A DNA stretch of 64,000 nucleotides from Proteiniphilum propionicum (GTDB lineage: Bacteria > Bacteroidota > Bacteroidia > Bacteroidales > Dysgonomonadaceae), in NCBI RefSeq assembly GCF_022267555.1, contig NZ_CP073586.1, positions 2,347,501 through 2,411,500 on the forward strand. The letters run 5' to 3'. This document shows, piece after piece, positions 1-64,000 of this stretch. The position numbers were made by a program, and so were the translations under genes. The number at the start of each line of letters is the position of its first letter. Positions within the stretch are counted from its first letter, which is position 1. A model generated the notes under the pieces. The model saw nothing but the letters and a program-made list of their open reading frames with translations. It made no database searches and was not told the DNA's origin.

Positions 1-59
1 TTGACGAGGCACGTGTGAAAAAAGTGAACCAGGAGATATGCAACATATTAAAAGATTAA
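1..59 (+). CDS. 3' end of an unidentified gene (partial)
   Basis: Reading from base 3, the frame gives DEARVKKVNQEICNILKD and stops with TAA at 57-59. The charged helical tail looks like a real protein end, but 18 residues are too few to name a family. The next in-frame codons after the stop belong to the GH43-like remnant, so this may be the end of an unrelated gene that a deletion brought next to it. It extends beyond the left edge of the window. Confidence 0.3.
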   Translation, partial: DEARVKKVNQEICNILKD

Positions 60-251
60 TATTTCACTCTGTACCGTATATATATTTATCTCTTATCAGG
101 AGCAGCGTACGACTGGATTCTCTATCATGCTGTATCGGTGGCTAACCCGAAAGGGAGGGTGCTGATGATGGACCAGATCCTATGGCAAAACGACTGGCCT
201 TATGTTAAAGGAGGAACGCCATCTTTAGAAGCCGTAAAACCTGTTTTTTAA
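60..251 (+). pseudogene. C-terminal remnant of a GH43-like glycosidase
   Basis: The frame ending with TAA at 249-251 reads AAYDWILYHAVSVANPKGR, then a segment containing MMDQILWQNDWPYVKGGTPS. This matches the usual end of family 43 arabinanases and xylosidases, where a W-(I/L)-x-Y-H-A strand is followed by GR, then W-x-x-x-W-P and G-x-P-S. No start codon or upstream GH43 sequence exists; the frame is closed 60 bases before the recognisable part. The catalytic propeller blades are gone, so the piece is non-functional. Family resemblance is recognised by eye; a profile search would settle it. Confidence 0.55.
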
Positions 252-283
252 TGCGTATTGGTTATTTATATTGAATAATTGCT

Positions 284-291
284 TACATTTG
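284..291 (+). promoter_or_regulatory. Bacteroidota -7 box for the aldose epimerase gene
   Basis: TACATTTG fits the Bacteroidota -7 consensus TAnnTTTG and lies about 50 bases before the start codon at 343. A TTG at 258-260 is a possible -33 element, with a slightly long 23-base spacer. Confidence 0.5.
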
Positions 292-342
292 TGAAATATA
301 GGCGATTTTAGCAATAATTTATAAATATAGAGAGAAGAAAAG

Positions 343-1506
343 ATGAAGCTTAACAGAATGATCTGGCTGCTGGCAGTTATTGCAGCGGTTGGATGTACGA
401 ACAAACAAAAAGAGGCTCCCGCTGAGCAGACAACGCTTTCGGGAATGAAGAAAATTGATTTTCAATCGGTTGCGAATGGTGATTCTACCGATTTATATGT
501 ATTGAAAAATTCTGCTGGCATGGAGGTTACGGTAACTAATTATGGCGGACGGATTGTTTCTGTTATGGTGCCCGGCAATGATGGTAAACTGCAGGATGTT
601 GTTCTTGGATTTGACAACATTAACGATTATATGAGTATAAACAACAATTTTGGAGCTACCATCGGCCGTTACGGCAACAGGATTGCCAACGGGAAAATAA
701 CTGTAGAAGGTGTGGAGTACCAGCTTCCGAAAAATAACTATGGCCACACCCTGCATGGCGGGCCTGAAGGGTTTGACAAACAGGTTTTCAAAGCTGTTCA
801 GCAGGATAGCCAGACCCTTATTCTCACATACTTGTCCAAAGACGGTGAGGCCGGATTCCCTGGTAATCTTAACGTGAAAGTGACTATGGTGCTGACCGAT
901 GATAATGCTATTGATCTTCAGTATGAGGCTACCACTGACAAGGAGACCGTGGTGAATCTGACAAACCACTCATACTTCAACCTGAGCGGCGATGGCAACA
1001 ACACCATTCTAAAAGACTTGCTAACAATTAATGCCGATGCGTTTACACCAGTTGATGATACCTTTATGACTACAGGAGAGATTAGTCCGGTAGAGGGTAC
1101 TCCAATGGACTTCAGGACTCCTACCGCTATTGGTGAAAGGATTGATAATTACGATTTCGTGCAGTTGAAAAACGGCGACGGTTATGACCATAATTGGGTA
1201 TTGAATACAAATGGAGATATTTCAAAACCGGCCGCCACGGTTTATTCCCCCGTGACAGGTATTCAGCTTGAGGTATATACAACAGAACCGGGTTTGCAGG
1301 TCTATACAGGTAACTTCCTCGACGGAACGGTGACCGGTAAGTATGGGGCTGTATATGCCAAACGCAATGCCATCTGTCTGGAAACACAGAAATATCCCGA
1401 TTCTCCTAATAAACCCGACTGGCCATCACCCTACCTGAAACCGGGTGAGAAATATACCAGCCGCTGTATTTATAAATTCACAGTGATAAATGGTAGTAAT
1501 AATTGA
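343..1506 (+). CDS. galM: Aldose 1-epimerase, exported lipoprotein
   Basis: Interconverts alpha and beta anomers of galactose, glucose and related aldoses. The protein has 387 residues: a lipoprotein signal (hydrophobic stretch ending V-G-C at about residue 18), then a full galactose-mutarotase fold. Visible family motifs are NYGGRIVSV near the start, N-x-x-G-x-x-I-G-R-x-G-N-R-I, the substrate-binding HTLHGGP segment, NLTNHSYFNLSG with its catalytic-type His, DHNWVLN, and the PDSPN-x-P-x-W-P-S-P end with the nearby Glu in CLETQKYPDSPN that acts as base in this family. Bacteroidota often export this enzyme to work with surface glycan breakdown. It stands alone with its own promoter and terminator, after a GH43 remnant, so it may be left over from an older glycan locus. 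Confidence 0.93.
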   Translation: MKLNRMIWLLAVIAAVGCTNKQKEAPAEQTTLSGMKKIDFQSVANGDSTDLYVLKNSAGMEVTVTNYGGRIVSVMVPGNDGKLQDVVLGFDNINDYMSINNNFGATIGRYGNRIANGKITVEGVEYQLPKNNYGHTLHGGPEGFDKQVFKAVQQDSQTLILTYLSKDGEAGFPGNLNVKVTMVLTDDNAIDLQYEATTDKETVVNLTNHSYFNLSGDGNNTILKDLLTINADAFTPVDDTFMTTGEISPVEGTPMDFRTPTAIGERIDNYDFVQLKNGDGYDHNWVLNTNGDISKPAATVYSPVTGIQLEVYTTEPGLQVYTGNFLDGTVTGKYGAVYAKRNAICLETQKYPDSPNKPDWPSPYLKPGEKYTSRCIYKFTVINGSNN

Positions 1507-1513
1507 CAAATGG

Positions 1514-1554
1514 ATTTCGGGCTAAAATTATCAAATTGTAGCCCGAAATTTTTT
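1514..1554 (+). terminator. Intrinsic terminator of galM
   Basis: A perfect 11-bp inverted repeat (ATTTCGGGCTA at 1514-1524 and TAGCCCGAAAT at 1539-1549) is followed by a T run to 1554. It lies 8 bases after the galM stop codon. Confidence 0.9.
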
Positions 1555-1589
1555 CTTCGTTTCTTTTTATTTACTTTAAATTTCTAATT

Positions 1590-1805
1590 ATGCAAAATTT
1601 AACAGATCTACCCATTTGGGTAATTGTACTTCTGGGAGTGCTCGCGTTGTTTGACGCGGTAATGAAATTGATTGCTATGTGGAGATCTGCACGGAACAAC
1701 CATCTGGTATGGTTTATTTTCCTTGCCATTTTCAATACGATTGGAATTTTGCCTATTGTCTATCTGATTCTGCATAAGAAAAAAGCAATGCCCGAAGCAG
1801 AATAG
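1590..1805 (+). CDS. Small two-helix membrane protein (PLDc_N/DUF5652-like)
   Basis: 71 residues with two membrane segments (about 8-28 and 39-60) joined by a short basic loop containing W-R-S-A-R-N-N-H. The pattern matches the small family related to the N-terminal membrane anchor of phospholipase-D-like proteins, where the second helix starts with x-W-x-I-x-x and has an N-T-I-G-x-x-P-I-x-Y motif. A lysine-rich tail should face the cytoplasm. The cellular role is unknown. It is convergent with nth and appears to be transcribed alone. Confidence 0.7.
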   Translation: MQNLTDLPIWVIVLLGVLALFDAVMKLIAMWRSARNNHLVWFIFLAIFNTIGILPIVYLILHKKKAMPEAE

Positions 1806-1846
1806 ACCGGGAAGTTAAATGCATTAGAAGTAGGGGGCTGTCATAT

Positions 1847-2494
1847 TTAAAGATGGCCTTCCTTTTTTTCATAATATTTGCACCATTGAGAAAGACCGCA
1901 TATTTCACATTTCGGCCTTCGTGCCATACATATGTAACGGCCGTGCAGGATTAGCCAGTGATGTGCTTTGGTAAGCATTGACTCCGGGATATACTTTACG
2001 AGTTCCATTTCAGATTGGAGTGGTGTTTTTGAATTGTTTGTCAACCCGATACGGTTGGCTACACGAAAAACATGTGTATCTACAGGCATTGCCGGTGTGT
2101 CGAATGCCACAGCCAGTATCACGTTGGCTGTTTTTCGGCCTACTCCCGGAATGGTGAGTAGAGAATCTATGTCTGAGGGCACCTCTCCATCGAAATCCGA
2201 AACCAGCTTTTTTGCCATTCCTACCAGGTTTTTGGCTTTATTATTTGGATAAGAGCACGATTTGATATACTCAAATACCTCATCATGTGATGATGCAGCC
2301 ATTGCCCTGGGTGTAGGAAATGCATCGAACAGAGCGGGTGTTATCATATTTACCCGCTTGTCTGTGCATTGTGCAGACAGAATCACTGCAACCAGCAGTT
2401 GATACTTGTTTTTGTAGTGCAATTCGGTTTCTGCCGATTCCGCATTGGCTTCAAACCAGTCTAGAACCTTTTTATAACGCTCTTTTTTGGTCAT
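1847..2494 (-). CDS. nth: Endonuclease III (DNA glycosylase/AP lyase)
   Basis: Removes oxidised pyrimidines from DNA and nicks the abasic site in base excision repair. 215 residues, the normal length. The helix-hairpin-helix LPGVGRKTANV-type segment (here IPGVGRKTANV) holds the catalytic Lys, and the catalytic Asp is in MPVDTHVFRV. The C-terminus has the [4Fe-4S] ligands in the pattern C-x6-C-x2-C-x5-C (CMARRPKCEICGLSQWC). All key residues are present. The gene is monocistronic and convergent with the small membrane protein gene. Confidence 0.97.
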   Translation of the reverse strand: MTKKERYKKVLDWFEANAESAETELHYKNKYQLLVAVILSAQCTDKRVNMITPALFDAFPTPRAMAASSHDEVFEYIKSCSYPNNKAKNLVGMAKKLVSDFDGEVPSDIDSLLTIPGVGRKTANVILAVAFDTPAMPVDTHVFRVANRIGLTNNSKTPLQSEMELVKYIPESMLTKAHHWLILHGRYICMARRPKCEICGLSQWCKYYEKKEGHL

Positions 2495-2502
2495 TATTTT
2501 GA

Positions 2503-2765
2503 AAAATTGTCCCGTAGCATCACTTACATACTGCTATCTCTGTTTCTTGGAATTCAGTATATTAGCTTATTGATCAGGATGTTGTACTGTAATAGCTATC
2601 ACGTCAGTTTTAAAATTTCTCTTATTACTTCTCAAATGATATTAATAGTTTGATAAAATATCATTTGTTGCACTTATAACCAAATAACTATGTGGCCTTT
2701 TTGAAAGGTGCATTAAATGTTTACAATCAGGCGATTATATTTGCATCCTTCAAAAAACGTAATAT
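2503..2765. other. Gene-free stretch with an orphan -7 box
   Basis: No convincing gene. A TATATTTG box at 2736-2743 fits the Bacteroidota -7 consensus and points to the plus strand. The only reading frame after it is a five-codon one (ATG at 2764, stop inside the next repeat), and the next gene lies on the opposite strand. The box may be the leftover promoter of a gene lost when the repeat at 2766 arrived. Confidence 0.4.
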
Positions 2766-2864
2766 GAGTCCACTTTAATAAGTCGTTTAGTGGAAAAATG
2801 ATATTTGATTCTCAAGTGATTATGATGTCAAATATTCTAATTTGAGACTTTTTCAAGCAGACTC
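2766..2864. repeat. GAGTC element, family 2, uninterrupted copy (99 bp)
   Basis: Starts GAGTCCACTTTAATAAGTC and ends with the imperfect inverse of that sequence (15 of 19 positions match by eye), with an inner perfect 8-bp pair ATATTTGA/TCAAATAT. The reverse complement matches both halves of the sequence around 41756-41969, where a 109-bp element interrupts it. Here the target reads ATCACT only once, so this copy is the empty site. It has no coding capacity and resembles a miniature inverted-repeat element. Confidence 0.8.
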
Positions 2865-2889
2865 AACAATATATAATAATTGCGTGGCT

Positions 2890-4458
2890 TTATTGTTTTA
2901 TTTCATCTGATAAGGGAATGAACCGGGCACCCAGATCGGGATCTTCCATATCCGGATCAAGTGGATACATAGGGCGTTGGATTCGTTTATAGGGTAAACG
3001 GAGCAGATCCTGATCCACACCTCCGGGAGTAAGCGCCATTATCCAGTCGCCACGCATATTGTAAAGTTCTGGCACAAGATATCCGATTTTTACTACAAGA
3101 ATATCCGTTTCTCTGGGTTTCAGCCCCAAATCGGTGAAGTTTTTCTCGTAGTGATAGGCGTTTCTCTTTTCCGTTACAATGGTGTAGACATTGCCACTTT
3201 TAACAACTACTTCAGTGCCTGCATCCACATCGCTCTCTTTAATGGCCGCAATCTCTCCCTTTATCCTGACAGGAGGAGCAAAACGATTATCCACCATAGC
3301 ACCGGCCATGGCATCTATTTGGGCACCAACACCAATCTCTCTGGCCTTCTTTACCAGTTCGGGACCGGGGATTGATGCATAGATAAGGGTTTTGCTTCCT
3401 GAAAGCTTCAGTTCAGGGCGCTTGAATATTTCGTGCAGGGTCCATGTCACATCTCCGGCGCCTCCTGCAGTGGGGTTATCCCCCATGTCGCTGATAATAA
3501 ATGGTTTTTTGTCACTCTTAAAGGCTTTGTCTAAAGCATCATCCAGATAAGTCGTGGGTGCTACAAACTCAAACTTATCTCTAACCTCCCAAAAATGTTT
3601 TGCCAATGTTTCAGCTGCTTTGGCAACAGCCTCTTTATCGTCGCCATATGCCATGATCACACCGTGGTTACGAGGTTCATCAGCCCAGGGATAGGACATC
3701 CAGATGGCAGCGTCAATAACTTTGTCATTATCCAATACCCCGGGAATCTGGGCGTAAAGGCTTTTGCCGGGTTCAATACGAGTACTCGTTTTTTCTCCTG
3801 GCAGTAAAATAGGCACAGGAATCCAGGCTTTGTATGCAGGTTTGCCTTTTCCGTTTTCGAGCCTGCTGAGAAGGTTGGTGACCGCCCTCTTTTTCGATTC
3901 AATAGCATCTTCATGTGGAGCCAAGCGGTAGCATGTAATCAGATCGCTGTTCTGTGCCAGTCGTCGAGAAACATTGCCGTGCAGATCCATCGATGTTGAG
4001 ACTAGTACATCAGTGCCTATCAACTCCCTTATACGAAGAAGAAGATCTCCTTCCGGATCGTCAAGTCCCTGAACGCTCATTGCACCGTGGATATCGAAGA
4101 AGAGCCCATCAAGCGGTAGGGACTCTTTTAACATATCTAATGTTTTGGTTACCAGCGATTCGTAGGCCTCTCGGGTGACGATTCCACCTGGCATGGCGTG
4201 GCCACGAAGCGTAGGAATCCATACGGCGCGGTCAATAATACCCGAATCAACTGCCATAAAAGGGTAATAGGTTAAGACCTTTTCTCCTTCACGTGCATTA
4301 AATGCCTCTTCGTTGGTTACTGCCGGAGAAAAGGTACTTGACTCAATTGCAATTCCGGCAATAGCTATTCTTGGTAACTCTTTTTTACCGTCTCCGCTGT
4401 TACAGCCGTAGGAAAGTAGTAGCAGCATTAAAGAAATGGTTAAAATATTTTTCCCCAT
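2890..4458 (-). CDS. M81 family (MlrC-like) metallopeptidase, lipoprotein
   Basis: 522 residues. A lipoprotein signal ends with S-Y-G-C at about residue 19. The rest follows the two-domain MlrC layout: a DUF1485 N-terminal domain with FFDIHGAMSVQGLDDPEGD and SMDLHGNVS, which hold the likely metal-binding Asp/His residues, and an MlrC C-terminal domain with SDMGDNPTAGGAGD. MlrC was first known from microcystin degradation, but most family members have unknown substrates, and here the exported location suggests a periplasmic hydrolase of small peptides or amide compounds. The stop of rsmE lies 8 bases before its start, so it is probably the third gene of the operon bifunctional nuclease-rsmE-M81. 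Confidence 0.85.
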   Translation of the reverse strand: MGKNILTISLMLLLLSYGCNSGDGKKELPRIAIAGIAIESSTFSPAVTNEEAFNAREGEKVLTYYPFMAVDSGIIDRAVWIPTLRGHAMPGGIVTREAYESLVTKTLDMLKESLPLDGLFFDIHGAMSVQGLDDPEGDLLLRIRELIGTDVLVSTSMDLHGNVSRRLAQNSDLITCYRLAPHEDAIESKKRAVTNLLSRLENGKGKPAYKAWIPVPILLPGEKTSTRIEPGKSLYAQIPGVLDNDKVIDAAIWMSYPWADEPRNHGVIMAYGDDKEAVAKAAETLAKHFWEVRDKFEFVAPTTYLDDALDKAFKSDKKPFIISDMGDNPTAGGAGDVTWTLHEIFKRPELKLSGSKTLIYASIPGPELVKKAREIGVGAQIDAMAGAMVDNRFAPPVRIKGEIAAIKESDVDAGTEVVVKSGNVYTIVTEKRNAYHYEKNFTDLGLKPRETDILVVKIGYLVPELYNMRGDWIMALTPGGVDQDLLRLPYKRIQRPMYPLDPDMEDPDLGARFIPLSDEIKQ

Positions 4459-4466
4459 AATGTATA

Positions 4467-5177
4467 TTATTTTAAATTATTGATGACGTGAATAGTATGT
4501 ATGGCCGTGATTGCAGCCGTTTCAGTCCGAAGCCTTGTTTCTCCCAGGCTAATAGGTTCGAAACCGTTTGAAATAGCTTTATTTACCTCGCTTTCACTAA
4601 AATCTCCCTCAGGCCCGATTAGAATAAGAGCATTCTCTCCTTTATTATAGAGTTGTGCGAGCGGGTTCTTGGGAAAATTATAACAGTGGGCAATAAATTT
4701 TCTCCCATCGAAAGGTCTCACGATCAAGTCATCAAACTTTACCATCCACTCTGTCTCCGGCAAGAGAGCCTGTCGCGATTGTTTCATTGCAGAGATAACT
4801 GTCTTCTGCAGGCGTTCAATCTTTATATCTTTTCTTTCTGAATAATGGCTGATGATTGGCGTAATGCGGTCAATACCAATTTCAGTAGCTTTTTCCACGA
4901 GCCATTCGTTCCTTTCAGTCTGTTTTGTTGGAGCGAAGGCAAGATGGAGCCTGTAGATGCGGTTCTTAGGTTTTTCAAATTGATGTTTAATTACAACCAC
5001 ACAATTTTTGTGATGTGCCTCTATCAACACGCATTCATATATAAAACCAAAACCATCGGTAACCGACAGCGTGCTACCAACACGCATTCTCAGGACTTTT
5101 ACGCAATGCATCGATTCCTTTTCGGGAAGTCGGGGATTAATCCTGATATCAGGGCAATAGAAAAGAGTATCTGCCAT
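4467..5177 (-). CDS. rsmE: 16S rRNA m3U1498 methyltransferase
   Basis: Methylates N3 of U1498 in 16S rRNA with S-adenosylmethionine. 236 residues, typical length. An N-terminal PUA-like domain (HCVKVLRMRVGS) precedes a SPOUT fold with the family motifs KATEIGIDRITPI, ALILIGPEGDFSE and SLGETRLRTETAAI, whose deep-knot residues bind the cofactor. Thirteen bases separate it from the upstream nuclease gene and 8 bases from the downstream peptidase gene, so the three are likely co-transcribed. Confidence 0.96.
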   Translation of the reverse strand: MADTLFYCPDIRINPRLPEKESMHCVKVLRMRVGSTLSVTDGFGFIYECVLIEAHHKNCVVVIKHQFEKPKNRIYRLHLAFAPTKQTERNEWLVEKATEIGIDRITPIISHYSERKDIKIERLQKTVISAMKQSRQALLPETEWMVKFDDLIVRPFDGRKFIAHCYNFPKNPLAQLYNKGENALILIGPEGDFSESEVNKAISNGFEPISLGETRLRTETAAITAIHTIHVINNLK

Positions 5178-5190
5178 ATTTTGCTAAAAC

Positions 5191-5787
5191 TCATGATTTA
5201 TTCTCTCTTCGGTTGATCTCATCACGCAGACGTGTAGCCAGTTCATAATTCTCTTCATCCACGGCTTCCTTAAGCCTGTGCTTGAGTGCATCGAGGCGCA
5301 GATCCGACAATTCCTCCTCAATGCTTCCTTTTTCTTCTTTCGGCTTTTCGGGGGAAGTGGAAGCGGATTGTTCATCGAAAACTATAGCCATATTTTGCAT
5401 GATATCTTCTGTGGTATATATAGGCGAATTTGTACGAATAGCCAATGCCACAGCGTCAGATGTACGGGAGTCGATACGATATTTTTTTCCGTATTGCTCC
5501 AGCAGCAGTTCCGAGAAGAACGCACCGTCTTCAAACTTATGTATCAAAACTTCAATCAACTTCACATCAAGTGCCTTCCATACCGATACCATCAGGTCGT
5601 GCGATAAGGGCCTGGGAGGGGTAATACCTTCCATTACAATTGCAATTGATTGAGCTTCAGGTGTCCCTATTACAATTGGAAGACGGCGAATTCCATTTTC
5701 TTCTGCAAAAATAAGAGCATAAGCGCCGGCCTGAACCTGACTGAATGATATACCTAATATGGATAGTTTGATTCTTTTAGTCCCCAT
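5191..5787 (-). CDS. Bifunctional nuclease (DUF151) with UVR motif
   Basis: 198 residues. Residues 1 to about 135 are the bifunctional nuclease domain (DUF151), recognisable by the strand with F-A-E-E-N-G-x-R-R-L-P-I-V-I-G, the pattern E-A-Q-S-I-A, H-D-L-M and the IDSRTSDAVALAIR segment. The C-terminus has a UvrB/UvrC interaction helix pair (about 160-195: L-K-E-A-V-D-E-E-N-Y-E-L-A). Plant and thermophile relatives cleave RNA and DNA; in Bacteroidota the role is not established. The UVR motif hints at a link with nucleotide excision repair. A -7 box lies about 30 bases upstream. Confidence 0.9.
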   Translation of the reverse strand: MGTKRIKLSILGISFSQVQAGAYALIFAEENGIRRLPIVIGTPEAQSIAIVMEGITPPRPLSHDLMVSVWKALDVKLIEVLIHKFEDGAFFSELLLEQYGKKYRIDSRTSDAVALAIRTNSPIYTTEDIMQNMAIVFDEQSASTSPEKPKEEKGSIEEELSDLRLDALKHRLKEAVDEENYELATRLRDEINRRENKS

Positions 5788-5816
5788 GATTTGGTTTTTT
5801 TGTTCAATAGCAACAT

Positions 5817-5824
5817 CAAATATA
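5817..5824 (-). promoter_or_regulatory. -7 box for the nuclease-rsmE-M81 operon
   Basis: CAAATATA on the plus strand reads TATATTTG on the minus strand, a perfect TAnnTTTG box 30 bases before the nuclease start codon. No clear -33 TTG is seen. Confidence 0.6.
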
Positions 5825-5907
5825 CAATTTATTTATCCGGAATTGATATTTATCGCTGTTTTTTTGAAAATTTAGACAATTTAGATGTGAAATGAAGAAA
5901 AAAATTG

Positions 5908-5915
5908 TATCTTTG
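5908..5915 (+). promoter_or_regulatory. -7 box of the tRNA-His gene
   Basis: TATCTTTG, 18 bases before the tRNA, fits the Bacteroidota -7 consensus and the usual spacing for a stable-RNA promoter. Confidence 0.65.
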
Positions 5916-5932
5916 CAGCCACGTTAAAACAT

Positions 5933-6007
<75 letters not shown>

Positions 6008-6057
6008 CATATCTCATGATAAATGAGGTTTTTATTCTCTTTAGATTTGTTTTAGGT

Positions 6058-6086
6058 AATCACGTATTTTACATACGTGATTTTTT
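6058..6086 (+). terminator. Terminator after tRNA-His
   Basis: AATCACGTA at 6058-6066 pairs perfectly with TACGTGATT at 6074-6082, followed by T residues to 6086. A smaller hairpin, CTCA/TGAG followed by T residues, lies at 6013-6033. The stem ends at the stop codon of the convergent methyltransferase gene. Confidence 0.8.
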
Positions 6087-6840
6087 ATTTTACCCTCCGG
6101 CGGAATTCAGCACATATTACAGCTGTGGCAGCAGCCACATTCAGAGATTCAGAGGTGTCCCTTCCTGAAGGGAAGTTTGGAATGAAAAGTCTCCGTGTGA
6201 TTCTCTTTTCAGTTTCCGCACCTATTCCTTTTCCCTCGCTCCCCATTACAATGAAACCTCTGTTGGAGAGAGTTTTATTGTAGATGTTTTCCCCATCGAG
6301 AAATGTTCCGTAAACAGGTAGATTTATCTGTTTCTGCAGAAATTCAGGAATATCAGTATAATGCACTCTCACTCTGGCAATTGCACCCATGGTTGCCTGG
6401 ACTGTTTTTGGGTTGTATATGTCTGCGGTATCATACGAGCAGACAACATGTTCAATTCCAAACCAATCTGCAATTCGCACTATTGAGCCTACATTTCCAG
6501 GATCTTGAATACCATCGAGCACAAGAGTCAGACCTTCATCAAAATTAATATTATCAATGTTCGATTCAGGCTGATAAAAAACAGCTATGATCTGTGGTGC
6601 CGTTTTCAGGAAGGTTGCCTTTTTCAATTCACTTTCATCTGCTTCAACTATCTCCCCGGCTTTTAGCTCAGGATGAGCTGATATAACTTCGGGTAATGCC
6701 GCTATGAGCTGACATTGGCATGTGGCAAGAAGATCTAAAACCAGTTTTGTCCCTTCCGCTACAAACGTGTTATTCTCAATCCTATGTTTTTTTTCTTTAA
6801 GCGAACGGATATATTTTATTCTGTTTTTGCTAAGCGACAT
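6085..6840 (-). CDS. SpoU/TrmH family rRNA or tRNA 2'-O-methyltransferase
   Basis: 251 residues. A short N-terminal substrate-binding region (SLKEKKHRIENNTFVAEGTK, the RNA 2'-O-ribose methyltransferase substrate-binding type) is followed by a SPOUT domain with three family motifs: LDGIQDPGNVGSIVRIADWF with the catalytic-type Asn and Arg, VMGSEGKGI, and IPNFPSGRDTSESLNVAAA. It transfers a methyl group from S-adenosylmethionine to a ribose 2'-OH. The exact rRNA or tRNA position is not deducible. The third motif has extra residues (PSGRDT) before ESLNV compared with RlmB. Monocistronic, convergent with tRNA-His. Confidence 0.9.
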   Translation of the reverse strand: MSLSKNRIKYIRSLKEKKHRIENNTFVAEGTKLVLDLLATCQCQLIAALPEVISAHPELKAGEIVEADESELKKATFLKTAPQIIAVFYQPESNIDNINFDEGLTLVLDGIQDPGNVGSIVRIADWFGIEHVVCSYDTADIYNPKTVQATMGAIARVRVHYTDIPEFLQKQINLPVYGTFLDGENIYNKTLSNRGFIVMGSEGKGIGAETEKRITRRLFIPNFPSGRDTSESLNVAAATAVICAEFRRRVK

Positions 6841-6861
6841 TTTTTATTTTTTTGTTGATTG

Positions 6862-6869
6862 CAAATGTA
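6862..6869 (-). promoter_or_regulatory. -7 box of the SpoU methyltransferase gene
   Basis: CAAATGTA reads TACATTTG on the minus strand, 22 bases before the start codon at 6840. Confidence 0.6.
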
Positions 6870-6893
6870 ATCATTATACCTGAATTAATTATT

Positions 6894-7002
6894 GAGTCTC
6901 CTCCTAAAACCTCAAAACCCAATTTTATCGGTTTGCAACATATTGAAAATCAATGATTATCTTGTGAAATTTTCAAGAAAAAAGACTTATTGGAGGAGAC
7001 TC
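6894..7002. repeat. GAGTC element, family 1, copy A (109 bp, with 6-bp target duplication)
   Basis: Ends are perfect 11-bp inverted repeats GAGTCTCCTCC/GGAGGAGACTC. The flanks are the identical hexamer ATTATT at 6888-6893 and 7003-7008. The reverse complement matches the copy at 41806-41914 over the full 109 bases at roughly 90% identity by eye. It codes for no protein. Size, ends and target duplication are those of a non-autonomous miniature transposable element. Confidence 0.88.
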
Positions 7003-7483
7003 ATTATTGGAATAATCTTTTATAAACTGCATATCTCATATTCTCAAAAGTTGTACTCAACATTGTCATTTTTTCACATTGTCTATTTGTTAATTAAATT
7101 ATTATCGCTGAAAAGTAGCAAATATCAGATCATCACTCAAAAGTTGTCATTTTTTCTATCTTCTTATCCATAAAAAATATATCTTTGTGACTTACGTTGT
7201 CAATAGTTTGGTGTTTTTTCAAAAGAACACTTATAACTACTGATTGTTAATAATTAATATGACTTTTAAATATATAGCTTTAATTTCGTGACTATATGAG
7301 TGTTAAGTGAATATTTACCGAAGTATTGATGTTGTAGCAACCTCTTTTTTATAAAGGCATCAACTTGTAGTAGAAAAATCAGATAAGAAACTAAAAAAAT
7401 ATAAACAAGATTGATTGGTTATGATCAATTGATTAAAAACATGATCGTTACCTATTCAATACACCACAAAAATAAATATTAGT
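7003..7483 (+). other. Long upstream region of transketolase
   Basis: No gene is seen. A TATCTTTG -7 box at 7180-7187 is the best promoter candidate and would give a leader of about 300 bases. Just before it, the motif TTGTCATTTTTTC occurs twice (around 7062 and 7144), each time close to CTCAAAAGTTGT, suggesting a small local duplication. A weak TTGAT/ATCAA hairpin lies near 7412-7430. No known riboswitch pattern was recognised. Confidence 0.4.
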
Positions 7484-9511
7484 ATGAATGATATCTCAAC
7501 AATGATTAAAGTGGCTGATAATATAAGAATCCTGTCGGTATCAATGGTCGAAAAAGCCAAATCAGGCCATCCCGGAGGTGCTATGGGAGGAGCAGATTTT
7601 ATCAATGTCCTATTTTCGGAATTTTTAGAGTACGATCCCGAAAATCCCAACTGGGAGTTAAGAGACAGATTTTTTCTCGATCCCGGCCATATGTCGCCCA
7701 TGCTATATTCAGTGCTCTGTTTGAGTGGCAAATTTTCATTGGATGAGCTGAAGAATTTTCGTCAATGGGGGAGCTCTACTCCGGGGCACCCTGAAATAGA
7801 CGTTGCACGCGGCATTGAAAATACATCAGGCCCATTGGGTCAAGGACATGCTTTTGCAGCTGGAGCAGCAATAGCTGCAAAATTTCTTCAGGCACGACTG
7901 GGAGATATAATGGATCATACCATATACAGTTTTATTTCCGATGGAGGCATTCAGGAAGAGATTTCTCAGGGAGTAGGGCGTATTGCAGGCCACCTGGGTT
8001 TGAGCAACCTGATAATGTTTTATGATTCTAACAACATTCAACTTTCAACAACTACCGATGCTGTGTCGAGTGAGAATGTGGCAAAAAAATATGAAGCCTG
8101 GGGATGGAAAGTAATTTCTATTAACGGTAACAATGTTGAAGAAATTCGTGGTGCCCTTAAAGAAGCCAAGGCTGAAAAAGAGAGGCCAACGCTTATTATT
8201 GGTAACACTATTATGGGATTTGGAGCTGTTAAAGCAGATAACAGCTCATTTGAATCTCAGGTATCCACTCACGGGCAACCTTTGAGTGCAGCTGGTGGGG
8301 ATGTTGCGTTGACAATAAAAAAGCTGGGTGGTGACCCGGAAAATCCGTTCTTTATTTTACCTGAAGCCAAAGAACTTTATGAAAAACGCAAACAGGAACT
8401 TAAAGAGATAGTAGCTGAGAAAAATGTTAGGATGGATGCCTGGGCAAAAAACAACCCCAAAATGGATGAAAAGGTGCACAAATGGTTTACCCGAGAACTT
8501 CCTGAGATCGATTGGGCAGCTATTAAGCATAAACCAGGTGTAGCAACACGCGCCGCTTCTGCCACAGTTTTGGGAGAGTTGGCAAACCAGGTAGACAATA
8601 TGGTTGTAGCATCTGCCGATCTCTCTAATTCTGATAAAACAGATGGTTTCTTGAAACAAACAAAAGTGTTTGCCAAGGGTGATTTTACGGGAGCCTTCCT
8701 TCAGGCTGGGGTCTCTGAGTTTACCATGTCGTGTCTCTGCATCGGGATGAGCCTTCATGGTGGAGTAATTCCTGCATGCGGCACTTTTTTTGTGTTCTCA
8801 GACTATATGAAACCCTCCATTCGGATTGCTGCTTTAATGCAAACACCTGTAATTTTTATCTGGACACACGATGCTTTTCGTGTCGGAGAAGATGGCCCCA
8901 CTCATCAACCGGTAGAGCAGGAAGCACAGATTCGTCTACTGGAGAAGTTGCAGAATCATAGTGGTCATAACTCTATGCTTGTCCTCAGGCCGGCTGATGC
9001 GAACGAAACCACTGTTGCCTGGAGAATGGCTCTTGAGAATAGTGCATCACCAACCGGACTTATCCTTTCACGTCAGAATATCAAGGACCTTCCTGCAAAA
9101 GAATCGCGTTTCAGCGAAGCGATGAACGCGAACAGAGGAGCCTATATTGTGGAAGATGAAGCGGACTATGATGTGATTTTACTAGCATCTGGCTCTGAAG
9201 TTTCCACACTTGTTGAAGGGGCTGAACTGCTTCGTGCCGACGGAGTGAAAGTGCGTATTGTCTCTGTTCCCTCAGAAGGGCTGTTCAGGTCTCAATCACC
9301 CGAATATCAGGAGTCGGTATTGCCAAGAGGAAAGAAAAAATTCGGTTTAACGGCAGGGCTTCCAGTAACTCTTGAGGGTCTGGTTGGCTCTGATGGCTCA
9401 GTCTGGGGTATGAGATCTTTTGGTTTCTCTGCTCCATACACGGTACTCGACGAAAAACTCGGGTACACTGGAGAGAATGTATATTTACAGGTAAAGAAAC
9501 TGCTTAAATAA
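7484..9511 (+). CDS. tkt: Transketolase
   Basis: Thiamine-diphosphate enzyme of the non-oxidative pentose phosphate pathway; moves two-carbon units between ketose and aldose phosphates. 675 residues, normal length, single chain: an N-terminal TPP-binding domain (KSGHPGGAMGGADF, GPLGQGHAFAAGAAIA, SDGGIQEEISQGVG), the pyrimidine-binding domain with HDAFRVGEDGPTHQPVEQ, and a C-terminal domain. The TPP motif has GG-I-Q-E-E-I-S in place of the commoner G-C-L-M-E-G-I-S, a variant form. rpiB starts 55 bases after its stop, so the two pentose phosphate genes probably form one operon. Confidence 0.96.
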   Translation: MNDISTMIKVADNIRILSVSMVEKAKSGHPGGAMGGADFINVLFSEFLEYDPENPNWELRDRFFLDPGHMSPMLYSVLCLSGKFSLDELKNFRQWGSSTPGHPEIDVARGIENTSGPLGQGHAFAAGAAIAAKFLQARLGDIMDHTIYSFISDGGIQEEISQGVGRIAGHLGLSNLIMFYDSNNIQLSTTTDAVSSENVAKKYEAWGWKVISINGNNVEEIRGALKEAKAEKERPTLIIGNTIMGFGAVKADNSSFESQVSTHGQPLSAAGGDVALTIKKLGGDPENPFFILPEAKELYEKRKQELKEIVAEKNVRMDAWAKNNPKMDEKVHKWFTRELPEIDWAAIKHKPGVATRAASATVLGELANQVDNMVVASADLSNSDKTDGFLKQTKVFAKGDFTGAFLQAGVSEFTMSCLCIGMSLHGGVIPACGTFFVFSDYMKPSIRIAALMQTPVIFIWTHDAFRVGEDGPTHQPVEQEAQIRLLEKLQNHSGHNSMLVLRPADANETTVAWRMALENSASPTGLILSRQNIKDLPAKESRFSEAMNANRGAYIVEDEADYDVILLASGSEVSTLVEGAELLRADGVKVRIVSVPSEGLFRSQSPEYQESVLPRGKKKFGLTAGLPVTLEGLVGSDGSVWGMRSFGFSAPYTVLDEKLGYTGENVYLQVKKLLK

Positions 9512-9566
9512 TAAAGCAGTTTCTGCTTGGGAATTGAGATTTCAGGTAAAGATAAAATAAATTATT

Positions 9567-10022
9567 ATGTCATTATTTAACAACCCGGAAAAACCTATCG
9601 GGATTGGATCTGACCACGCAGGTTTCAGGAGGAAGCAATTTATTTTGAACCTTCTTAAAGAGAGAGGTATCCATTTTAAGGATTTCGGTACATATTCAAT
9701 GGAAAGCTGTGATTATCCTGATTATGCACACCCATTAGCAATTGCAGTTGAAAATGGTGAGTGCTATCCTGGGATAGCTGTTTGCGGATCTGGAAACGGA
9801 ATTAATATGACGGTCAATAAACATCAGGGAATTCGTGCTGCTTTATGCTGGAATAGTGAAATAGCTTATTATGCAAGGGCACATAACGATGCAAACATTC
9901 TAACAGTTCCAGGCCGATTCCTTAGTGATGAGGAAGTTATAGAGATTCTAGATACTTTTCTCAAAACTCCATTTGAAGGTGGCCGTCACGAAAGAAGAAT
10001 CAACAAGATTCCCTGCATTTAG
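9567..10022 (+). CDS. rpiB: Ribose 5-phosphate isomerase B
   Basis: Interconverts ribose 5-phosphate and ribulose 5-phosphate. 151 residues, the full RpiB/LacAB length. Motifs: GIGSDHAGFRRK with the phosphate/His site, DYPDYAHPLA, VCGSGNGINMTVNKHQGIRA with the catalytic-type Cys, and ARAHNDANIL-x-x-P-G-R-F. Its position right after transketolase supports a joint pentose phosphate role. Confidence 0.96.
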   Translation: MSLFNNPEKPIGIGSDHAGFRRKQFILNLLKERGIHFKDFGTYSMESCDYPDYAHPLAIAVENGECYPGIAVCGSGNGINMTVNKHQGIRAALCWNSEIAYYARAHNDANILTVPGRFLSDEEVIEILDTFLKTPFEGGRHERRINKIPCI

Positions 10023-10138
10023 ATTGCTGAACCTCAGTTTTGAGGACGAAGATACTCCTCCTGTTCCAGCAGTGCAGCGTTATTTGCAGAGCAGAGAAAT
10101 CTCTCTGTTTAATGGCATAATCAAAAAGGTGTGAGCAT

Positions 10139-11149
10139 ATGCTTATTAAGAAAAAATATTTCATACTTCTGATCCTGCAGCTTGTTCTTATGCAGGGCTG
10201 TGGCGAAGTGAGCATGCAGTTTGACAATCATCCCCGGGGTAATTTCGATGCACTCTGGACTATATTGGATAGAAACTACTGCTTTTTCGAATATAAGGAA
10301 GTCGATTGGAATGATGTGTACAGGGAATTCAGTCCCAGAATCACTTCAGAGATGAACAACGATGCCCTTTTCAAACTCATGGGTGAGATGCTTGCTGAGC
10401 TGAAAGACGGACATGTTAACCTGGTTGCGTCACACGATATGACCAGATACTGGCAATGGCAGGAGAACTACCCTCCTAATTTCGACCCATCAATTCAGAA
10501 ATATTATTTCGGAAACGATTATGGCATCTCGTCTGGAGTAAGGTATAAGATTCTAGAAGATAATATCGGTTATCTTTATTATGGAAGTTTTTCAAATGAT
10601 GTTGGCCAGGGAAATCTAAGTGAAATATTAAACAGAATGGCAATCTGTCACGGGCTGATAATTGATGTGAGAAACAATGGTGGCGGCAGCCTAACCAATG
10701 TAGAACGGATAACAAGCCGCTTTTTCAACGAGCGCAAGCTTATTGGCTACATCTCTCATAAAGTAGGACCTGGGCATAATGATTTTTCTGCTTTGTATCC
10801 GAAATATGTTGATAGTTACAACGGGGTGAGATACCAAAAGCCGGTGGTTGTTCTTACCAACAGAGGATGTTACAGTGCGACAAACGAGTTTGTAAGTATA
10901 ATGAAGTATGCACCAAATGTTACCATTATAGGAGATAAAACAGGAGGAGGCAGTGGGTTGCCGTTCACCTCTGAGCTTCCCAATGGCTGGTCCGTACGAT
11001 TTTCAGCTTCCCCAATGTTCAATGCCGAAAAGGAACATATCGAATTTGGCGTGGAGCCCGATATCTATGTAGACATGAAGGACAGCGACAGGGAAAAAAA
11101 CAAAGATACTATTATTGAAACCGCCCGCGAATTGATAAAATCCCAGTAG
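10139..11149 (+). CDS. S41 family (C-terminal processing-like) peptidase, lipoprotein
   Basis: 336 residues. A lipoprotein signal ends L-M-Q-G-C at about residue 21. The protein has a tricorn-type N-terminal helical piece (F-D-A-L-W-T-I-L-D-R-N-Y-C-F-F) and an S41 protease core: DVRNNGGGSL and NRGCYSATNEFV with likely catalytic Ser at about residue 246, then GDKTGGGSG holding the likely Lys/Gly partner region. No PDZ domain is visible between them, unlike CtpA. It is probably a periplasmic serine protease of unknown substrate. It follows rpiB by about 115 bases and converges on the AraC remnant. Confidence 0.88.
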   Translation: MLIKKKYFILLILQLVLMQGCGEVSMQFDNHPRGNFDALWTILDRNYCFFEYKEVDWNDVYREFSPRITSEMNNDALFKLMGEMLAELKDGHVNLVASHDMTRYWQWQENYPPNFDPSIQKYYFGNDYGISSGVRYKILEDNIGYLYYGSFSNDVGQGNLSEILNRMAICHGLIIDVRNNGGGSLTNVERITSRFFNERKLIGYISHKVGPGHNDFSALYPKYVDSYNGVRYQKPVVVLTNRGCYSATNEFVSIMKYAPNVTIIGDKTGGGSGLPFTSELPNGWSVRFSASPMFNAEKEHIEFGVEPDIYVDMKDSDREKNKDTIIETARELIKSQ

Positions 11150-11152
11150 GAA

Positions 11153-11398
11153 TCACCTTTTGGTATCTGTTTTTTGTGAAAATTTCTCTTTGAAATTCAT
11201 AGGTGTATAACCGGTCTTGTTTTTAAATATCCGATAAGCATTTCTAACATCATTGAAGCCCGTTTCAATTGCAATATCGAGTAAACTTTTATCTGTCGTC
11301 AACAGTTCATTAGAAATACTTTCTACTTTTTTATCTAAAATATACTGATACACCGAACTACTTGTTGCTTCTGGAATCTTGTTATTATCAACAATCAC
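11153..11398 (-). pseudogene. AraC-family regulator remnant (DNA-binding end only)
   Basis: 81 residues covering most of an AraC/XylS double helix-turn-helix: the S-L-L-D-I-A-I-E-T-G-F-N-D-V-R-N-A-Y-R-I-F-type second motif and the closing G-Y-T-P-M-N-F-type signature are intact. Family members normally have 250-300 residues with an N-terminal sensing domain; here the sequence begins midway and no in-frame N-terminal coding sequence lies in the 214 bases before it. Likely a truncated regulator, possibly of the neighbouring carbohydrate locus, although a stand-alone small HTH protein cannot be excluded. Confidence 0.6.
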
Positions 11399-11612
11399 AG
11401 ATAACTTTTAAAGTTAAGCAGATGCAAATATAATCATATGTGCATATTGGTTAATATATTGGTAATAAACAATTTGGAACGATGCGAGCTGAATGGTTTT
11501 TGTATAGTAGAACACAGATTAATTTTTTTATCCGAAAACATTTACGAATACGGAATACTGTCAAGTCTTTATAAATTTATACATGTGAAACCGATATATT
11601 TAAAATAAACGT

Positions 11613-13871
11613 ATGAATAAAAACTTTATCCTATTATTGCTAATAAGCATTTTTTTGATGTCTGCCACACAAATAAGCGGAAAGGACAATGAAAGAGAAG
11701 ATCTGATTATTGAAAACGACCAATTTAAACTGGTTGTCGGGCATGACGCTATCGCAAAAAGTTTGATTATTAAATCGACTAACGAGGAATGTTTAATGCA
11801 GGGAGAGAACATAGCTATATTCTCTGTCACTCAAGAAAGGCCCTACCATAATGAAATAAAGCTGGCACATCCCAACAAGAAAACAATATTTCAGGCAAAC
11901 TCAATCCACCGTGAAGGTGATAAGCTGGTTGTTGGATTTGAGTTAATTCCATATAAAGTGATTATCCAGGTAAAAGAAACTCCCACTTATGTGAGTTTCA
12001 ATCTTAATGATTTTATTACAGACGGTATTTATCCGGCATATCTTAAAATCACTCCACCACCCGCAACCGAAGTGTGCCTTTTACAATTACCTGTTCGTAA
12101 TAGAGAAAATTTTGGTGAATGGCTAAATGTCTCATGGGATGATAATGTTGCTGTTAATGTTTTGAGTACAGATGAATATGCATATGTCGATTTTGAAAAA
12201 CGAAATGGATATAACATTTTAAGAGCGAGTGCAGTTAAGGATATAAAGTTTATAGGAACCGGTGCTGCCTTAATTGCTTCCGAAAGCAGCAAATTGTTGG
12301 ATAATATTGCTCAGTTAGAAGAAGATTTTAATCTGCCAAAAGGAGTAGAAAGCAGGAGAGGTGATTTTATCAATGCTTCCTATTATTGGACAGCAAACGT
12401 TAATCCAACCAACGTAGAGCAACACATAAAATATGCCAGAATGGGCGGTTTCAGAGCGATGAGCATCTATTATCCCAGTTTTGAGGGCTCAGGAGGGTAT
12501 GGCATCATCGGAAATTATGAAATTGATAAAATGCTATATCCAAAAGGGAAAGATGATCTGAAGATAATGCTCGATAAAATTAAGGCTGAGGGAATAATTC
12601 CTGGAGTTCATTTTCTGCATTCGCATATAGGGAGAAATAGCCAATATATGACTCCTATTCCCGATTATCGGCTAAATCTTGTTAAAACATTTAATTTGTC
12701 GAAAAATCTGGGGATTGATGATACAACCGTCTATGTCGAGCAGAATCCTGAGGGATCGGTAATGGCAGAAGGATGCCGTGTTTTAAAAGTGGGAACAGAA
12801 CTTATTTCCTATAAGAGCTTTACAACTATACCACCTTATAAGTTTACCGGATGTGTAAGAGGAATAGACAAAACTACAGTTAACAGTCTTACAAAGGGGG
12901 AAGTAATCGGAATATTGGATGTCAGTGAATTTGGAGCCACAAGTGTTTATATTGATCAGCGAACAAGTTTACAAGACGAGATCGCCGGAAAAATAGCAAA
13001 CATTTACGATGCCGGATTTCAATTTATATACTTCGATGGTTCGGAGGGAGTAAATCCCCCTTTTGGTATAAATGTAGGATTAGCACAGTATAGAGTTTTC
13101 AAGCGTTTAGAGCCTCAGCCATTGTTTGCAGAAGGTGCAGCCAAAAGTCATTTTAGCTGGCATATGTTAAGTGGAGGTAATGCTTTTGATATTTTCAGAC
13201 CTGAGGTCTTGAAAGAAGAGACAAGAAAGTGGCCAGCTGAAGAAGCTTCAAGGATGAGACATGATTTTACGCGAATAAATTTTGGCTGGCTGGGTTATTG
13301 GGCTCCAGGTGAAGCAACAATAGGAACTCAACCGGATATGCTGGAGTATGTAACCAGTATAGCGGCAGCCTGGGATTGCCCCATTTCTATTCATTCCAAC
13401 CTCGAGGCATTTGCCGCTCATCTAAGAACAGAGGACAACCTGGAGGTAATTCGGAGATGGGAAGAGGTCAGAGCCGGGCATTGGCTTACCGAAGAACAGA
13501 AAAAACAGTTACAGAATGTAAATCAGGAACATCATCTATTATTGAATGAGCAAAATCAATTTGAATTATACCCTTATGAGCAAATTACAGATGTAGCAGG
13601 TGGTAGTAAGGAGGTAAGAGCTTTTATTTTTAAAAGGAAAGGCGAATATTATGTACTCTACTGGCATATATCTGGAGATAAGAAACTGAAATTGTCAATA
13701 GATAATAGAGGTGCGGCATTGTATCGTGATATTGGACGGACAGAAAATAATATTTCTGTTCAAAACAAAAAAATTGTAATACCTGTAGGTAATCGCAGAT
13801 ATCTAAAAGTATCAAATGCGACTAAAGAGCAATTAATTAAAGCTTTTGTCAATGCTGAAATTCTTGATTAG
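11613..13871 (+). CDS. Exported TIM-barrel-like putative glycoside hydrolase, family not recognised
   Basis: 752 residues with a signal peptide (about 1-22). Layout: an N-terminal beta-rich domain (about 25-235), then a segment typical of a (beta/alpha)8 barrel with ASYYWTANVN, GGFRAMSIYYPSF, G-I-I-P-G-V-H-F-L-H-S-H, SVYIDQ-like and FQFIYFDGSEG strands, and a small C-terminal beta domain (about 690-750). The Asp and Glu of YFDGSEG and the H-F-L-H-S-H strand resemble active-site strands of clan GH-D-like enzymes, but I cannot assign a CAZy family. It lies just upstream of the sigma/FecR/SusCD block on the same strand and is probably part of that locus. Confidence 0.6.
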   Translation: MNKNFILLLLISIFLMSATQISGKDNEREDLIIENDQFKLVVGHDAIAKSLIIKSTNEECLMQGENIAIFSVTQERPYHNEIKLAHPNKKTIFQANSIHREGDKLVVGFELIPYKVIIQVKETPTYVSFNLNDFITDGIYPAYLKITPPPATEVCLLQLPVRNRENFGEWLNVSWDDNVAVNVLSTDEYAYVDFEKRNGYNILRASAVKDIKFIGTGAALIASESSKLLDNIAQLEEDFNLPKGVESRRGDFINASYYWTANVNPTNVEQHIKYARMGGFRAMSIYYPSFEGSGGYGIIGNYEIDKMLYPKGKDDLKIMLDKIKAEGIIPGVHFLHSHIGRNSQYMTPIPDYRLNLVKTFNLSKNLGIDDTTVYVEQNPEGSVMAEGCRVLKVGTELISYKSFTTIPPYKFTGCVRGIDKTTVNSLTKGEVIGILDVSEFGATSVYIDQRTSLQDEIAGKIANIYDAGFQFIYFDGSEGVNPPFGINVGLAQYRVFKRLEPQPLFAEGAAKSHFSWHMLSGGNAFDIFRPEVLKEETRKWPAEEASRMRHDFTRINFGWLGYWAPGEATIGTQPDMLEYVTSIAAAWDCPISIHSNLEAFAAHLRTEDNLEVIRRWEEVRAGHWLTEEQKKQLQNVNQEHHLLLNEQNQFELYPYEQITDVAGGSKEVRAFIFKRKGEYYVLYWHISGDKKLKLSIDNRGAALYRDIGRTENNISVQNKKIVIPVGNRRYLKVSNATKEQLIKAFVNAEILD

Positions 13872-14160
13872 CGAAGTATTGAAAATATGCCTCACATGAG
13901 AATTGGTATTATAACTTATGAAGATGTTATTAAGAGCAACAGGGAAGGGGCTTTGTCTTGCGGCACTTGTATAAAACAAGATACTGAAAGTTTCACGTAA
14001 TATTGCAGATTTTGGTACCAACACTGATGTTTTACAGGTTCACCTGGCCGAAGTTATTAATTAACATAATAGACATTGAGGCCTTACATTGGTGATTTGT
14101 GATGAGTCTGTGTTAGACTGGAAGATTGGAAGAGAAAAAAGAGGAGTATGAAAAAATGAA
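13872..14160 (+). other. Gap with possible decayed coding sequence
   Basis: No intact gene. Two plus-strand fragments in different frames look like worn protein sequence: one around 13890-13998 (containing MRIGIITYEDV) and one ending RNIADFGTNTDVLQVHLAEV before TAA near 14062. Neither family is recognised. The stretch may be the ruin of a gene between the hydrolase and the sigma factor. Confidence 0.25.
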
Positions 14161-14730
14161 ATGAAAGGAAAGGATATAAAATATGAAAACTTATTTCGAC
14201 TAGTTGCTTTTAAGGACGACGAGCAGGCCTTCAAAGAGCTTTTTCTCGAATTTTATCCGGCATTGTGTGTGTTTGCCATGCGGTATATCACACAGGAAGA
14301 AACAGCCAGGGACATTGTTCAGGATATTTTTTTCAGAATTTGGAAAAACCGGAAAAGCATGGATATAAATACTTCGTTCAGAAATTTTTTAATTACTTCA
14401 GTTCGCAATAGTTGTACGGATTATCATAGAAAGCAAGAAGTCGAAAACCGGTATATGGAAAAAAGCATGTTGTCCTTCAGTCACATTTCACCGGAAGAAG
14501 TGTATACCTTAAAAGAACTGGAAGTCTCCATTGGCGAAGCATTGGCAAAACTATCGCCCAACGTGCGTGAAGCGTTCGAGATGAGCCGCTTTAAGGGAAT
14601 GACCTACATTGCCATAGCCGATAAAATGGAGGTTTCTACAAAAACCGTCGAATCGTATATTAGTAGGGCATTAAAAATTTTACGCATTGAATTGCGTGAT
14701 TACCTCCCCTTCTTACTACTGTTTATATAG
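14161..14730 (+). CDS. ECF RNA polymerase sigma factor
   Basis: 189 residues with sigma region 2 (about 30-95: FYPALCVFAMRYI, DIVQDIFFRIWKNR) and region 4 (about 130-180: LSPNVREAFEMSRFKGMTYIAIA and the helix-turn-helix V-S-T-K-T-V-E-S-Y). It belongs to the Bacteroidota FecI-like group that pairs with FecR anti-sigma factors and TonB-dependent receptors. The fecR gene follows after 113 bases. It probably activates the SusC/SusD operon when the receptor senses its ligand. The start at 14161 was chosen because region 2 begins right after it and the ATG at 14151 opens only a three-codon frame. Confidence 0.95.
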   Translation: MKGKDIKYENLFRLVAFKDDEQAFKELFLEFYPALCVFAMRYITQEETARDIVQDIFFRIWKNRKSMDINTSFRNFLITSVRNSCTDYHRKQEVENRYMEKSMLSFSHISPEEVYTLKELEVSIGEALAKLSPNVREAFEMSRFKGMTYIAIADKMEVSTKTVESYISRALKILRIELRDYLPFLLLFI

Positions 14731-14843
14731 ATGTTCCTTTTCCACCGACATTGTTAAATTTTTCCTTTTTCCTAAAAACTTCACTTTTTTTATAGGGTAA
14801 ACCGAGAGTTGTTCGTCAAGTATATATAAATGTCAAAAACGAG

Positions 14844-15761
14844 ATGATTGAAAAGGAGACTCCCGATTCTTTGAATTATTTACTGGAGAACTACGAGAAA
14901 CAAAAAACGATAGACGCTGCAGTTGATTGGGAACAATTGCATAAACGCATCATTTCCGATCGGAACAGGCGCCTGTTCTTCAACTACCTGAGAAATACGG
15001 CCGCCATCCTTCTTCCCCTGTTTCTGGCATATCAGTACGCGTTCTACCCCATTCTCAAAAAAAGCGGGTCCGCTATAGAAACCATTACAATCACCTCTGC
15101 TCCCGGGATGGTGACAAAAACCATACTTCCGGACGGAAGCGAAGTCTGGCTAAACGCGCTTAGTTCACTTACCTATCCACAACGTTTCTCAGAAAAAGAT
15201 CGCACAGTGCAACTCTCCGGAGAAGCTTATTTCAAAGTAGTTTCCGATAAAAAACACCGTTTTAATGTGGAAACACCTCAAAAAATGATCGTGAGTGCAT
15301 ATGGCACGGAATTTAACGTGAATGCATATGAAAGTGATGAAAACTATGAAGTTACTTTGGAAAGCGGGCAGGTAGAGGTCTCTTCTGAAATCGGTTCAAA
15401 AGCAACAGAGTCATTGGTAGTTGATGAAAAGGCAATCTTGCATATTTCAACCGGCAACATGCATGTGGTAACGGCAGATACCTATGTGGAAACGGCCTGG
15501 AAAGACGGGAAAATGGTTTTCCGTCGAGAAAAACTGGTTAAAATTGCAGAAAAACTTTCAAGAAAATTCGGAGTAGATATATGTCTTGAGGGAGACAGAC
15601 TTAAAGAGTATGAATACACGGCCACGTTTACCGACGAAACACTCGAAGATATCCTCGACCTGCTGAAAAGGTCAGCACCCATTACCTATTCCATATGCAA
15701 ACAAAAACAGTTAAACAATGAAACATTCACACGCAGGAAAGTAACCATAAAATCACAATAA
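14844..15761 (+). CDS. FecR-family anti-sigma factor
   Basis: 305 residues: a short cytoplasmic N-terminus that would hold the sigma factor, one membrane helix (about 47-66), then a periplasmic FecR domain (GMVTKTILPDGSEVWLNALS, a strand set ending LTYPQRFSE, then VQLSGEAYFKV) and a C-terminal STN-contacting DUF4974 domain with T-D-E-T-L-E-D-I-L-D-L-L. The protein relays receptor state from the outer membrane STN domain to the sigma factor. Its order sigma-FecR-SusC is the usual one for such systems. Confidence 0.95.
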   Translation: MIEKETPDSLNYLLENYEKQKTIDAAVDWEQLHKRIISDRNRRLFFNYLRNTAAILLPLFLAYQYAFYPILKKSGSAIETITITSAPGMVTKTILPDGSEVWLNALSSLTYPQRFSEKDRTVQLSGEAYFKVVSDKKHRFNVETPQKMIVSAYGTEFNVNAYESDENYEVTLESGQVEVSSEIGSKATESLVVDEKAILHISTGNMHVVTADTYVETAWKDGKMVFRREKLVKIAEKLSRKFGVDICLEGDRLKEYEYTATFTDETLEDILDLLKRSAPITYSICKQKQLNNETFTRRKVTIKSQ

Positions 15762-15830
15762 CTTACACAGTTTTCATAAAAGGAGGAGGAACGCCTATGA
15801 TAAGATAAATACAAACTGAAATAAAAAAAG

Positions 15831-15856
15831 GCGGGAGAGGGTTTTAACTCTCCCGC
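15831..15856 (+). promoter_or_regulatory. Strong hairpin between fecR and susC
   Basis: A perfect 9-bp stem, GCGGGAGAG at 15831-15839 and CTCTCCCGC at 15848-15856, with an 8-base loop. The A run lies before it, so a classical terminator would only work on the minus strand, where no gene exists. On the plus strand it may act as an attenuator or mRNA-stability element separating the regulators from the transporter mRNA. Confidence 0.55.
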
Positions 15857-15950
15857 TCATGACTTATAATTACCCTCGCGGAAAATCTCACCTCACCGCC
15901 AGGCAATAATTACTAAACCCATAAAATGAATTTAATAACATTGTAAAAGT

Positions 15951-18900
15951 ATGAATAATAAATCAATCAACCAAAAAGCAGATATTTTTTATGCTTTATT
16001 AAAAAAAATCCCTATTGTTATGAGAATAACGCTTTTACTGCTGTTCGTGCTCACTTTTCAACTACAAGCTGAACACATCTATTCTCAAGACGCCAAAATT
16101 TCGCTGGACATGAAAAATTCAACCATCGAAAAAGTATTGCAAACCATTGAGGAGAAATCCGATTATTACTTTCTGTACAACAACCGGTTAATCAATGTAG
16201 ACAGGAAAGTTAGCGTCAGGGTAAGGAATGCCGCTATTTCAGCCGTATTAGAGAAGCTTTTTAAATCGGAAAATGTGGAATATGAGGTAAAAGGCACGCA
16301 GATTATCCTGCATCCGAAAGAAATGCACCGCCAGATTACTGCCGTTAACGAAGCTTTACAACAGCATAAAAAGGACATTACCGGGACCATTGTCGATGCG
16401 GCTGGTTTGCCAATTATTGGAGCAAATATTGTTGAAATCGGAACCAACAACGGAACCGTAACCGATGTGAATGGGAAATTTTCGTTAAGCGTTGAAAACA
16501 ATGCCACTATTCATATTTCTTATATCGGTTACTTAGAACAGAATATCAATACAGAAAGAAAAACAATTTTTAATATAACGTTGCAGGAAGATATGAAGGC
16601 TTTGGATGAGCTTGTAGTTGTTGGATATGGAGTGCAACAAAAAGCTACAGTTACAGGAGCTATATCATCTGTTAAAGGAGAGTTAGTATCAAATTCAGGC
16701 TCCTTAAACGTAAGTAACTCAATAGCAGGCAGAATTCCCGGTGTAATTGCAAATAATCGTTCGGGTGAACCCGGATCAGACTGGTCTAGCATTTTAATAC
16801 GTGGAAAGGGTACACTAAATGATAACTCACCATTAATTGTAATAGATGGAGTAGCAAATAGAGATGGAATGGAACGTATCAATCCAAACGATATAGAATC
16901 AATTTCAGTTTTGAAAGATGCTTCAGCTGCTATTTATGGTGCACAAGCTGCAAATGGCGTTATTCTAGTAACAACAAAATCTGGTATCCAATCTAAACCG
17001 ACTATCGAATACAATGGTTCGATAAGCCTGTCACAGCATACTCGAACACCTAATTTATTAAATGCTTATGATTGGATGGTTTATGATGATGAGATTAAAG
17101 GTCATATGAATCAAACTAAATTATGGACAAATATCAAAGAAGGCTATAAAGATGGATCTATTAATAAAAGCAAATATGGTGATACAGATTGGATGAATGT
17201 TATGTTTCGGACAGTTGCCCCTCAAACAAGACATTCAATTTCTCTACGTGGGGGTAGTGAAAGTGTAAGCTATTATGTCTCTGGTGACTTAACATACCAA
17301 GAACCTCTATATAGAAACACAGTTTTTAATTTTAAAACGAATCAAGTTCGTGTAAATATTGATGCAGAGGTTACAAAAGACCTATTAATAGGGGTTAATG
17401 CATCTGGACGTAATGAGAATCGCTACCAAAGTCCGATTTCTGCAGGGACAATGTTCTGGGAGGCATTTATGGCATACCCTTACTTATATGATTATTATCC
17501 GAATGGTTTACCTGCACCCGGAATAGCATGGGGGAATAATTTAGCGATACTAGCTTCTGGGAAAGAAATCGGGTACGATAACGTACAAGACTTTTTCCTT
17601 AATACAAAATTTAACTTTAAACTTGATTTAAATAGTTTAACAGAAGGGCTTGCTCTTTCAGGGTATGCAGCATTTGATCCACATTTCAGAAACCAAAAGA
17701 TTTTTAATGATGTTTGGGATACTTACAATTATGACGAAATAAATGATGAATATATAAAACAAACAACAAATGCTGTAAGCAATATTATAACTCTGAATCA
17801 ATCTAATGACAAGAAAATATCTACAACTTACAATGTCAAATTAGATTTTATTCGACAGTTTGATAAACAAAAATTTAGTGGATTCATTGCTTATGAACAG
17901 AGTAAAAATAATGGAGAGTTTTTTGATGCTTGGCGAGGTTATTTTCTAAGTAATCAATTTGATTATTTAAACAATGGTGGTGATAAGGACAAAACAAATA
18001 GTGGTTATGGGTATGTACACGCTCGTCAGAATATTTTCGGTCGTTTAAATTATAATTACTTAAGCAAATATATGATAGAGTTTACTCTCAGACACGATGG
18101 TTCTATGAACTTTGCAAAAGAGAAGCGATGGGGTACATTTCCAGGAATATCAGCGGGTTGGAGAATAAGTGAAGAGAATTTCATGAATTCAATCAATTGG
18201 GTGGACGATTTAAAACTACGAGGATCTTGGGGTAAGCTAGGCAATGATAGAGTATCACAATTTCAGTATTTAAGTACTTTCAATATGGTTAATGGTGCAG
18301 TTTTAGGAGAATCAGCAGCTTTGAACAAAGGTTTTTCCCCTGGTCGTATTGGCAATCCATCTATAACATGGGAAAAAGTGGACACAAAAAACATTGCATT
18401 AGAAGGTGTTTTATGGAATCAATCTTTAAATTTTGTCATTGAATATTTTAATCAGAACAGAAAAGATATTCTCACTAAAAAAATGGCGTCTATTCCATCT
18501 TATACAGGTTTAACTCTCCCTGATCAGAATATTGGTGAAGTGACAAATCAAGGAATCGAATTTGTTGTTAACTATAATCAAATTGTAAATGATTTCAAAT
18601 ATTATGTTGGCGCAAATTTGACTTATGCAAAAAATAAAATTGTTTTCTTTGATGAAGCAGCTAATACAACTGAATGGCAGAGGAGAACTGGATATCCTAT
18701 CGACTCATGGTTGATGTATAAAACTGATGGTATTTTTCAATCTAAAGAAGAAATTGAAGCTACGCCTCATTTCCCGGGAGCTAGACCAGGAGATATAAGA
18801 TATGTTGATGTGGATGGCGATGGAAGTATTACTAGTAATGATAAGGTAAGAGATTATATCAGCAATATACCTCAGATAGTTTTTGGATTGAATATGGGCG

Positions 18901-19331
18901 CATCTTGGAAAAATTTTGATCTAGACTTGTTATGGAGTGGTCAAACGAAAGCTAAACAAATGATAATACCAGTATCTTATAACACGTATCAGAAACTATT
19001 TGATAATAGATGGATTTCGGCTGAAAGTACACCTGATGCCAAATATCCACGTGCTTTTAACAAAGATGATGGCATGAATACTAGATATTCTGATTTTTGG
19101 CTTTATGATGCATCATTTATTCGTTTAAAGAACTTAGTGTTATCATATACATTGCCACAAAAAATGACCAATAAAGATAAGGTCAATACTTTCAGAATAT
19201 TTCTAAAAGGTGATAATTTATTCACTATCGATCGTATTAAATTTTTAGATCCCGAGACTAGTTCTGTAAATGCAGGACATTACTACCCTCAGCAAAGAAC
19301 ATATACTCTTGGTATCAATATTAGTTTTTAA
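15951..19331 (+). CDS. SusC/RagA-family TonB-dependent receptor with STN domain
   Basis: Outer-membrane importer of oligosaccharides, powered by TonB. 1126 residues: signal region (hydrophobic core about 24-40), STN domain (about 48-118, KISLDMKNSTIEKVLQ onward) that contacts FecR, carboxypeptidase-regulatory-like domain (about 142-212, GTIVDAAGLPIIGANIV), TonB box/linker LDELVVVGYG at about 219, plug domain, and a 22-strand barrel ending TYTLGINISF with the terminal Phe expected for barrel assembly. The STN domain marks it as a transducer that regulates its own operon. SusD follows after 19 bases. The region is AT-rich (for example 21 G/C in bases 17881-17940). Confidence 0.96.
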   Translation: MNNKSINQKADIFYALLKKIPIVMRITLLLLFVLTFQLQAEHIYSQDAKISLDMKNSTIEKVLQTIEEKSDYYFLYNNRLINVDRKVSVRVRNAAISAVLEKLFKSENVEYEVKGTQIILHPKEMHRQITAVNEALQQHKKDITGTIVDAAGLPIIGANIVEIGTNNGTVTDVNGKFSLSVENNATIHISYIGYLEQNINTERKTIFNITLQEDMKALDELVVVGYGVQQKATVTGAISSVKGELVSNSGSLNVSNSIAGRIPGVIANNRSGEPGSDWSSILIRGKGTLNDNSPLIVIDGVANRDGMERINPNDIESISVLKDASAAIYGAQAANGVILVTTKSGIQSKPTIEYNGSISLSQHTRTPNLLNAYDWMVYDDEIKGHMNQTKLWTNIKEGYKDGSINKSKYGDTDWMNVMFRTVAPQTRHSISLRGGSESVSYYVSGDLTYQEPLYRNTVFNFKTNQVRVNIDAEVTKDLLIGVNASGRNENRYQSPISAGTMFWEAFMAYPYLYDYYPNGLPAPGIAWGNNLAILASGKEIGYDNVQDFFLNTKFNFKLDLNSLTEGLALSGYAAFDPHFRNQKIFNDVWDTYNYDEINDEYIKQTTNAVSNIITLNQSNDKKISTTYNVKLDFIRQFDKQKFSGFIAYEQSKNNGEFFDAWRGYFLSNQFDYLNNGGDKDKTNSGYGYVHARQNIFGRLNYNYLSKYMIEFTLRHDGSMNFAKEKRWGTFPGISAGWRISEENFMNSINWVDDLKLRGSWGKLGNDRVSQFQYLSTFNMVNGAVLGESAALNKGFSPGRIGNPSITWEKVDTKNIALEGVLWNQSLNFVIEYFNQNRKDILTKKMASIPSYTGLTLPDQNIGEVTNQGIEFVVNYNQIVNDFKYYVGANLTYAKNKIVFFDEAANTTEWQRRTGYPIDSWLMYKTDGIFQSKEEIEATPHFPGARPGDIRYVDVDGDGSITSNDKVRDYISNIPQIVFGLNMGASWKNFDLDLLWSGQTKAKQMIIPVSYNTYQKLFDNRWISAESTPDAKYPRAFNKDDGMNTRYSDFWLYDASFIRLKNLVLSYTLPQKMTNKDKVNTFRIFLKGDNLFTIDRIKFLDPETSSVNAGHYYPQQRTYTLGINISF

Positions 19332-19350
19332 TCATTTTAAAGTAATTAAT

Positions 19351-20994
19351 ATGAATAATATATCAAAAAGAGTATTTTACTCATTAATAATAATTTCAAG
19401 CGTAATTACATCTTGTGATTTCTTGGATATTGAACCACTTGACTCATATACAGAAAATAATATATTCTCTGATCCTGCATTAACTAAAGCTTATGTTACT
19501 CGAAATTATACATTACCTGTTAATGGATTTAAAAATGAAGCTCTTAGATTTGTTTCTGATGAGTCGCATAATAATTTCAATTGGGGCGGGGCTTGGACAA
19601 TAACAAGAGGTCAGATGACGCCTGATCAATATGGAAGTTTTGGAATTTGGAATTCATACTACGGATATATAAGAGCATGTAATATATTTTTTGAAAATGT
19701 TGAAAAATTGAGCGGAAGCAAAGAAGAAAATTCAATCTTGATCGGAGAAATGACTTTCTTTAGAGCATTCTATTATATGGAATTAATTAATAGATACGGA
19801 GGAGTTCCCCTAATAAAAAAGACTTTTGATTTAGATGATGAAGAAATGATGATTTCCAGAGCTAGTTATGAAAACTGTGTTGACTTTGTGGTATCAGAAT
19901 TTTCTAAAGCAGCATCCATGCTTCCTGAAACATGGTCCGGAGCTAATTTTGGTCGAGTAACCAAAGGAGCTGCATTGGCAATGAAATCAAGAATTCTACT
20001 ATATGCTGCAAGTCCATTATGGAATACTACTAATGATATTTCAAAATGGCAAGATGCTGCAGATGCTTGTGAAGAAGTTTTCAATCTAAATAAATATGAA
20101 TTGGATAACGACTATAAAGGTTTATTTCTTAATAGCAAAAGTCCGGAAATTATTTTTCAGCGATTGTACACTAATGAGTATTCTAATGGCTTTGATTGGC
20201 CAAACACACCTAATGGATGGACAGGATACTCCGCAACTTGTGTTTCACAATCAATGGTAGACAGTTATGAAATGGCAGATGGGTCGATGCCGAATATTTA
20301 TAACTATGAATTGGCAAACAACGATCCTTGGGCTGGCAGAGAACCCCGTTTTTACGCATCTATTGTTTGCGATGGCCAAATATTCAGGGATGATGAAGTT
20401 GAATTTTGGATTAATGAAGATGGTAAAACAGGAGGTAAAGATAGTGAATTTGGTACTGACAACTGGAATCACTCGAAAACACATTACACAATTCGTAAAT
20501 TTATGGATGAGTCACTAAAATCGCCATGGAAGGATAAAGGCAGTCAGCCATGGATTTACTCCCGCTATGCAGAAATATTACTTAATTATGCAGAAGCGAT
20601 GTATCATATTGGAGATGAGGCGACTGCGCGGAACTATGTTAATCTAATACGAGAAAGGGCAAGAAATGGAGCCGAAAATGTTTTACCAGATATTGTAGCA
20701 AGCGGAGATGAACTATTGAAAGCTATACAGCATGAACGCAAAATAGAATTAGCATTCGAGGAACATCGTTTTTTTGATGTTCGTAGGTGGAAGATTGCTG
20801 AAATTACAGATAATATACCTGTGCAAGGTATTAAAATAGTTAAGAAAACAAATGGCACTAAATCATATACTATTGTGAAAGTTGACGATAGAGCCTTTGT
20901 TACGCCTGATCATTATTTATTCCCGATACCAAATGATGAAATTAGGAAAAATGAATTGCTTGAACAAAATCCTGGATATGACAAAATTCAATAG
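19351..20994 (+). CDS. SusD/RagB-family glycan-binding lipoprotein
   Basis: Surface lipoprotein that forms the lid over SusC and binds oligosaccharide. The start at 19351 gives M-N-N-I-S-K-R-V-F and a lipoprotein signal ending V-I-T-S-C; an earlier ATG at 19270 would overlap SusC and lack a signal. 548 residues with TPR-like helical repeats and the family C-terminal motifs: W-I-Y-S-R-Y-A-E-I-L-L-N-Y-A-E-A near residue 410, a LIRERA segment, E-R-K-I-E-L-A-F-E-E-H-R-F-F-D-V-R-R-W, and the end F-P-I-P-N-D-E-I. Co-transcribed with susC; a terminator follows. Confidence 0.96.
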   Translation: MNNISKRVFYSLIIISSVITSCDFLDIEPLDSYTENNIFSDPALTKAYVTRNYTLPVNGFKNEALRFVSDESHNNFNWGGAWTITRGQMTPDQYGSFGIWNSYYGYIRACNIFFENVEKLSGSKEENSILIGEMTFFRAFYYMELINRYGGVPLIKKTFDLDDEEMMISRASYENCVDFVVSEFSKAASMLPETWSGANFGRVTKGAALAMKSRILLYAASPLWNTTNDISKWQDAADACEEVFNLNKYELDNDYKGLFLNSKSPEIIFQRLYTNEYSNGFDWPNTPNGWTGYSATCVSQSMVDSYEMADGSMPNIYNYELANNDPWAGREPRFYASIVCDGQIFRDDEVEFWINEDGKTGGKDSEFGTDNWNHSKTHYTIRKFMDESLKSPWKDKGSQPWIYSRYAEILLNYAEAMYHIGDEATARNYVNLIRERARNGAENVLPDIVASGDELLKAIQHERKIELAFEEHRFFDVRRWKIAEITDNIPVQGIKIVKKTNGTKSYTIVKVDDRAFVTPDHYLFPIPNDEIRKNELLEQNPGYDKIQ

Positions 20995-21047
20995 ATAAAT
21001 TAAATAATTTGTTTATTGATTAGTTGATAAATAACAATATTAATTTG

Positions 21048-21118
21048 GCTCATTTTAAATTCAGATATTTAATTGTTGAAATCCAATTTCAAAATCTAAT
21101 TTAAAATGAGCTTTTTTT
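21048..21118 (+). terminator. Terminator of the SusC/SusD operon
   Basis: Perfect 14-bp inverted repeat GCTCATTTTAAATT (21048-21061) and AATTTAAAATGAGC (21098-21111) with seven T residues after it. It separates susCD from the glycosidase genes, which start 16 bases before the end of the leader at 21127. Confidence 0.85.
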
Positions 21119-21126
21119 AAAACTAT

Positions 21127-22575
21127 ATGAGAAAAAGTATAATATTAATATATATAAGTATATTTAATTGCATCGTTACGGTAGCCAAAGATTCAAACCT
21201 TATATTTTCTTCATCAATAAGTGATTTAAATGAAGCTTTTAAATGGTCTAAAAATACCGCACTCAGCTATGCCCATGATGGTACTGATCCAGTTGGTTTT
21301 TGGTATGAAGCAGCTTTGCCAAATAGAGAGGCTTTTTGCATGAGGGATATTGCTCATCAAAGTATAGGAGGTGAAATATTAGGACTTTCGAATCATAATT
21401 ATAACATGATGATTAAGTTTGCAGAGAATATTTCTGCTTCTAAAGACTGGTGTACATATTGGGAAATAAACAAGAACGACAAGCCGGCGCCGGTAGACTA
21501 TTTTAATGACGAACAATTTTGGTATAACCTACCTTCAAATTTCGACGTTGTACAAGCTTGTTTTAAATTGTATGAGTGGACAGGTAATAAAGAATACTTA
21601 TATAATCCTGTGTTCATAAACTTCTATGAAAAAACTCTGTATGATTATATAAAAGTCTGGAAATTGGAGACTGAGAATTTATTAACTAGATCAACTCACA
21701 TGAACACTGAACTGCCATTTAAAGAGGAGACTAAGTTTAATGGTAATAGAGGCATCCCTTCTTACATTGAGAGTGAGTCGGGCTTTAGTTTGGCTGGAGA
21801 TTTGGTTGCTTCTATTTACGCAGCTTGTGATGCTTATAGTAAAATTCTAACAATAAAAGGAGATACTAAAAGAGCGGAGTTTTTTAGGAACAAAGCGCAA
21901 AATTATAAGTCTTTTATAAATGATAAATTTTGGAATAACAAAGAGAATTATTTTAATTTTTTTTGGTCATCAATTGAGGGGGACTTCATAATGAAAAACA
22001 CTCCGACGGCAGGTGAAACATATTATGTCTGGTTCGATGCACTTGAGACACCAACAAAATCTCAAACTACTATTAACAGAGTTTTAGTGTCTGAGAATAA
22101 CGTAGAAAATTTATCTCACTTACCCTTATTACTGTATAGGTATAGAATGCCTGAGAAAGCTTATGAAATGCTGTATACATTAAGAAATCACGATAGGAAG
22201 GAATACCCAGAGGCATCTTTCGGTTTAATTGAAGGAATAACAGTAGGTCTAATGGGAATACAACCTAAAGCATCTATGAACATAATACAGACATTACCTC
22301 AGCTAATTTCAAACGAACAATGGGCTGAGATATCAAATTTGTCAATTTTTAGTTCCTTAGTAAATATAAGACATGAAGGAAATTATAAATCAATTTTCGT
22401 AAATAACAGTGAGAAAAATTTAAATTGGAGAGCATCATTCTATGGAGAATACGATAAAATATATTTAAATGGAAAAGAGTGTTCTCCTAAATATGCAGTT
22501 GATGTTATGGGAAATATATACTCTTATATAGATACTGAAGTTAAACATGGAGAAAGACAAATTTGCAATATTTAA
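21127..22575 (+). CDS. Exported six-hairpin glycosidase-like protein, family not recognised
   Basis: 482 residues with a signal peptide (about 1-20). The body has the alternating helices of an (alpha/alpha)6 barrel, with conserved-looking loops rich in acidic and aromatic residues: GFWYEAALPNREAFCMRDIA near residue 58, SKDWCTYWEINKND, NLPSNFDVVQACFKLYEW, YIESESGFSLAGDLVASIYA, and W-N-N-K-E-N-Y-F. Such folds serve many inverting glycosidases and unsaturated glucuronyl hydrolases. I cannot name a family. It is followed 75 bases later by a second protein of the same fold class, so the two may act in sequence on one glycan. Confidence 0.6.
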   Translation: MRKSIILIYISIFNCIVTVAKDSNLIFSSSISDLNEAFKWSKNTALSYAHDGTDPVGFWYEAALPNREAFCMRDIAHQSIGGEILGLSNHNYNMMIKFAENISASKDWCTYWEINKNDKPAPVDYFNDEQFWYNLPSNFDVVQACFKLYEWTGNKEYLYNPVFINFYEKTLYDYIKVWKLETENLLTRSTHMNTELPFKEETKFNGNRGIPSYIESESGFSLAGDLVASIYAACDAYSKILTIKGDTKRAEFFRNKAQNYKSFINDKFWNNKENYFNFFWSSIEGDFIMKNTPTAGETYYVWFDALETPTKSQTTINRVLVSENNVENLSHLPLLLYRYRMPEKAYEMLYTLRNHDRKEYPEASFGLIEGITVGLMGIQPKASMNIIQTLPQLISNEQWAEISNLSIFSSLVNIRHEGNYKSIFVNNSEKNLNWRASFYGEYDKIYLNGKECSPKYAVDVMGNIYSYIDTEVKHGERQICNI

Positions 22576-22650
22576 ATCAGTACGTTAAGTAGATTGTGAG
22601 TAATTCACTAATACAAATTTCATTTTACACTTTTAAAAATTAATTATCTT

Positions 22651-24666
22651 ATGAAAAATATAATACTAATTTTTATTTGCCAACTCATCGTATTGACTGG
22701 ATTTGCAAAAAGTAATCAAAAAGAAAATCGTTGGGAGATTAACACATCTGGAAGTATATCTTGGAATATTGATTCTCGCATACCTCATTATGACCATATT
22801 GAGATGAGTGGTGAGCAGATTTCTGTAGTTATTAGATATGGAGTTGATGAAGACGGTGCTTTTGTATTGGAGCGCAGTTTTGTTTGGCCTATGTTACGAA
22901 CTATTCCAAATAATACTCATGCCAGCCTTATGCGACGCTTTGGGTGGGATGTTATGAGTGATATGATCACTGTAAATACAAGAAGAATTGATCAAGAAAA
23001 AGTAAATAAAATTACTCTTGAAGGTATTATGATTGTTGAGAGTGAATTATCAGCTCATCAGAACGGGAATCTGCAGCTTACTCGATATTTATTTCCATCA
23101 ACTACAGAAGCTGCCTATGGTGAAAAGTATGTACTGAGAAATGTGGGAGAACGGGCAGTTTTAGTTGAGGTCCCTTATGCTAATTCAGTGATTAGGACAG
23201 ATCCTGAAAAAGGAGTTGATGGTGAATACATAATTGAGGCAACGGTATCTGGTGTGCCCGGTACATCGATTGAAGCTGGAGATTCTGTGATTTTCTACGC
23301 TGATTTTAAGGCATACAAAAATGATTATACCTCACAGGCTATTGATGTTGAAAAGGAACTGATTAAAAGAAAAGATTTAATATCTGAGTTGCAAGACAAC
23401 TTAGTCCTAGAAACACCTGATCCGGTAATAAATACAATGTTCTCTTTTGCAAAAATTCGCGGTTCTGAAAGTATTTATAAAACAAATGGGGGATATATGC
23501 ACGGACCGGGAGGAGAGTCATACTATGCTGCTATTTGGGCAAATGACCAAGCAGAATATATCAACCCTTTCTTCCCTTTCTTAGGTTATGACACAGGTAA
23601 TCTATCTGCAAACAACTCTTTTAAACATTTTACCCGTTTCATTAACGACGAATACAAACCCATACCTAGTTCTATTGTTGCAGAAGGATTAGATATATGG
23701 AATGGAGCCGGAGATCGTGGTGATGGCGCTATGATCGCTTATGGTGTAGCTCGATATGCGTTGGCAAGGGGAGATAAACAAGAAGCATTTGAATTATGGC
23801 CGTTACTTGAATGGTGTCTTGAGTATTGTCGGAGAAATTTAAATGAATATGGCGTTGTCACTTCCGATTCAGATGAACTCGAAAACCGCTTTCCTTCCGG
23901 GAGTGCCAATCTCACTACTTCATCCTTATATTATGATGCTCTGCTTTCAGCAACGTATCTTGGAAAAGACTTAGGCAAATCAGCCTCTCAAATTCAATCA
24001 TATAAGAAGCAGGCAAAGGAATTACGTCAAGCCATTGATGATTATTTCGGAGGAATAGTTGAAGGTTTCAATACGTACAAATACTACAAAGAAAATAACG
24101 TGCTCCGTTCTTGGATTTGTATTCCTCTTACTGTAGGTATTTATGACCGGAAAGAAGAAACTATTAAAGCACTATTTTCACCTCATCTTTGGACAGAAAA
24201 TGGGTTACTGACTCAAGCTGGAAGTGAAACTTTTTGGGATCGGTCAACATTGTACGCTTTGCGTGGAGTATTAGCAAGTGGCCAAACAGAAAAAGGCATG
24301 GAGTATCTTAAGAATTATTCCACACAACGTTTATTAGGAGAACATGTCCCATATGCGATTGAAGCATGGCCAGAAGGTAATCAAAGACATTTGTCTGCAG
24401 AGAGTGGACTCTATTGCCGTATTATAACCGAAGGGTTGTTTGGTATTCGTCCAGTCGGTCTACGCTCATTCACTCTAATGCCGAGTTTACCAAAAAATTG
24501 GAATACAATGAGTTTGAAAAAAATTAGAGCATTTGGGAATAATTTCGATCTGGACGTCTCTCGAAAAGGTAAGAAAATTAAAATCGACATAATAATTGAC
24601 AATAAATTAATCATAGAAAAAATTATTAATGAAGAAAAAGAAATATTAATAGAACTCCCTCTTTAA
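22651..24666 (+). CDS. Exported GH78/GH95-like six-hairpin glycosidase, family uncertain
   Basis: 671 residues with a signal peptide (about 1-20). An N-terminal beta-sandwich (about 25-250, with IPHYDHIEMSGEQISVVIRYG) precedes an (alpha/alpha)6 barrel (about 255-600) with GGYMHGPGGESYYAAIWAND, GLDIWNGAGDRGDGAMIAYG, WPLLEWCLEYC and E-A-W-P-E-G-N-Q, then a short beta tail. Acidic candidates for catalysis are the Asp of WANDQAEY, Asp of DRGDG and Glu of EAWPEG. The domain order resembles alpha-L-rhamnosidases and fucosidases, but no single family is clear. Together with its upstream neighbour it probably degrades the glycan imported by this SusCD. Confidence 0.6.
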   Translation: MKNIILIFICQLIVLTGFAKSNQKENRWEINTSGSISWNIDSRIPHYDHIEMSGEQISVVIRYGVDEDGAFVLERSFVWPMLRTIPNNTHASLMRRFGWDVMSDMITVNTRRIDQEKVNKITLEGIMIVESELSAHQNGNLQLTRYLFPSTTEAAYGEKYVLRNVGERAVLVEVPYANSVIRTDPEKGVDGEYIIEATVSGVPGTSIEAGDSVIFYADFKAYKNDYTSQAIDVEKELIKRKDLISELQDNLVLETPDPVINTMFSFAKIRGSESIYKTNGGYMHGPGGESYYAAIWANDQAEYINPFFPFLGYDTGNLSANNSFKHFTRFINDEYKPIPSSIVAEGLDIWNGAGDRGDGAMIAYGVARYALARGDKQEAFELWPLLEWCLEYCRRNLNEYGVVTSDSDELENRFPSGSANLTTSSLYYDALLSATYLGKDLGKSASQIQSYKKQAKELRQAIDDYFGGIVEGFNTYKYYKENNVLRSWICIPLTVGIYDRKEETIKALFSPHLWTENGLLTQAGSETFWDRSTLYALRGVLASGQTEKGMEYLKNYSTQRLLGEHVPYAIEAWPEGNQRHLSAESGLYCRIITEGLFGIRPVGLRSFTLMPSLPKNWNTMSLKKIRAFGNNFDLDVSRKGKKIKIDIIIDNKLIIEKIINEEKEILIELPL

Positions 24667-24698
24667 CATTACTCAATTCATTACTAAATAATAATTCT

Positions 24699-25909
24699 AT
24701 GCAAAATACGATTAAGGCGAAGTTATCCGCCATGATGTTCTTCCAGTTCTTTATTCAAGGTTCTTGGTACGTGACCATGGGAACCTATTTAGGAAGGACC
24801 CTCAACTTTTCCGGAGTTCAAATCGGCCTGGCATACAGCACCGCTGCTATTGCCGCAATTATATCTCCTGTCATTGTGGGAATGATTGCCGATAGGTTCT
24901 TTTCGGCTAACAGAGTTTTAGCATTTCTGAATGTGTTAGGGGCTTTTCTATTGTTTTGGCTTACGAAGGTTCAAACTTTTTCTTTATTTTTCCCAATTCT
25001 GCTTTTCTACAGCATTTGCTTCATGCCGACCATGTCATTGACCAATTCAATATCATTTGCAAACCTGATTGACCCTGCGAAAGAATTTTCAAGAATCCGC
25101 CTGTTCGGATCCTTCGGCTGGATAGGAGCAGGATTACTAATAAGTGCATTAGATCTTGAGATTTATTCAACTCCGTTTCTAATAGGTGCAGGGGTATCAT
25201 TGCTGGCAGGTTTATTTGCGTTGATATTGCCTTATCGTGCGCCTGTTCAAGCAACACAGAAGATAACAATCGGACAAATGCTAGGGTTCAACGCGTTTAA
25301 GCTTATAAAAGATAGATCGTTTTTAGTACTCTTGGCCTTTTTCCGCACTGACTTGTATTCCACTTGCTTTCTATGATTCTTTCACCAATCTTTTTATTGT
25401 CAATGTTGGTATCAGTAATGCAGCGGCAGCCATGAGCCTGGGACAGGTTGCAGAAGTGGTTTTTTCTTTTTGCTTTCCCGCTGATTTTTATCAAGTTGCG
25501 TTACAAGGGAAGTATTATAGCTGCTATTGTAGCTTGGATGTTGATGTACGGATCATTTGCGCTGGGTGCGCATACGGGTAAAACCGGATTTATCTATGCC
25601 GTATTACCCCTTCACGGATTTTGTTTTACCTTTTTCTTTGTTGCAGGCCAACTCTATGTAGATGAAAAAGCTCCGTCATCACTGAGGAATGCAGCACAGG
25701 GACTGATTGCCTTTGCAACCTACGGGGTAGGAAAATATCTTGGAACGTTGGTCGCCGGAAATGTAGTGGATCAGTATACCACTCAAGGGGTGCATGATTG
25801 GGTATCTGTCTGGACTGTTCCTTTTGTGATGGCTGTCATTATTCTTGTTGGATTCGTTTCTTTATTTCGCGAAAATCTTAATACAGGGAGTGAAACGGGG
25901 AATACGTAG
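24699..25909 (+). pseudogene. Broken MFS nucleoside/sugar:H+ symporter gene
   Basis: Three reading frames together make one NupG-like transporter of about 400 residues. Frame one (24699 to about 25340) covers six membrane helices from FFQFFIQGSWYVTMGTYLG to the central loop. The second piece (about 25357-25460: IPLAFYDSFTNLFIVNVGIS onward) is in another frame. The third (about 25466-25909: IFIKLRYKGSIIAAIVAWML onward) ends normally. The first shift lies at 25340-25357; the second coincides with a run of six T at 25460-25465. Two shifts mean no full product. In related loci such a transporter takes sugars across the inner membrane. It precedes the broken Gfo/Idh gene. Confidence 0.85.
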
Positions 25910-25930
25910 CCTTAGGGAATATAGGAAATG

Positions 25931-25959
25931 GCATATTTGTAATATGCGGGGACTTTTTT
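25931..25959 (+). terminator. Probable terminator after the MFS gene
   Basis: GCATATT (25931-25937) pairs with AATATGC (25941-25947) over a 3-base loop, followed after a GGGGAC stretch by six T residues at 25954-25959. Confidence 0.5.
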
Positions 25960-26011
25960 GTTGAACTGTTGGAGTTGATAAGTTGTCAAATAATTTAAAT
26001 TCAGAAATATT

Positions 26012-27180
26012 ATGAAACGAAAGAAATTAAAAATGGGTATGGTTGGCGGAGGAAGTGATGCCTTTATAGGAGCCATACACCGCCGCGCAGCCTTTATGGA
26101 CAACTATATTGAGCTGGTCTGTGGCTGTTTTAGTGTTAATCCTGAAATCTCCAGAAGTTCAGGCAGGGAATATTTTCTCCCGGATCATCGGATTTACGAT
26201 TCCTACCAGGAGATGTTCGAGAAAGAAATGGAACTGCCTGTCGAGGAGCGGATGGATTTTGTAACCATAGTCACACCGAACAAGTGGCATTTTGAGCCTG
26301 CAATGATGGCATTGGAAAGAGGGTTTCACGTGGTTATAGACAAACCGATGACCTTTTCACTGGAAGAAGCCCTCAAGCTGAAAGAGAAGGTTGAGGAGAC
26401 AGGACTGGTCCTGGCATTGACCCATGTCTACTCAGGATACCCGGCAGTCAAGGAGGCTAAAGCAAGGATTGCCGGCGGAGAACTGGGTAAGTTGCGTAAA
26501 GTATACGTGGAGTATACCCAGGGGTGGCTTTCGCAACGCATAGAGTTGCAGGGAGGGAATAATGCCGGCTGGAGGACAAATCCAAAGACCACGGGCAAGG
26601 CCGGTTGCATGGGCGACATAGGAACGCATGCCTGGCATCTGGCTGAATACGTTACCGGCCTGAAAGTGCTGGAGGTGTGCGCCGATCTGCAAACGTACGT
26701 GGAGGGACGCCTGGTGGACGACGACGGGGCATCCCTGCTGCGAATGGAAAAGGGAGTTACCGGAGTATTGATGGCTACCCAGATCGCCACCGGCGAAGCG
26801 AACAATATCCGTCTTCGTGTGTATGGCGATAAAGGCGGATTGGAGTGGAGACAGATGGATTCGAACAGGTTGACCCTGAGGTGGGGGGGGATAAGCCCGC
26901 TGAAGAGCTGTATATGGGTAATAATGAATTTATAAGCAAACTGGCTAAATGGAATACCCGCACGCCTGCCGGCCATCCCGAAGGTTTCATTGAAGCCTTT
27001 GCCAATATTTACCGCAATTTTGCCCTGGCCGTCATGGCCGCAGAAAGCGGAGACAATCCGGATGAACTGATTACCGACTTCCCTAACGTCTATGACGGGG
27101 TAAGGGGAATGCAATTCGTAGAAATGATGGTACAATCAGGGAGCGATAATAATACAAAATGGCAGAAATGGATTGAATAG
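26012..27180 (+). pseudogene. Gfo/Idh/MocA oxidoreductase, frameshifted at a G8 run
   Basis: NAD(P)-dependent sugar oxidoreductase family. The first 290 residues are intact: Rossmann start MGMVGGGSDAFIGAIHRRAA, VTPNKWHF, HVVIDKPMTF (Asp-Lys-Pro where Glu-Lys-Pro is usual), GCMGDIGTHAWHLAEYV with the catalytic-type Asp and His. At 26883-26890 there are eight G residues; after them the frame leads to a stop at 26935, while the normal C-terminal part (DKPAEELYMGNNEF, TRTPAGHPEGFIEAFANIYR, DGVRGMQFVEMMV) continues in another frame to 27180. Six or nine G would restore a single 390-residue protein. No signal peptide, so cytoplasmic. Could be a real mutation, phase variation or a sequencing error. 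Confidence 0.85.
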
Positions 27181-27244
27181 CTAGTATTCAGGATTGTTAT
27201 TTCAAAATTTAACGTGGTTAAATAAATGATACATACCAAACAAT

Positions 27245-27897
27245 AATTAAAAATGAAAAAAGAGGATAATGTAACTAGAAGATCATTTCTGAAAGCTTCT
27301 GCAGTAGCAGGAGCCGTAGGGGTAATCGGCACAGGATCGGCAGGATTTCTAACATCCTGCCGTCCGTAAGCAATGCCGTAACACGATGGAGGACCTTATT
27401 ATTGCCGCCGGGGAACTGGGATCTATCGGCGTCATCATAGTTCCGGCATTCAACAGCCAGGTTCCCGTTATACCCCATAATCAGGAGACACGCGATTTTC
27501 TCTGTGAGCAGTTCGAAGAAATGGGTACCTTTGCACAGCAACAGGGAACCACCGTCATCCTGGAGCCGCTCAATCGCAGAGAGGCCTTTTACCTGCGCCA
27601 GGTAGGCGATGCTGCATCCATTTGCCGCGATATCAATAACCCGGGTGTGAAATGCATGGGCGATTTCTGGCATATGACCTGGGAGGAGAACTCCGATATG
27701 GGAGCGTTTATCTCAGCTGGCGAACATCTGCAGCATGTGCATGTTGCCAGCCGCAAACGCCGCAGCATGCCCGGAGAAGATGGAGAAGCTGATAACTATG
27801 TTAACGGTTTTAAAGGGCTGAAAATGATCGGATACGACAAATATGTCAGTTTCGAGTGTGGTTGCCAGGGAGACCGTAAAGTGGTAGTACCCGCGGC
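27245..27897 (+). repeat. Near-identical tract shared with 36837-36951 and 38571-39114
   Basis: From 27245 to 27897 only four mismatches are seen by eye against the two distant segments joined together. The left part (to 27359) matches the start of the Tat-exported oxidoreductase gene, and the right part matches the TIM-barrel gene. The join is at ATCCTG, which occurs at both source breakpoints (36946-36951 and 38571-38576); 1625 bases are missing between them. Homology stops abruptly 8 bases before the start codon on the left and about 36 bases before the stop codon on the right. Confidence 0.9.
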
Positions 27898-27934
27898 GCC
27901 GGAACTGTTTAGAAAACAATTGAATGAGGCCTGA
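27253..27934 (+). pseudogene. Dead chimera: oxidoreductase signal peptide joined to TIM-barrel gene
   Basis: The first 36 codons equal the Tat/lipoprotein leader of the gene at 36845 (RRSFLKASAVAG to FLTSC). The reading frame then runs out of phase into the sugar isomerase/epimerase sequence and stops after C-R-P. The downstream part, from MEDLIIAAGELGSIG to the stop at 27934, is an intact but unled C-terminal two thirds of the TIM barrel. Its last residues, APELFRKQLNEA, differ from the source gene's ALELLRKQWEEA at DNA level, so the 3' end probably belongs to an older local paralogue that was overwritten by gene conversion. Confidence 0.88.
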
Positions 27935-28078
27935 TCGACTAAAATATAAATTCAAAAAAATTGATTTGAAATCCTCGCCGAAAGTTTACTGAAAAGAAAA
28001 TAGGTGTTTTACTTCGGAGTCATTCTGTTTTATGACACGATACATGTGCTCACGGTAGTATTCCATTACTAAAATTAA

Positions 28079-28086
28079 TATCTTTG
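28079..28086 (+). promoter_or_regulatory. -7 box for the GH97 gene
   Basis: TATCTTTG, 33 bases before the GH97 start codon, fits TAnnTTTG. No -33 TTG at the right distance. Confidence 0.6.
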
Positions 28087-28118
28087 TATTATAAAACAAC
28101 AACATAAAGTAACTGAAC

Positions 28119-30110
28119 ATGAAAAGAACAATTCCTCTGATCCTTGTGCTCCTGATCGTATGCGGAGCAATAGATGCACAGAAAAAATTCAACATCTCCT
28201 CACCCGACGGAAGACTGACCGCTGAGGTTGTTGTGGGAAAGCAACTCACCTGGAGCCTGGCACACGATGGCCAGCAGCTGATCGAACCCTCAGCCGTATC
28301 ACTCACCCTCGCCGACGGCGAGCAACTCGGTCCCGATGCCCGCGTACGGCACGCCAAACAGGAGAGCGCCGACGAAACCATCTCCTCACCCTTCTGGATA
28401 TCTTCAGAAGTCCGCAACACATACAATGAGCTGGCGATTAGCTTCCGCGGCGACTGGGGAATCACTTTCCGACTGTATGACGACGGACTGGCCTATCGGT
28501 TCCGCACTTCCCGCAAGGGAACGCTCACCATCGCCGCGGAGGAGGCAAATTTCCGTTTCACGGGCGACCGGACTGCCTGGGTACCCTATGTGAAGGGGGG
28601 ACTGGGTGGTGACCAGCTGCAGAGCTCGTTTGAAAACACTTACGTCCATACGCCCCTCTCACAAATCGACCGCGAGCGGCTGATTTTTTTGCCGCTGCTG
28701 GCAGATGCCTCGGAAGGAAAGCGACTCCTGATCACTGAAGCCGACCTGGAATCTTATCCCGGCATGTACCTCACACCCGATAAACAAACACCCAACACCC
28801 TCAGGGGACTTTTCGCGCGGGTGCCCGCCGCCGTGGAGCAGGGAGGGCACAACATGCTGCAGATGCGTGTCACCGAAAGAGAAGAGTACATCGCGAAAAC
28901 AGAAGGAAGCCGCAGTTTCCCCTGGCGCGTCTGTCTGGTAACCGATAACGATGCATCGCTGGCAGCCAGCGATATGGTCTATCGCCTGGCATCGCCCTCA
29001 CGGCTGGCCGATACCTCCTGGATCAAGCCCGGAAAGGTAGCCTGGGAGTGGTGGAACGACTGGAATATCCACGATGTCGACTTCAAGTCCGGCATCAATA
29101 ACGATACCTACAAGTACTACATCGACTTCGCCTCGGAACATGGCATCGAGTATGTGATCCTCGACGAGGGATGGGCCGTCAACCTGAAAGCCGATCTGAT
29201 GCAGGTGATACCGGAGATTAATATACCGGAGCTGGTCGCCTACGGCCGTGATCGTGGAGTTGGAATCATCCTCTGGGCCGGCTACCACGCCTTCGACCGC
29301 GACATGGAAGAGGTGTGTCGCCACTACGCCGCGATGGGTGTGAAAGGGTTCAAGGTAGATTTTATGGACCGTGACGACCAGGAACTGGTCGAATTCATCT
29401 ATCGCGCAGCAGAGACAGCAGCTCGTCATAAACTATTGCTCGATTTCCATGGTATATACAAGCCAACCGGACTGAGCCGCACCTGGCCCAATGTCCTTAA
29501 CTTTGAAGGGGTGCACGGCCTGGAGCAGCTGAAGTGGTCACCCGAGAGCATCGACATGGTCAACTACGATGTTACCGTCCCATTTATCCGCATGGTTGCG
29601 GGGCCGATGGACTACACTCAGGGAGCTATGCGAAACGCTGCGCGTGGTAGCTACCGGCCGGTCAACTCCGAACCGATGAGCCAGGGTACACGTTGCCGTC
29701 AGCTTGCTCTCTACGTAGTGTTCAACTCACCCATAAATATGCTGTGTGACAGTCCTACCGAGTATATGCTTGAGCCCGAGTCGCTTGAATTTATAGCATC
29801 CATCCCCACCGTGTGGGATGAGACCGTGCCCCTCACCGGCAGGGTGGGTGAGCATGTGACGCTGGCCCGCCGCAGTGGCAGCGACTGGTACATTGGCGGC
29901 ATCACAGGCTGGGAGAGCCGCGACATGACAATCGACTTCTCTTTCCTGCCGGCGGGACAGTATGAGATGACTCTCTTCCGGGACGGAGCCAATGCTCATC
30001 GCAAGGGTGCCGACTACCGCAAGGAGCTACGGAAAATTGAATCCGGAGAGTCAATCAGTCTGCATCTTGCACCGGGAGGCGGCTTTGCAGCAAAACTGCG
30101 GAAAATTTAA
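28119..30110 (+). CDS. GH97 family alpha-glycosidase (retaining, alpha-galactosidase-like)
   Basis: Hydrolyses terminal alpha-galactosides or alpha-glucosides. 663 residues: signal peptide (about 1-20), N-terminal beta-sandwich (about 22-285, SPDGRLTAEVVVG), a (beta/alpha)8 barrel (about 290-565: WEWWNDWNI, YVILDEGWA, GFKVDFMDRDDQ, LLLDFHGIYKPTG) and a C-terminal beta domain. Asp 414 in KVDF occupies the nucleophile position of retaining GH97 members, which inverting SusB-type enzymes lack; Glu 350 in LDEGW is the likely acid/base. GC is much higher than in the SusCD genes (39 of 60 bases at 28261-28320), pointing to a different origin. It has its own promoter; GH2 follows 126 bases later. 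Confidence 0.93.
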   Translation: MKRTIPLILVLLIVCGAIDAQKKFNISSPDGRLTAEVVVGKQLTWSLAHDGQQLIEPSAVSLTLADGEQLGPDARVRHAKQESADETISSPFWISSEVRNTYNELAISFRGDWGITFRLYDDGLAYRFRTSRKGTLTIAAEEANFRFTGDRTAWVPYVKGGLGGDQLQSSFENTYVHTPLSQIDRERLIFLPLLADASEGKRLLITEADLESYPGMYLTPDKQTPNTLRGLFARVPAAVEQGGHNMLQMRVTEREEYIAKTEGSRSFPWRVCLVTDNDASLAASDMVYRLASPSRLADTSWIKPGKVAWEWWNDWNIHDVDFKSGINNDTYKYYIDFASEHGIEYVILDEGWAVNLKADLMQVIPEINIPELVAYGRDRGVGIILWAGYHAFDRDMEEVCRHYAAMGVKGFKVDFMDRDDQELVEFIYRAAETAARHKLLLDFHGIYKPTGLSRTWPNVLNFEGVHGLEQLKWSPESIDMVNYDVTVPFIRMVAGPMDYTQGAMRNAARGSYRPVNSEPMSQGTRCRQLALYVVFNSPINMLCDSPTEYMLEPESLEFIASIPTVWDETVPLTGRVGEHVTLARRSGSDWYIGGITGWESRDMTIDFSFLPAGQYEMTLFRDGANAHRKGADYRKELRKIESGESISLHLAPGGGFAAKLRKI

Positions 30111-30129
30111 ACGATTTTGTTTGAAAAGA

Positions 30130-30162
30130 TTGTTTTTCCATAAGACAGATATTGTATATTTG
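30130..30162 (+). promoter_or_regulatory. Promoter of the GH2 beta-galactosidase gene
   Basis: TATATTTG at 30155-30162 with a TTG at 30130-30132, spacer 22 bases, 74 bases before the start codon. Confidence 0.55.
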
Positions 30163-30221
30163 TCAACGAAGTATTCAAAACTCATATTAAAACATTTTTC
30201 AGGCAACTCATAAATTTCTAA

Positions 30222-33449
<3,228 letters not shown>

Positions 33450-33759
33450 TGGACTTCCTCCCGGCAGCTTTTTTCCAACCTGTTGGTGGTCATAATTCAG
33501 AGTCCGCTGAGTTTATCATGCCACCCATGCGTTCAGGTAGTGGTAGTTTACTTAATTAGTTTAATATAATAGGGGGCTGTTGACTTTTTGTTGGCAACCC
33601 CTTTACTATTTTCCTGTTTTGCATGTACCTGCTTCACGCTATGAATGATAAAATTATTAGCTGTTAAAAACCATGCCGGTTATACACTTTCAGCGACATT
33701 ATCATATGCGAAAGATGAATTAATGTTATTAGACTAAACTAAAATAAAAATGAGATCAA
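33450..33759 (+). other. Gene-free stretch after GH2
   Basis: No gene seen. At 33571-33601 a hairpin of the form AGGGG..CTG / CA..CCCCT is followed by TTTACTATTTT and could terminate the GH2 mRNA, though the stem has a mismatch and the T run is poor. The rest is AT-rich without clear promoter boxes. Confidence 0.35.
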
Positions 33760-34914
33760 ATGAAAACAAAATCAATTAATTTTCAATTTGGTGTTTATAA
33801 TATATCTATTATAACTCTGTTACTTACGATGTTTTCATGTCTGCCATGGAGAAGCAAGAAGAGTGTTGATTACGTTTCCCCGCAAACCGTTTTTAAAATC
33901 AATTCTTCTGAAAATAATCCTCGCAACAGTGAAGGTGATTTTATAAATCTTAAAGATGGAAGAATTCTATTTGTGTACAGCCATTATTATGGAACTTCTT
34001 CCAGCGATCACGCCACTGCTTATCTTGCAGGACGATATTCCGATGATGGGGGGCAAACATGGAGCGATAATGATGAGATAATTGTAGAAAATGAGGGGGG
34101 CATGAATGTGATGTCAGTCTCCCTGCTTCGTTTGCATAATGGAGATATAGCCTTGTTTTATTTAAGAAAAAATTCAACTGAAGATTGTATTCCGATGATG
34201 CGTATTTCTAAAGACGAAGCAAAATCGTGGAGCGAAGCAATCCGTTGTATTACTGATAAACAAGGCTATTTTGTGCTAAATAATGATAGAGTTATTCAAC
34301 TTAAAGATGATAGGTTATTAATGTCAGTGGCCTTACATCAATTAAGAGGCGGCAAATGGTCAAATAAAGCCGATTTATTCTGTTATTACTCAGATGATAA
34401 TGGCTTGACATGGTATTCAAGTTCACAAGTGCCGGATAATACTGATATTATTACTCAGGAGCCAGGGCTGGTTGAGATGAGGGATGGCCGTGTAATGATG
34501 TATATTCGCTCAAGCGGAGGATACCAGCAAATGTCATTTTCTTCCGATAGGGGAGAGACATGGAGCCATATTGAGGCTAGTAATATCCCGTCTCCATTAT
34601 CACCTGCCTCAATTGAAAAAATACCAGGTTCAAATGATTGGCTTCTTGTGTGGAATAATAATGACGGGACGGATCCTGTTATTAAAAATAAAAGGACACC
34701 TTTAACTGTAGCGATTTCAAAAAATGAAGGGAAAACATGGGAAAATATCAAAAACATTCAGGACGATCCGGATGGATTTTATTGCTATATTGCAATTCAT
34801 TTTGTAGACAAAAATAATATTTTACTTGGTTACTCTGATGGGAATCAATCTAAAAAAACACTTTTGTCTGTTATTGATATTACTCTTCTAAATAAGCAAT
34901 GGCTTTATAAATGA
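33760..34914 (+). CDS. Sialidase-superfamily (Asp-box) lipoprotein
   Basis: 384 residues. A lipoprotein signal ends T-M-F-S-C at about residue 27. Five Asp-box motifs mark a six-bladed beta-propeller: SDDGGQTW (about 94), SKDEAKSW (about 150), SDDNGLTW (about 211), SSDRGETW (about 262) and SKNEGKTW (about 319). The pattern is that of exo-alpha-sialidase-like proteins of Bacteroidota. The family's arginine triad is not obvious: an R-x-I-P-type N-terminal site is absent, so activity on sialic acid is unsure and another sugar is possible. Ends the glycan region; no MITE or terminator is seen directly after it. Confidence 0.82.
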   Translation: MKTKSINFQFGVYNISIITLLLTMFSCLPWRSKKSVDYVSPQTVFKINSSENNPRNSEGDFINLKDGRILFVYSHYYGTSSSDHATAYLAGRYSDDGGQTWSDNDEIIVENEGGMNVMSVSLLRLHNGDIALFYLRKNSTEDCIPMMRISKDEAKSWSEAIRCITDKQGYFVLNNDRVIQLKDDRLLMSVALHQLRGGKWSNKADLFCYYSDDNGLTWYSSSQVPDNTDIITQEPGLVEMRDGRVMMYIRSSGGYQQMSFSSDRGETWSHIEASNIPSPLSPASIEKIPGSNDWLLVWNNNDGTDPVIKNKRTPLTVAISKNEGKTWENIKNIQDDPDGFYCYIAIHFVDKNNILLGYSDGNQSKKTLLSVIDITLLNKQWLYK

Positions 34915-35015
34915 AAATATTTTTCACGATAAGATAAAAATGAGTACTTTTATAGGCGATTAACTCTTTCTTATAGATGAAAGTTATAATTTAATATTTC
35001 TTATCAAAAACAACA

Positions 35016-36596
35016 ATGTCGAGAGTTTCAAGAAGGAACACTAAGCCAAAAAAGAAATTTCACAATCGTAAAGGATTTTTCCTTATAACAGGAATTATAA
35101 TTGGAATTGTATTTGTAGGAGCTTTGTATCAGACCTCGGTCTATTTTTCGACCAATGAATCGTGTATGATGTGTCATGTGCATCCTCATGTAGAAGATAG
35201 CTGGAAGCTGTCTACACATGTGAACAACGGTAGTGGAGTAATGGTAAACTGTGTGGATTGCCACCTTCCTCCTACAGACAACACATGGGAGCACTATAGC
35301 GCAAAAGCAGCACTTGGAATGCGCGACCTGTGGGGCTATCTAACCAAAGATACTGCCGATTTCGACTGGGATAAAAAATCAGAATTGGAATACGCTGTCA
35401 AATATATACCAAACAAATCATGTGTTAAGTGTCATCAAAATCTTTTTCCGGAGGGAATTACCGATGATGGTATCACAGCACATCTATATTATGAGGAGAA
35501 TGCGGAAAAACTTGACCTCCAATGTATAAGCTGCCATCTCGATGCAGGGCATTATAATCCTAACTACGCACATGGACAGATGACAGGAATTCCTGGTGTA
35601 ACAGGTTCAATGGCAGCTGACAGCAGCCTGTTTTATAAGGAATCGACTCAGGTAACTGCCTTTGCCAATTATACTGAGCAGATTCCCGGAACAGTTGTTT
35701 CATTCAACATGATTGCTGTTGACGGTGGAACATTTTTAATGGGGAGCCCGGAAAAAGAGCATTTCCGCAACCCGGATGAATCGCCACAGCATGAGGTTTC
35801 CGTGAGCCCTTTCTTTATGGCTGAAGTGGAAACTACATGGGATCAATTTTGGGCATTTTACGCTGAGACAATAAGTGAAGGGCGCACTCCCCCTGAAGTT
35901 GTTTATGAAAACAACTTGAATGCAGAAGAGGTTGATGCCATCTCCGGGCCAACACCTCCTTTTGGCTATCCGGACCAAGGTTGGGGGCAGGGCGACCGTC
36001 CCGCTATCACGATGACACATTACGCAGCTGAAACATTCTGTCAATGGTTATCAAAAAAAACAGGTAAGAATTACCGCCTGCCAACTGAAGCGGAATGGGA
36101 GTATGCTGCCAGGGGGGGTAAAAAAACAGCCTATTTCTTCCAAGGAAGTCCGAAGGATTTTTCCGACCGGGGCTTTATGAGGAATATTTTCAAACCTAAA
36201 ACCGACAGCATCAGTGCTTATGTGGTGTATAATAAAAATAGCGATGGTAGAACACAACTGCCATTGGCTGTATTGCCGAATCAATATGGATTGAAGAATA
36301 TGTTGGGTAATGTGATGGAATATACATCCGACAAATACGATCCGGAAGCTTATGGCAAACGTTCGGGAGTTACCGTAAATCCACGAGTGACTGAAGGTGA
36401 AGAGTGGGTGGTAAGAGGCGGATCATACAATTCCGATGCAGCTGATGTGCGCTGTGCAAGCCGTAGTCACACACAACATGACGCCTGGCTGAAGACAGAC
36501 CCGCAGCAACCAAAGAGTATCTGGTGGTATTCTGATATTAAAGGAATCGGGTTCAGGGTAGTATGTGAACCAGATTCATCAATGAACCTGAACTAA
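35016..36596 (+). CDS. Tetraheme NapC/NrfH-type cytochrome c fused to an FGE-like domain
   Basis: 526 residues in two parts. Residues 20-42 are a membrane anchor; after it come four haem c motifs: C50-MM-C-H, C79-VD-C-H, C136-VK-C-H and C170-IS-C-H, the layout of NapC/NrfH quinol dehydrogenases that pass electrons from menaquinol to periplasmic enzymes. Residues about 226-523 are a formylglycine-generating-enzyme (SUMF1/PvdO) fold: GGTFLMGSP, YRLPTEAEWEYAARGG, GNVMEYTSD, VVRGGSYNSDAADVRCASR and IKGIGFRVVCEP. The Cys pair of true FGE (S-Y-x-C-H ... Y-C-x-R) is missing, so sulfatase activation is unlikely. No nitrite reductase NrfA follows; cytochrome assembly gene ccsBA lies 2.7 kb downstream. 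Confidence 0.9.
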   Translation: MSRVSRRNTKPKKKFHNRKGFFLITGIIIGIVFVGALYQTSVYFSTNESCMMCHVHPHVEDSWKLSTHVNNGSGVMVNCVDCHLPPTDNTWEHYSAKAALGMRDLWGYLTKDTADFDWDKKSELEYAVKYIPNKSCVKCHQNLFPEGITDDGITAHLYYEENAEKLDLQCISCHLDAGHYNPNYAHGQMTGIPGVTGSMAADSSLFYKESTQVTAFANYTEQIPGTVVSFNMIAVDGGTFLMGSPEKEHFRNPDESPQHEVSVSPFFMAEVETTWDQFWAFYAETISEGRTPPEVVYENNLNAEEVDAISGPTPPFGYPDQGWGQGDRPAITMTHYAAETFCQWLSKKTGKNYRLPTEAEWEYAARGGKKTAYFFQGSPKDFSDRGFMRNIFKPKTDSISAYVVYNKNSDGRTQLPLAVLPNQYGLKNMLGNVMEYTSDKYDPEAYGKRSGVTVNPRVTEGEEWVVRGGSYNSDAADVRCASRSHTQHDAWLKTDPQQPKSIWWYSDIKGIGFRVVCEPDSSMNLN

Positions 36597-36637
36597 TTGA
36601 CCGCTCAGTCAAGTTCGCTTAATTGATTCAAATATAT

Positions 36638-36743
36638 GAGTCCGTTCGTAAAACCCGAAATGTTAAAATCGTTATTTACAATGCATTGAATGCCAATATC
36701 TGTTTTGGCCCGATTGTAATGTTAGGGATTTTCATGTGGACTC
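36638..36743. repeat. GAGTC element, family 3 (106 bp)
   Basis: Begins GAGTCC and ends GGACTC; the arms continue as an imperfect inverted repeat of about 34 bases (AAAACCCGAAATGTTAAAATCG against the inverse of the right arm, 15 of 22 positions). Flanks are similar but not identical (ATATAT before, AAATAT after). Non-coding. It shares end sequences, but not the interior, with the elements at 2766, 6894 and 41806. It sits between the cytochrome gene and the Tat oxidoreductase gene. Confidence 0.65.
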
Positions 36744-36844
36744 AAATATCAAATATATAGTTTCGGAACAGATTGTAATTGCCGGAATAATGTTTTGGAA
36801 AAGAGAGATAAAGATACTGTACAATCTAAATAAATCAATTAAAA

Positions 36845-38224
36845 ATGAAAAAAGAGGATAATGTAACCAGAAGATCATTTCTGAAAGCTTCTGCAGTAGC
36901 AGGAGCCGTAGGGGTAATCGGCACAGGATCGGCAGGATTTCTAACATCCTGTAGTGGAGGAACTGAAAAAAGCAAAGGTGGCAGTGTTCCTTTAAAAGAA
37001 CCAGGGAGCTATTATATTCCCGATCTGCCTGATCTGGCCGCTGATGGTAAAGAGCTTAAAGCCGGTGTTGTAGGTTGTGGAGGACGAGGTTCCGGAGCAG
37101 CAATGAACTTTTTGAATGCTGCCAACGGTTTAACTATTGTGGCATTAGGTGATGTTTTTCAGGACAGGGTGGACGGACTGGCAGAAAAGCTTAAGAACGA
37201 GAAAAATATTGATATACCTTCCGATAAACGATTTGTCGGCCTTGATGCATATAAACAGGTTATAGACAGCGATATTGATGTGCTTATCGACTGTACGCCT
37301 CCATTTTTTCGTGCAGAGCATTTCAAATATGCAGTAGAGAAAAGCAAACATTGCTTTCTCGAGAAGCCAATATGTGTAGATTCTGTTGGCTATCGTACAA
37401 TAGTGGCAGCGGCTAAACAGGCGAGGGCAAAGAACCTTAGGGTTGTTACCGGAACTCAGCGGCACCACCAGCGCAGTTATGTTGAGTCATTCAAACAAAT
37501 CATGAACGGCGCCATAGGAGAAATTACCGGTGGTGTTGTATACTGGAACCAGAACATGTTGTGGTATCGCGACCGCCAGCCCGGCTGGAGCGATTTTGAA
37601 TATATGGTGCGCGACTGGGTTAACTGGAAATGGTTGTCTGGCGATCATATTGTGGAACAGCATGTACATAACATCGACGTGTTTACCTGGTTCTCCGGCC
37701 TGAAACCTGTCAGTGCAGTCGGTTTCGGATCGCGTCAACGCCGTATAACGGGAGACCAGTACGATAACTTCAGCATCGACTTCACAATGGAGAACGGGGT
37801 GCACCTGCACAGTATGTGCCGCCAGATCGATGGCTGTGCCAACAATGTTAGCGAGTTTATCCAGGGAACTAAAGGTTCGTGGTCAAGTGACGGCGGTCAT
37901 GTTATCAAAGACCTCGAGGGGAACGTTATCTGGCAATACGACGGTGAAGCTGAGAAAGCCGAGTTCCAGCAGACCGATCCATATACACTAGAACATGTGA
38001 ACCTGATAAACTGCATACGTGGGAACAATCCCATTGAGCAGGCATCAGAGACAGCCATATCGAATATGGCGGCAATCATGGGTCGCGAGTCGGCATATAC
38101 AGGGCAGATGGTTACCTGGGATGCCATGACTGCGGCACCGCTCGATTATACTCCTGCCGACCTGAATATCGGTAAAATGGAAATGAAGGGGTTCTCGGTT
38201 CCTGTACCGGGAAGCGCTAAATAA
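36845..38224 (+). CDS. Tat-exported Gfo/Idh/MocA sugar oxidoreductase
   Basis: 459 residues. The N-terminus has a twin-arginine signal (T-R-R-S-F-L-K) with a lipobox ending L-T-S-C, so the folded, cofactor-loaded enzyme is exported and possibly lipid-anchored. Rossmann domain: KAGVVGCGGRGSGAAMNFL, DVLIDCTPPFF, CFLEKPICVD with the catalytic-type Glu-Lys-Pro; C-terminal beta-sheet domain: DHIVEQHVHNIDVFTWFSG and SMCRQIDGC. Cousins with tightly bound NADP act as periplasmic glucose-fructose oxidoreductases; in Bacteroides, Gfo/Idh/MocA plus TIM-barrel pairs take part in C3-oxidation of glycosides. Its TIM-barrel partner starts 12 bases after the stop, a clear operon. Confidence 0.93.
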   Translation: MKKEDNVTRRSFLKASAVAGAVGVIGTGSAGFLTSCSGGTEKSKGGSVPLKEPGSYYIPDLPDLAADGKELKAGVVGCGGRGSGAAMNFLNAANGLTIVALGDVFQDRVDGLAEKLKNEKNIDIPSDKRFVGLDAYKQVIDSDIDVLIDCTPPFFRAEHFKYAVEKSKHCFLEKPICVDSVGYRTIVAAAKQARAKNLRVVTGTQRHHQRSYVESFKQIMNGAIGEITGGVVYWNQNMLWYRDRQPGWSDFEYMVRDWVNWKWLSGDHIVEQHVHNIDVFTWFSGLKPVSAVGFGSRQRRITGDQYDNFSIDFTMENGVHLHSMCRQIDGCANNVSEFIQGTKGSWSSDGGHVIKDLEGNVIWQYDGEAEKAEFQQTDPYTLEHVNLINCIRGNNPIEQASETAISNMAAIMGRESAYTGQMVTWDAMTAAPLDYTPADLNIGKMEMKGFSVPVPGSAK

Positions 38225-38236
38225 ATTGAAATTATT

Positions 38237-39151
38237 ATGACTTTTGACAGACGAAGATTTCTAAAAACTACCATCGCGGGTTCTGCTGCCATGGCTATTG
38301 GGGGATGTAACTCTTTTGGTTCTGCAAACACCAGAAGCCAGGTGACTTCCAGTAAAGCAAAACTAAATATCTCCTTTCAGGAGGGTATAGCACCGGGAGA
38401 TAGCCTCAACGAGAAGTTCGACTTCATGGAGAAGCATGGAGTTGTAGGTTTTGAACCGCAAGGCAGAGGAATCCGCGACCGTATTCAGGAGATCAGAGAT
38501 GCTCTCAATGAGCGCAACATCAAGGTTAGCGCCATTTGTGCAGGTTTCGACGGATTTATCCTGTCCACCGATCCTGCCGTCCGTAAGCAATGCCGTAACA
38601 CGATGGAGGACCTTATTATTGCCGCCGGGGAACTGGGATCTATCGGCGTCATCATAGTTCCGGCATTCAACAGCCAGGTTCCCGTTATGCCCCATAATCA
38701 GGAGACACGCGATTTTCTCTGTGAGCAGTTCGAAGAAATGGGTACCTTTGCACAGCAACAGGGAACCACCGTCATCTTGGAACCGCTCAATCGCAGAGAG
38801 GCCTTTTACCTGCGCCAGGTAGGCGATGCTGCATCCATTTGCCGCGATATCAATAACCCGGGTGTGAAATGCATGGGCGATTTCTGGCATATGACCTGGG
38901 AGGAGAACTCCGATATGGGAGCGTTTATCTCAGCTGGCGAACATCTGCAGCATGTGCATGTTGCCAGCCGCAAACGCCGCAGCATGCCCGGAGAAGATGG
39001 AGAAGCTGATAACTATGTTAACGGTTTTAAAGGGCTGAAAATGATCGGATACGACAAATATGTCAGTTTCGAGTGTGGTTGCCAGGGAGACCGTAAAGTG
39101 GTAGTACCCGCGGCTCTTGAGTTACTTCGTAAACAATGGGAAGAGGCCTGA
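38237..39151 (+). CDS. Tat-exported sugar phosphate isomerase/epimerase-like TIM barrel
   Basis: 304 residues. Tat signal (D-R-R-R-F-L-K) with lipobox ending A-I-G-G-C at about residue 24. The rest is an AP-endonuclease-2-like TIM barrel: ISFQEGIAPG, VGFEPQGRG, VSAICAGFDGF, VTVILEPLNR-type strand (VILEPLNRREAF) with metal-binding Glu, MGDFWHMTWEE with Asp and His, HVHVASRKRRSMPG, and VSFECGCQGD with the final Glu. These residues form the divalent-metal site of the family. Known partners of Gfo/Idh/MocA oxidoreductases use this fold to epimerise or eliminate keto-sugars. The same segment has been copied into the dead gene at 27253. Confidence 0.9.
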   Translation: MTFDRRRFLKTTIAGSAAMAIGGCNSFGSANTRSQVTSSKAKLNISFQEGIAPGDSLNEKFDFMEKHGVVGFEPQGRGIRDRIQEIRDALNERNIKVSAICAGFDGFILSTDPAVRKQCRNTMEDLIIAAGELGSIGVIIVPAFNSQVPVMPHNQETRDFLCEQFEEMGTFAQQQGTTVILEPLNRREAFYLRQVGDAASICRDINNPGVKCMGDFWHMTWEENSDMGAFISAGEHLQHVHVASRKRRSMPGEDGEADNYVNGFKGLKMIGYDKYVSFECGCQGDRKVVVPAALELLRKQWEEA

Positions 39152-39178
39152 GGCCGCTTCACTGTTTCCGGTTTGATG

Positions 39179-39218
39179 AAAAATGAGTGAAAGAAATCGG
39201 ATTTTTCACTCATTTTTT
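39179..39218 (+). terminator. Terminator of the Gfo/Idh-TIM-barrel operon
   Basis: Perfect 14-bp stem AAAAATGAGTGAAA (39179-39192) with TTTCACTCATTTTT (39204-39217), ending in T residues. It uncouples this operon from ccsBA. Confidence 0.9.
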
Positions 39219-39329
39219 ATCACTGGATAAATGAGTTATAGTAACCATTTCAGTCAAGCTTGGCTTCAGTTTATCTGTTTAAAGCAAAAGTAAAACAAGC
39301 TAGTAACATTTTGTATCAATAATTACGGC

Positions 39330-41783
39330 ATGGACAGATTACTGAAACTTCTTACCTCCTATAAGGCAACCATTACCCTGTTGTTTGTTTATGCTATTGG
39401 TTTGGCAACAGCTACGATTTTGGAAAAACAGATGGGTACCGAGGCAGCCAAAATGCTTATATACTACTCACCACTGTTTATCTTACTGCAGTTCCTGTTG
39501 GTGCTTAACTTCATCCTTATTCTTATTCGTCAAAATTTCATCAAAAGGAAAAGATGGGCAATGGTTGTGGTTCATTTAGCTCTTGTAGTCATCCTTGCGG
39601 GCGCATTAGTTACTTTCCTGTTCGGGAAAGAGGGGCAGATACATATCCGTGAGGGTGAAAAGGCAGACACAATGATGATGCATACATCAAATGGAATTAA
39701 GACCGAGAGGATGCCTTTTGTGCTGGAACTTGCCGAATTCAGGATTATCCGTTATCCAGGATCTGAAAGCCCATCATCTTACGAGAGCGATCTGCTGATA
39801 CATATCAATGGTGAAGTGAGGGAGATGAAACTGTTTATGAACAACGTGCTTGATTTAGAAGGATATCGATTTTTCCAAGCTTCTTACGATCACGATGAGA
39901 AAGGTACTATCCTTTCGGTCAACAGTGATGTGGCTGGACGAACTATCACCTATACAGGTTACCTCATTCTTGTGTTTGGCTTCATCCTTATGTTCATTCT
40001 TCCCGGTTCACATTTCAGAAAACTTGCAAGACAGCTTAAGGAGACAAGGGAGAGTGCAAGGAAAACCGTGATGACGCTCACTATGGTACTGATTACCATG
40101 GTAAGCCAGGGACAGGAGCTGCCAGGTAGCCATATGATTGAAGAGATACAACAAAATACCATACCGCAGGAACATGCGGCAAGGTTTGGTGCATTGCCGG
40201 TACAGTTTCACGGGCGCGTGATGCCTATGAACACTTTTTCATCAGAGATATTACGAAAAATATATAAGAAACCGGTATATGGCAATCTCAACTCCGACCA
40301 GTTCCTTCTGAGCCTGATTGCACAGCCGCAGATGTGGATGCAGGTACCAGTTATCTCCATGGCAAACGAACAGATCAGTGACCGGTATAACCTGCCGGTA
40401 GAACATGTTGCTTACTATCATTTTTTTGATCATAGGGGAGACTATCGGCTATTGCCTCAACTGCAGGAGATATATCATAAACCGGCAGGTGAACGGAGTA
40501 CTTTCGATAAAGACCTGTTAAAGCTTGATGAAAGGGTAAACATTTTATATCAGTTGTTTAACGGTGCTATGCCGGGCATCTTTCCCAATCCTCACGGCTC
40601 TTCTCACACATGGTATGCTCCGGGCGGCAATCTATCTGTTTTCAACGAAAAAGACTCACTTTTTATAACAAACACATTCGCATGGTACCTCTCGGAAGTT
40701 ACACTCTCGCTCAGTAGCGGTGATTGGAGCAAACCCGGCAGGGTGCTCGATTTGATTGAAGAGTATCAACGGAAGAACGACAAAGCCTCGCTTATCAACC
40801 CTAAAAAACTTGAGGCCGAAATCCGTTATAACCATCTGAATATTTTTAATCACTGCAAAGAAGGTTATTTTCTCTTTGGCGGAATTCTTCTGATGCTTGC
40901 ATTTATGCTAATGCTGAACGAACGAAAGTGGATTCGTTATGCCTCAGCACTGTTTATAGGAGGGACACTGCTGGTGTTTCTTATACATATTTATGGTATG
41001 GGAATGCGGTGGTATATCTCCGGTTATGCTCCCTGGAGCAATTCTTACGAGACAATGGTTTATGTAGCTTGGGCAACGGTACTGGCGGGACTTATCTTTG
41101 GCCGGAAGAGCACCATCACGCTTGCCCTGGCAACCCTTTTCGGTGGTATCATCCTTTTTGTTTCAGGCCTCAACTGGATGGATCCGCAAATAGACACACT
41201 GGTACCGGTACTGAAATCGCCATGGCTGATGTTTCACGTGGCGGTGATTGTGGGGGCCTACGGATTTTTTGGTATCAGCTTTTTGCTTGGTATCACCAAC
41301 CTATTAATAATGACTTTCACTAAGAAGAGTATGCTTCTATCATACCGTATCAGAGAACTGACAATTATCAATAACCTGTCACTTCTGGCGGGGCTTGCAC
41401 TGATGGCGACCGGTACTTTTCTGGGTGCTGTATGGGCAAACGAATCGTGGGGCAGGTACTGGGGCTGGGACCCCAAGGAGACATGGGCACTTATAACAAT
41501 TGTAGTATATTCAATAGTTACACATATACATCTAATTAAAAAGTGGGATAACGAATGGATCTTTAACTTGCTGTCGGTATTTGCATTTTCTTCAGTACTT
41601 ATGACTTTCCTCGGGGTAAACTATTTCCTGAGCGGTATGCACTCTTATGGGCAAACAGAAAGTACAACGTCTGTTTTTTTGTACATTGCCATCGCATTTC
41701 TTATGATTGGCATTCTGGGCATATTCTCTTACAGAAAGAGAACAATTTTTAAGCAAGATCTGCTTGAAAAAGTCTCAAAATAG
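39330..41783 (+). CDS. ccsBA: Cytochrome c assembly protein CcsBA (fused ResB-ResC)
   Basis: System II cytochrome c synthase: exports haem and links it to apocytochrome CxxCH motifs. 817 residues with at least ten membrane helices. The N-terminal third is ResB/CcsB-like (helices near 12-34, 38-66, 72-97 and about 210-232); the C-terminal part is CcsA (helices from about 515 onward) with the haem-handling WGRYWGWDPKETWALI signature (residues about 707-722) and periplasmic His residues. Its nearest client is the tetraheme fusion at 35016. The final seven codons, L-L-E-K-V-S-K and TAG, lie inside the family 2 repeat, so the native C-terminus was probably replaced by an insertion. Confidence 0.93.
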   Translation: MDRLLKLLTSYKATITLLFVYAIGLATATILEKQMGTEAAKMLIYYSPLFILLQFLLVLNFILILIRQNFIKRKRWAMVVVHLALVVILAGALVTFLFGKEGQIHIREGEKADTMMMHTSNGIKTERMPFVLELAEFRIIRYPGSESPSSYESDLLIHINGEVREMKLFMNNVLDLEGYRFFQASYDHDEKGTILSVNSDVAGRTITYTGYLILVFGFILMFILPGSHFRKLARQLKETRESARKTVMTLTMVLITMVSQGQELPGSHMIEEIQQNTIPQEHAARFGALPVQFHGRVMPMNTFSSEILRKIYKKPVYGNLNSDQFLLSLIAQPQMWMQVPVISMANEQISDRYNLPVEHVAYYHFFDHRGDYRLLPQLQEIYHKPAGERSTFDKDLLKLDERVNILYQLFNGAMPGIFPNPHGSSHTWYAPGGNLSVFNEKDSLFITNTFAWYLSEVTLSLSSGDWSKPGRVLDLIEEYQRKNDKASLINPKKLEAEIRYNHLNIFNHCKEGYFLFGGILLMLAFMLMLNERKWIRYASALFIGGTLLVFLIHIYGMGMRWYISGYAPWSNSYETMVYVAWATVLAGLIFGRKSTITLALATLFGGIILFVSGLNWMDPQIDTLVPVLKSPWLMFHVAVIVGAYGFFGISFLLGITNLLIMTFTKKSMLLSYRIRELTIINNLSLLAGLALMATGTFLGAVWANESWGRYWGWDPKETWALITIVVYSIVTHIHLIKKWDNEWIFNLLSVFAFSSVLMTFLGVNYFLSGMHSYGQTESTTSVFLYIAIAFLMIGILGIFSYRKRTIFKQDLLEKVSK

Positions 41784-41969
41784 AATATTTGACATTATAA
41801 TCACTGAGTCTCCTCCGATAAGTCTTTTTTCTTGAAAATTTCACAAGATAAACATTGATTTTCAATAAGTTGCAAGCCAATAAAATTGAGTTTTGAGGTT
41901 TTCGGAGAGGACTCATCACTTGAAAATCAAATATTATATTTTTACAAAACGACTTATTAAAGTGGACTC
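41756..41969. repeat. GAGTC element, family 2, interrupted copy
   Basis: The outer parts (41756-41805 and 41921-41969) match the reverse complement of the 99-bp element at 2766-2864 almost base for base: TGCTTGAAAAAGTCTCAAA on the left and ACGACTTATTAAAGTGGACTC at the right end. The family 1 element plus a second ATCACT interrupts it. The left end has GATC in place of GAGTC. The left part also encodes the ccsBA stop codon. Confidence 0.85.
41806..41914. repeat. GAGTC element, family 1, copy B (109 bp, nested)
   Basis: Exactly 109 bases with ends GAGTCTCCTCCGA and TCGGAGAGGACTC, flanked by ATCACT at 41800-41805 and 41915-41920. It is the reverse complement of copy A at 6894-7002 with a modest number of differences. 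The empty site at 2766-2864 contains ATCACT once, so the 6-bp duplication arose on insertion. Confidence 0.9.
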
Positions 41970-42048
41970 AAACAACAATTAAAATAGGACTCATAAATGA
42001 TTTTACTGATGGTTGATATTTCAAAGATAAAATTTATTAATTTTTAAT

Positions 42049-43053
42049 ATGGTACATTGGGGTTTCATCGGCTGTGGATCCGTAACTGAAAAAAAAAGCG
42101 GCCCGGCCTTCGGAAAAGTAGAGGAATCGGATGTGGTAGCAGTGATGCGCCGTAATGCGGAAAAAGCGCAAGATTATGCCCGGCGGCACGGAATCGGCAA
42201 ATGGTATGACGATGCATATGATCTGATCAACGATCCCGGGGTTAATGCGGTGTATGTAGCAACACCACCTGCATCGCATGAGGAGTACGCCATTGCGGCA
42301 ATGAGGGCCGGAAAACCGGTATATGTAGAAAAGCCAATGGCTGCCTCGCACGAATCAGCACTTAGGATATGTCGTGTGTCAGAAGAGACCGGAGTCCCCT
42401 GTTTCGTTGCCTATTACCGTCGCACCCTCCCTTATTTTCTCAGGGTGAAACAGTTGATCGATGATGGATTGCTTGGAGATATATCTAACGTGCAAATCCG
42501 ATTTGCCATTCCACCTTACGCAGATGATTATAATCGGGATAGTCTGCCCTGGAGAGTGAAGAAAGAGATCGCCGGCGCCGGATATTTTTACGATCTTGCT
42601 TCACATCAGTTCGATCTGCTTGATTATTTGTTTGGTGAGATCACCGATGCACACGGCTTCAGTACTAATGTGAAAAATCTGTATGAGGTTGAAGATACCG
42701 TCACAGCAGCCTTCCGGTTTAAATCCGGTATATTGGGCAGCGGCAGCTGGAGCTTTGTTGCACCGGGAAACACCCGCACCGATAAGATCGATATTACTGG
42801 AACTAAAGGCAAGGGCTCATTCTCAACCTTTACGTTTACCCCAATACTTTTGGAAACTGACAAAGGGAAGAAGGAATATCACGAAGAGAATCCTGAGAAT
42901 ATTCAGTATTACCTCATTAAAAGTATCGTTGACTATCTAAACGGAGACGGGCTTATGCCTGTTAGTACAGGTGTATCTGCTGCCCGTACCAATTGGGTGA
43001 TGGATGCCATCCTGCAGCGGAATTGTACCTTTGGCAAATTCGTCGAGCCTTAA
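42049..43053 (+). CDS. Gfo/Idh/MocA oxidoreductase, cytoplasmic
   Basis: 334 residues, no signal peptide. Rossmann start WGFIGCGSVTEKKSGPAF, then VYVATPPASHEEYA, VYVEKPMAAS with the Glu-Lys-Pro, and a C-terminal domain with GAGYFYDLASHQFDLLDYL holding the Asp and His used in catalysis by the family. It is shorter than the exported relative at 36845 and only distantly similar. Substrate unknown; relatives oxidise sugars, inositols or sugar acids with NAD(P). It lies alone after the nested repeats, with 48 bases of leader since the last repeat-like sequence, and converges on the esterase gene. Confidence 0.9.
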   Translation: MVHWGFIGCGSVTEKKSGPAFGKVEESDVVAVMRRNAEKAQDYARRHGIGKWYDDAYDLINDPGVNAVYVATPPASHEEYAIAAMRAGKPVYVEKPMAASHESALRICRVSEETGVPCFVAYYRRTLPYFLRVKQLIDDGLLGDISNVQIRFAIPPYADDYNRDSLPWRVKKEIAGAGYFYDLASHQFDLLDYLFGEITDAHGFSTNVKNLYEVEDTVTAAFRFKSGILGSGSWSFVAPGNTRTDKIDITGTKGKGSFSTFTFTPILLETDKGKKEYHEENPENIQYYLIKSIVDYLNGDGLMPVSTGVSAARTNWVMDAILQRNCTFGKFVEP

Positions 43054-43219
43054 AAGCACATTTTTTTCCCGATTGTCTCTTACTGAATATCTGCCATAAG
43101 TTTACCAGACTATGCCACAGACGCATGTCCAAGTTCCCAGTGTTGCAATCGGGTTCAGGTAGCTATGCATGAACCATATGGTGAGTACTGTGATTTTCTA
43201 TCCTGGCAACGCAAGCATT

Positions 43220-44140
43220 TCAGTCGTAATAGCTGTCCGGAGTTGTAGAAGTGTCCGATTTTCGCAGAATATCTTTATAGTTTATATCTATCATCTGTTG
43301 TCTGCGGTCGAACACCATATCATTTATAAACTGTTCTATCTCGGGCAGAAACTCTTCCATGGGATAACCCGACACCTCATGTCCAATATTTTCCATGCTG
43401 TAGAAAATATATGGATAATGTTCCTCACGGAATCTCTTCGCCAGCGATTTAGATCCGAACATGCCAATATTGAATAATCGAATGTTGTCGTATGGTACAA
43501 GCTTATCGGCACTGCCGTGGAAGAAAAGAGTGGGAGCAGGCTTTTTTGCGTACGACGGTACACCTTCAGTACTAAAGATTCCGCCTGCAAAGGCAATCAC
43601 ACCTGCATATCTGAAATTGTCAGGCAGCACACTGGCTGAGGGATGGTTGTCGCGTTCACGGTAATCTGCTTGTAAAACAGTGATGGCACCTGCACTTGAT
43701 CCGCTGATTATTATGAGCGAAGGGTCTATATAAAGCTCTTCGGCATTTTCCAGCAGATAACTTGTCGCAGAATATAGATCGGCTACAGCCAGTGAAATGG
43801 AATTTTGAATTGGTTTGTAATTAAATAAACCCGGGGCCTTTTGCCCCTTCATCCCCAGGCGGTAATCAATAGAGGCTACTGTAAATCCCTTGCTGGCGAA
43901 ATAGTTGAAGAAAGAAGAATATATTTTTGCATCTCTTTCCCCTTCTTTAAACCCGCCTCCAAAAACAAAAAGGAGGCATGGCTGTGGCAATAAGGCGGCA
44001 GAATCTGATCTGTACAGATCCAGTTTAAGCTCCCGTCCATCCTTCACCGCATATGTGCGGGTCTCCTTTTCCAGTGAATGCGGGAAGAGAGAGAAAGAGA
44101 GAAAACAGGCCGCGAAAATTATGGATAACCTTCTGATCAT
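43220..44140 (-). CDS. Exported alpha/beta hydrolase (carbohydrate or lipid esterase-like)
   Basis: 306 residues with a signal peptide (about 1-21). Hydrolase fold motifs: F-V-F-G-G-G-F as oxyanion-hole strand, nucleophile elbow ISGSSAGAI (Ser of G-S-S-A-G), catalytic Asp in FHGSADKLVPY, and catalytic His in NIGHEVSGYP. The order fits the BD-FAE/esterase-lipase group, which removes acetyl or feruloyl groups from glycans. Substrate not deducible. It could assist the glycan loci to its left, but it is on the opposite strand and ends in a region with no clear terminator. Confidence 0.85.
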   Translation of the reverse strand: MIRRLSIIFAACFLSFSLFPHSLEKETRTYAVKDGRELKLDLYRSDSAALLPQPCLLFVFGGGFKEGERDAKIYSSFFNYFASKGFTVASIDYRLGMKGQKAPGLFNYKPIQNSISLAVADLYSATSYLLENAEELYIDPSLIIISGSSAGAITVLQADYRERDNHPSASVLPDNFRYAGVIAFAGGIFSTEGVPSYAKKPAPTLFFHGSADKLVPYDNIRLFNIGMFGSKSLAKRFREEHYPYIFYSMENIGHEVSGYPMEEFLPEIEQFINDMVFDRRQQMIDINYKDILRKSDTSTTPDSYYD

Positions 44141-44210
44141 AATGCGTATGCTTTTTTAATATGATTCAGTTAAATATTAAATGAATTGATCGGGAACAGG
44201 GCCAGAAAAA

Positions 44211-44774
44211 TCACTCTTCAATAAAGTCGGTGACCAGTTTCAGAATCTCAGCCCTTGCCTTGTCGTAATCGTCATTGCTCACTATTACATCGAATTGCGG
44301 AGCAAAACTCATTTCATATTCAGCTTTTGCCAACCGGTTCTCAATGACTTCCGGTTCGTCGGTACCTCGTTTTTCAAGCCTTTCGCGTAGTACCTCTACC
44401 GACGGAGGCATAATAAAAACACTCAATGCCTGGTTATTGTATATATTTTTAATGTTGAGCCCACCTACACAGTCAACATCGAAAACCACATTCTTGCCTT
44501 CTTCTAGAATGCGGTCCACCTCGCTTTTCAGAGTACCATAGAATTTATTGTCATAAACCTCCTCATATTCTAGGAACTCGTTGTTGTTTATGCGCCTGCG
44601 GAACTCGTCGGGTGACAGGAAATAATATTCTACACCATCTTTCTCATCCCCGCGTGGTTCGCGGCTGGTAGCCGAGATGGAAAACTGAATGTTCAGTCCC
44701 TGTGACAAAAGAAAACGCACAAGTGTCGATTTACCTGAGCCTGAAGGTGCTGAAAAAATGATTAGTTTGGCCAT
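44211..44774 (-). CDS. gmk: Guanylate kinase
   Basis: Phosphorylates GMP to GDP with ATP. 187 residues. P-loop FSAPSGSGKSTLV, GMP-binding SATSREPRGDEKDGVEYYF and EYEEVYDNKFYGTL, VFDVDCVGGLNIK, and the lid region RLEKRGTDEPEVIENRLAKA are all present. It follows yicC by 82 bases, the usual gene order in Bacteroidota. Confidence 0.97.
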   Translation of the reverse strand: MAKLIIFSAPSGSGKSTLVRFLLSQGLNIQFSISATSREPRGDEKDGVEYYFLSPDEFRRRINNNEFLEYEEVYDNKFYGTLKSEVDRILEEGKNVVFDVDCVGGLNIKNIYNNQALSVFIMPPSVEVLRERLEKRGTDEPEVIENRLAKAEYEMSFAPQFDVIVSNDDYDKARAEILKLVTDFIEE

Positions 44775-44856
44775 TTTATTACTTTTTCCGGTAGAGCCAC
44801 AACTATTATTAATTGTGTCATAAATAGCTTCTGCTTCTCTGCTTCTCTACCTTTCT

Positions 44857-45729
44857 TTACAATACATTTAAAACCTGTTCCTTAATCTGCTCCAGCTCAT
44901 CCTTCATCTGCACAACAATACATTGCATATCCGATTGATTTGATTTGGAACCCAGGGTGTTTATCTCGCGCCCTATCTCCTGGGCAATGAACCCAAGCTT
45001 TTTACCCTGGGAACGTGAGCCGTTTAGCGTTTCTGTGAAATATTTAAGATGATGGGCAAGGCGGTTTTTTTCCTCGCTCACATCCAGCTTCTCAATGTAG
45101 TAGATCATCTCCTGTTCAAAACGGTTCTTGTCGAATTCAATCCCTTCAAGGTTGTTAAGTTCGTCATAGATTCTACTTTTTATCTTATCAACGCGTTCTG
45201 TTTCAAAAGGTTCTACTGCAATAAGCAGGGCGCTAATCCGTTCAATTTTTTCAGTCAGTACCTTCGCCAGCATCTCCCCTTCCTGTTTGCGAAAGGCAAT
45301 GACATCATCTACTGCACGTTCAATTGCTTTCCCTATAGATTCCCATTCCACATTGTCGGGCTCTTCCGTATCCTGTTTCATTACATCAGGAAGGCGTAAT
45401 AGTATTGAGAACCAGTCCTGGGGAGGAGAAACGTTCATTTCGAGGGCATGGTCCCTTATTTCTCTGTGATACTGGCTCAGTGTATTGAAATCTATCTTTG
45501 AGGATACATCCCTGGAGATAACATCCACATTTATATTAAGATCGATCTTACCTCGTTCCAGGCTATGTGAAAGGTTATTACGCAGTGTGATCTCTTTTTC
45601 CCGGTAAACTGCCGGCATACGTATAGATAGATCAAACTGCTTGCTGTTCAAGGACTTAATCTCGACAGTTACTTTTTTGTTAGGGAGTTCGACAACTGCT
45701 TTGCCGTATCCTGTCATTGAATGTGTCAT
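44857..45729 (-). CDS. yicC: YicC/YloC family endoribonuclease
   Basis: 290 residues, normal length. Begins SMTGYGKAVVELPNKKVTVEIKSLN, the family signature, and ends with the DUF1732 domain (Q-G-K-K-L-G-F-I-A-Q-E-I-G-R-E-I-N-T-L-G-S-type segment). E. coli YicC and B. subtilis YloC are RNases. The gene is upstream of gmk in one operon with a -7 box about 110 bases ahead. Confidence 0.95.
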   Translation of the reverse strand: MTHSMTGYGKAVVELPNKKVTVEIKSLNSKQFDLSIRMPAVYREKEITLRNNLSHSLERGKIDLNINVDVISRDVSSKIDFNTLSQYHREIRDHALEMNVSPPQDWFSILLRLPDVMKQDTEEPDNVEWESIGKAIERAVDDVIAFRKQEGEMLAKVLTEKIERISALLIAVEPFETERVDKIKSRIYDELNNLEGIEFDKNRFEQEMIYYIEKLDVSEEKNRLAHHLKYFTETLNGSRSQGKKLGFIAQEIGREINTLGSKSNQSDMQCIVVQMKDELEQIKEQVLNVL

Positions 45730-45837
45730 TTCGATACTTTTCTATTAATTCAAAATATTTGGTTTGCTTTTGTATTTTCATGCAAAACAAATATTGCCAT
45801 CGCTAAACCGTTATTTTTGTTTAACTGAATAGTTTCA

Positions 45838-45845
45838 CAAAGGTA
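45838..45845 (-). promoter_or_regulatory. -7 box for the yicC-gmk operon
   Basis: CAAAGGTA reads TACCTTTG on the minus strand, about 110 bases before the yicC start codon. The rest of 45730-46021 shows no gene. Confidence 0.5.
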
Positions 45846-46021
45846 GGGATTTTTGGTTGATATTTTTGTGTTTGCAGCCGAAAGTTGACTTGCATGCACA
45901 GGCATATGCCAGGGTTGTGGATTTCCTCGAAACCACTTCCCCAGAGTAATACTCTTTGGGAGGATAATCAGATTACTGAAAGGTTTTGTAATTATCTTCC
46001 TACTGAATAAAACGCGTCAGT

Positions 46022-46747
46022 TTATGCATTTTCAATTCTTCTTGCTTTGCGCTCCTCTTCTTTTCTCCGGCGATCTGCAATATCCTGTTTGTCGGCCAGT
46101 ATAAGCAGTTTACGTGTCTCAACCAGATTCGAAACAAGTAGAAAAACACAGGCAGCGGTTGCAAGGTACTGAATGGAACCGGGTATAAATACCTCTAACG
46201 TGATAATGGTTCCCAGCAATAATCTCACCTCGGTAGGGCCAAAGATACCGGAGTCTATAGAATACTGGCCGCCTATCTTATAACGCAACTGGGCGGTAAT
46301 CATTTCCCATCCGTAGAACACAACGAAGAAAAATCCTGCATATTTCCATATCCCGGGGGCATAGATGGTATAACCTAATCCAATCAGGAAGGTACCTACC
46401 CAGTCCACTGACACATCAAGAGAAAAACCGTACCATTTGCGTGGTTTGTTCCGGTAGTATGCAAGCCGCCCGTCGAGCGAATCGCCTACCCAGTTTATAA
46501 CAAAACCTAACAATGACATAAGCAGCCAGTAACGATTCAGATAAGCTCCCAATACAAAGCTTGAAGCAACCAGAAGGTTTCCGAAGAAGCCGATGGCAGT
46601 AAGACCGTCGGAAGTGATCCGGGAAGGCACCTTTTGCACAAGGTATGCAATAGTCTTTTGTTCCCATTCACGCAGAATATTAGTTCTGTTACGATCTGTG
46701 GCGATAACCTTAAGCGTTTTCGCCATTTTTCTTTTGTTACTCTTCAT
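46022..46747 (-). CDS. CDP-alcohol phosphatidyltransferase family membrane protein
   Basis: 241 residues with about five or six membrane helices. The CDP-binding signature is present in the form D-S-L-D-G-R-L-A-Y-x8-G-x3-D-x3-D (near residues 89-115); the position normally occupied by Arg after Ala is Tyr here, followed by Y-R. The three Asp and the Gly that bind CDP and metal are kept. Members make phosphatidylglycerol, phosphatidylinositol or related lipids; the product here is unknown. A charged C-terminal tail (R-R-R-K-E-E-E-R-K-A-R-R) should face the cytoplasm. Confidence 0.85.
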   Translation of the reverse strand: MKSNKRKMAKTLKVIATDRNRTNILREWEQKTIAYLVQKVPSRITSDGLTAIGFFGNLLVASSFVLGAYLNRYWLLMSLLGFVINWVGDSLDGRLAYYRNKPRKWYGFSLDVSVDWVGTFLIGLGYTIYAPGIWKYAGFFFVVFYGWEMITAQLRYKIGGQYSIDSGIFGPTEVRLLLGTIITLEVFIPGSIQYLATAACVFLLVSNLVETRKLLILADKQDIADRRRKEEERKARRIENA

Positions 46748-46868
46748 ATCTGACTCTATTTTTCAAATTACTCTTCTTTTCTCAATATTTTCACGCCTGC
46801 CAATAGATATTTCAAAATCATAAATATTTTAAATCATATTATTGACTGTAAATGGGCCTCTTTTTTTG

Positions 46869-46876
46869 CAAATGTA
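46869..46876 (-). promoter_or_regulatory. -7 box for the CDP-alcohol transferase gene
   Basis: CAAATGTA reads TACATTTG on the minus strand, about 120 bases before the start codon. Confidence 0.5.
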
Positions 46877-46926
46877 AACAATATATTTCTGTTACTCTTC
46901 TGTTAGGGTAAAAAATTATTAATATA

Positions 46927-46956
46927 AAGAGGCCATTCCATTCAGAACGGCCTCTT
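46927..46956 (-). terminator. Probable terminator of the rprXY operon
   Basis: AAGAGGCC (46927-46934) pairs perfectly with GGCCTCTT (46949-46956), 26 bases after the response-regulator stop. On the minus strand the following sequence is AT-rich with T stretches, though without one uninterrupted T run. Confidence 0.55.
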
Positions 46957-46981
46957 ATAGAGAGTGAAAATTGCACTCTTG

Positions 46982-47695
46982 TTATTCTACGTTATCACCT
47001 TCTTCAGTAGGAACAATAAGCTTGTACCCTTTTCCGTGAATGTTGATGATTTCGATGTTGGGTTCTGGCTTTAGCAGTTTGCGCAGTTTAGTGATATATA
47101 CGTCCATACTGCGTGCGTTGAAATATGTATCCTCTTCCCAAATCTGTTTCAGTGCATGGTTGCGTTCTAAAATATCGTTAGCGTGAGCACATAGGAGCGA
47201 CAACAACTCCGATTCTTTGGTTGTCAGTTTTGTCTGGATGTCGCCGATATTAAGAATTTGCTTTTGAGTGTCGAAGGTCATCGTACCAAAGTTGTATACT
47301 TGCTGCTCCTTGCTTTTTTTGCCTTTCACACGGCGAATGATAGCTTCAATACGAAGAACCAGCTCTTCCATACTGAACGGCTTGGTAATGTAGTCATCGG
47401 CTCCGGCTTTGAAGCCTTCAAGTACATCCTCTTTCATATTTTTGGCCGTTAAAAAGATCACAGGTATTTCAGTGTTGATAGTCCTTATCTCTCTAACAAG
47501 CGTTACGCCGTCTTTCTTAGGCATCATTACGTCAACGATGCACAAATCGTATTTTGTTTTCACGAATCCTTTGAAACCGGCCTCCCCATCGGGAAACAGA
47601 TCGGTATCAAACCCTTTTGCCTGGAGATATTCTCTGAGCAACATGCCAAGATTCTCATCATCTTCGCATAAAAAAATTTTTAACTTCTCTTCCAT
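46982..47695 (-). CDS. rprY: OmpR-family response regulator (RprY-like)
   Basis: 237 residues. Receiver domain (about 5-120) with acidic pocket CEDDE, phospho-acceptor Asp in CIVDVMMPKKDG (about residue 55), Thr in FLTAKN and Lys in ITKPFSMEEL; winged-helix DNA-binding domain (about 138-230) with TTKESELLSLL and HGKGYKL. Close in motif detail to RprY of Bacteroides. Its start lies one base after the stop of the histidine kinase, so the two are translated from one mRNA. Confidence 0.95.
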   Translation of the reverse strand: MEEKLKIFLCEDDENLGMLLREYLQAKGFDTDLFPDGEAGFKGFVKTKYDLCIVDVMMPKKDGVTLVREIRTINTEIPVIFLTAKNMKEDVLEGFKAGADDYITKPFSMEELVLRIEAIIRRVKGKKSKEQQVYNFGTMTFDTQKQILNIGDIQTKLTTKESELLSLLCAHANDILERNHALKQIWEEDTYFNARSMDVYITKLRKLLKPEPNIEIINIHGKGYKLIVPTEEGDNVE

Positions 47696-47696
47696 A

Positions 47697-49256
47697 TCAT
47701 TTTTGTGTTATTACGGGTAAACTAATTATAAATTTGGTGCCTTTACCTAATTCACTTTCGGCACGTATTGTGCCATTCATGTCTATTACGATCTTTTTCA
47801 CGTATGCCAGCCCCAGTCCGAATCCTTTTGTATCGTGCCTGTTGCCGGTAGGAACGCGATAAAACCGTTCAAATACCTTTTTCGAATCTTCCTTCCTCAT
47901 CCCGATTCCATTATCCTCAATGGTAATAATGATTTTGTTCCCTTCGTTGCGTGTACGGATCATCAATTCAGGCGGAACATCTTTTTTTCTGTATTTCAAC
48001 GCGTTGTCCAGGATGTTGAAAAGCACATTGGTAAAGTGCATCTCATCCACGCGTATTGTGGACTTTTCAGCCTGAAGATCAATGTCCAGAATGCCTTCCA
48101 ACTTCTCCACTTTCAGCACATGAGTATTGGCAACACTCACCACCAGGTCGTTTGCATCTATCTCTTTCATCTTCAGAGTTGTCTTCTGCTTGTCGAAAAG
48201 CGACATCTGCAACACCTTTTCTACTTGGAAGCTGAGCCTTTTGGTCTCATCATGTATCACTCCCGTGACATGCTTGAACACTTCGGGCGACTTAAGGATA
48301 GACTCATCCTTAAGCATCTGCGTGGCAAGCGAGATGGTGGAGACTGGCGTCTTCAGCTCATGCGTCATATTGTTAATAAAATCGTTCTTCATCTCAGACA
48401 AACGCTTTTGCCTGAACAGTGATACTATCGTAAATATAAACGTTATCAGTAGTATAAACGTGAATATTAGCGATGGTATAAAAAAGGAAAGTTCACTATA
48501 CACATAATTCCTTTTAGTTGGAAAATAAACCCTCAACTGGTTTAATTTTGCCGGTGGATCGTTAGGAAACAGAATTTGAGTGTAAATCGCATCTTTGTAT
48601 TTTGTCGAAAAGCCGGGAGAAGAAAAAACCACCTTATTGTTGTAATTCACTACCTGAAAACTGAATGGTTCGTTCAATCCATTGTATGACAGCTCGTAAC
48701 GAATATATTGTTCAACCTTGTTGAAATCGATTCTTTTTTCAATAGGCTCATTACTGGCACGATTCATTATTTTAAAAATAACCTCATCAAGTAATGAGCG
48801 CTCGTGAAGATATCGCTTCGACAACGACTGTTGCATATCATACTGGGTTTTTGAGATTGTGCTTAAGCCCTGGCTGGGTGATAAAAACACCCTCTCCCTT
48901 TGCTGATCCGGCCGCATCGACTGCTGTGGTGCGTTCAGCCTTATTCTTGTATCACTTCCTCCGGGTTGTGTTATTGCTGCACCTGTTTTCTGCTCTGAAA
49001 TATTTGGGGACATCTGCGGGGCGGAATACTGTGAATATCTGTTTTCCGATTCAATCATATCCTGCTCCAGGTAATCGCGTGTCTGATCCTGCTCAAGATC
49101 CCTCATCACGTTGTACAAGCTTCTGTTTACCTGCTCATCGAACTGTTTGGTGCGGATATCCATGCTTGTCCTCATGTATCTTACCTGCAGAAACAGTAAA
49201 GCTAAAAAAGTGGTGAACATAACAACGGCAACCAACCATATAGTCGATTTTTTCAT
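47697..49256 (-). CDS. rprX: Sensor histidine kinase (RprX-like)
   Basis: 519 residues. Membrane helices at about 5-24 and 258-282 enclose a periplasmic sensing region (about 25-257) rich in Gln and Ser. HisKA dimerisation helix with phospho-accepting His in NNMTHELKTPVSTISLATQ; HATPase with N-box DNALKYRKKD, G1 box IEDNGIGM, F box FYRVPTGN and G2 box GFGLGLAYVKKI. The layout without a HAMP domain and the tight coupling to rprY fit RprX. Signal sensed is unknown. Confidence 0.93.
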   Translation of the reverse strand: MKKSTIWLVAVVMFTTFLALLFLQVRYMRTSMDIRTKQFDEQVNRSLYNVMRDLEQDQTRDYLEQDMIESENRYSQYSAPQMSPNISEQKTGAAITQPGGSDTRIRLNAPQQSMRPDQQRERVFLSPSQGLSTISKTQYDMQQSLSKRYLHERSLLDEVIFKIMNRASNEPIEKRIDFNKVEQYIRYELSYNGLNEPFSFQVVNYNNKVVFSSPGFSTKYKDAIYTQILFPNDPPAKLNQLRVYFPTKRNYVYSELSFFIPSLIFTFILLITFIFTIVSLFRQKRLSEMKNDFINNMTHELKTPVSTISLATQMLKDESILKSPEVFKHVTGVIHDETKRLSFQVEKVLQMSLFDKQKTTLKMKEIDANDLVVSVANTHVLKVEKLEGILDIDLQAEKSTIRVDEMHFTNVLFNILDNALKYRKKDVPPELMIRTRNEGNKIIITIEDNGIGMRKEDSKKVFERFYRVPTGNRHDTKGFGLGLAYVKKIVIDMNGTIRAESELGKGTKFIISLPVITQK

Positions 49257-49538
49257 ACTGTACTTTCTTTACTAACCTCTTTTTATAAGTGACTATTTTA
49301 TTTCAAAGATCGTCTTTGTTCATTTTAATTTAACAAATAAACGACTTTTTTGTTTAACATATCCTCTTAAAATTAAAAAAAAACGCAGGAAAGCCCGTTT
49401 TGCAACATTAATTAAGATAAAATAGCGGTTTTTATTCTAATTTTCAGTATTTCTCAGCCATCTCTTTTTTCATATAACACCTTTGTATGATTTTTGGTTG
49501 CCGGGTAAACCATCTTTCTATATGAATATGCTTCACCC
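49257..49538. other. Gene-free stretch between rprX and sprA
   Basis: No gene is seen. A near-palindrome CAAAGA-TCG-TCTTTG lies at 49304-49318, about 50 bases before the rprX start codon, and may be a protein-binding site. A decayed unit of the tandem array may lie at 49517-49538. The rest is AT-rich. Confidence 0.4.
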
Positions 49539-49626
49539 AGCCAGTTTTAATACTTCATACAGATTGTTTCAATGTTATACCTAGCCAGTTTCAATACTTC
49601 GCTCTGCCAGTTTCAATGCTTCAACC
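49539..49626. repeat. Four tandem 22-bp units just downstream of sprA
   Basis: Units at 49539-49560, 49561-49582, 49583-49604 and 49605-49626 share the consensus AGCCAGTTTCAATACTTC plus four variable bases; unit 2 is the most diverged. The array ends 13 bases from the sprA stop codon. Confidence 0.8.
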
Positions 49627-49639
49627 CCGATGAACCCGG

Positions 49640-52600
49640 CTATTGAATAAGGTTTATCCGCAAACTTACCCCCGCATTTGTTGTTGCTCCCGGATAGGAT
49701 GATGATGAAACAAGTGGTGTATTTATCAACTTGTCGTAAAATGCACGCAGTGTTAGAGCCCTGCTTAATTCGTAATCTGCAGTAAAACGTATAGTTATGG
49801 TCTTTATTCCGCTTGTAGCCTGAGTAAAACCGTCTTCAATTTTTCTGATAAGAGCACTCGTGGTTTTGTGAGAGACATCGAAACGGAGATTCAGAGTGTT
49901 ACTGAATGTTTTGGAGGCGTGAGATTGGCCTTTCTCTCCAGCTATTCCCGGCAACCGACTGTTTCTGACCCTTTGCATTGAGTTTGACCCGAATCCTGCT
50001 ATCCGGTTAAAATCGGCAATGCGGTAGCCTATTCCAACAACAATATCGTTATCATTCATCTCCACTATCCTGTATGAAGGGATATTCAGGTTCAGCGCCC
50101 TTGTCCTATTTATCCTCAGGCTTACATTCATATTGTTGCTCAGTATGCTGTTTGCCTCAATAAGCGGGTGAAAGCTTTCTGTAATGGTTACCGCTGAGAT
50201 ATCGTATGGTGTTGAGGGGATAGGAGATCCTGAGAGGGCGTCACGTATGTAACCCAGGTCACCATCATCGTTTGCCGGCACCCAGCTGAGATAAGATGAG
50301 AACGAACCAACACGGTAATGCGATATGTATTGATGAACAAGGTTTAACGACTTCACATGCTCACCCAGTTCAGGCAATATTGACATCATGTCGAACGATA
50401 TGTTCCAATTTGGTAACAGCGACCTCATGCCGGGAAAGGCGGTAAGCTCCACGCTGTTAGGATCCTTGCCTGTATATGCTGCCAGTAATGAAGGGATTAA
50501 CACCTCGGCTGAGTTAATGTTAACATCACCTGTTGCCGGGTCAAACGGTTGTCCTGCGTAGCTGCTTCCAGCCAGAAATCCACTGGAAGGGTAGTGTGAA
50601 AGTTCATATTGGCCCCTTACTCTTGATGCGATAGCCTCCCTGTTTTTCCGAAACCTCTCGAATGTACTTGAGAAGTAGTTTTTACCTGCTCTCTGGTTTT
50701 CAAATGCTGATGAGAGGGAGATGGTAGTCATTGCAAAACTGCCACCGTGAACCACAGGCATCTCCTCAAACATAAATTGAAATTCTGTACGCCGATTATC
50801 CTCGTAGAGAGCGTTAAGGTCGATTTTTAATCCCGGGAAAGGTTCCAGGGAAACTTCCAGTCTCATATTTTTTGTCCGGTTACTTATGGCGGGTGTAATA
50901 TTGTTTTTGTTTATTACCAATAGGTTGTCTTCTTTCATTCTCTCTATGAATCTCTTTCCGCCATCAAATCCGAAGGCAAACCCCAATCCGGGAAGCAGCC
51001 CGTCAGCACCGTTATGTTGGCCGAAAATGTCGCCAATCATCTTATCATATCCAGGCAGGCTGGTACGTGTCATGTATCCAAAATTCAGGTTGATACTGCG
51101 AACCATCATCACTGCTCTCATGGCATAACTTGCAATGTCGTAACCGGGAGTACTTCCTTCCGCCGGCGAGATGTCCGCCTGCATAGGTCCCGCCCCTCCG
51201 TTAAAAATACTGTTCGCCTTCTGCAGGAAAGGAATCTTATTGTATAGCAACACCAGGTTGAACCTGCTGTTTACTGAAAGTGCAAAATCGTTCTGTAGAA
51301 AGTTGCCTGTATTTTCATCATCGACAACAGCTCCGCGTTCCCACCGGTAGCGGGAGTTATATGCTGCACTCGAACTGATCCAGTCAAGCGGTGCTATATG
51401 AGCGAACGGGAGGATATATGTAACGTTGGCCGCCTGCTCGTAGTTGAGTGGTTTCCCTAGCTCACGTATACTGTGGATCACAGAATCCTTCCATATTTCA
51501 TAATCGCTCCGGTTAATCTTTTTATTCACTTGCAGATAAGGCTCTTCAATTTCGGCTATCGTACCCGAATGAAACGATGCTTTCAGGTTTCTCGTCAGAT
51601 CCCACGTGATGGAAAAATCCCGGTCCCAAAAGAAATTGCGGCTAAACGAAAGGTATTGCCGTTGCGACTGTGTTGTTCCATCTCCTTGGGCATTGAGGCT
51701 CCGGAGCTGTTTCTCCTGATAATTACGCACTAACAGTGAACCTGCTCTGATGTTGTTTGGGAGTAAATTAAAATATAGCGCTTTAACCGGTTTCAGCCAT
51801 CCGGAGTTGTCTTTTATATTTTTAAAAGGCTCCAGGGATTTCATTAAAGGGGAGTACTCGTAGTCCGCCTGTATCCGGTAATCGAGTACCGTTGCGTACT
51901 CGGTATCAGGGCTGTGAAGTTCATTAATGTTCCTGGCAAAGGTGAAGCTTAAGTTGGCCGGATCGTATGGCATCGGGTTTTTACTACTGATATTTACTTT
52001 TACATTGCTCAGGCTAATGCTTTTGTTTATAGAACTTGTAGTTGAGATGTTTTGAATAGAATCGCGATGATGCCTGTTTTTGGACTGTTTCAATGATTCG
52101 GAGAGCAGGATATCTCTGTTAAATGGGTCGTAGAGCGGGGTCCATGTCCGGTCTGAATAGGAGTATTGAAACGGTGCCGTCACCTTTGCCTGCCTTGGAA
52201 GAAAACGTCCTAACTCAAAATTAAAAGACATATGCATTGATAAATAGTCATCGTTGCGTCGTTGCAAAAGGCTCCTGCTGAGAGCACCAAAGCCGGCTGT
52301 CTCTTTTCTTCCAGAGAAGGCGACAGTACCGATATCTGACAGTGCCAGCTGCATATTTCCCTGAAACGCCCAACCTCCTTTTTCATCGAACTCGCTTAAG
52401 CGTAGCTCGTTTATCCATACTTCCCCCGACTGATTCCTGTCAGAATGGTTCCTGATGCCAATCATCATCACCTTCACTTCTGCCAGCGAAGGATTACCAA
52501 TAATGGTTATCCTGTTTCCCGGTTTATCCGGGTCGTAAAGCGAGTAGGGGATATAATAGTCAGCACCACCACTACGGTGTTTTTCTGCATTACGTTCCAG

Positions 52601-55600
52601 CTTCAGGCCGGTGAACAGCTCAAGAGGAAAATCGAACATGTTTTCCAGTGGCCATACCGTCTTCTGCCCGGTCGGGCTATTGGTGCTGTACTGCCCTTCA
52701 GGAGTAATTAGCAGAGGTATCTCATACTCGTAGAAGTTATCCCTGTAGTCCGACCCCAGACGCAAGAATATTGAAAGATCCCCATCCTGTAATGTGCCGG
52801 GGACTTCCGGCAGCTGCTCCGCATGTACAAACATCTGCAGCCTTTTATAGCGGCGCATATCATACATACTGTTTTTGTAGATCGACCTGGAGGCCCCCGG
52901 CTCAAGATCTTGTACCTTTATAGAAAGCGACTGCTCATTCTCCTGTCTGAGCTGAGGTTGTCCCGGATCAAGAATACGTGTAACCCCCGGAGGCAAAACA
53001 TAATTTACCGGTGTGCGATTGCCGTTCTCTTCAATGTTCACTGTTGAAATGTCAAGGCTACCTGTGCCTGTGACTTCTCCTCCTGTTACAGGATCTTTCG
53101 TGTAACTTCTCCACTCACTACGTACCAGTTCAAGTGTGGCGAATCTTAGAAAGATAGGTTCTTCAAAGCCGGTAAGAAAAATTCTCATAAACCGGATATT
53201 GTTGAACCCATTTATATTGCCAATCTTTTGCTGATAATCCCTGACAGGTATTTTAAACTGGTACCAATTGACCTTCCCGTCCTGTCCGTTCCGCAATCTC
53301 ACGCTCACTTCACGCCTGTCGACAATAAAGTTGCTTCCCGTCTCCATATTTTCGTGCCTAAGCGATACCCTGTACTGATAATATGATTCATTCTCATTGA
53401 GTGTATTGTCGTTATCTATGTCCTCCACATCAGGAGTGGATCGCGATATTGAAGAATAGCGTGCATCTTCATCAGATGCAAGTGAATTGCCTTCAGTGCC
53501 GTTGAAATATTTATATCTCTCGAGTATGCTCATCTGCATGCGATCCTGTTCCGCCCCTCTATAATGGCGGAATTTGTCCCCTGCAGGGTCGTTTAACGGT
53601 GAGTGGCTGTCGGCTTCCATTGCTGAAATAGTTTCACCCGATAACCGGGGACGAAGTTCGTTCAGGTAGTTGGCATATGATGGATACACTTTCTCCTCTT
53701 CACTGCTCAGTCCGTTCAGCCCTACATCCTGCAACCGTCGTGCTTCCATCCCCTGAGAGTTGTCGAAGGCATAAACTGTGGACTGCCGCTTCGGGTATTT
53801 ACCCCATACTGTGTATCCCACTGCCGTAGTATCGCCATCAACAGGCAACCCATTCTCAAAAAACTTTTTTCCGTCTTTCAACACATCTTCCGATATATCA
53901 CCAAGGTTGAAGTAGAGGTCGCCACCTGTTGAAGTGCCGAGCGTGTCATTCACAAAAGGATCCATCAGCCAGAACTCAATATATTCAATGTTTGCTGCCT
54001 CAAAATCGCGGGTATCCATTCGTCGTGTGATACCACCCCAACGTTGTTCCGGATTGAGTAGATTTCCTTTACCGTCCACATTACTATCAAGGTTATAAGG
54101 TCCCCGTTCGTTAGGATAGTAGGAGATATTAAGTGCAGGAATGGTGGCTGGCTGTCCGTAATAGGCATCCCTGTTGGGGTAAATCTCCCTCTCAAATATC
54201 TCCCTTACCCGGTGGTCGGAGAGTTGGGTGTGATCGTTTTTGATATGAGCAGGCGTCAGGCTCGAATTCCTTCCGGTGAAGATGCCATCGATATAGAACC
54301 ATGCCATCAGCGCGCGGTTTTTTCCATAATCGGTATTGTTAGAGAGTGCCGCCTCCGGAAACAGTCCTGAGGACGTGTTGTTAAGCGGAGTGGAGGCGAG
54401 TGACCAGGAGTAGGGTGTACGAAGATCGATGCTCGTCGATGAACTTTCAAAATCATCAATATAGGAGTATTCGCCCGTGTATCTGTTTTTATAGTGTCCG
54501 GCAATCAAGTGAGCAAACTCCAGGTTTGCCGAAAGTTGAGAAGGTGCTGTAGCATCCACAAAAGGCAGCATATCAATCAGGTTGGTTAGCGCATACGACT
54601 TTCTTCTGTAGGAAAGGTTTGCCCCCCACAACGTATTTTTTGCAGATTCGTCTCCGTAAGCACTTTTCATTATTAGTGGTTTCTCGTAGTAGTGCATCAG
54701 CGTGACTCCTGCTGAAAAGTCCTTTGAAAAATCGTATAACAGGTTGATACCCATCAGTGTCTTGCGTTGCAGATGCGACATAAGGCGGTTTTCGAGAGTT
54801 ACACTCACAGGTGTTCCCGATTCAAGAACTGAACGGTTAATGATGCTTACAATACCTGAGAGATAATCAACCGTGTAATCAACACCTTCGGTAAGGGGGA
54901 TACCGCCGGCAGTGACCCTTACCGAACCCCTTTCCACATTCACTGCGTTTAGGTTTATCTCATGGGCGGAAGAGCCTCTGTACTCGCCACTCAAACGGAA
55001 CTTATTTCTTTCGGGGACCTGTCGTGCTGCGGTGAGCGTTGAATCATACAACTCCTGATATACATATTTGCGGGCAATGGCATCGTTATCGATTTTTTTC
55101 TTCAGATGCGACCCGAACGGCTCAGTAACAGGAAATATAATCCAGCCGTTTTCGCTGTCTATTGTATAGCCTTCAAGAAAATCGAAGATCCCGTCGGGAT
55201 TGGGATTATTGCGTGAGTCAAGCCTGTCGAGGTTCATTATGGTGAGGAGCAGCTTGTCGTCTACACCACTCCCTGGTAGATAGTTCATATAGATACCTGA
55301 GGAATCGCTCTGGTATGTGACATTCATCCTGAAGCGATCCTTTTGCACATTGTATGCTCCATATCCTATGGAGTAGATGTTTTTCATCATCAGCCCCCAT
55401 GCCGGGGACCGTGGAGAGAACGAAACAGGTTTCAGCAGTTTAACAAACAGGGCACCCTTTTGCCTGTCGCCGTTACCTGCAGAAACGCTTCCCACTTCAC
55501 CGGAGAACTCTCCCACCTGGTACACCCTGCCATTATATGTGTATTCGTAAGCAATTGCCAGCACTTCATCAGGCTGTAACGGCATGTTAAGGGAGATATA

Positions 55601-56875
55601 TCCAAGCTGAGGGCGGTATTTGTACTCAGAGGGACTCAGGAGTCGCGCATTCTCCAGCTTTTCATAGTCCGTGCCCGGGACGATGCTGCCGGGGAGGGTG
55701 TTTTCCGTTTCACTCAGATTGCGTGCACCGGGGTAGTTAGAGACAAGCTCGCCATACATGGTGTTGGACATATTGTCAGGAACGTCTGACGAGCCTTGCG
55801 CTGTCCACATCGGGTTATGTATGTTGTTGTGTTCCCCCAGGTCGGCAAATGCAATAATATTTCTAACCCTGTCATACTCCCCTCGTTTGTTGGTCACCCA
55901 CACCTCCATCCTTGTTATGGATACCGATGACTGCACATAAGGGAGCTTTGCCAATGCATTATCATAGGTATCGCGGAAGTAATGTCCCAGGAAAAAATGG
56001 CGGTTCTCATCATACTTGTCGGCGTTAAGCTCAAATTGTGTAGTTTGTACCCCACCGCCGGTATTAACGGTTTGTGATTCCGACTGTTGTTGAGAGATGA
56101 CCGTATTTACCCGCAGTTTACCAAACTGCAGTTCCGATTTTATGCCCAACAGCGCTGCTCCGCCGTCAATAAGCGAGTTGGTTGTGGACATGTTAACGTT
56201 TCCCGCTTCAATATTTTTAATTATCTCGTCTTCATCACCCTTATAAGCAAGCCTTATCTGTTTTGCATCTGCATCAAAGGTAGCATCGGTATTGTAATTG
56301 ATATCGAAATTTATCTTTTCCCCCACTTTGGCATTCATATTTAGCTTTATCTGCTGGTCTGAATCGAATATATTTCTTACTCGTGACCGTTGCGGAATGC
56401 CCGGATTACCGGTAAAATCCCGTTTAATCCCAGCTGATATCTCTACAGATCCCTGTGCAGTGAACCTTATGCCCCCAGGGCCGAAAATTGTCCCTGGCTG
56501 ATTTGTCCTTTTGCGAATACCTGAGAGTGACGAGTATCGTGAGGATGGCCTTAAACCGTCACGGTTAAGGGAGTTCTTTTCTCTGAAATAGTCCGATTGC
56601 ATCTGTCGCGACCGGTATTCCATATACTCTTTCGGAGTCATGGTGACGGGAGTGTTTATCACTGCATCACCCACCTTATATTCAAAGATATAGAGGTTGG
56701 AGCGATAATCGTAGCGTACTTCCGTTACAACATTAGAAGGATTTTGCAGTCTAACAGGCAGCCCCTGCCGATTAAAAGGCAGTGTTACGGCAGCAGTATC
56801 TTTTGGCATGAGCCCAGTCTCAACGCTGTCGGGCGGTAAAACTGTGCTGTTAGCATAAGCAAAATAAACTGGCAT
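49640..56875 (-). CDS. sprA: SprA, outer-membrane translocon of the type IX secretion system
   Basis: Forms the giant 36-strand barrel through which T9SS cargo crosses the outer membrane. 2411 residues from the first ATG, the typical size. Features: N-terminal plug-like part with VKTVVS-free linker, repeats of TNSLIDGGAALLGIKSELQFGKLRV type, long stretches of alternating barrel strands, and a C-terminal barrel end (AGVSLRINLIQ). The first ATG at 56875 leaves out most of the signal peptide: the frame continues upstream without a stop as LKKTVYILLLYILFPLNG, but no ATG, GTG or TTG lies in frame before a stop near 56960. ATT at 56944 or CTG at 56929 are possible unusual starts. ruvA precedes it, as in other Bacteroidota. 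Confidence 0.95.
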   Translation of the reverse strand: MPVYFAYANSTVLPPDSVETGLMPKDTAAVTLPFNRQGLPVRLQNPSNVVTEVRYDYRSNLYIFEYKVGDAVINTPVTMTPKEYMEYRSRQMQSDYFREKNSLNRDGLRPSSRYSSLSGIRKRTNQPGTIFGPGGIRFTAQGSVEISAGIKRDFTGNPGIPQRSRVRNIFDSDQQIKLNMNAKVGEKINFDINYNTDATFDADAKQIRLAYKGDEDEIIKNIEAGNVNMSTTNSLIDGGAALLGIKSELQFGKLRVNTVISQQQSESQTVNTGGGVQTTQFELNADKYDENRHFFLGHYFRDTYDNALAKLPYVQSSVSITRMEVWVTNKRGEYDRVRNIIAFADLGEHNNIHNPMWTAQGSSDVPDNMSNTMYGELVSNYPGARNLSETENTLPGSIVPGTDYEKLENARLLSPSEYKYRPQLGYISLNMPLQPDEVLAIAYEYTYNGRVYQVGEFSGEVGSVSAGNGDRQKGALFVKLLKPVSFSPRSPAWGLMMKNIYSIGYGAYNVQKDRFRMNVTYQSDSSGIYMNYLPGSGVDDKLLLTIMNLDRLDSRNNPNPDGIFDFLEGYTIDSENGWIIFPVTEPFGSHLKKKIDNDAIARKYVYQELYDSTLTAARQVPERNKFRLSGEYRGSSAHEINLNAVNVERGSVRVTAGGIPLTEGVDYTVDYLSGIVSIINRSVLESGTPVSVTLENRLMSHLQRKTLMGINLLYDFSKDFSAGVTLMHYYEKPLIMKSAYGDESAKNTLWGANLSYRRKSYALTNLIDMLPFVDATAPSQLSANLEFAHLIAGHYKNRYTGEYSYIDDFESSSTSIDLRTPYSWSLASTPLNNTSSGLFPEAALSNNTDYGKNRALMAWFYIDGIFTGRNSSLTPAHIKNDHTQLSDHRVREIFEREIYPNRDAYYGQPATIPALNISYYPNERGPYNLDSNVDGKGNLLNPEQRWGGITRRMDTRDFEAANIEYIEFWLMDPFVNDTLGTSTGGDLYFNLGDISEDVLKDGKKFFENGLPVDGDTTAVGYTVWGKYPKRQSTVYAFDNSQGMEARRLQDVGLNGLSSEEEKVYPSYANYLNELRPRLSGETISAMEADSHSPLNDPAGDKFRHYRGAEQDRMQMSILERYKYFNGTEGNSLASDEDARYSSISRSTPDVEDIDNDNTLNENESYYQYRVSLRHENMETGSNFIVDRREVSVRLRNGQDGKVNWYQFKIPVRDYQQKIGNINGFNNIRFMRIFLTGFEEPIFLRFATLELVRSEWRSYTKDPVTGGEVTGTGSLDISTVNIEENGNRTPVNYVLPPGVTRILDPGQPQLRQENEQSLSIKVQDLEPGASRSIYKNSMYDMRRYKRLQMFVHAEQLPEVPGTLQDGDLSIFLRLGSDYRDNFYEYEIPLLITPEGQYSTNSPTGQKTVWPLENMFDFPLELFTGLKLERNAEKHRSGGADYYIPYSLYDPDKPGNRITIIGNPSLAEVKVMMIGIRNHSDRNQSGEVWINELRLSEFDEKGGWAFQGNMQLALSDIGTVAFSGRKETAGFGALSRSLLQRRNDDYLSMHMSFNFELGRFLPRQAKVTAPFQYSYSDRTWTPLYDPFNRDILLSESLKQSKNRHHRDSIQNISTTSSINKSISLSNVKVNISSKNPMPYDPANLSFTFARNINELHSPDTEYATVLDYRIQADYEYSPLMKSLEPFKNIKDNSGWLKPVKALYFNLLPNNIRAGSLLVRNYQEKQLRSLNAQGDGTTQSQRQYLSFSRNFFWDRDFSITWDLTRNLKASFHSGTIAEIEEPYLQVNKKINRSDYEIWKDSVIHSIRELGKPLNYEQAANVTYILPFAHIAPLDWISSSAAYNSRYRWERGAVVDDENTGNFLQNDFALSVNSRFNLVLLYNKIPFLQKANSIFNGGAGPMQADISPAEGSTPGYDIASYAMRAVMMVRSINLNFGYMTRTSLPGYDKMIGDIFGQHNGADGLLPGLGFAFGFDGGKRFIERMKEDNLLVINKNNITPAISNRTKNMRLEVSLEPFPGLKIDLNALYEDNRRTEFQFMFEEMPVVHGGSFAMTTISLSSAFENQRAGKNYFSSTFERFRKNREAIASRVRGQYELSHYPSSGFLAGSSYAGQPFDPATGDVNINSAEVLIPSLLAAYTGKDPNSVELTAFPGMRSLLPNWNISFDMMSILPELGEHVKSLNLVHQYISHYRVGSFSSYLSWVPANDDGDLGYIRDALSGSPIPSTPYDISAVTITESFHPLIEANSILSNNMNVSLRINRTRALNLNIPSYRIVEMNDNDIVVGIGYRIADFNRIAGFGSNSMQRVRNSRLPGIAGEKGQSHASKTFSNTLNLRFDVSHKTTSALIRKIEDGFTQATSGIKTITIRFTADYELSRALTLRAFYDKLINTPLVSSSSYPGATTNAGVSLRINLIQ

Positions 56876-56990
56876 TCCATTCAGGGGGAACAGAATATAG
56901 AGGAGTAATATGTAAACAGTTTTTTTCAGAGAGACAACAGCAATATACGATTCTTGAATTCAAAAATGTGTATTACGTAACCAGCTGTTG

Positions 56991-57581
56991 TTATAATCTC
57001 TTCAATGCCTCTTTGATAACACCTTCTACCGGTAGTGAGGGTGCTTCTTTTATAATTTTTGATACCACCTTGTTTGAGGCTGTCTGAACAAACCCCAGCA
57101 TCACCAAGGCTGAGACTGCAGCATGGCCTGTCTCCGACAGATCGCTTTTTGAAAACGGTTTAACTATACCGCTCTCATCGGTTATCTTGATCTTGTCTTT
57201 TAAATCCACGATTATCCGCTGTGCGGTTTTTGCTCCTATACCCTTGACTGTCTGCAACATTGCTGTATTTTCATTAGCGATAATAACCTCCAGCTCTTTT
57301 GAGCTGAACGATGAGAGTATTACCCTGGCCGTACTTGGCCCTACGCCAGAAACGCTTATAAGGTGCAAGAACAGTTCCCGTTCATGTTTATCCATGAAGC
57401 CGAACAAAACATGTGCGTCTTCTCGAATAGATTCATACACATAGAGTTTGGCTGCCGGCTTTTCATGAATGGCACCGTAGGTGTTCAGTGAAATATTCAT
57501 CTGGTAACCGATACCTCCGCATTCCAATGTTACGGAGGCCGGTGTTAGTTCGGCGACATCGCCTTTAATATAGTCTATCAT
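56991..57581 (-). CDS. ruvA: Holliday junction helicase subunit RuvA
   Basis: Binds four-way DNA junctions and loads RuvB for branch migration. 196 residues: OB-fold (1-64, [19 protein letters not shown]), helix-hairpin-helix domains ([16 protein letters not shown] and [20 protein letters not shown]) and the small C-terminal RuvB-binding domain (about 148-196). Complete. It lies just upstream of sprA on the same strand, a conserved pairing. Confidence 0.97.
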
Positions 57582-57707
57582 TTTTTTTACAATGCAGCTT
57601 AATTACGTAATACCGTTAATATAACGGTAAAATTCCGGGAAAAGTATGAACAGAGGAAAAAAATCTGTTGTTACCGGTGACTGCAGTCATATCCCGTATT
57701 TCCGGCC

Positions 57708-57798
57708 TTCAGGTGAATGTATGCCCTTTGGCATAAGCTTATGAGCAATGAGCTTGCTTGTTTTATTAAACTTTCAGGTGAATGTATGGCCTTTGGCA
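57708..57798. repeat. Duplicated 3' end of sdaA
   Basis: The 26 bases at 57773-57798 that encode the last residues AKGHTFT and stop of sdaA recur at 57708-57733 with one mismatch, 65 bases apart. Between them is a perfect 12-bp palindrome CATAAGCTTATG at 57732-57743. The copy is non-coding tail sequence now. Confidence 0.8.
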
Positions 57799-58991
57799 AG
57801 GCCTCCTTCTGCCGTTTCTTTGTATAAAGATGGTAGATCGTGCCCGGTCTCTTTCATCACATTTACCACCCTGTCGAACGATACCCGGTGAATTCCGTCT
57901 GTGAACGAAGAGTATAGGTTGGCATCCAGCGCACGCGCTGCAGCATAGGCATTTCGTTCTATGCATGGTATTTGTACCAGTCCGCAAACCGGGTCGCAGG
58001 TCATCCCCAGGTGGTGCTCCAGTCCCATCTCGGCAGCATATTCTATCTGAGCGGGGCTACCTCCGAAAAGCTGGCTGGCAGCTGCGGCAGCCATAGCGCA
58101 GGCAACACCCACTTCTCCCTGACACCCCACCTCGGCACCCGAGATAGATGCGTTTTTCTTTACAATATTTCCAAATAACCCAGCAGTTGCCAATGCACGC
58201 AGCATTCTGTTTTTGCTGAATTCACGAATCTGCTCAAGGTGATAGAGCACCGAAGGAACCACGCCGCTGGAGCCGCATGTGGGCGCCGTTACAATTTCAC
58301 CGCCTGCGGCATTCTCTTCCGATACCGCCAGTGCGTAGGCAAACACTAATCCGCGAGATTGTAATGATGCCTTATAGCCTTTGGCTTTTATAAAGTAGCT
58401 TGCTGCTTTCCGGTGGAGGCTAAGCGGTCCCGGCAGTATCCCTTCATTATCGAGTCCCCGCTTTACGGATGCTTTCATTACATCCCATACTTTTCCCAGA
58501 TAATCCCATATATCTTTTCCCTCGCACTCCTCCACGTACTCCCAATAGCTTTTGCCTGTCCTTTCGCACCACTCCATTATCTCTGTCATTGTGGTCATCG
58601 GATATATATCTTTTCCCTCGTTTTCAGAGAGTCCGATCGTATTTTTTCCATCGGAAAGGGTGCCGCCTCCTATGCTGTATACCGTCTGCACGTCCATCAG
58701 CTCTCCGTTGCTGTCATATGCCTCTATTTTAAGTCCGTTAGGATGAAAAGGCAAGAACGTCTTTGGCAACCACTCAATGGTGGCCGGTGCAACAGGTTCA
58801 AGTACACTTAATATAGCTATGTCGGTTAGGTGACCTTTTCCGGTTGCTGCAAGGCTTCCATAAAGTGTCACCTCAAAACGCCCGGCATCGGGGTTTGCTT
58901 CAGCAAACAGAGAGGCTGCTTTTTTAGGTCCCATGGTGTGGCTACTCGATGGTCCGTTACCTATCCTGTAGAGCTCTTTAATTGATTGCAT
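57774..58991 (-). CDS. sdaA: L-serine ammonia-lyase (iron-sulfur type)
   Basis: Deaminates L-serine to pyruvate and ammonia. 405 residues with both domains in one chain: beta part (1 to about 150, YRIGNGPSSSHTMGPKKAA and DGKNTIGLSENEG) and alpha part (about 165-400, GEIVTAPTCGSSGVVPSVLYH, GCQGEVGVACAMAAAA, MTCDPVCGLVQIPCIERN). The Cys residues in the last motifs are [4Fe-4S] ligands in the family. Monocistronic with a -7 box upstream. Confidence 0.96.
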   Translation of the reverse strand: MQSIKELYRIGNGPSSSHTMGPKKAASLFAEANPDAGRFEVTLYGSLAATGKGHLTDIAILSVLEPVAPATIEWLPKTFLPFHPNGLKIEAYDSNGELMDVQTVYSIGGGTLSDGKNTIGLSENEGKDIYPMTTMTEIMEWCERTGKSYWEYVEECEGKDIWDYLGKVWDVMKASVKRGLDNEGILPGPLSLHRKAASYFIKAKGYKASLQSRGLVFAYALAVSEENAAGGEIVTAPTCGSSGVVPSVLYHLEQIREFSKNRMLRALATAGLFGNIVKKNASISGAEVGCQGEVGVACAMAAAAASQLFGGSPAQIEYAAEMGLEHHLGMTCDPVCGLVQIPCIERNAYAAARALDANLYSSFTDGIHRVSFDRVVNVMKETGHDLPSLYKETAEGGLAKGHTFT

Positions 58992-59023
58992 AAGGTGGAA
59001 TTAGAGTTAGAAAATCATTTACG

Positions 59024-59031
59024 CAAAGATA
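59024..59031 (-). promoter_or_regulatory. -7 box of sdaA
   Basis: CAAAGATA reads TATCTTTG on the minus strand, 33 bases before the start codon. Confidence 0.65.
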
Positions 59032-59090
59032 GCTATAAAAACAATTCCGGGAAATAGCAAAACAGCTGTTTTCAAACACTTTTACAATTG

Positions 59091-59178
59091 CCATGTCGTC
59101 AGACACCATATGCCTGAAAAAATCAATCCCGAGGTCATCTTACGAAGTTCAATCCAATTCCATGTCGTCAGACAACGT
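59091..59178. repeat. Pair of 15-bp direct repeats with hairpin
   Basis: CCATGTCGTCAGACA occurs at 59091-59105 and 59160-59174, 69 bases apart, in the gap between sdaA and the LEA-like gene. The second copy runs into a hairpin CAGACA-ACG-TGTCTG. Function unknown; may be a REP-like element or local duplication. Confidence 0.7.
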
Positions 59179-59194
59179 GTCTGCCGTAAATAGA

Positions 59195-59788
59195 CTAATC
59201 CTTCCCGCCAAAATTAAATATTATGGGTATGGCGGCCGGTACTTTTACAAGTTTTCGGCCTACTGTAAGCTTAGGCCACAGCTTCACCGTCACTGAGGTT
59301 GAGTTGGGGGTTATTCCCAGGAAGTCACTCATCTCCTTCGTAACCCTGTCCTGCGAATAGCGGTTCATCAGGTTTTTCAGGTCGATACTAACAGGTATAG
59401 GTACCACCTTTGTCTCTCCCGGTTCAATGCGGATAGGAATATCCATTTTTCCCGTAGCAAACTCCATCTCATTGATAAGAATTGTGTAATCCAGCGCATC
59501 AAGGAAAGCAGCTGCTGTATTAGGGTTTGTTACATCCATATTGAGCGTCATGCTGAAAGGTATGTTCTGCCTGCTTGAGCCTCCCGCAAGGACAGTGGCT
59601 ATGGATGCCAGGTTTGAGACCGATATGCTTGAGGCATTACCCAAGTTTATCCCTGCCACAAGTATATTATCGAGCGAATGGTATCGGTATTCGCTCTGAG
59701 AGAGCTGGTAGGCACCCCCGATTCTACTAATGAGATCGCAGCCGGTAAGTAGTACCGACGCCATAAAGATTAAGATAACTCTTTTCAT
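59195..59788 (-). CDS. LEA14-like (WHy domain) lipoprotein
   Basis: 197 residues. Lipoprotein signal ends L-L-T-G-C at about residue 17. The remainder matches the LEA type 2/WHy beta-sandwich: NMDVTNPNTAAAFLDALDYTILINEMEFATGKM then PIRIEPGETKVVPIPVSIDL, the two halves of the fold. The protein family is linked to stress tolerance in plants; the bacterial role is not known. Sixteen bases separate it from the DUF2027-Smr gene, so both are probably in one operon. Confidence 0.8.
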   Translation of the reverse strand: MKRVILIFMASVLLTGCDLISRIGGAYQLSQSEYRYHSLDNILVAGINLGNASSISVSNLASIATVLAGGSSRQNIPFSMTLNMDVTNPNTAAAFLDALDYTILINEMEFATGKMDIPIRIEPGETKVVPIPVSIDLKNLMNRYSQDRVTKEMSDFLGITPNSTSVTVKLWPKLTVGRKLVKVPAAIPIIFNFGGKD

Positions 59789-59804
59789 TTTGTTCTCTGT
59801 TTTA

Positions 59805-60893
59805 TTACTTAATGGTTATCATTGTTGCTCCATATCCGTATTCCTGAAATGAAGCATCCTGATGATAACATTTTGGATAATTCTTCTTCAGCTCCTTTAT
59901 GATGGCATTTCTAAGAACGCCGTCGCCTTTCCCGTGGATAAATACAATTTTTCGGTTTTTATCGTTTATGTGTTCACTCATCACTTCGTTAAACTTCTTT
60001 AACTGATACTCCAATATATCGGCACTGTTCATTCCCGTTGTGGTATCAAGTAGCTCATCAATATGCAGGTCAATTTCAATTACGGGACTTTTTTTTCTTT
60101 TTTCGATGCGCTGTCTTTTGGGGCGTTTTTCTATCTGTTCCTTCTCTTTTACAATCCTATCAAGGTCGCCGGCAGAGACAAGAATCTCCTTCACAGGCAG
60201 GTCGTCCTGCATAACATAATATATAAGCGCATCATCTTCGAAATAGTCGTTTTCGCGGAAACAGTGCAGCTTGTAAAACTTCACAGTGTCAATTCGAAGT
60301 TCCACCGAACATGGATTCTTGAACCTGAACTGTTTGTTGTGTTTGAACGCAATAAACTGCACGCATACCTTTTCTAAGTTGTTCAGTTCAAATTTGTCGA
60401 ACTCTTCTATGAAAATTTTGGTATTCGGCTCCACCGAGCCGCTGTAACGGCTTTTCCAGGAGTTGTTCTCTCTGCTCATATAGTTGAAAAAGAGATAGTA
60501 GTTGCTGTCGTTCACGAAATAACACTCGTAAGGTGTAGTGTTAATATTTTTCATATCTGTAGGCAGAAAGGCCAGGCATACAGTAATGTTTTCTCCCTCA
60601 GGAGTCTCTTCAGGGATCTCTGCATTCTCTGTTTTAGCAACCGGTTTGAATGATACAGCCATATTATCCTGAGAAGGTTTTTTGTCCTGCAATACCGTTT
60701 GATCCTCAGGGGCTTGCCCTAACTTTTCGTTTCCTGCTGACTCCACAAGCACACATTCCGATATAAGTACAGGCACATCAAATCCATGCTCATCTTCCAC
60801 AACCGCAAGTTGCTTGTTTAAAAAACCTTTTACTGTTCCTCCGCCTACTGTGTTGAGGAAACGTACCTTGTCGCCTACTGATAATTTGTTCAT
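59805..60893 (-). CDS. DUF2027-Smr domain protein
   Basis: 362 residues. N-terminal KOW/SH3-like module (1-52: VGDKVRFLNTVGGGTVKGFL), then a DUF2027 beta domain (about 100-250) typical of Bacteroidota, and a C-terminal Smr domain (about 275-362) with IEIDLHIDEL and the signature VFIHGKGDGVLRNAI. Smr domains are nucleases or bind branched DNA or collided ribosomes, as at the end of MutS2. The role of this combination is unknown. First gene of the pair with the LEA-like lipoprotein. Confidence 0.9.
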   Translation of the reverse strand: MNKLSVGDKVRFLNTVGGGTVKGFLNKQLAVVEDEHGFDVPVLISECVLVESAGNEKLGQAPEDQTVLQDKKPSQDNMAVSFKPVAKTENAEIPEETPEGENITVCLAFLPTDMKNINTTPYECYFVNDSNYYLFFNYMSRENNSWKSRYSGSVEPNTKIFIEEFDKFELNNLEKVCVQFIAFKHNKQFRFKNPCSVELRIDTVKFYKLHCFRENDYFEDDALIYYVMQDDLPVKEILVSAGDLDRIVKEKEQIEKRPKRQRIEKRKKSPVIEIDLHIDELLDTTTGMNSADILEYQLKKFNEVMSEHINDKNRKIVFIHGKGDGVLRNAIIKELKKNYPKCYHQDASFQEYGYGATMITIK

Positions 60894-60963
60894 TTTCTAT
60901 GGTGTAATTAATCCGTACCTCAGGCAAATTTTCCATGGAAAAGCCTGTTTAGGGTGTGATAAT

Positions 60964-60995
60964 TTTGTTACCTGTTGCAAAGTTGACTAATTTTG
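60964..60995 (+). promoter_or_regulatory. Promoter of queA
   Basis: TTTG at 60964-60967 and TAATTTTG at 60988-60995 give a -33/-7 pair with a 20-base spacer, the best match to the Bacteroidota consensus in this window. The start codon follows at 61048. Confidence 0.7.
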
Positions 60996-61047
60996 TGGAA
61001 TAAATGCATTAATAATTACGAAAAATAGTTTTTACGATTGTAAAAAA

Positions 61048-62289
61048 ATGAAAAAGGATAAAATCCAACAACTGCAGATATCCCGTTTCAACTATACTCT
61101 TCCTGATGAAAAAATTGCCAAATACCCTCTTGAGCATAGAGATGCATCAAAGCTTTTGCTTTACCGAGGTTCGAGGATAACATCGTTGCCATTTGCCGAT
61201 TTACCAGGTCAGCTGCCTGACAACAGTCTGCTTCTGTTCAACAACACCCGGGTAATCCACGCCCGCCTTCTTTTCCGCAAGGAGACAGGTGCACATATTG
61301 AGGTTTTCTGTCTTTCACCTCTGTACCCGGCCGACTATGCACTGAGTTTTCAGCAGCGGCAGCACTGTTCCTGGAAATGTATGATCGGAAATGCCAGACG
61401 ATGGAAGAGCGGGCCACTGACAATGGATATCCCTCTGAAAGGTGATGTAGTGAGGCTTACAGCTCAAAAAACCGGCAACCCTGCACAGGAAACGATCGTC
61501 GATTTTTCATGGAATAACGGTGAATATACATTCTCGGAGATACTTGAAGCGGCGGGGAAGCTGCCTATACCTCCCTATCTTAATCGTCCGTCTGAAGCGA
61601 AGGATGATGTGACCTACCAGACAGTCTATTCCCGGATAGAGGGCTCAGTAGCGGCACCAACGGCCGGTCTGCACTTCACTCCGGAAGTACTTGAACGCAT
61701 AAGGGAAAGGGGCATTCAAACCGCAGAGGTAACCCTTCATGTGGGTGCAGGCACCTTTAAACCGGTTAAATCGGGTACTGTCGCCGCCCATGAGATGCAT
61801 TCTGAATTTATTTCGGTGCCCGTTTCAACCATTGATAAGATTCTTAACAACAAAGGAAGCCTCATTGTGGTGGGAACTACCTCCATGCGTACTCTGGAGA
61901 GCCTCTACTATATAGGCAGGAAACTACATGATAATCCTGAATTGCCTATGCATGAGCTCAGTGTTAATCAGTGGGAGCCTTATGAAAATGATATAGATAA
62001 TGCAAGCATAACCCCCGGAGATGCTCTTAGGAGTATTCGCCATTATCTGGAGCGTACACATAGTGACAGTCTGCTTGCTGCCACGCGTATAATTATTGTT
62101 CCCGGTTATGAATTTCATTACCCCGATGCTCTTATCACCAATTTTCACCAGCCTCAAAGCACATTACTTTTGCTAATCGCTGCTTTTGTTGGTGACGATT
62201 GGCGCAAAATATACGACTATGCATTAAACAACTATTTCAGGTTCCTTAGCTATGGAGACAGTTCACTTTTGTGGAAAAAGTCCAAATAA
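61048..62289 (+). CDS. queA: tRNA preQ1 ribosyltransferase-isomerase (QueA)
   Basis: Transfers and isomerises the ribosyl group of S-adenosylmethionine onto preQ1 in tRNA, making epoxyqueuosine. 413 residues, somewhat longer than E. coli QueA (356). Motifs: NYTLPDEKIAKYPLEHRDAS, LLFNNTRVIHARLLF, SVAAPTAGLHFT, VTLHVGAGTFKPVKS, MHSEFISVP, NFHQPQSTLLLLIAAFVG. An insert near 135-160 accounts for the extra length. Own promoter. Confidence 0.96.
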   Translation: MKKDKIQQLQISRFNYTLPDEKIAKYPLEHRDASKLLLYRGSRITSLPFADLPGQLPDNSLLLFNNTRVIHARLLFRKETGAHIEVFCLSPLYPADYALSFQQRQHCSWKCMIGNARRWKSGPLTMDIPLKGDVVRLTAQKTGNPAQETIVDFSWNNGEYTFSEILEAAGKLPIPPYLNRPSEAKDDVTYQTVYSRIEGSVAAPTAGLHFTPEVLERIRERGIQTAEVTLHVGAGTFKPVKSGTVAAHEMHSEFISVPVSTIDKILNNKGSLIVVGTTSMRTLESLYYIGRKLHDNPELPMHELSVNQWEPYENDIDNASITPGDALRSIRHYLERTHSDSLLAATRIIIVPGYEFHYPDALITNFHQPQSTLLLLIAAFVGDDWRKIYDYALNNYFRFLSYGDSSLLWKKSK

Positions 62290-62396
62290 CCTTATTTTTT
62301 GGTTAAAAATTCCACTTACTTCCACTCTTACCTCCTTTTTTTGTAATATTGCATCAACAAAGAGTCGTTGTAAATTACCTATTCGTTTATATTGAT

Positions 62397-64000
62397 TTGG
62401 TTGCAAAATTTGCCCGCATACTCGCTATTGTCGTTATCAGTATTATATTTGTAAATATAATACTTTTCATCTCTTTCAGCATTCCTGCTGTACAAAAACA
62501 TGCTGCCGATTTTGCGTTGGAGAAATTAGAGCCTGTCATCGGCACCGAAGCCCGATTGGAAGGTATTCGTATCCGGCTCTTCAATACCGTTGAGCTGAAA
62601 GGGCTTTATGTGGAAGATCAACAGCAGGATACGCTGCTCTATGCAGGAAAGCTAACAGTCCGTATCCATGCAATGGACCTCCTGAGGAACAAGCTCTCTG
62701 TCCGTAAAGTGGGATTGGAAAATTTTGTGGCAGATATTTACCGTGAAACACCCGACGATCCTTTCAACTTCCAGTTTATAATCGACACTTTTGCCAAAGA
62801 AAAGGATACAACAACAGTTAAAAAAGAAAAAAAATCCTGGCATATAATGGCTGAAGATGTAGAGTTGAAGGATGGACGGCTCAGTTACAACATCCTTTCG
62901 GTCCCTCAAACACCCGGGCAGTTCAATGCAAACCACATAGATGTGCGCGATTTGAATTTCAGTGGGAAAGCAGATTTCCTCAGCATTGAAGATATGCAGG
63001 CCGCTGTGAGGCTACTCAGTTTTACCGAAAATAATGCAGGGATTACCATAAGCGATCTTAAGGCCGATGCCCTGGCAAAGGGAGAAACTATAACATCAGG
63101 TAAGGTTATACTGGCACTCAATAATACACGTATAGAGGTCACAGGCGCACGTTTCAACAGAAAAACAAAAGAGTTTTCAGTCAAAGCGAAGAGCGAACAG
63201 ACAGATTTTAAGGATGTGGCTATCTTCTCACAGCGCTTTGCACATTTGGATAAGCCTTTTTCTTTCGAAGTAGATGCTACGGGGCAGCTGCCAATGGCAA
63301 AAATTAACAGTTTCAGCTTTCATTATGGCTCTGGAACACAGATTAAACTGTCAGGATCTGTTGCCGATTTCAGCAATTTCAACAATAGCGACATCGACTT
63401 AGATATACGTTCACTGGAAATCACCCAGGATGATCTGGAAGCGTTTATCCGTATCGGGGCAATTCAGTATAAGTCCCCTGTACAACTGCTGGCGTTGGGC
63501 GATATTAAGCTGCAGATGAAAGCAAAGGGTAAACTGGGCTATTTCAGGTATGACGGTTCTGCTTTAACTCAACAAGGCGACGTTACTATGAGGGGAACAG
63601 GCCGCATGACCGACAGCTTCAGTAGACTCATATTTGAAGGGCCTGTCACCGCCGGCAATATACAGGTAGCGAACATCATTGGAGAAGGGCCCGGCGTGGG
63701 TAACACAACCATGCGTGCAGAAGCAAAGGTCTCTGTCATTCATAATTCAGGGGTCACTGTTGTTGCTGAAGGAGATGTTGAATCGGTAGTGTTCAGAGAC
63801 TACCTTTACAACAATCTTCATTTTAACGGCACTTACAGTGGAAATAATGTCAAAGGAAGCATTTTTACAGATACAGAGCGCAATAAGATCGACCTCTCCG
63901 GCGATATTACTTTCGGTGATGGTTTAGGCTTTGTCGTGAATGGCAACATAGGCCGTCTCGACCTGAGGCCATTTATTGATGTGAAGGGTTGGAAAGATCC
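62397..64000 (+). CDS. AsmA/TamB-like inner-membrane protein (N-terminal part)
   Basis: An open frame runs to the window edge. It starts with a membrane helix (VVISIIFVNIILFISFSIP) followed by AVQKHAADFALEKLEPVIGTEA, the typical N-terminus of Bacteroidota translocation/assembly module or AsmA-like proteins, then long beta-rich sequence with repeated strand pattern (GKLTVRIHAMDLL, LKDGRLSYN, DVRDLNFSGKADFLS). Such proteins are bridge-like lipid or protein transport factors between the membranes. The start is uncertain: there is no in-frame ATG, and TTG at 62397 or TTG at 62349 are the candidates. The C-terminal domain lies outside the window. Confidence 0.8.
   Translation, partial: MVAKFARILAIVVISIIFVNIILFISFSIPAVQKHAADFALEKLEPVIGTEARLEGIRIRLFNTVELKGLYVEDQQQDTLLYAGKLTVRIHAMDLLRNKLSVRKVGLENFVADIYRETPDDPFNFQFIIDTFAKEKDTTTVKKEKKSWHIMAEDVELKDGRLSYNILSVPQTPGQFNANHIDVRDLNFSGKADFLSIEDMQAAVRLLSFTENNAGITISDLKADALAKGETITSGKVILALNNTRIEVTGARFNRKTKEFSVKAKSEQTDFKDVAIFSQRFAHLDKPFSFEVDATGQLPMAKINSFSFHYGSGTQIKLSGSVADFSNFNNSDIDLDIRSLEITQDDLEAFIRIGAIQYKSPVQLLALGDIKLQMKAKGKLGYFRYDGSALTQQGDVTMRGTGRMTDSFSRLIFEGPVTAGNIQVANIIGEGPGVGNTTMRAEAKVSVIHNSGVTVVAEGDVESVVFRDYLYNNLHFNGTYSGNNVKGSIFTDTERNKIDLSGDITFGDGLGFVVNGNIGRLDLRPFIDVKGWKD

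Follow-up and report, generated by a model that had tools for sequence, protein, structure and literature searches.

A single gene of Proteiniphilum propionicum was found to encode a tetrahaem cytochrome fused to a domain with the fold of the formylglycine-generating enzyme (FGE), and genes for a Gfo/Idh/MocA oxidoreductase (hereafter Gfo) and a TIM-barrel protein follow it here and in related loci. Judging from this recurrent gene order, the partnership of the FGE-fold domain, Gfo and the TIM barrel is well supported. We propose, at even confidence, that sugars are oxidised in the periplasm by a module of which the fusion protein is the membrane end and whose electrons pass to menaquinone; the direction of electron flow, the substrate and the role of the FGE-fold domain we infer. 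The protein is grouped here with the quinone-linked cytochromes of the NapC/NrfH type, and is neither an NrfH nor an FGE proper, because the defining features of both were looked for and are missing from it. In the window (the whole stretch of DNA that was analysed, 64,000 nucleotides) the gene order is fusion, Gfo, TIM barrel and ccsBA, with the following features.

35016..36596, plus strand: fusion gene, ATG start, open ORF of 526 amino acids (N-terminal anchor, tetrahaem domain, FGE-fold domain)
35058..35147, plus strand: predicted N-terminal transmembrane helix, residues 15-44 (AlphaFold2 model; matched in the alignment by the N-terminal part of NrfH)
35163..35183, plus strand: haem-1 motif CxxCHxH (C50-H54 and H56), with H56 replacing the Met of NrfH/NapC
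35250..35264, plus strand: haem-2 motif CxxCH, residues 79-83
35304..35327, plus strand: quinone-site Lys97 and Asp104, aligning with K and D of NrfH 2j7a
35421..35435, plus strand: haem-3 motif CxxCH, residues 136-140
35481..35483, plus strand: His156, candidate haem ligand, invariant in 80/80 sequences
35523..35537, plus strand: haem-4 motif CxxCH, residues 170-174
35706..36476, plus strand: FGE-fold domain, residues 231-487 (Pfam, fold search, alignment), without the copper-site Cys pair
36498..36527, plus strand: DPQQPKSIWW motif, residues 495-504, common to cytochrome-free relatives
36845..38224, plus strand: Gfo/Idh/MocA oxidoreductase, predicted partner, 459 amino acids (Tat signal; Pfam GFO_IDH_MocA)
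38237..39151, plus strand: AP_endonuc_2 TIM barrel, sugar-epimerase-like, 304 amino acids, with an RR-type signal
39330..41783, plus strand: ccsBA-type cytochrome c synthase (ResB and CcsA), 817 amino acids (Pfam ResB, Cytochrom_C_asm)

The first-pass annotation had read the gene as a tetrahaem NapC/NirT-type cytochrome fused to an FGE-like domain, and this description is borne out by the profiles: Cytochrom_NNT (PF03264) covers residues 19-183 with 87.9 bits (Pfam cut-off 24.1), FGE-sulfatase (PF03781) covers residues 231-487 with 137.1 bits (cut-off 23.3), and four CxxCH motifs are present. Residues 15-44 would form the membrane anchor. An AlphaFold2 model built from 68 sequences reached a mean pLDDT of 63, with a fair FGE-like core and a haem region mostly below 60 and in large part below 50, as may be expected because the model contains no haems; it is used here for the FGE fold only. 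Among 20 sampled fusions, the cysteine columns comprise the eight haem cysteines, C342 (20/20) and C517 (19/20), together with two variable positions, 437 (Cys in 10/20, Thr in the window) and 480 (7/20). A promoter and terminator scan of 34850-39400 gave counts about equal to those of shuffled sequences.

The fusion is genuine. A contig scan for relatives returned 285 pattern matches, 278 of which encode a relative, and the best 80 of these 278 were fetched. The cytochrome and FGE halves adjoin in all 80 loci by tblastn, and an uninterrupted long ORF was called in 79; at the other locus (L090) the simple ORF caller picked an opposite-strand ORF, and tblastn places both halves side by side. 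Records carrying the fusion include Proteiniphilum, Fermentimonas, Petrimonas, Seramator, Dysgonomonas, Parabacteroides, Tannerella, Alistipes and Prolixibacteraceae, among others. A near-full-length fusion is present in 34 of 61 related genomes searched whole, the window's genome included, and the fusion in G405 comes from outside the class. For the FGE domain, a tree was computed from 64 rows, namely 26 fused (20 of the 80 fetched plus six distant) and 38 stand-alone; it is unrooted, drawn with midpoint rooting, and has two long branches flagged (L166 and L159). All 26 fused rows fall on one side of a single branch with support 100/99, for which one fusion event would be the simplest reading; under an unrooted tree, the alternative is that the cytochrome was lost in the stand-alone group rather than gained by fusion. 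The first-pass annotation had also asked whether the fusion might be an assembly artefact, and other oddities do occur in the window's assembly about 8 kb upstream of the gene. However, the adjoining halves in 80/80 loci of other records and the single fused group in the tree refute an artefact or a chance joining, the probability of which is vanishingly small.

The most constant companion of the fusion is Gfo. It lies downstream on the same strand in every fusion locus whose sequence continues for 600 nt or more past the fusion (75/75), and every Gfo match in these loci begins no more than 700 nt from the FGE match. The TIM barrel follows in 65 of 66 loci with at least 2600 nt (the exception being L062), and ccsBA, which may attach the haems of the fusion, follows in 33 of 59 loci with at least 4500 nt and is missing in the other 26. 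In 18 loci of the Parabacteroides/Tannerella type, a conserved protein of ~230 amino acids (no Pfam match in the one tested) and a LuxR-type (GerE) protein of ~190 amino acids follow instead. The first-pass annotation had proposed an unexplored redox function in the periplasm, for which sugar oxidation is now a concrete candidate; these conserved partners, Gfo and the TIM barrel, had been overlooked.

Gfo is probably an exported lipoprotein, since it carries a Tat signal above the Pfam cut-off (TAT_signal, 27.0 bits) and a conserved signal-peptide cysteine, C36. Its Rossmann Pfam domain and its glycine-rich and EKP motifs are present. The solved relatives of Gfo are weak, the best being myo-inositol dehydrogenase 3cea (E 6e-10), followed by glucuronide-3-dehydrogenase 8tdi (E 5e-7) and DgpA 7xr9 (E 4e-5), and its scores lie far below all NCBIfam enzyme cut-offs, so oxidation at C3 is a guess from kin. 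The BT_2158-type glycoside 3-dehydrogenase pathway of Bacteroides employs Gfo enzymes and TIM barrels on glycosides, and the window likewise has both, but its Gfo reaches just 28.0 bits against a cut-off of 750 for the BT_2158-type profile NF058561. The TIM barrel scores slightly under the Pfam cut-off for its signal (19.4 versus 22.7), with the RR motif visible, and matches PDB 3kws at E 5e-150 and the 3-keto-D-glucoside 4-epimerase 6wn6, which we take to be YcjR of Escherichia coli, at E 3e-23. It thus appears related to a 3-keto-glucoside epimerase, and activity on 3-keto-glucosides is a prediction from that kinship. The E. coli ycj cluster presumably pairs YcjR with Gfo/Idh enzymes, a pairing common to both clusters; unlike 6wn6, however, the TIM barrel of the window has a predicted export signal and stands beside a membrane cytochrome. 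A paired model of the fusion and Gfo was poor (pLDDT 47) and gave no interface.

The pairing with Gfo extends to relatives that have no cytochrome. In a phylum-wide sample, 48 of 395 genomes match at E 1e-30, mostly in the FGE domain alone and with 35-46% identity. The stand-alone proteins have 289-435 amino acids according to a simple ORF finder, whose one call of 1249 amino acids is likely wrong, and most begin with what by eye resembles a secretion or lipoprotein signal. Forty of the 49 FGE matches outside the window's own were fetched together with four distant fusions, giving 44 loci, six fused and 38 stand-alone. The same Gfo family lies within 6 kb downstream in 32 of the 38 stand-alone loci, in 30 of them within 700 nt; no same-strand downstream Gfo was found in the other six (L129, L131, L132, L136, L159 and L164). 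At L159, Gfo adjoins the FGE gene on the opposite strand. Among the nine matches that were not fetched, Gfo adjoins by coordinates in six (G392, G385, G271:C1, G263, G428 and G168), and G269, G289 and G320 have no Gfo match. Counted by genome, Gfo (E 1e-60) is present in 45 of the 48 FGE-positive genomes versus 64 of all 395, a co-occurrence with a hypergeometric value of 3e-40 that is indicative only, the genomes being related and not independent.

Gfo also occurs apart from the FGE domain, as 19 of the 64 Gfo-positive genomes have no FGE match at E 1e-30. Twelve further Gfo places were fetched, three of which (L171, L175 and L177) had no called Gfo ORF; in the remaining nine, an FGE-type ORF adjoins Gfo at L173, L174 and L181, and no FGE stands beside Gfo at L172, L176, L178, L179, L180 and L182 (6/9). 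The genomes of L173 and L174 had been counted as FGE-negative, and their FGE is a distant one (~30% identity) directly before Gfo. Because an FGE protein without a cytochrome still precedes Gfo in most of the stand-alone loci, the FGE-Gfo pair is probably the older unit, to which the cytochrome would have been added later; for the same reason, the pair need not always depend on the cytochrome.

What else surrounds the stand-alone genes differs from the fusion loci. Only 5 of the 38 stand-alone loci have the window's TIM subfamily downstream. More distant TIM barrels lie near many of these loci. The L139 cluster, the only relative cluster with a full annotation, contains a GMC oxidoreductase, gluconate dehydrogenase subunit 3, a Nuc_H_symport transporter, a second Gfo and ApbE, which from knowledge of these families would point to glycoside oxidation. 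With one ApbE query, a same-strand match no more than 8 kb away was obtained in 11 of 38 stand-alone loci versus 1/80 and 0/6 fused loci; of the 80, 58 extend for 8 kb or more downstream. A DGxTxAT-like motif, as expected of ApbE flavinylation targets, was found neither in the Gfo nor in the FGE ORFs of L125-L168. We accordingly rejected the idea that ApbE flavinylates these proteins, and the target of ApbE, if linked at all, would be another protein.

The haem domain retains a quinone site and departs from NrfH at its ligands. Like NrfH (PDB 2j7a/2vr0; NapC/NirT family), the fusion has an N-terminal helix, four CxxCH motifs and the quinone-site Lys and Asp (K97 in 80/80 sequences, D104 in 78/80); the counterpart of Lys97 is a quinone-site residue of NrfH. 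It differs from NrfH in a haem-1 His in place of Met, an additional invariant His156 and the C-terminal FGE domain. H56 was found in 80/80 sequences (79 fetched loci and the window), and the distant fusions L125-L128 and L147 have it as well, whereas the NrfH of the window's genome retains CxxCHxM. One paper describes Met49 of this NrfH motif as a ligand of haem 1 and Asp89 as distal, both being essential for menaquinol oxidation (PMC10654088), and according to a second paper the haem that feeds NrfA receives a Lys ligand from NrfA (PMC8840924). Neither of two NrfH compared has a His at the position of His156, which could stand in for the Lys that NrfA lends to NrfH. The change from Met to His would probably lower the potential of haem 1, and the haem domain is probably self-sufficient in ligands. 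A retained quinone site, a lower haem-1 potential and ligands of its own would together suit a domain that passes electrons from a low-potential donor to menaquinone. The first-pass annotation had the domain exchanging electrons with menaquinone as a quinol dehydrogenase. The exchange itself is plausible given K97, D104 and the menA gene present in the genome, but the quinol-oxidising direction lacks its haem-1 Met, and for this reason the name "quinol dehydrogenase" is no guide to the direction of electron flow.

Two other assignments of the cytochrome have to be weighed against this one. Were electrons to run in reverse, menaquinol would reduce the haems and Gfo would then reduce a keto-sugar in the periplasm. 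NrfH and CymA are both described as menaquinol oxidisers in PMC10654088, and the K and D of the quinone site are kept; on the other hand, the Met that the same source calls essential for this reaction is His throughout, and L139 stands with sugar-dehydrogenase-type genes and without a terminal reductase. We consider reverse flow rather improbable. The chance that the cytochrome works in nitrite reduction with an NrfA whose gene lies elsewhere is very slight. Its domain is of the NrfH type and the genome has nrfA, but that gene belongs to a separate nrfH-nrfA pair (G000:C1:358971-361180), and the NrfH equivalog TIGR03153 gives the fusion 67.6 bits against a cut-off of 134.2. The first-pass annotation had noted no nitrite reductase subunit next to the gene and would have reconsidered had nrfA proved a constant neighbour; nrfA was found in 0/80 fusion loci (3.2-21.6 kb each). 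Moreover, nrfA is under the cut-off or absent in 11 of the 34 fusion genomes, four of which are 99% complete (G011, G019, G058 and G057, the last with a sub-cut-off match) and the others 61-94%, and the fusion is absent from 10 of 33 genomes with nrfA. A role in nitrite reduction was rejected on the strength of the loci and of these 11 genomes.

For the FGE-fold domain, the comparison likewise separates fold from function. The domain is strongly conserved in the fusion, and its fold and core motif RLPTEAEWEYAARGG are common to formylglycine-generating enzymes (6s07, 1z70), but the copper-site Cys pair is absent, as had been claimed from the start: the residues between G469 and R479, which align with that pair in FGE structures, include no Cys, in a region where gap placement varies between alignments. 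The fusion has in common with its own stand-alone relatives the motif DPQxPKSxWW, in which D495, P496, Q497, P499, S501, W503 and W504 are each present in 90% or more of the 38 stand-alone relatives. Structure prediction gave a model in which the FGE fold was recovered, its best Foldseek match being PvdO (5hha; TM 0.71-0.72 by target length), followed by FGEs. The top NCBIfam profile for the fusion was GldK TIGR03525, at 101.4 bits well short of its equivalog cut-off of 350. GldK/PorK has an FGE-fold domain in common with the fusion but lacks haems and stands in another gene context, and we know of no enzyme role for it. With PvdO as the top fold match and GldK as the top profile, the fold alone cannot separate an enzyme from a docking part; as GldK is an FGE-fold lipoprotein of the T9SS ring, the fold can act as a protein-binding part.

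These matches bear on two further explanations. Activation of sulfatases is a function for which the Pfam family name speaks, but the copper-site Cys pair is missing and the conserved neighbours are Gfo, the TIM barrel and ccsBA; the absence of the pair led us to reject this function, whose likelihood is negligible. An unlikely, though more substantial, explanation is that the FGE domain is itself an oxidoreductase of the PvdO kind, acting on a sugar or on the product of Gfo and the TIM barrel, with the haems as its private outlet and Gfo redox-neutral. PvdO, a dihydropyoverdine dehydrogenase, is like the fusion a periplasmic FGE-fold protein linked to a redox step, and its place in the fold search and the conservation of the domain would agree with such a role. 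According to a review (PMC6206403), no cofactor could be detected in purified PvdO, which was inactive, and its need for an electron transport system was left open. However, PvdO has no cytochrome and another substrate, its profile NF051459 gives the fusion 83 bits, far under the equivalog cut-off of 500 and below the score of GldK, and the FGE domain, which also lacks the Cys pair, showed no identifiable site for a cofactor or metal.

The proposed periplasmic sugar-oxidation module, with the fusion as its membrane end, might operate as follows. Gfo would fold with its nicotinamide cofactor in place and then be exported; in the periplasm it would oxidise a hydroxyl of a glycoside, most likely at C3 judging from its relatives, and the TIM barrel would rearrange or cleave the resulting keto-sugar. 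The FGE-fold domain may dock Gfo, hold the sugar near the Trp-rich C-terminal DPQxPKSxWW motif, or both. Electrons would pass through the tetrahaem domain to menaquinone and on to fumarate reductase/succinate dehydrogenase, an SdhA/FrdA-type flavoprotein being present in the genome. For the step from a two-electron hydride carrier to haem, either the FGE domain would have to be redox-active or some unseen mediator would have to take part; we know of no precedent for transfer from bound NAD(P)H to haem, and Gfo enzymes can work redox-neutrally. A more specific version, which we offer tentatively and would not on balance expect to hold in full, is that of a new membrane sugar-dehydrogenase complex, in which the FGE domain acts as electron-transfer or docking module for a Tat-exported, nicotinamide-bound Gfo and, by a single fusion found mainly in Bacteroidales, was joined to a tetrahaem quinone reductase whose haem 1 has a His ligand, so that periplasmic glycoside oxidation is respired via menaquinone. 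In this version, cytochrome-free relatives would have another electron outlet, perhaps a flavin-based one.

The component domains are known, and the architecture, the change of haem-1 ligand and the constant Gfo partner are apparently new, at least to us; a literature search, with many subscription papers outside its scope, turned up no paper that by its title describes such a fusion. If the proposal is true, sugar breakdown in Bacteroidales, including Parabacteroides, would feed the menaquinone pool straight from the periplasm, a route that to our knowledge has no place in models of Bacteroidales metabolism. FGE-fold proteins without the Cys pair would gain a redox-linked role, with a bearing on how PvdO hands over its electrons. 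It would also show how exported Gfo enzymes regain an oxidised cofactor.

In 18 Parabacteroides/Tannerella-type loci (L053:5982-7257 and 17 more), the gene for the AP_endonuc_2 sugar-epimerase-like TIM barrel is followed by genes for a conserved protein of ~230 aa, for which no Pfam match was found with the L053 protein, and a LuxR-type (GerE) protein of ~190 aa. The position held by these two genes is mostly occupied in Dysgonomonadaceae loci by ccsBA, the cytochrome c synthase gene. Directly after ccsBA in the window lies one arm of an inverted repeat of 111 bases (6893-7003 versus 41805-41915; 92% identity).

Near the stand-alone FGE genes, an ApbE flavin transferase gene was found at 11 of the 38 loci (L139, L140, L142 and others); a flavinylation-like motif was looked for in the FGE and Gfo proteins of L125-L168 and was not found.

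At window positions 27242-27934, the start of a Tat-signal Gfo/Idh/MocA oxidoreductase (Tat-Gfo) gene is fused to the 3' part of a TIM-barrel gene:

27242-27359, Tat-Gfo gene start, second copy, 98% identical to 36833-36951
27354-27934, TIM-barrel gene 3' part, second copy, 97.4% identical to 38571-39151

This region is a second copy of the Gfo-TIM pair that lacks most of its middle. Window 24694-27359 recurs, at 99.85% identity with 0 mismatches and 3 gaps, at the beginning of the genome's only contig (G000:C1:1-3925, locus L169), where it continues into a complete second Tat-Gfo gene. A symporter gene and a 388-aa Gfo gene are both frame-broken in the window and intact in L169. This recurrence may reflect a recent duplication or an assembly/indel problem.
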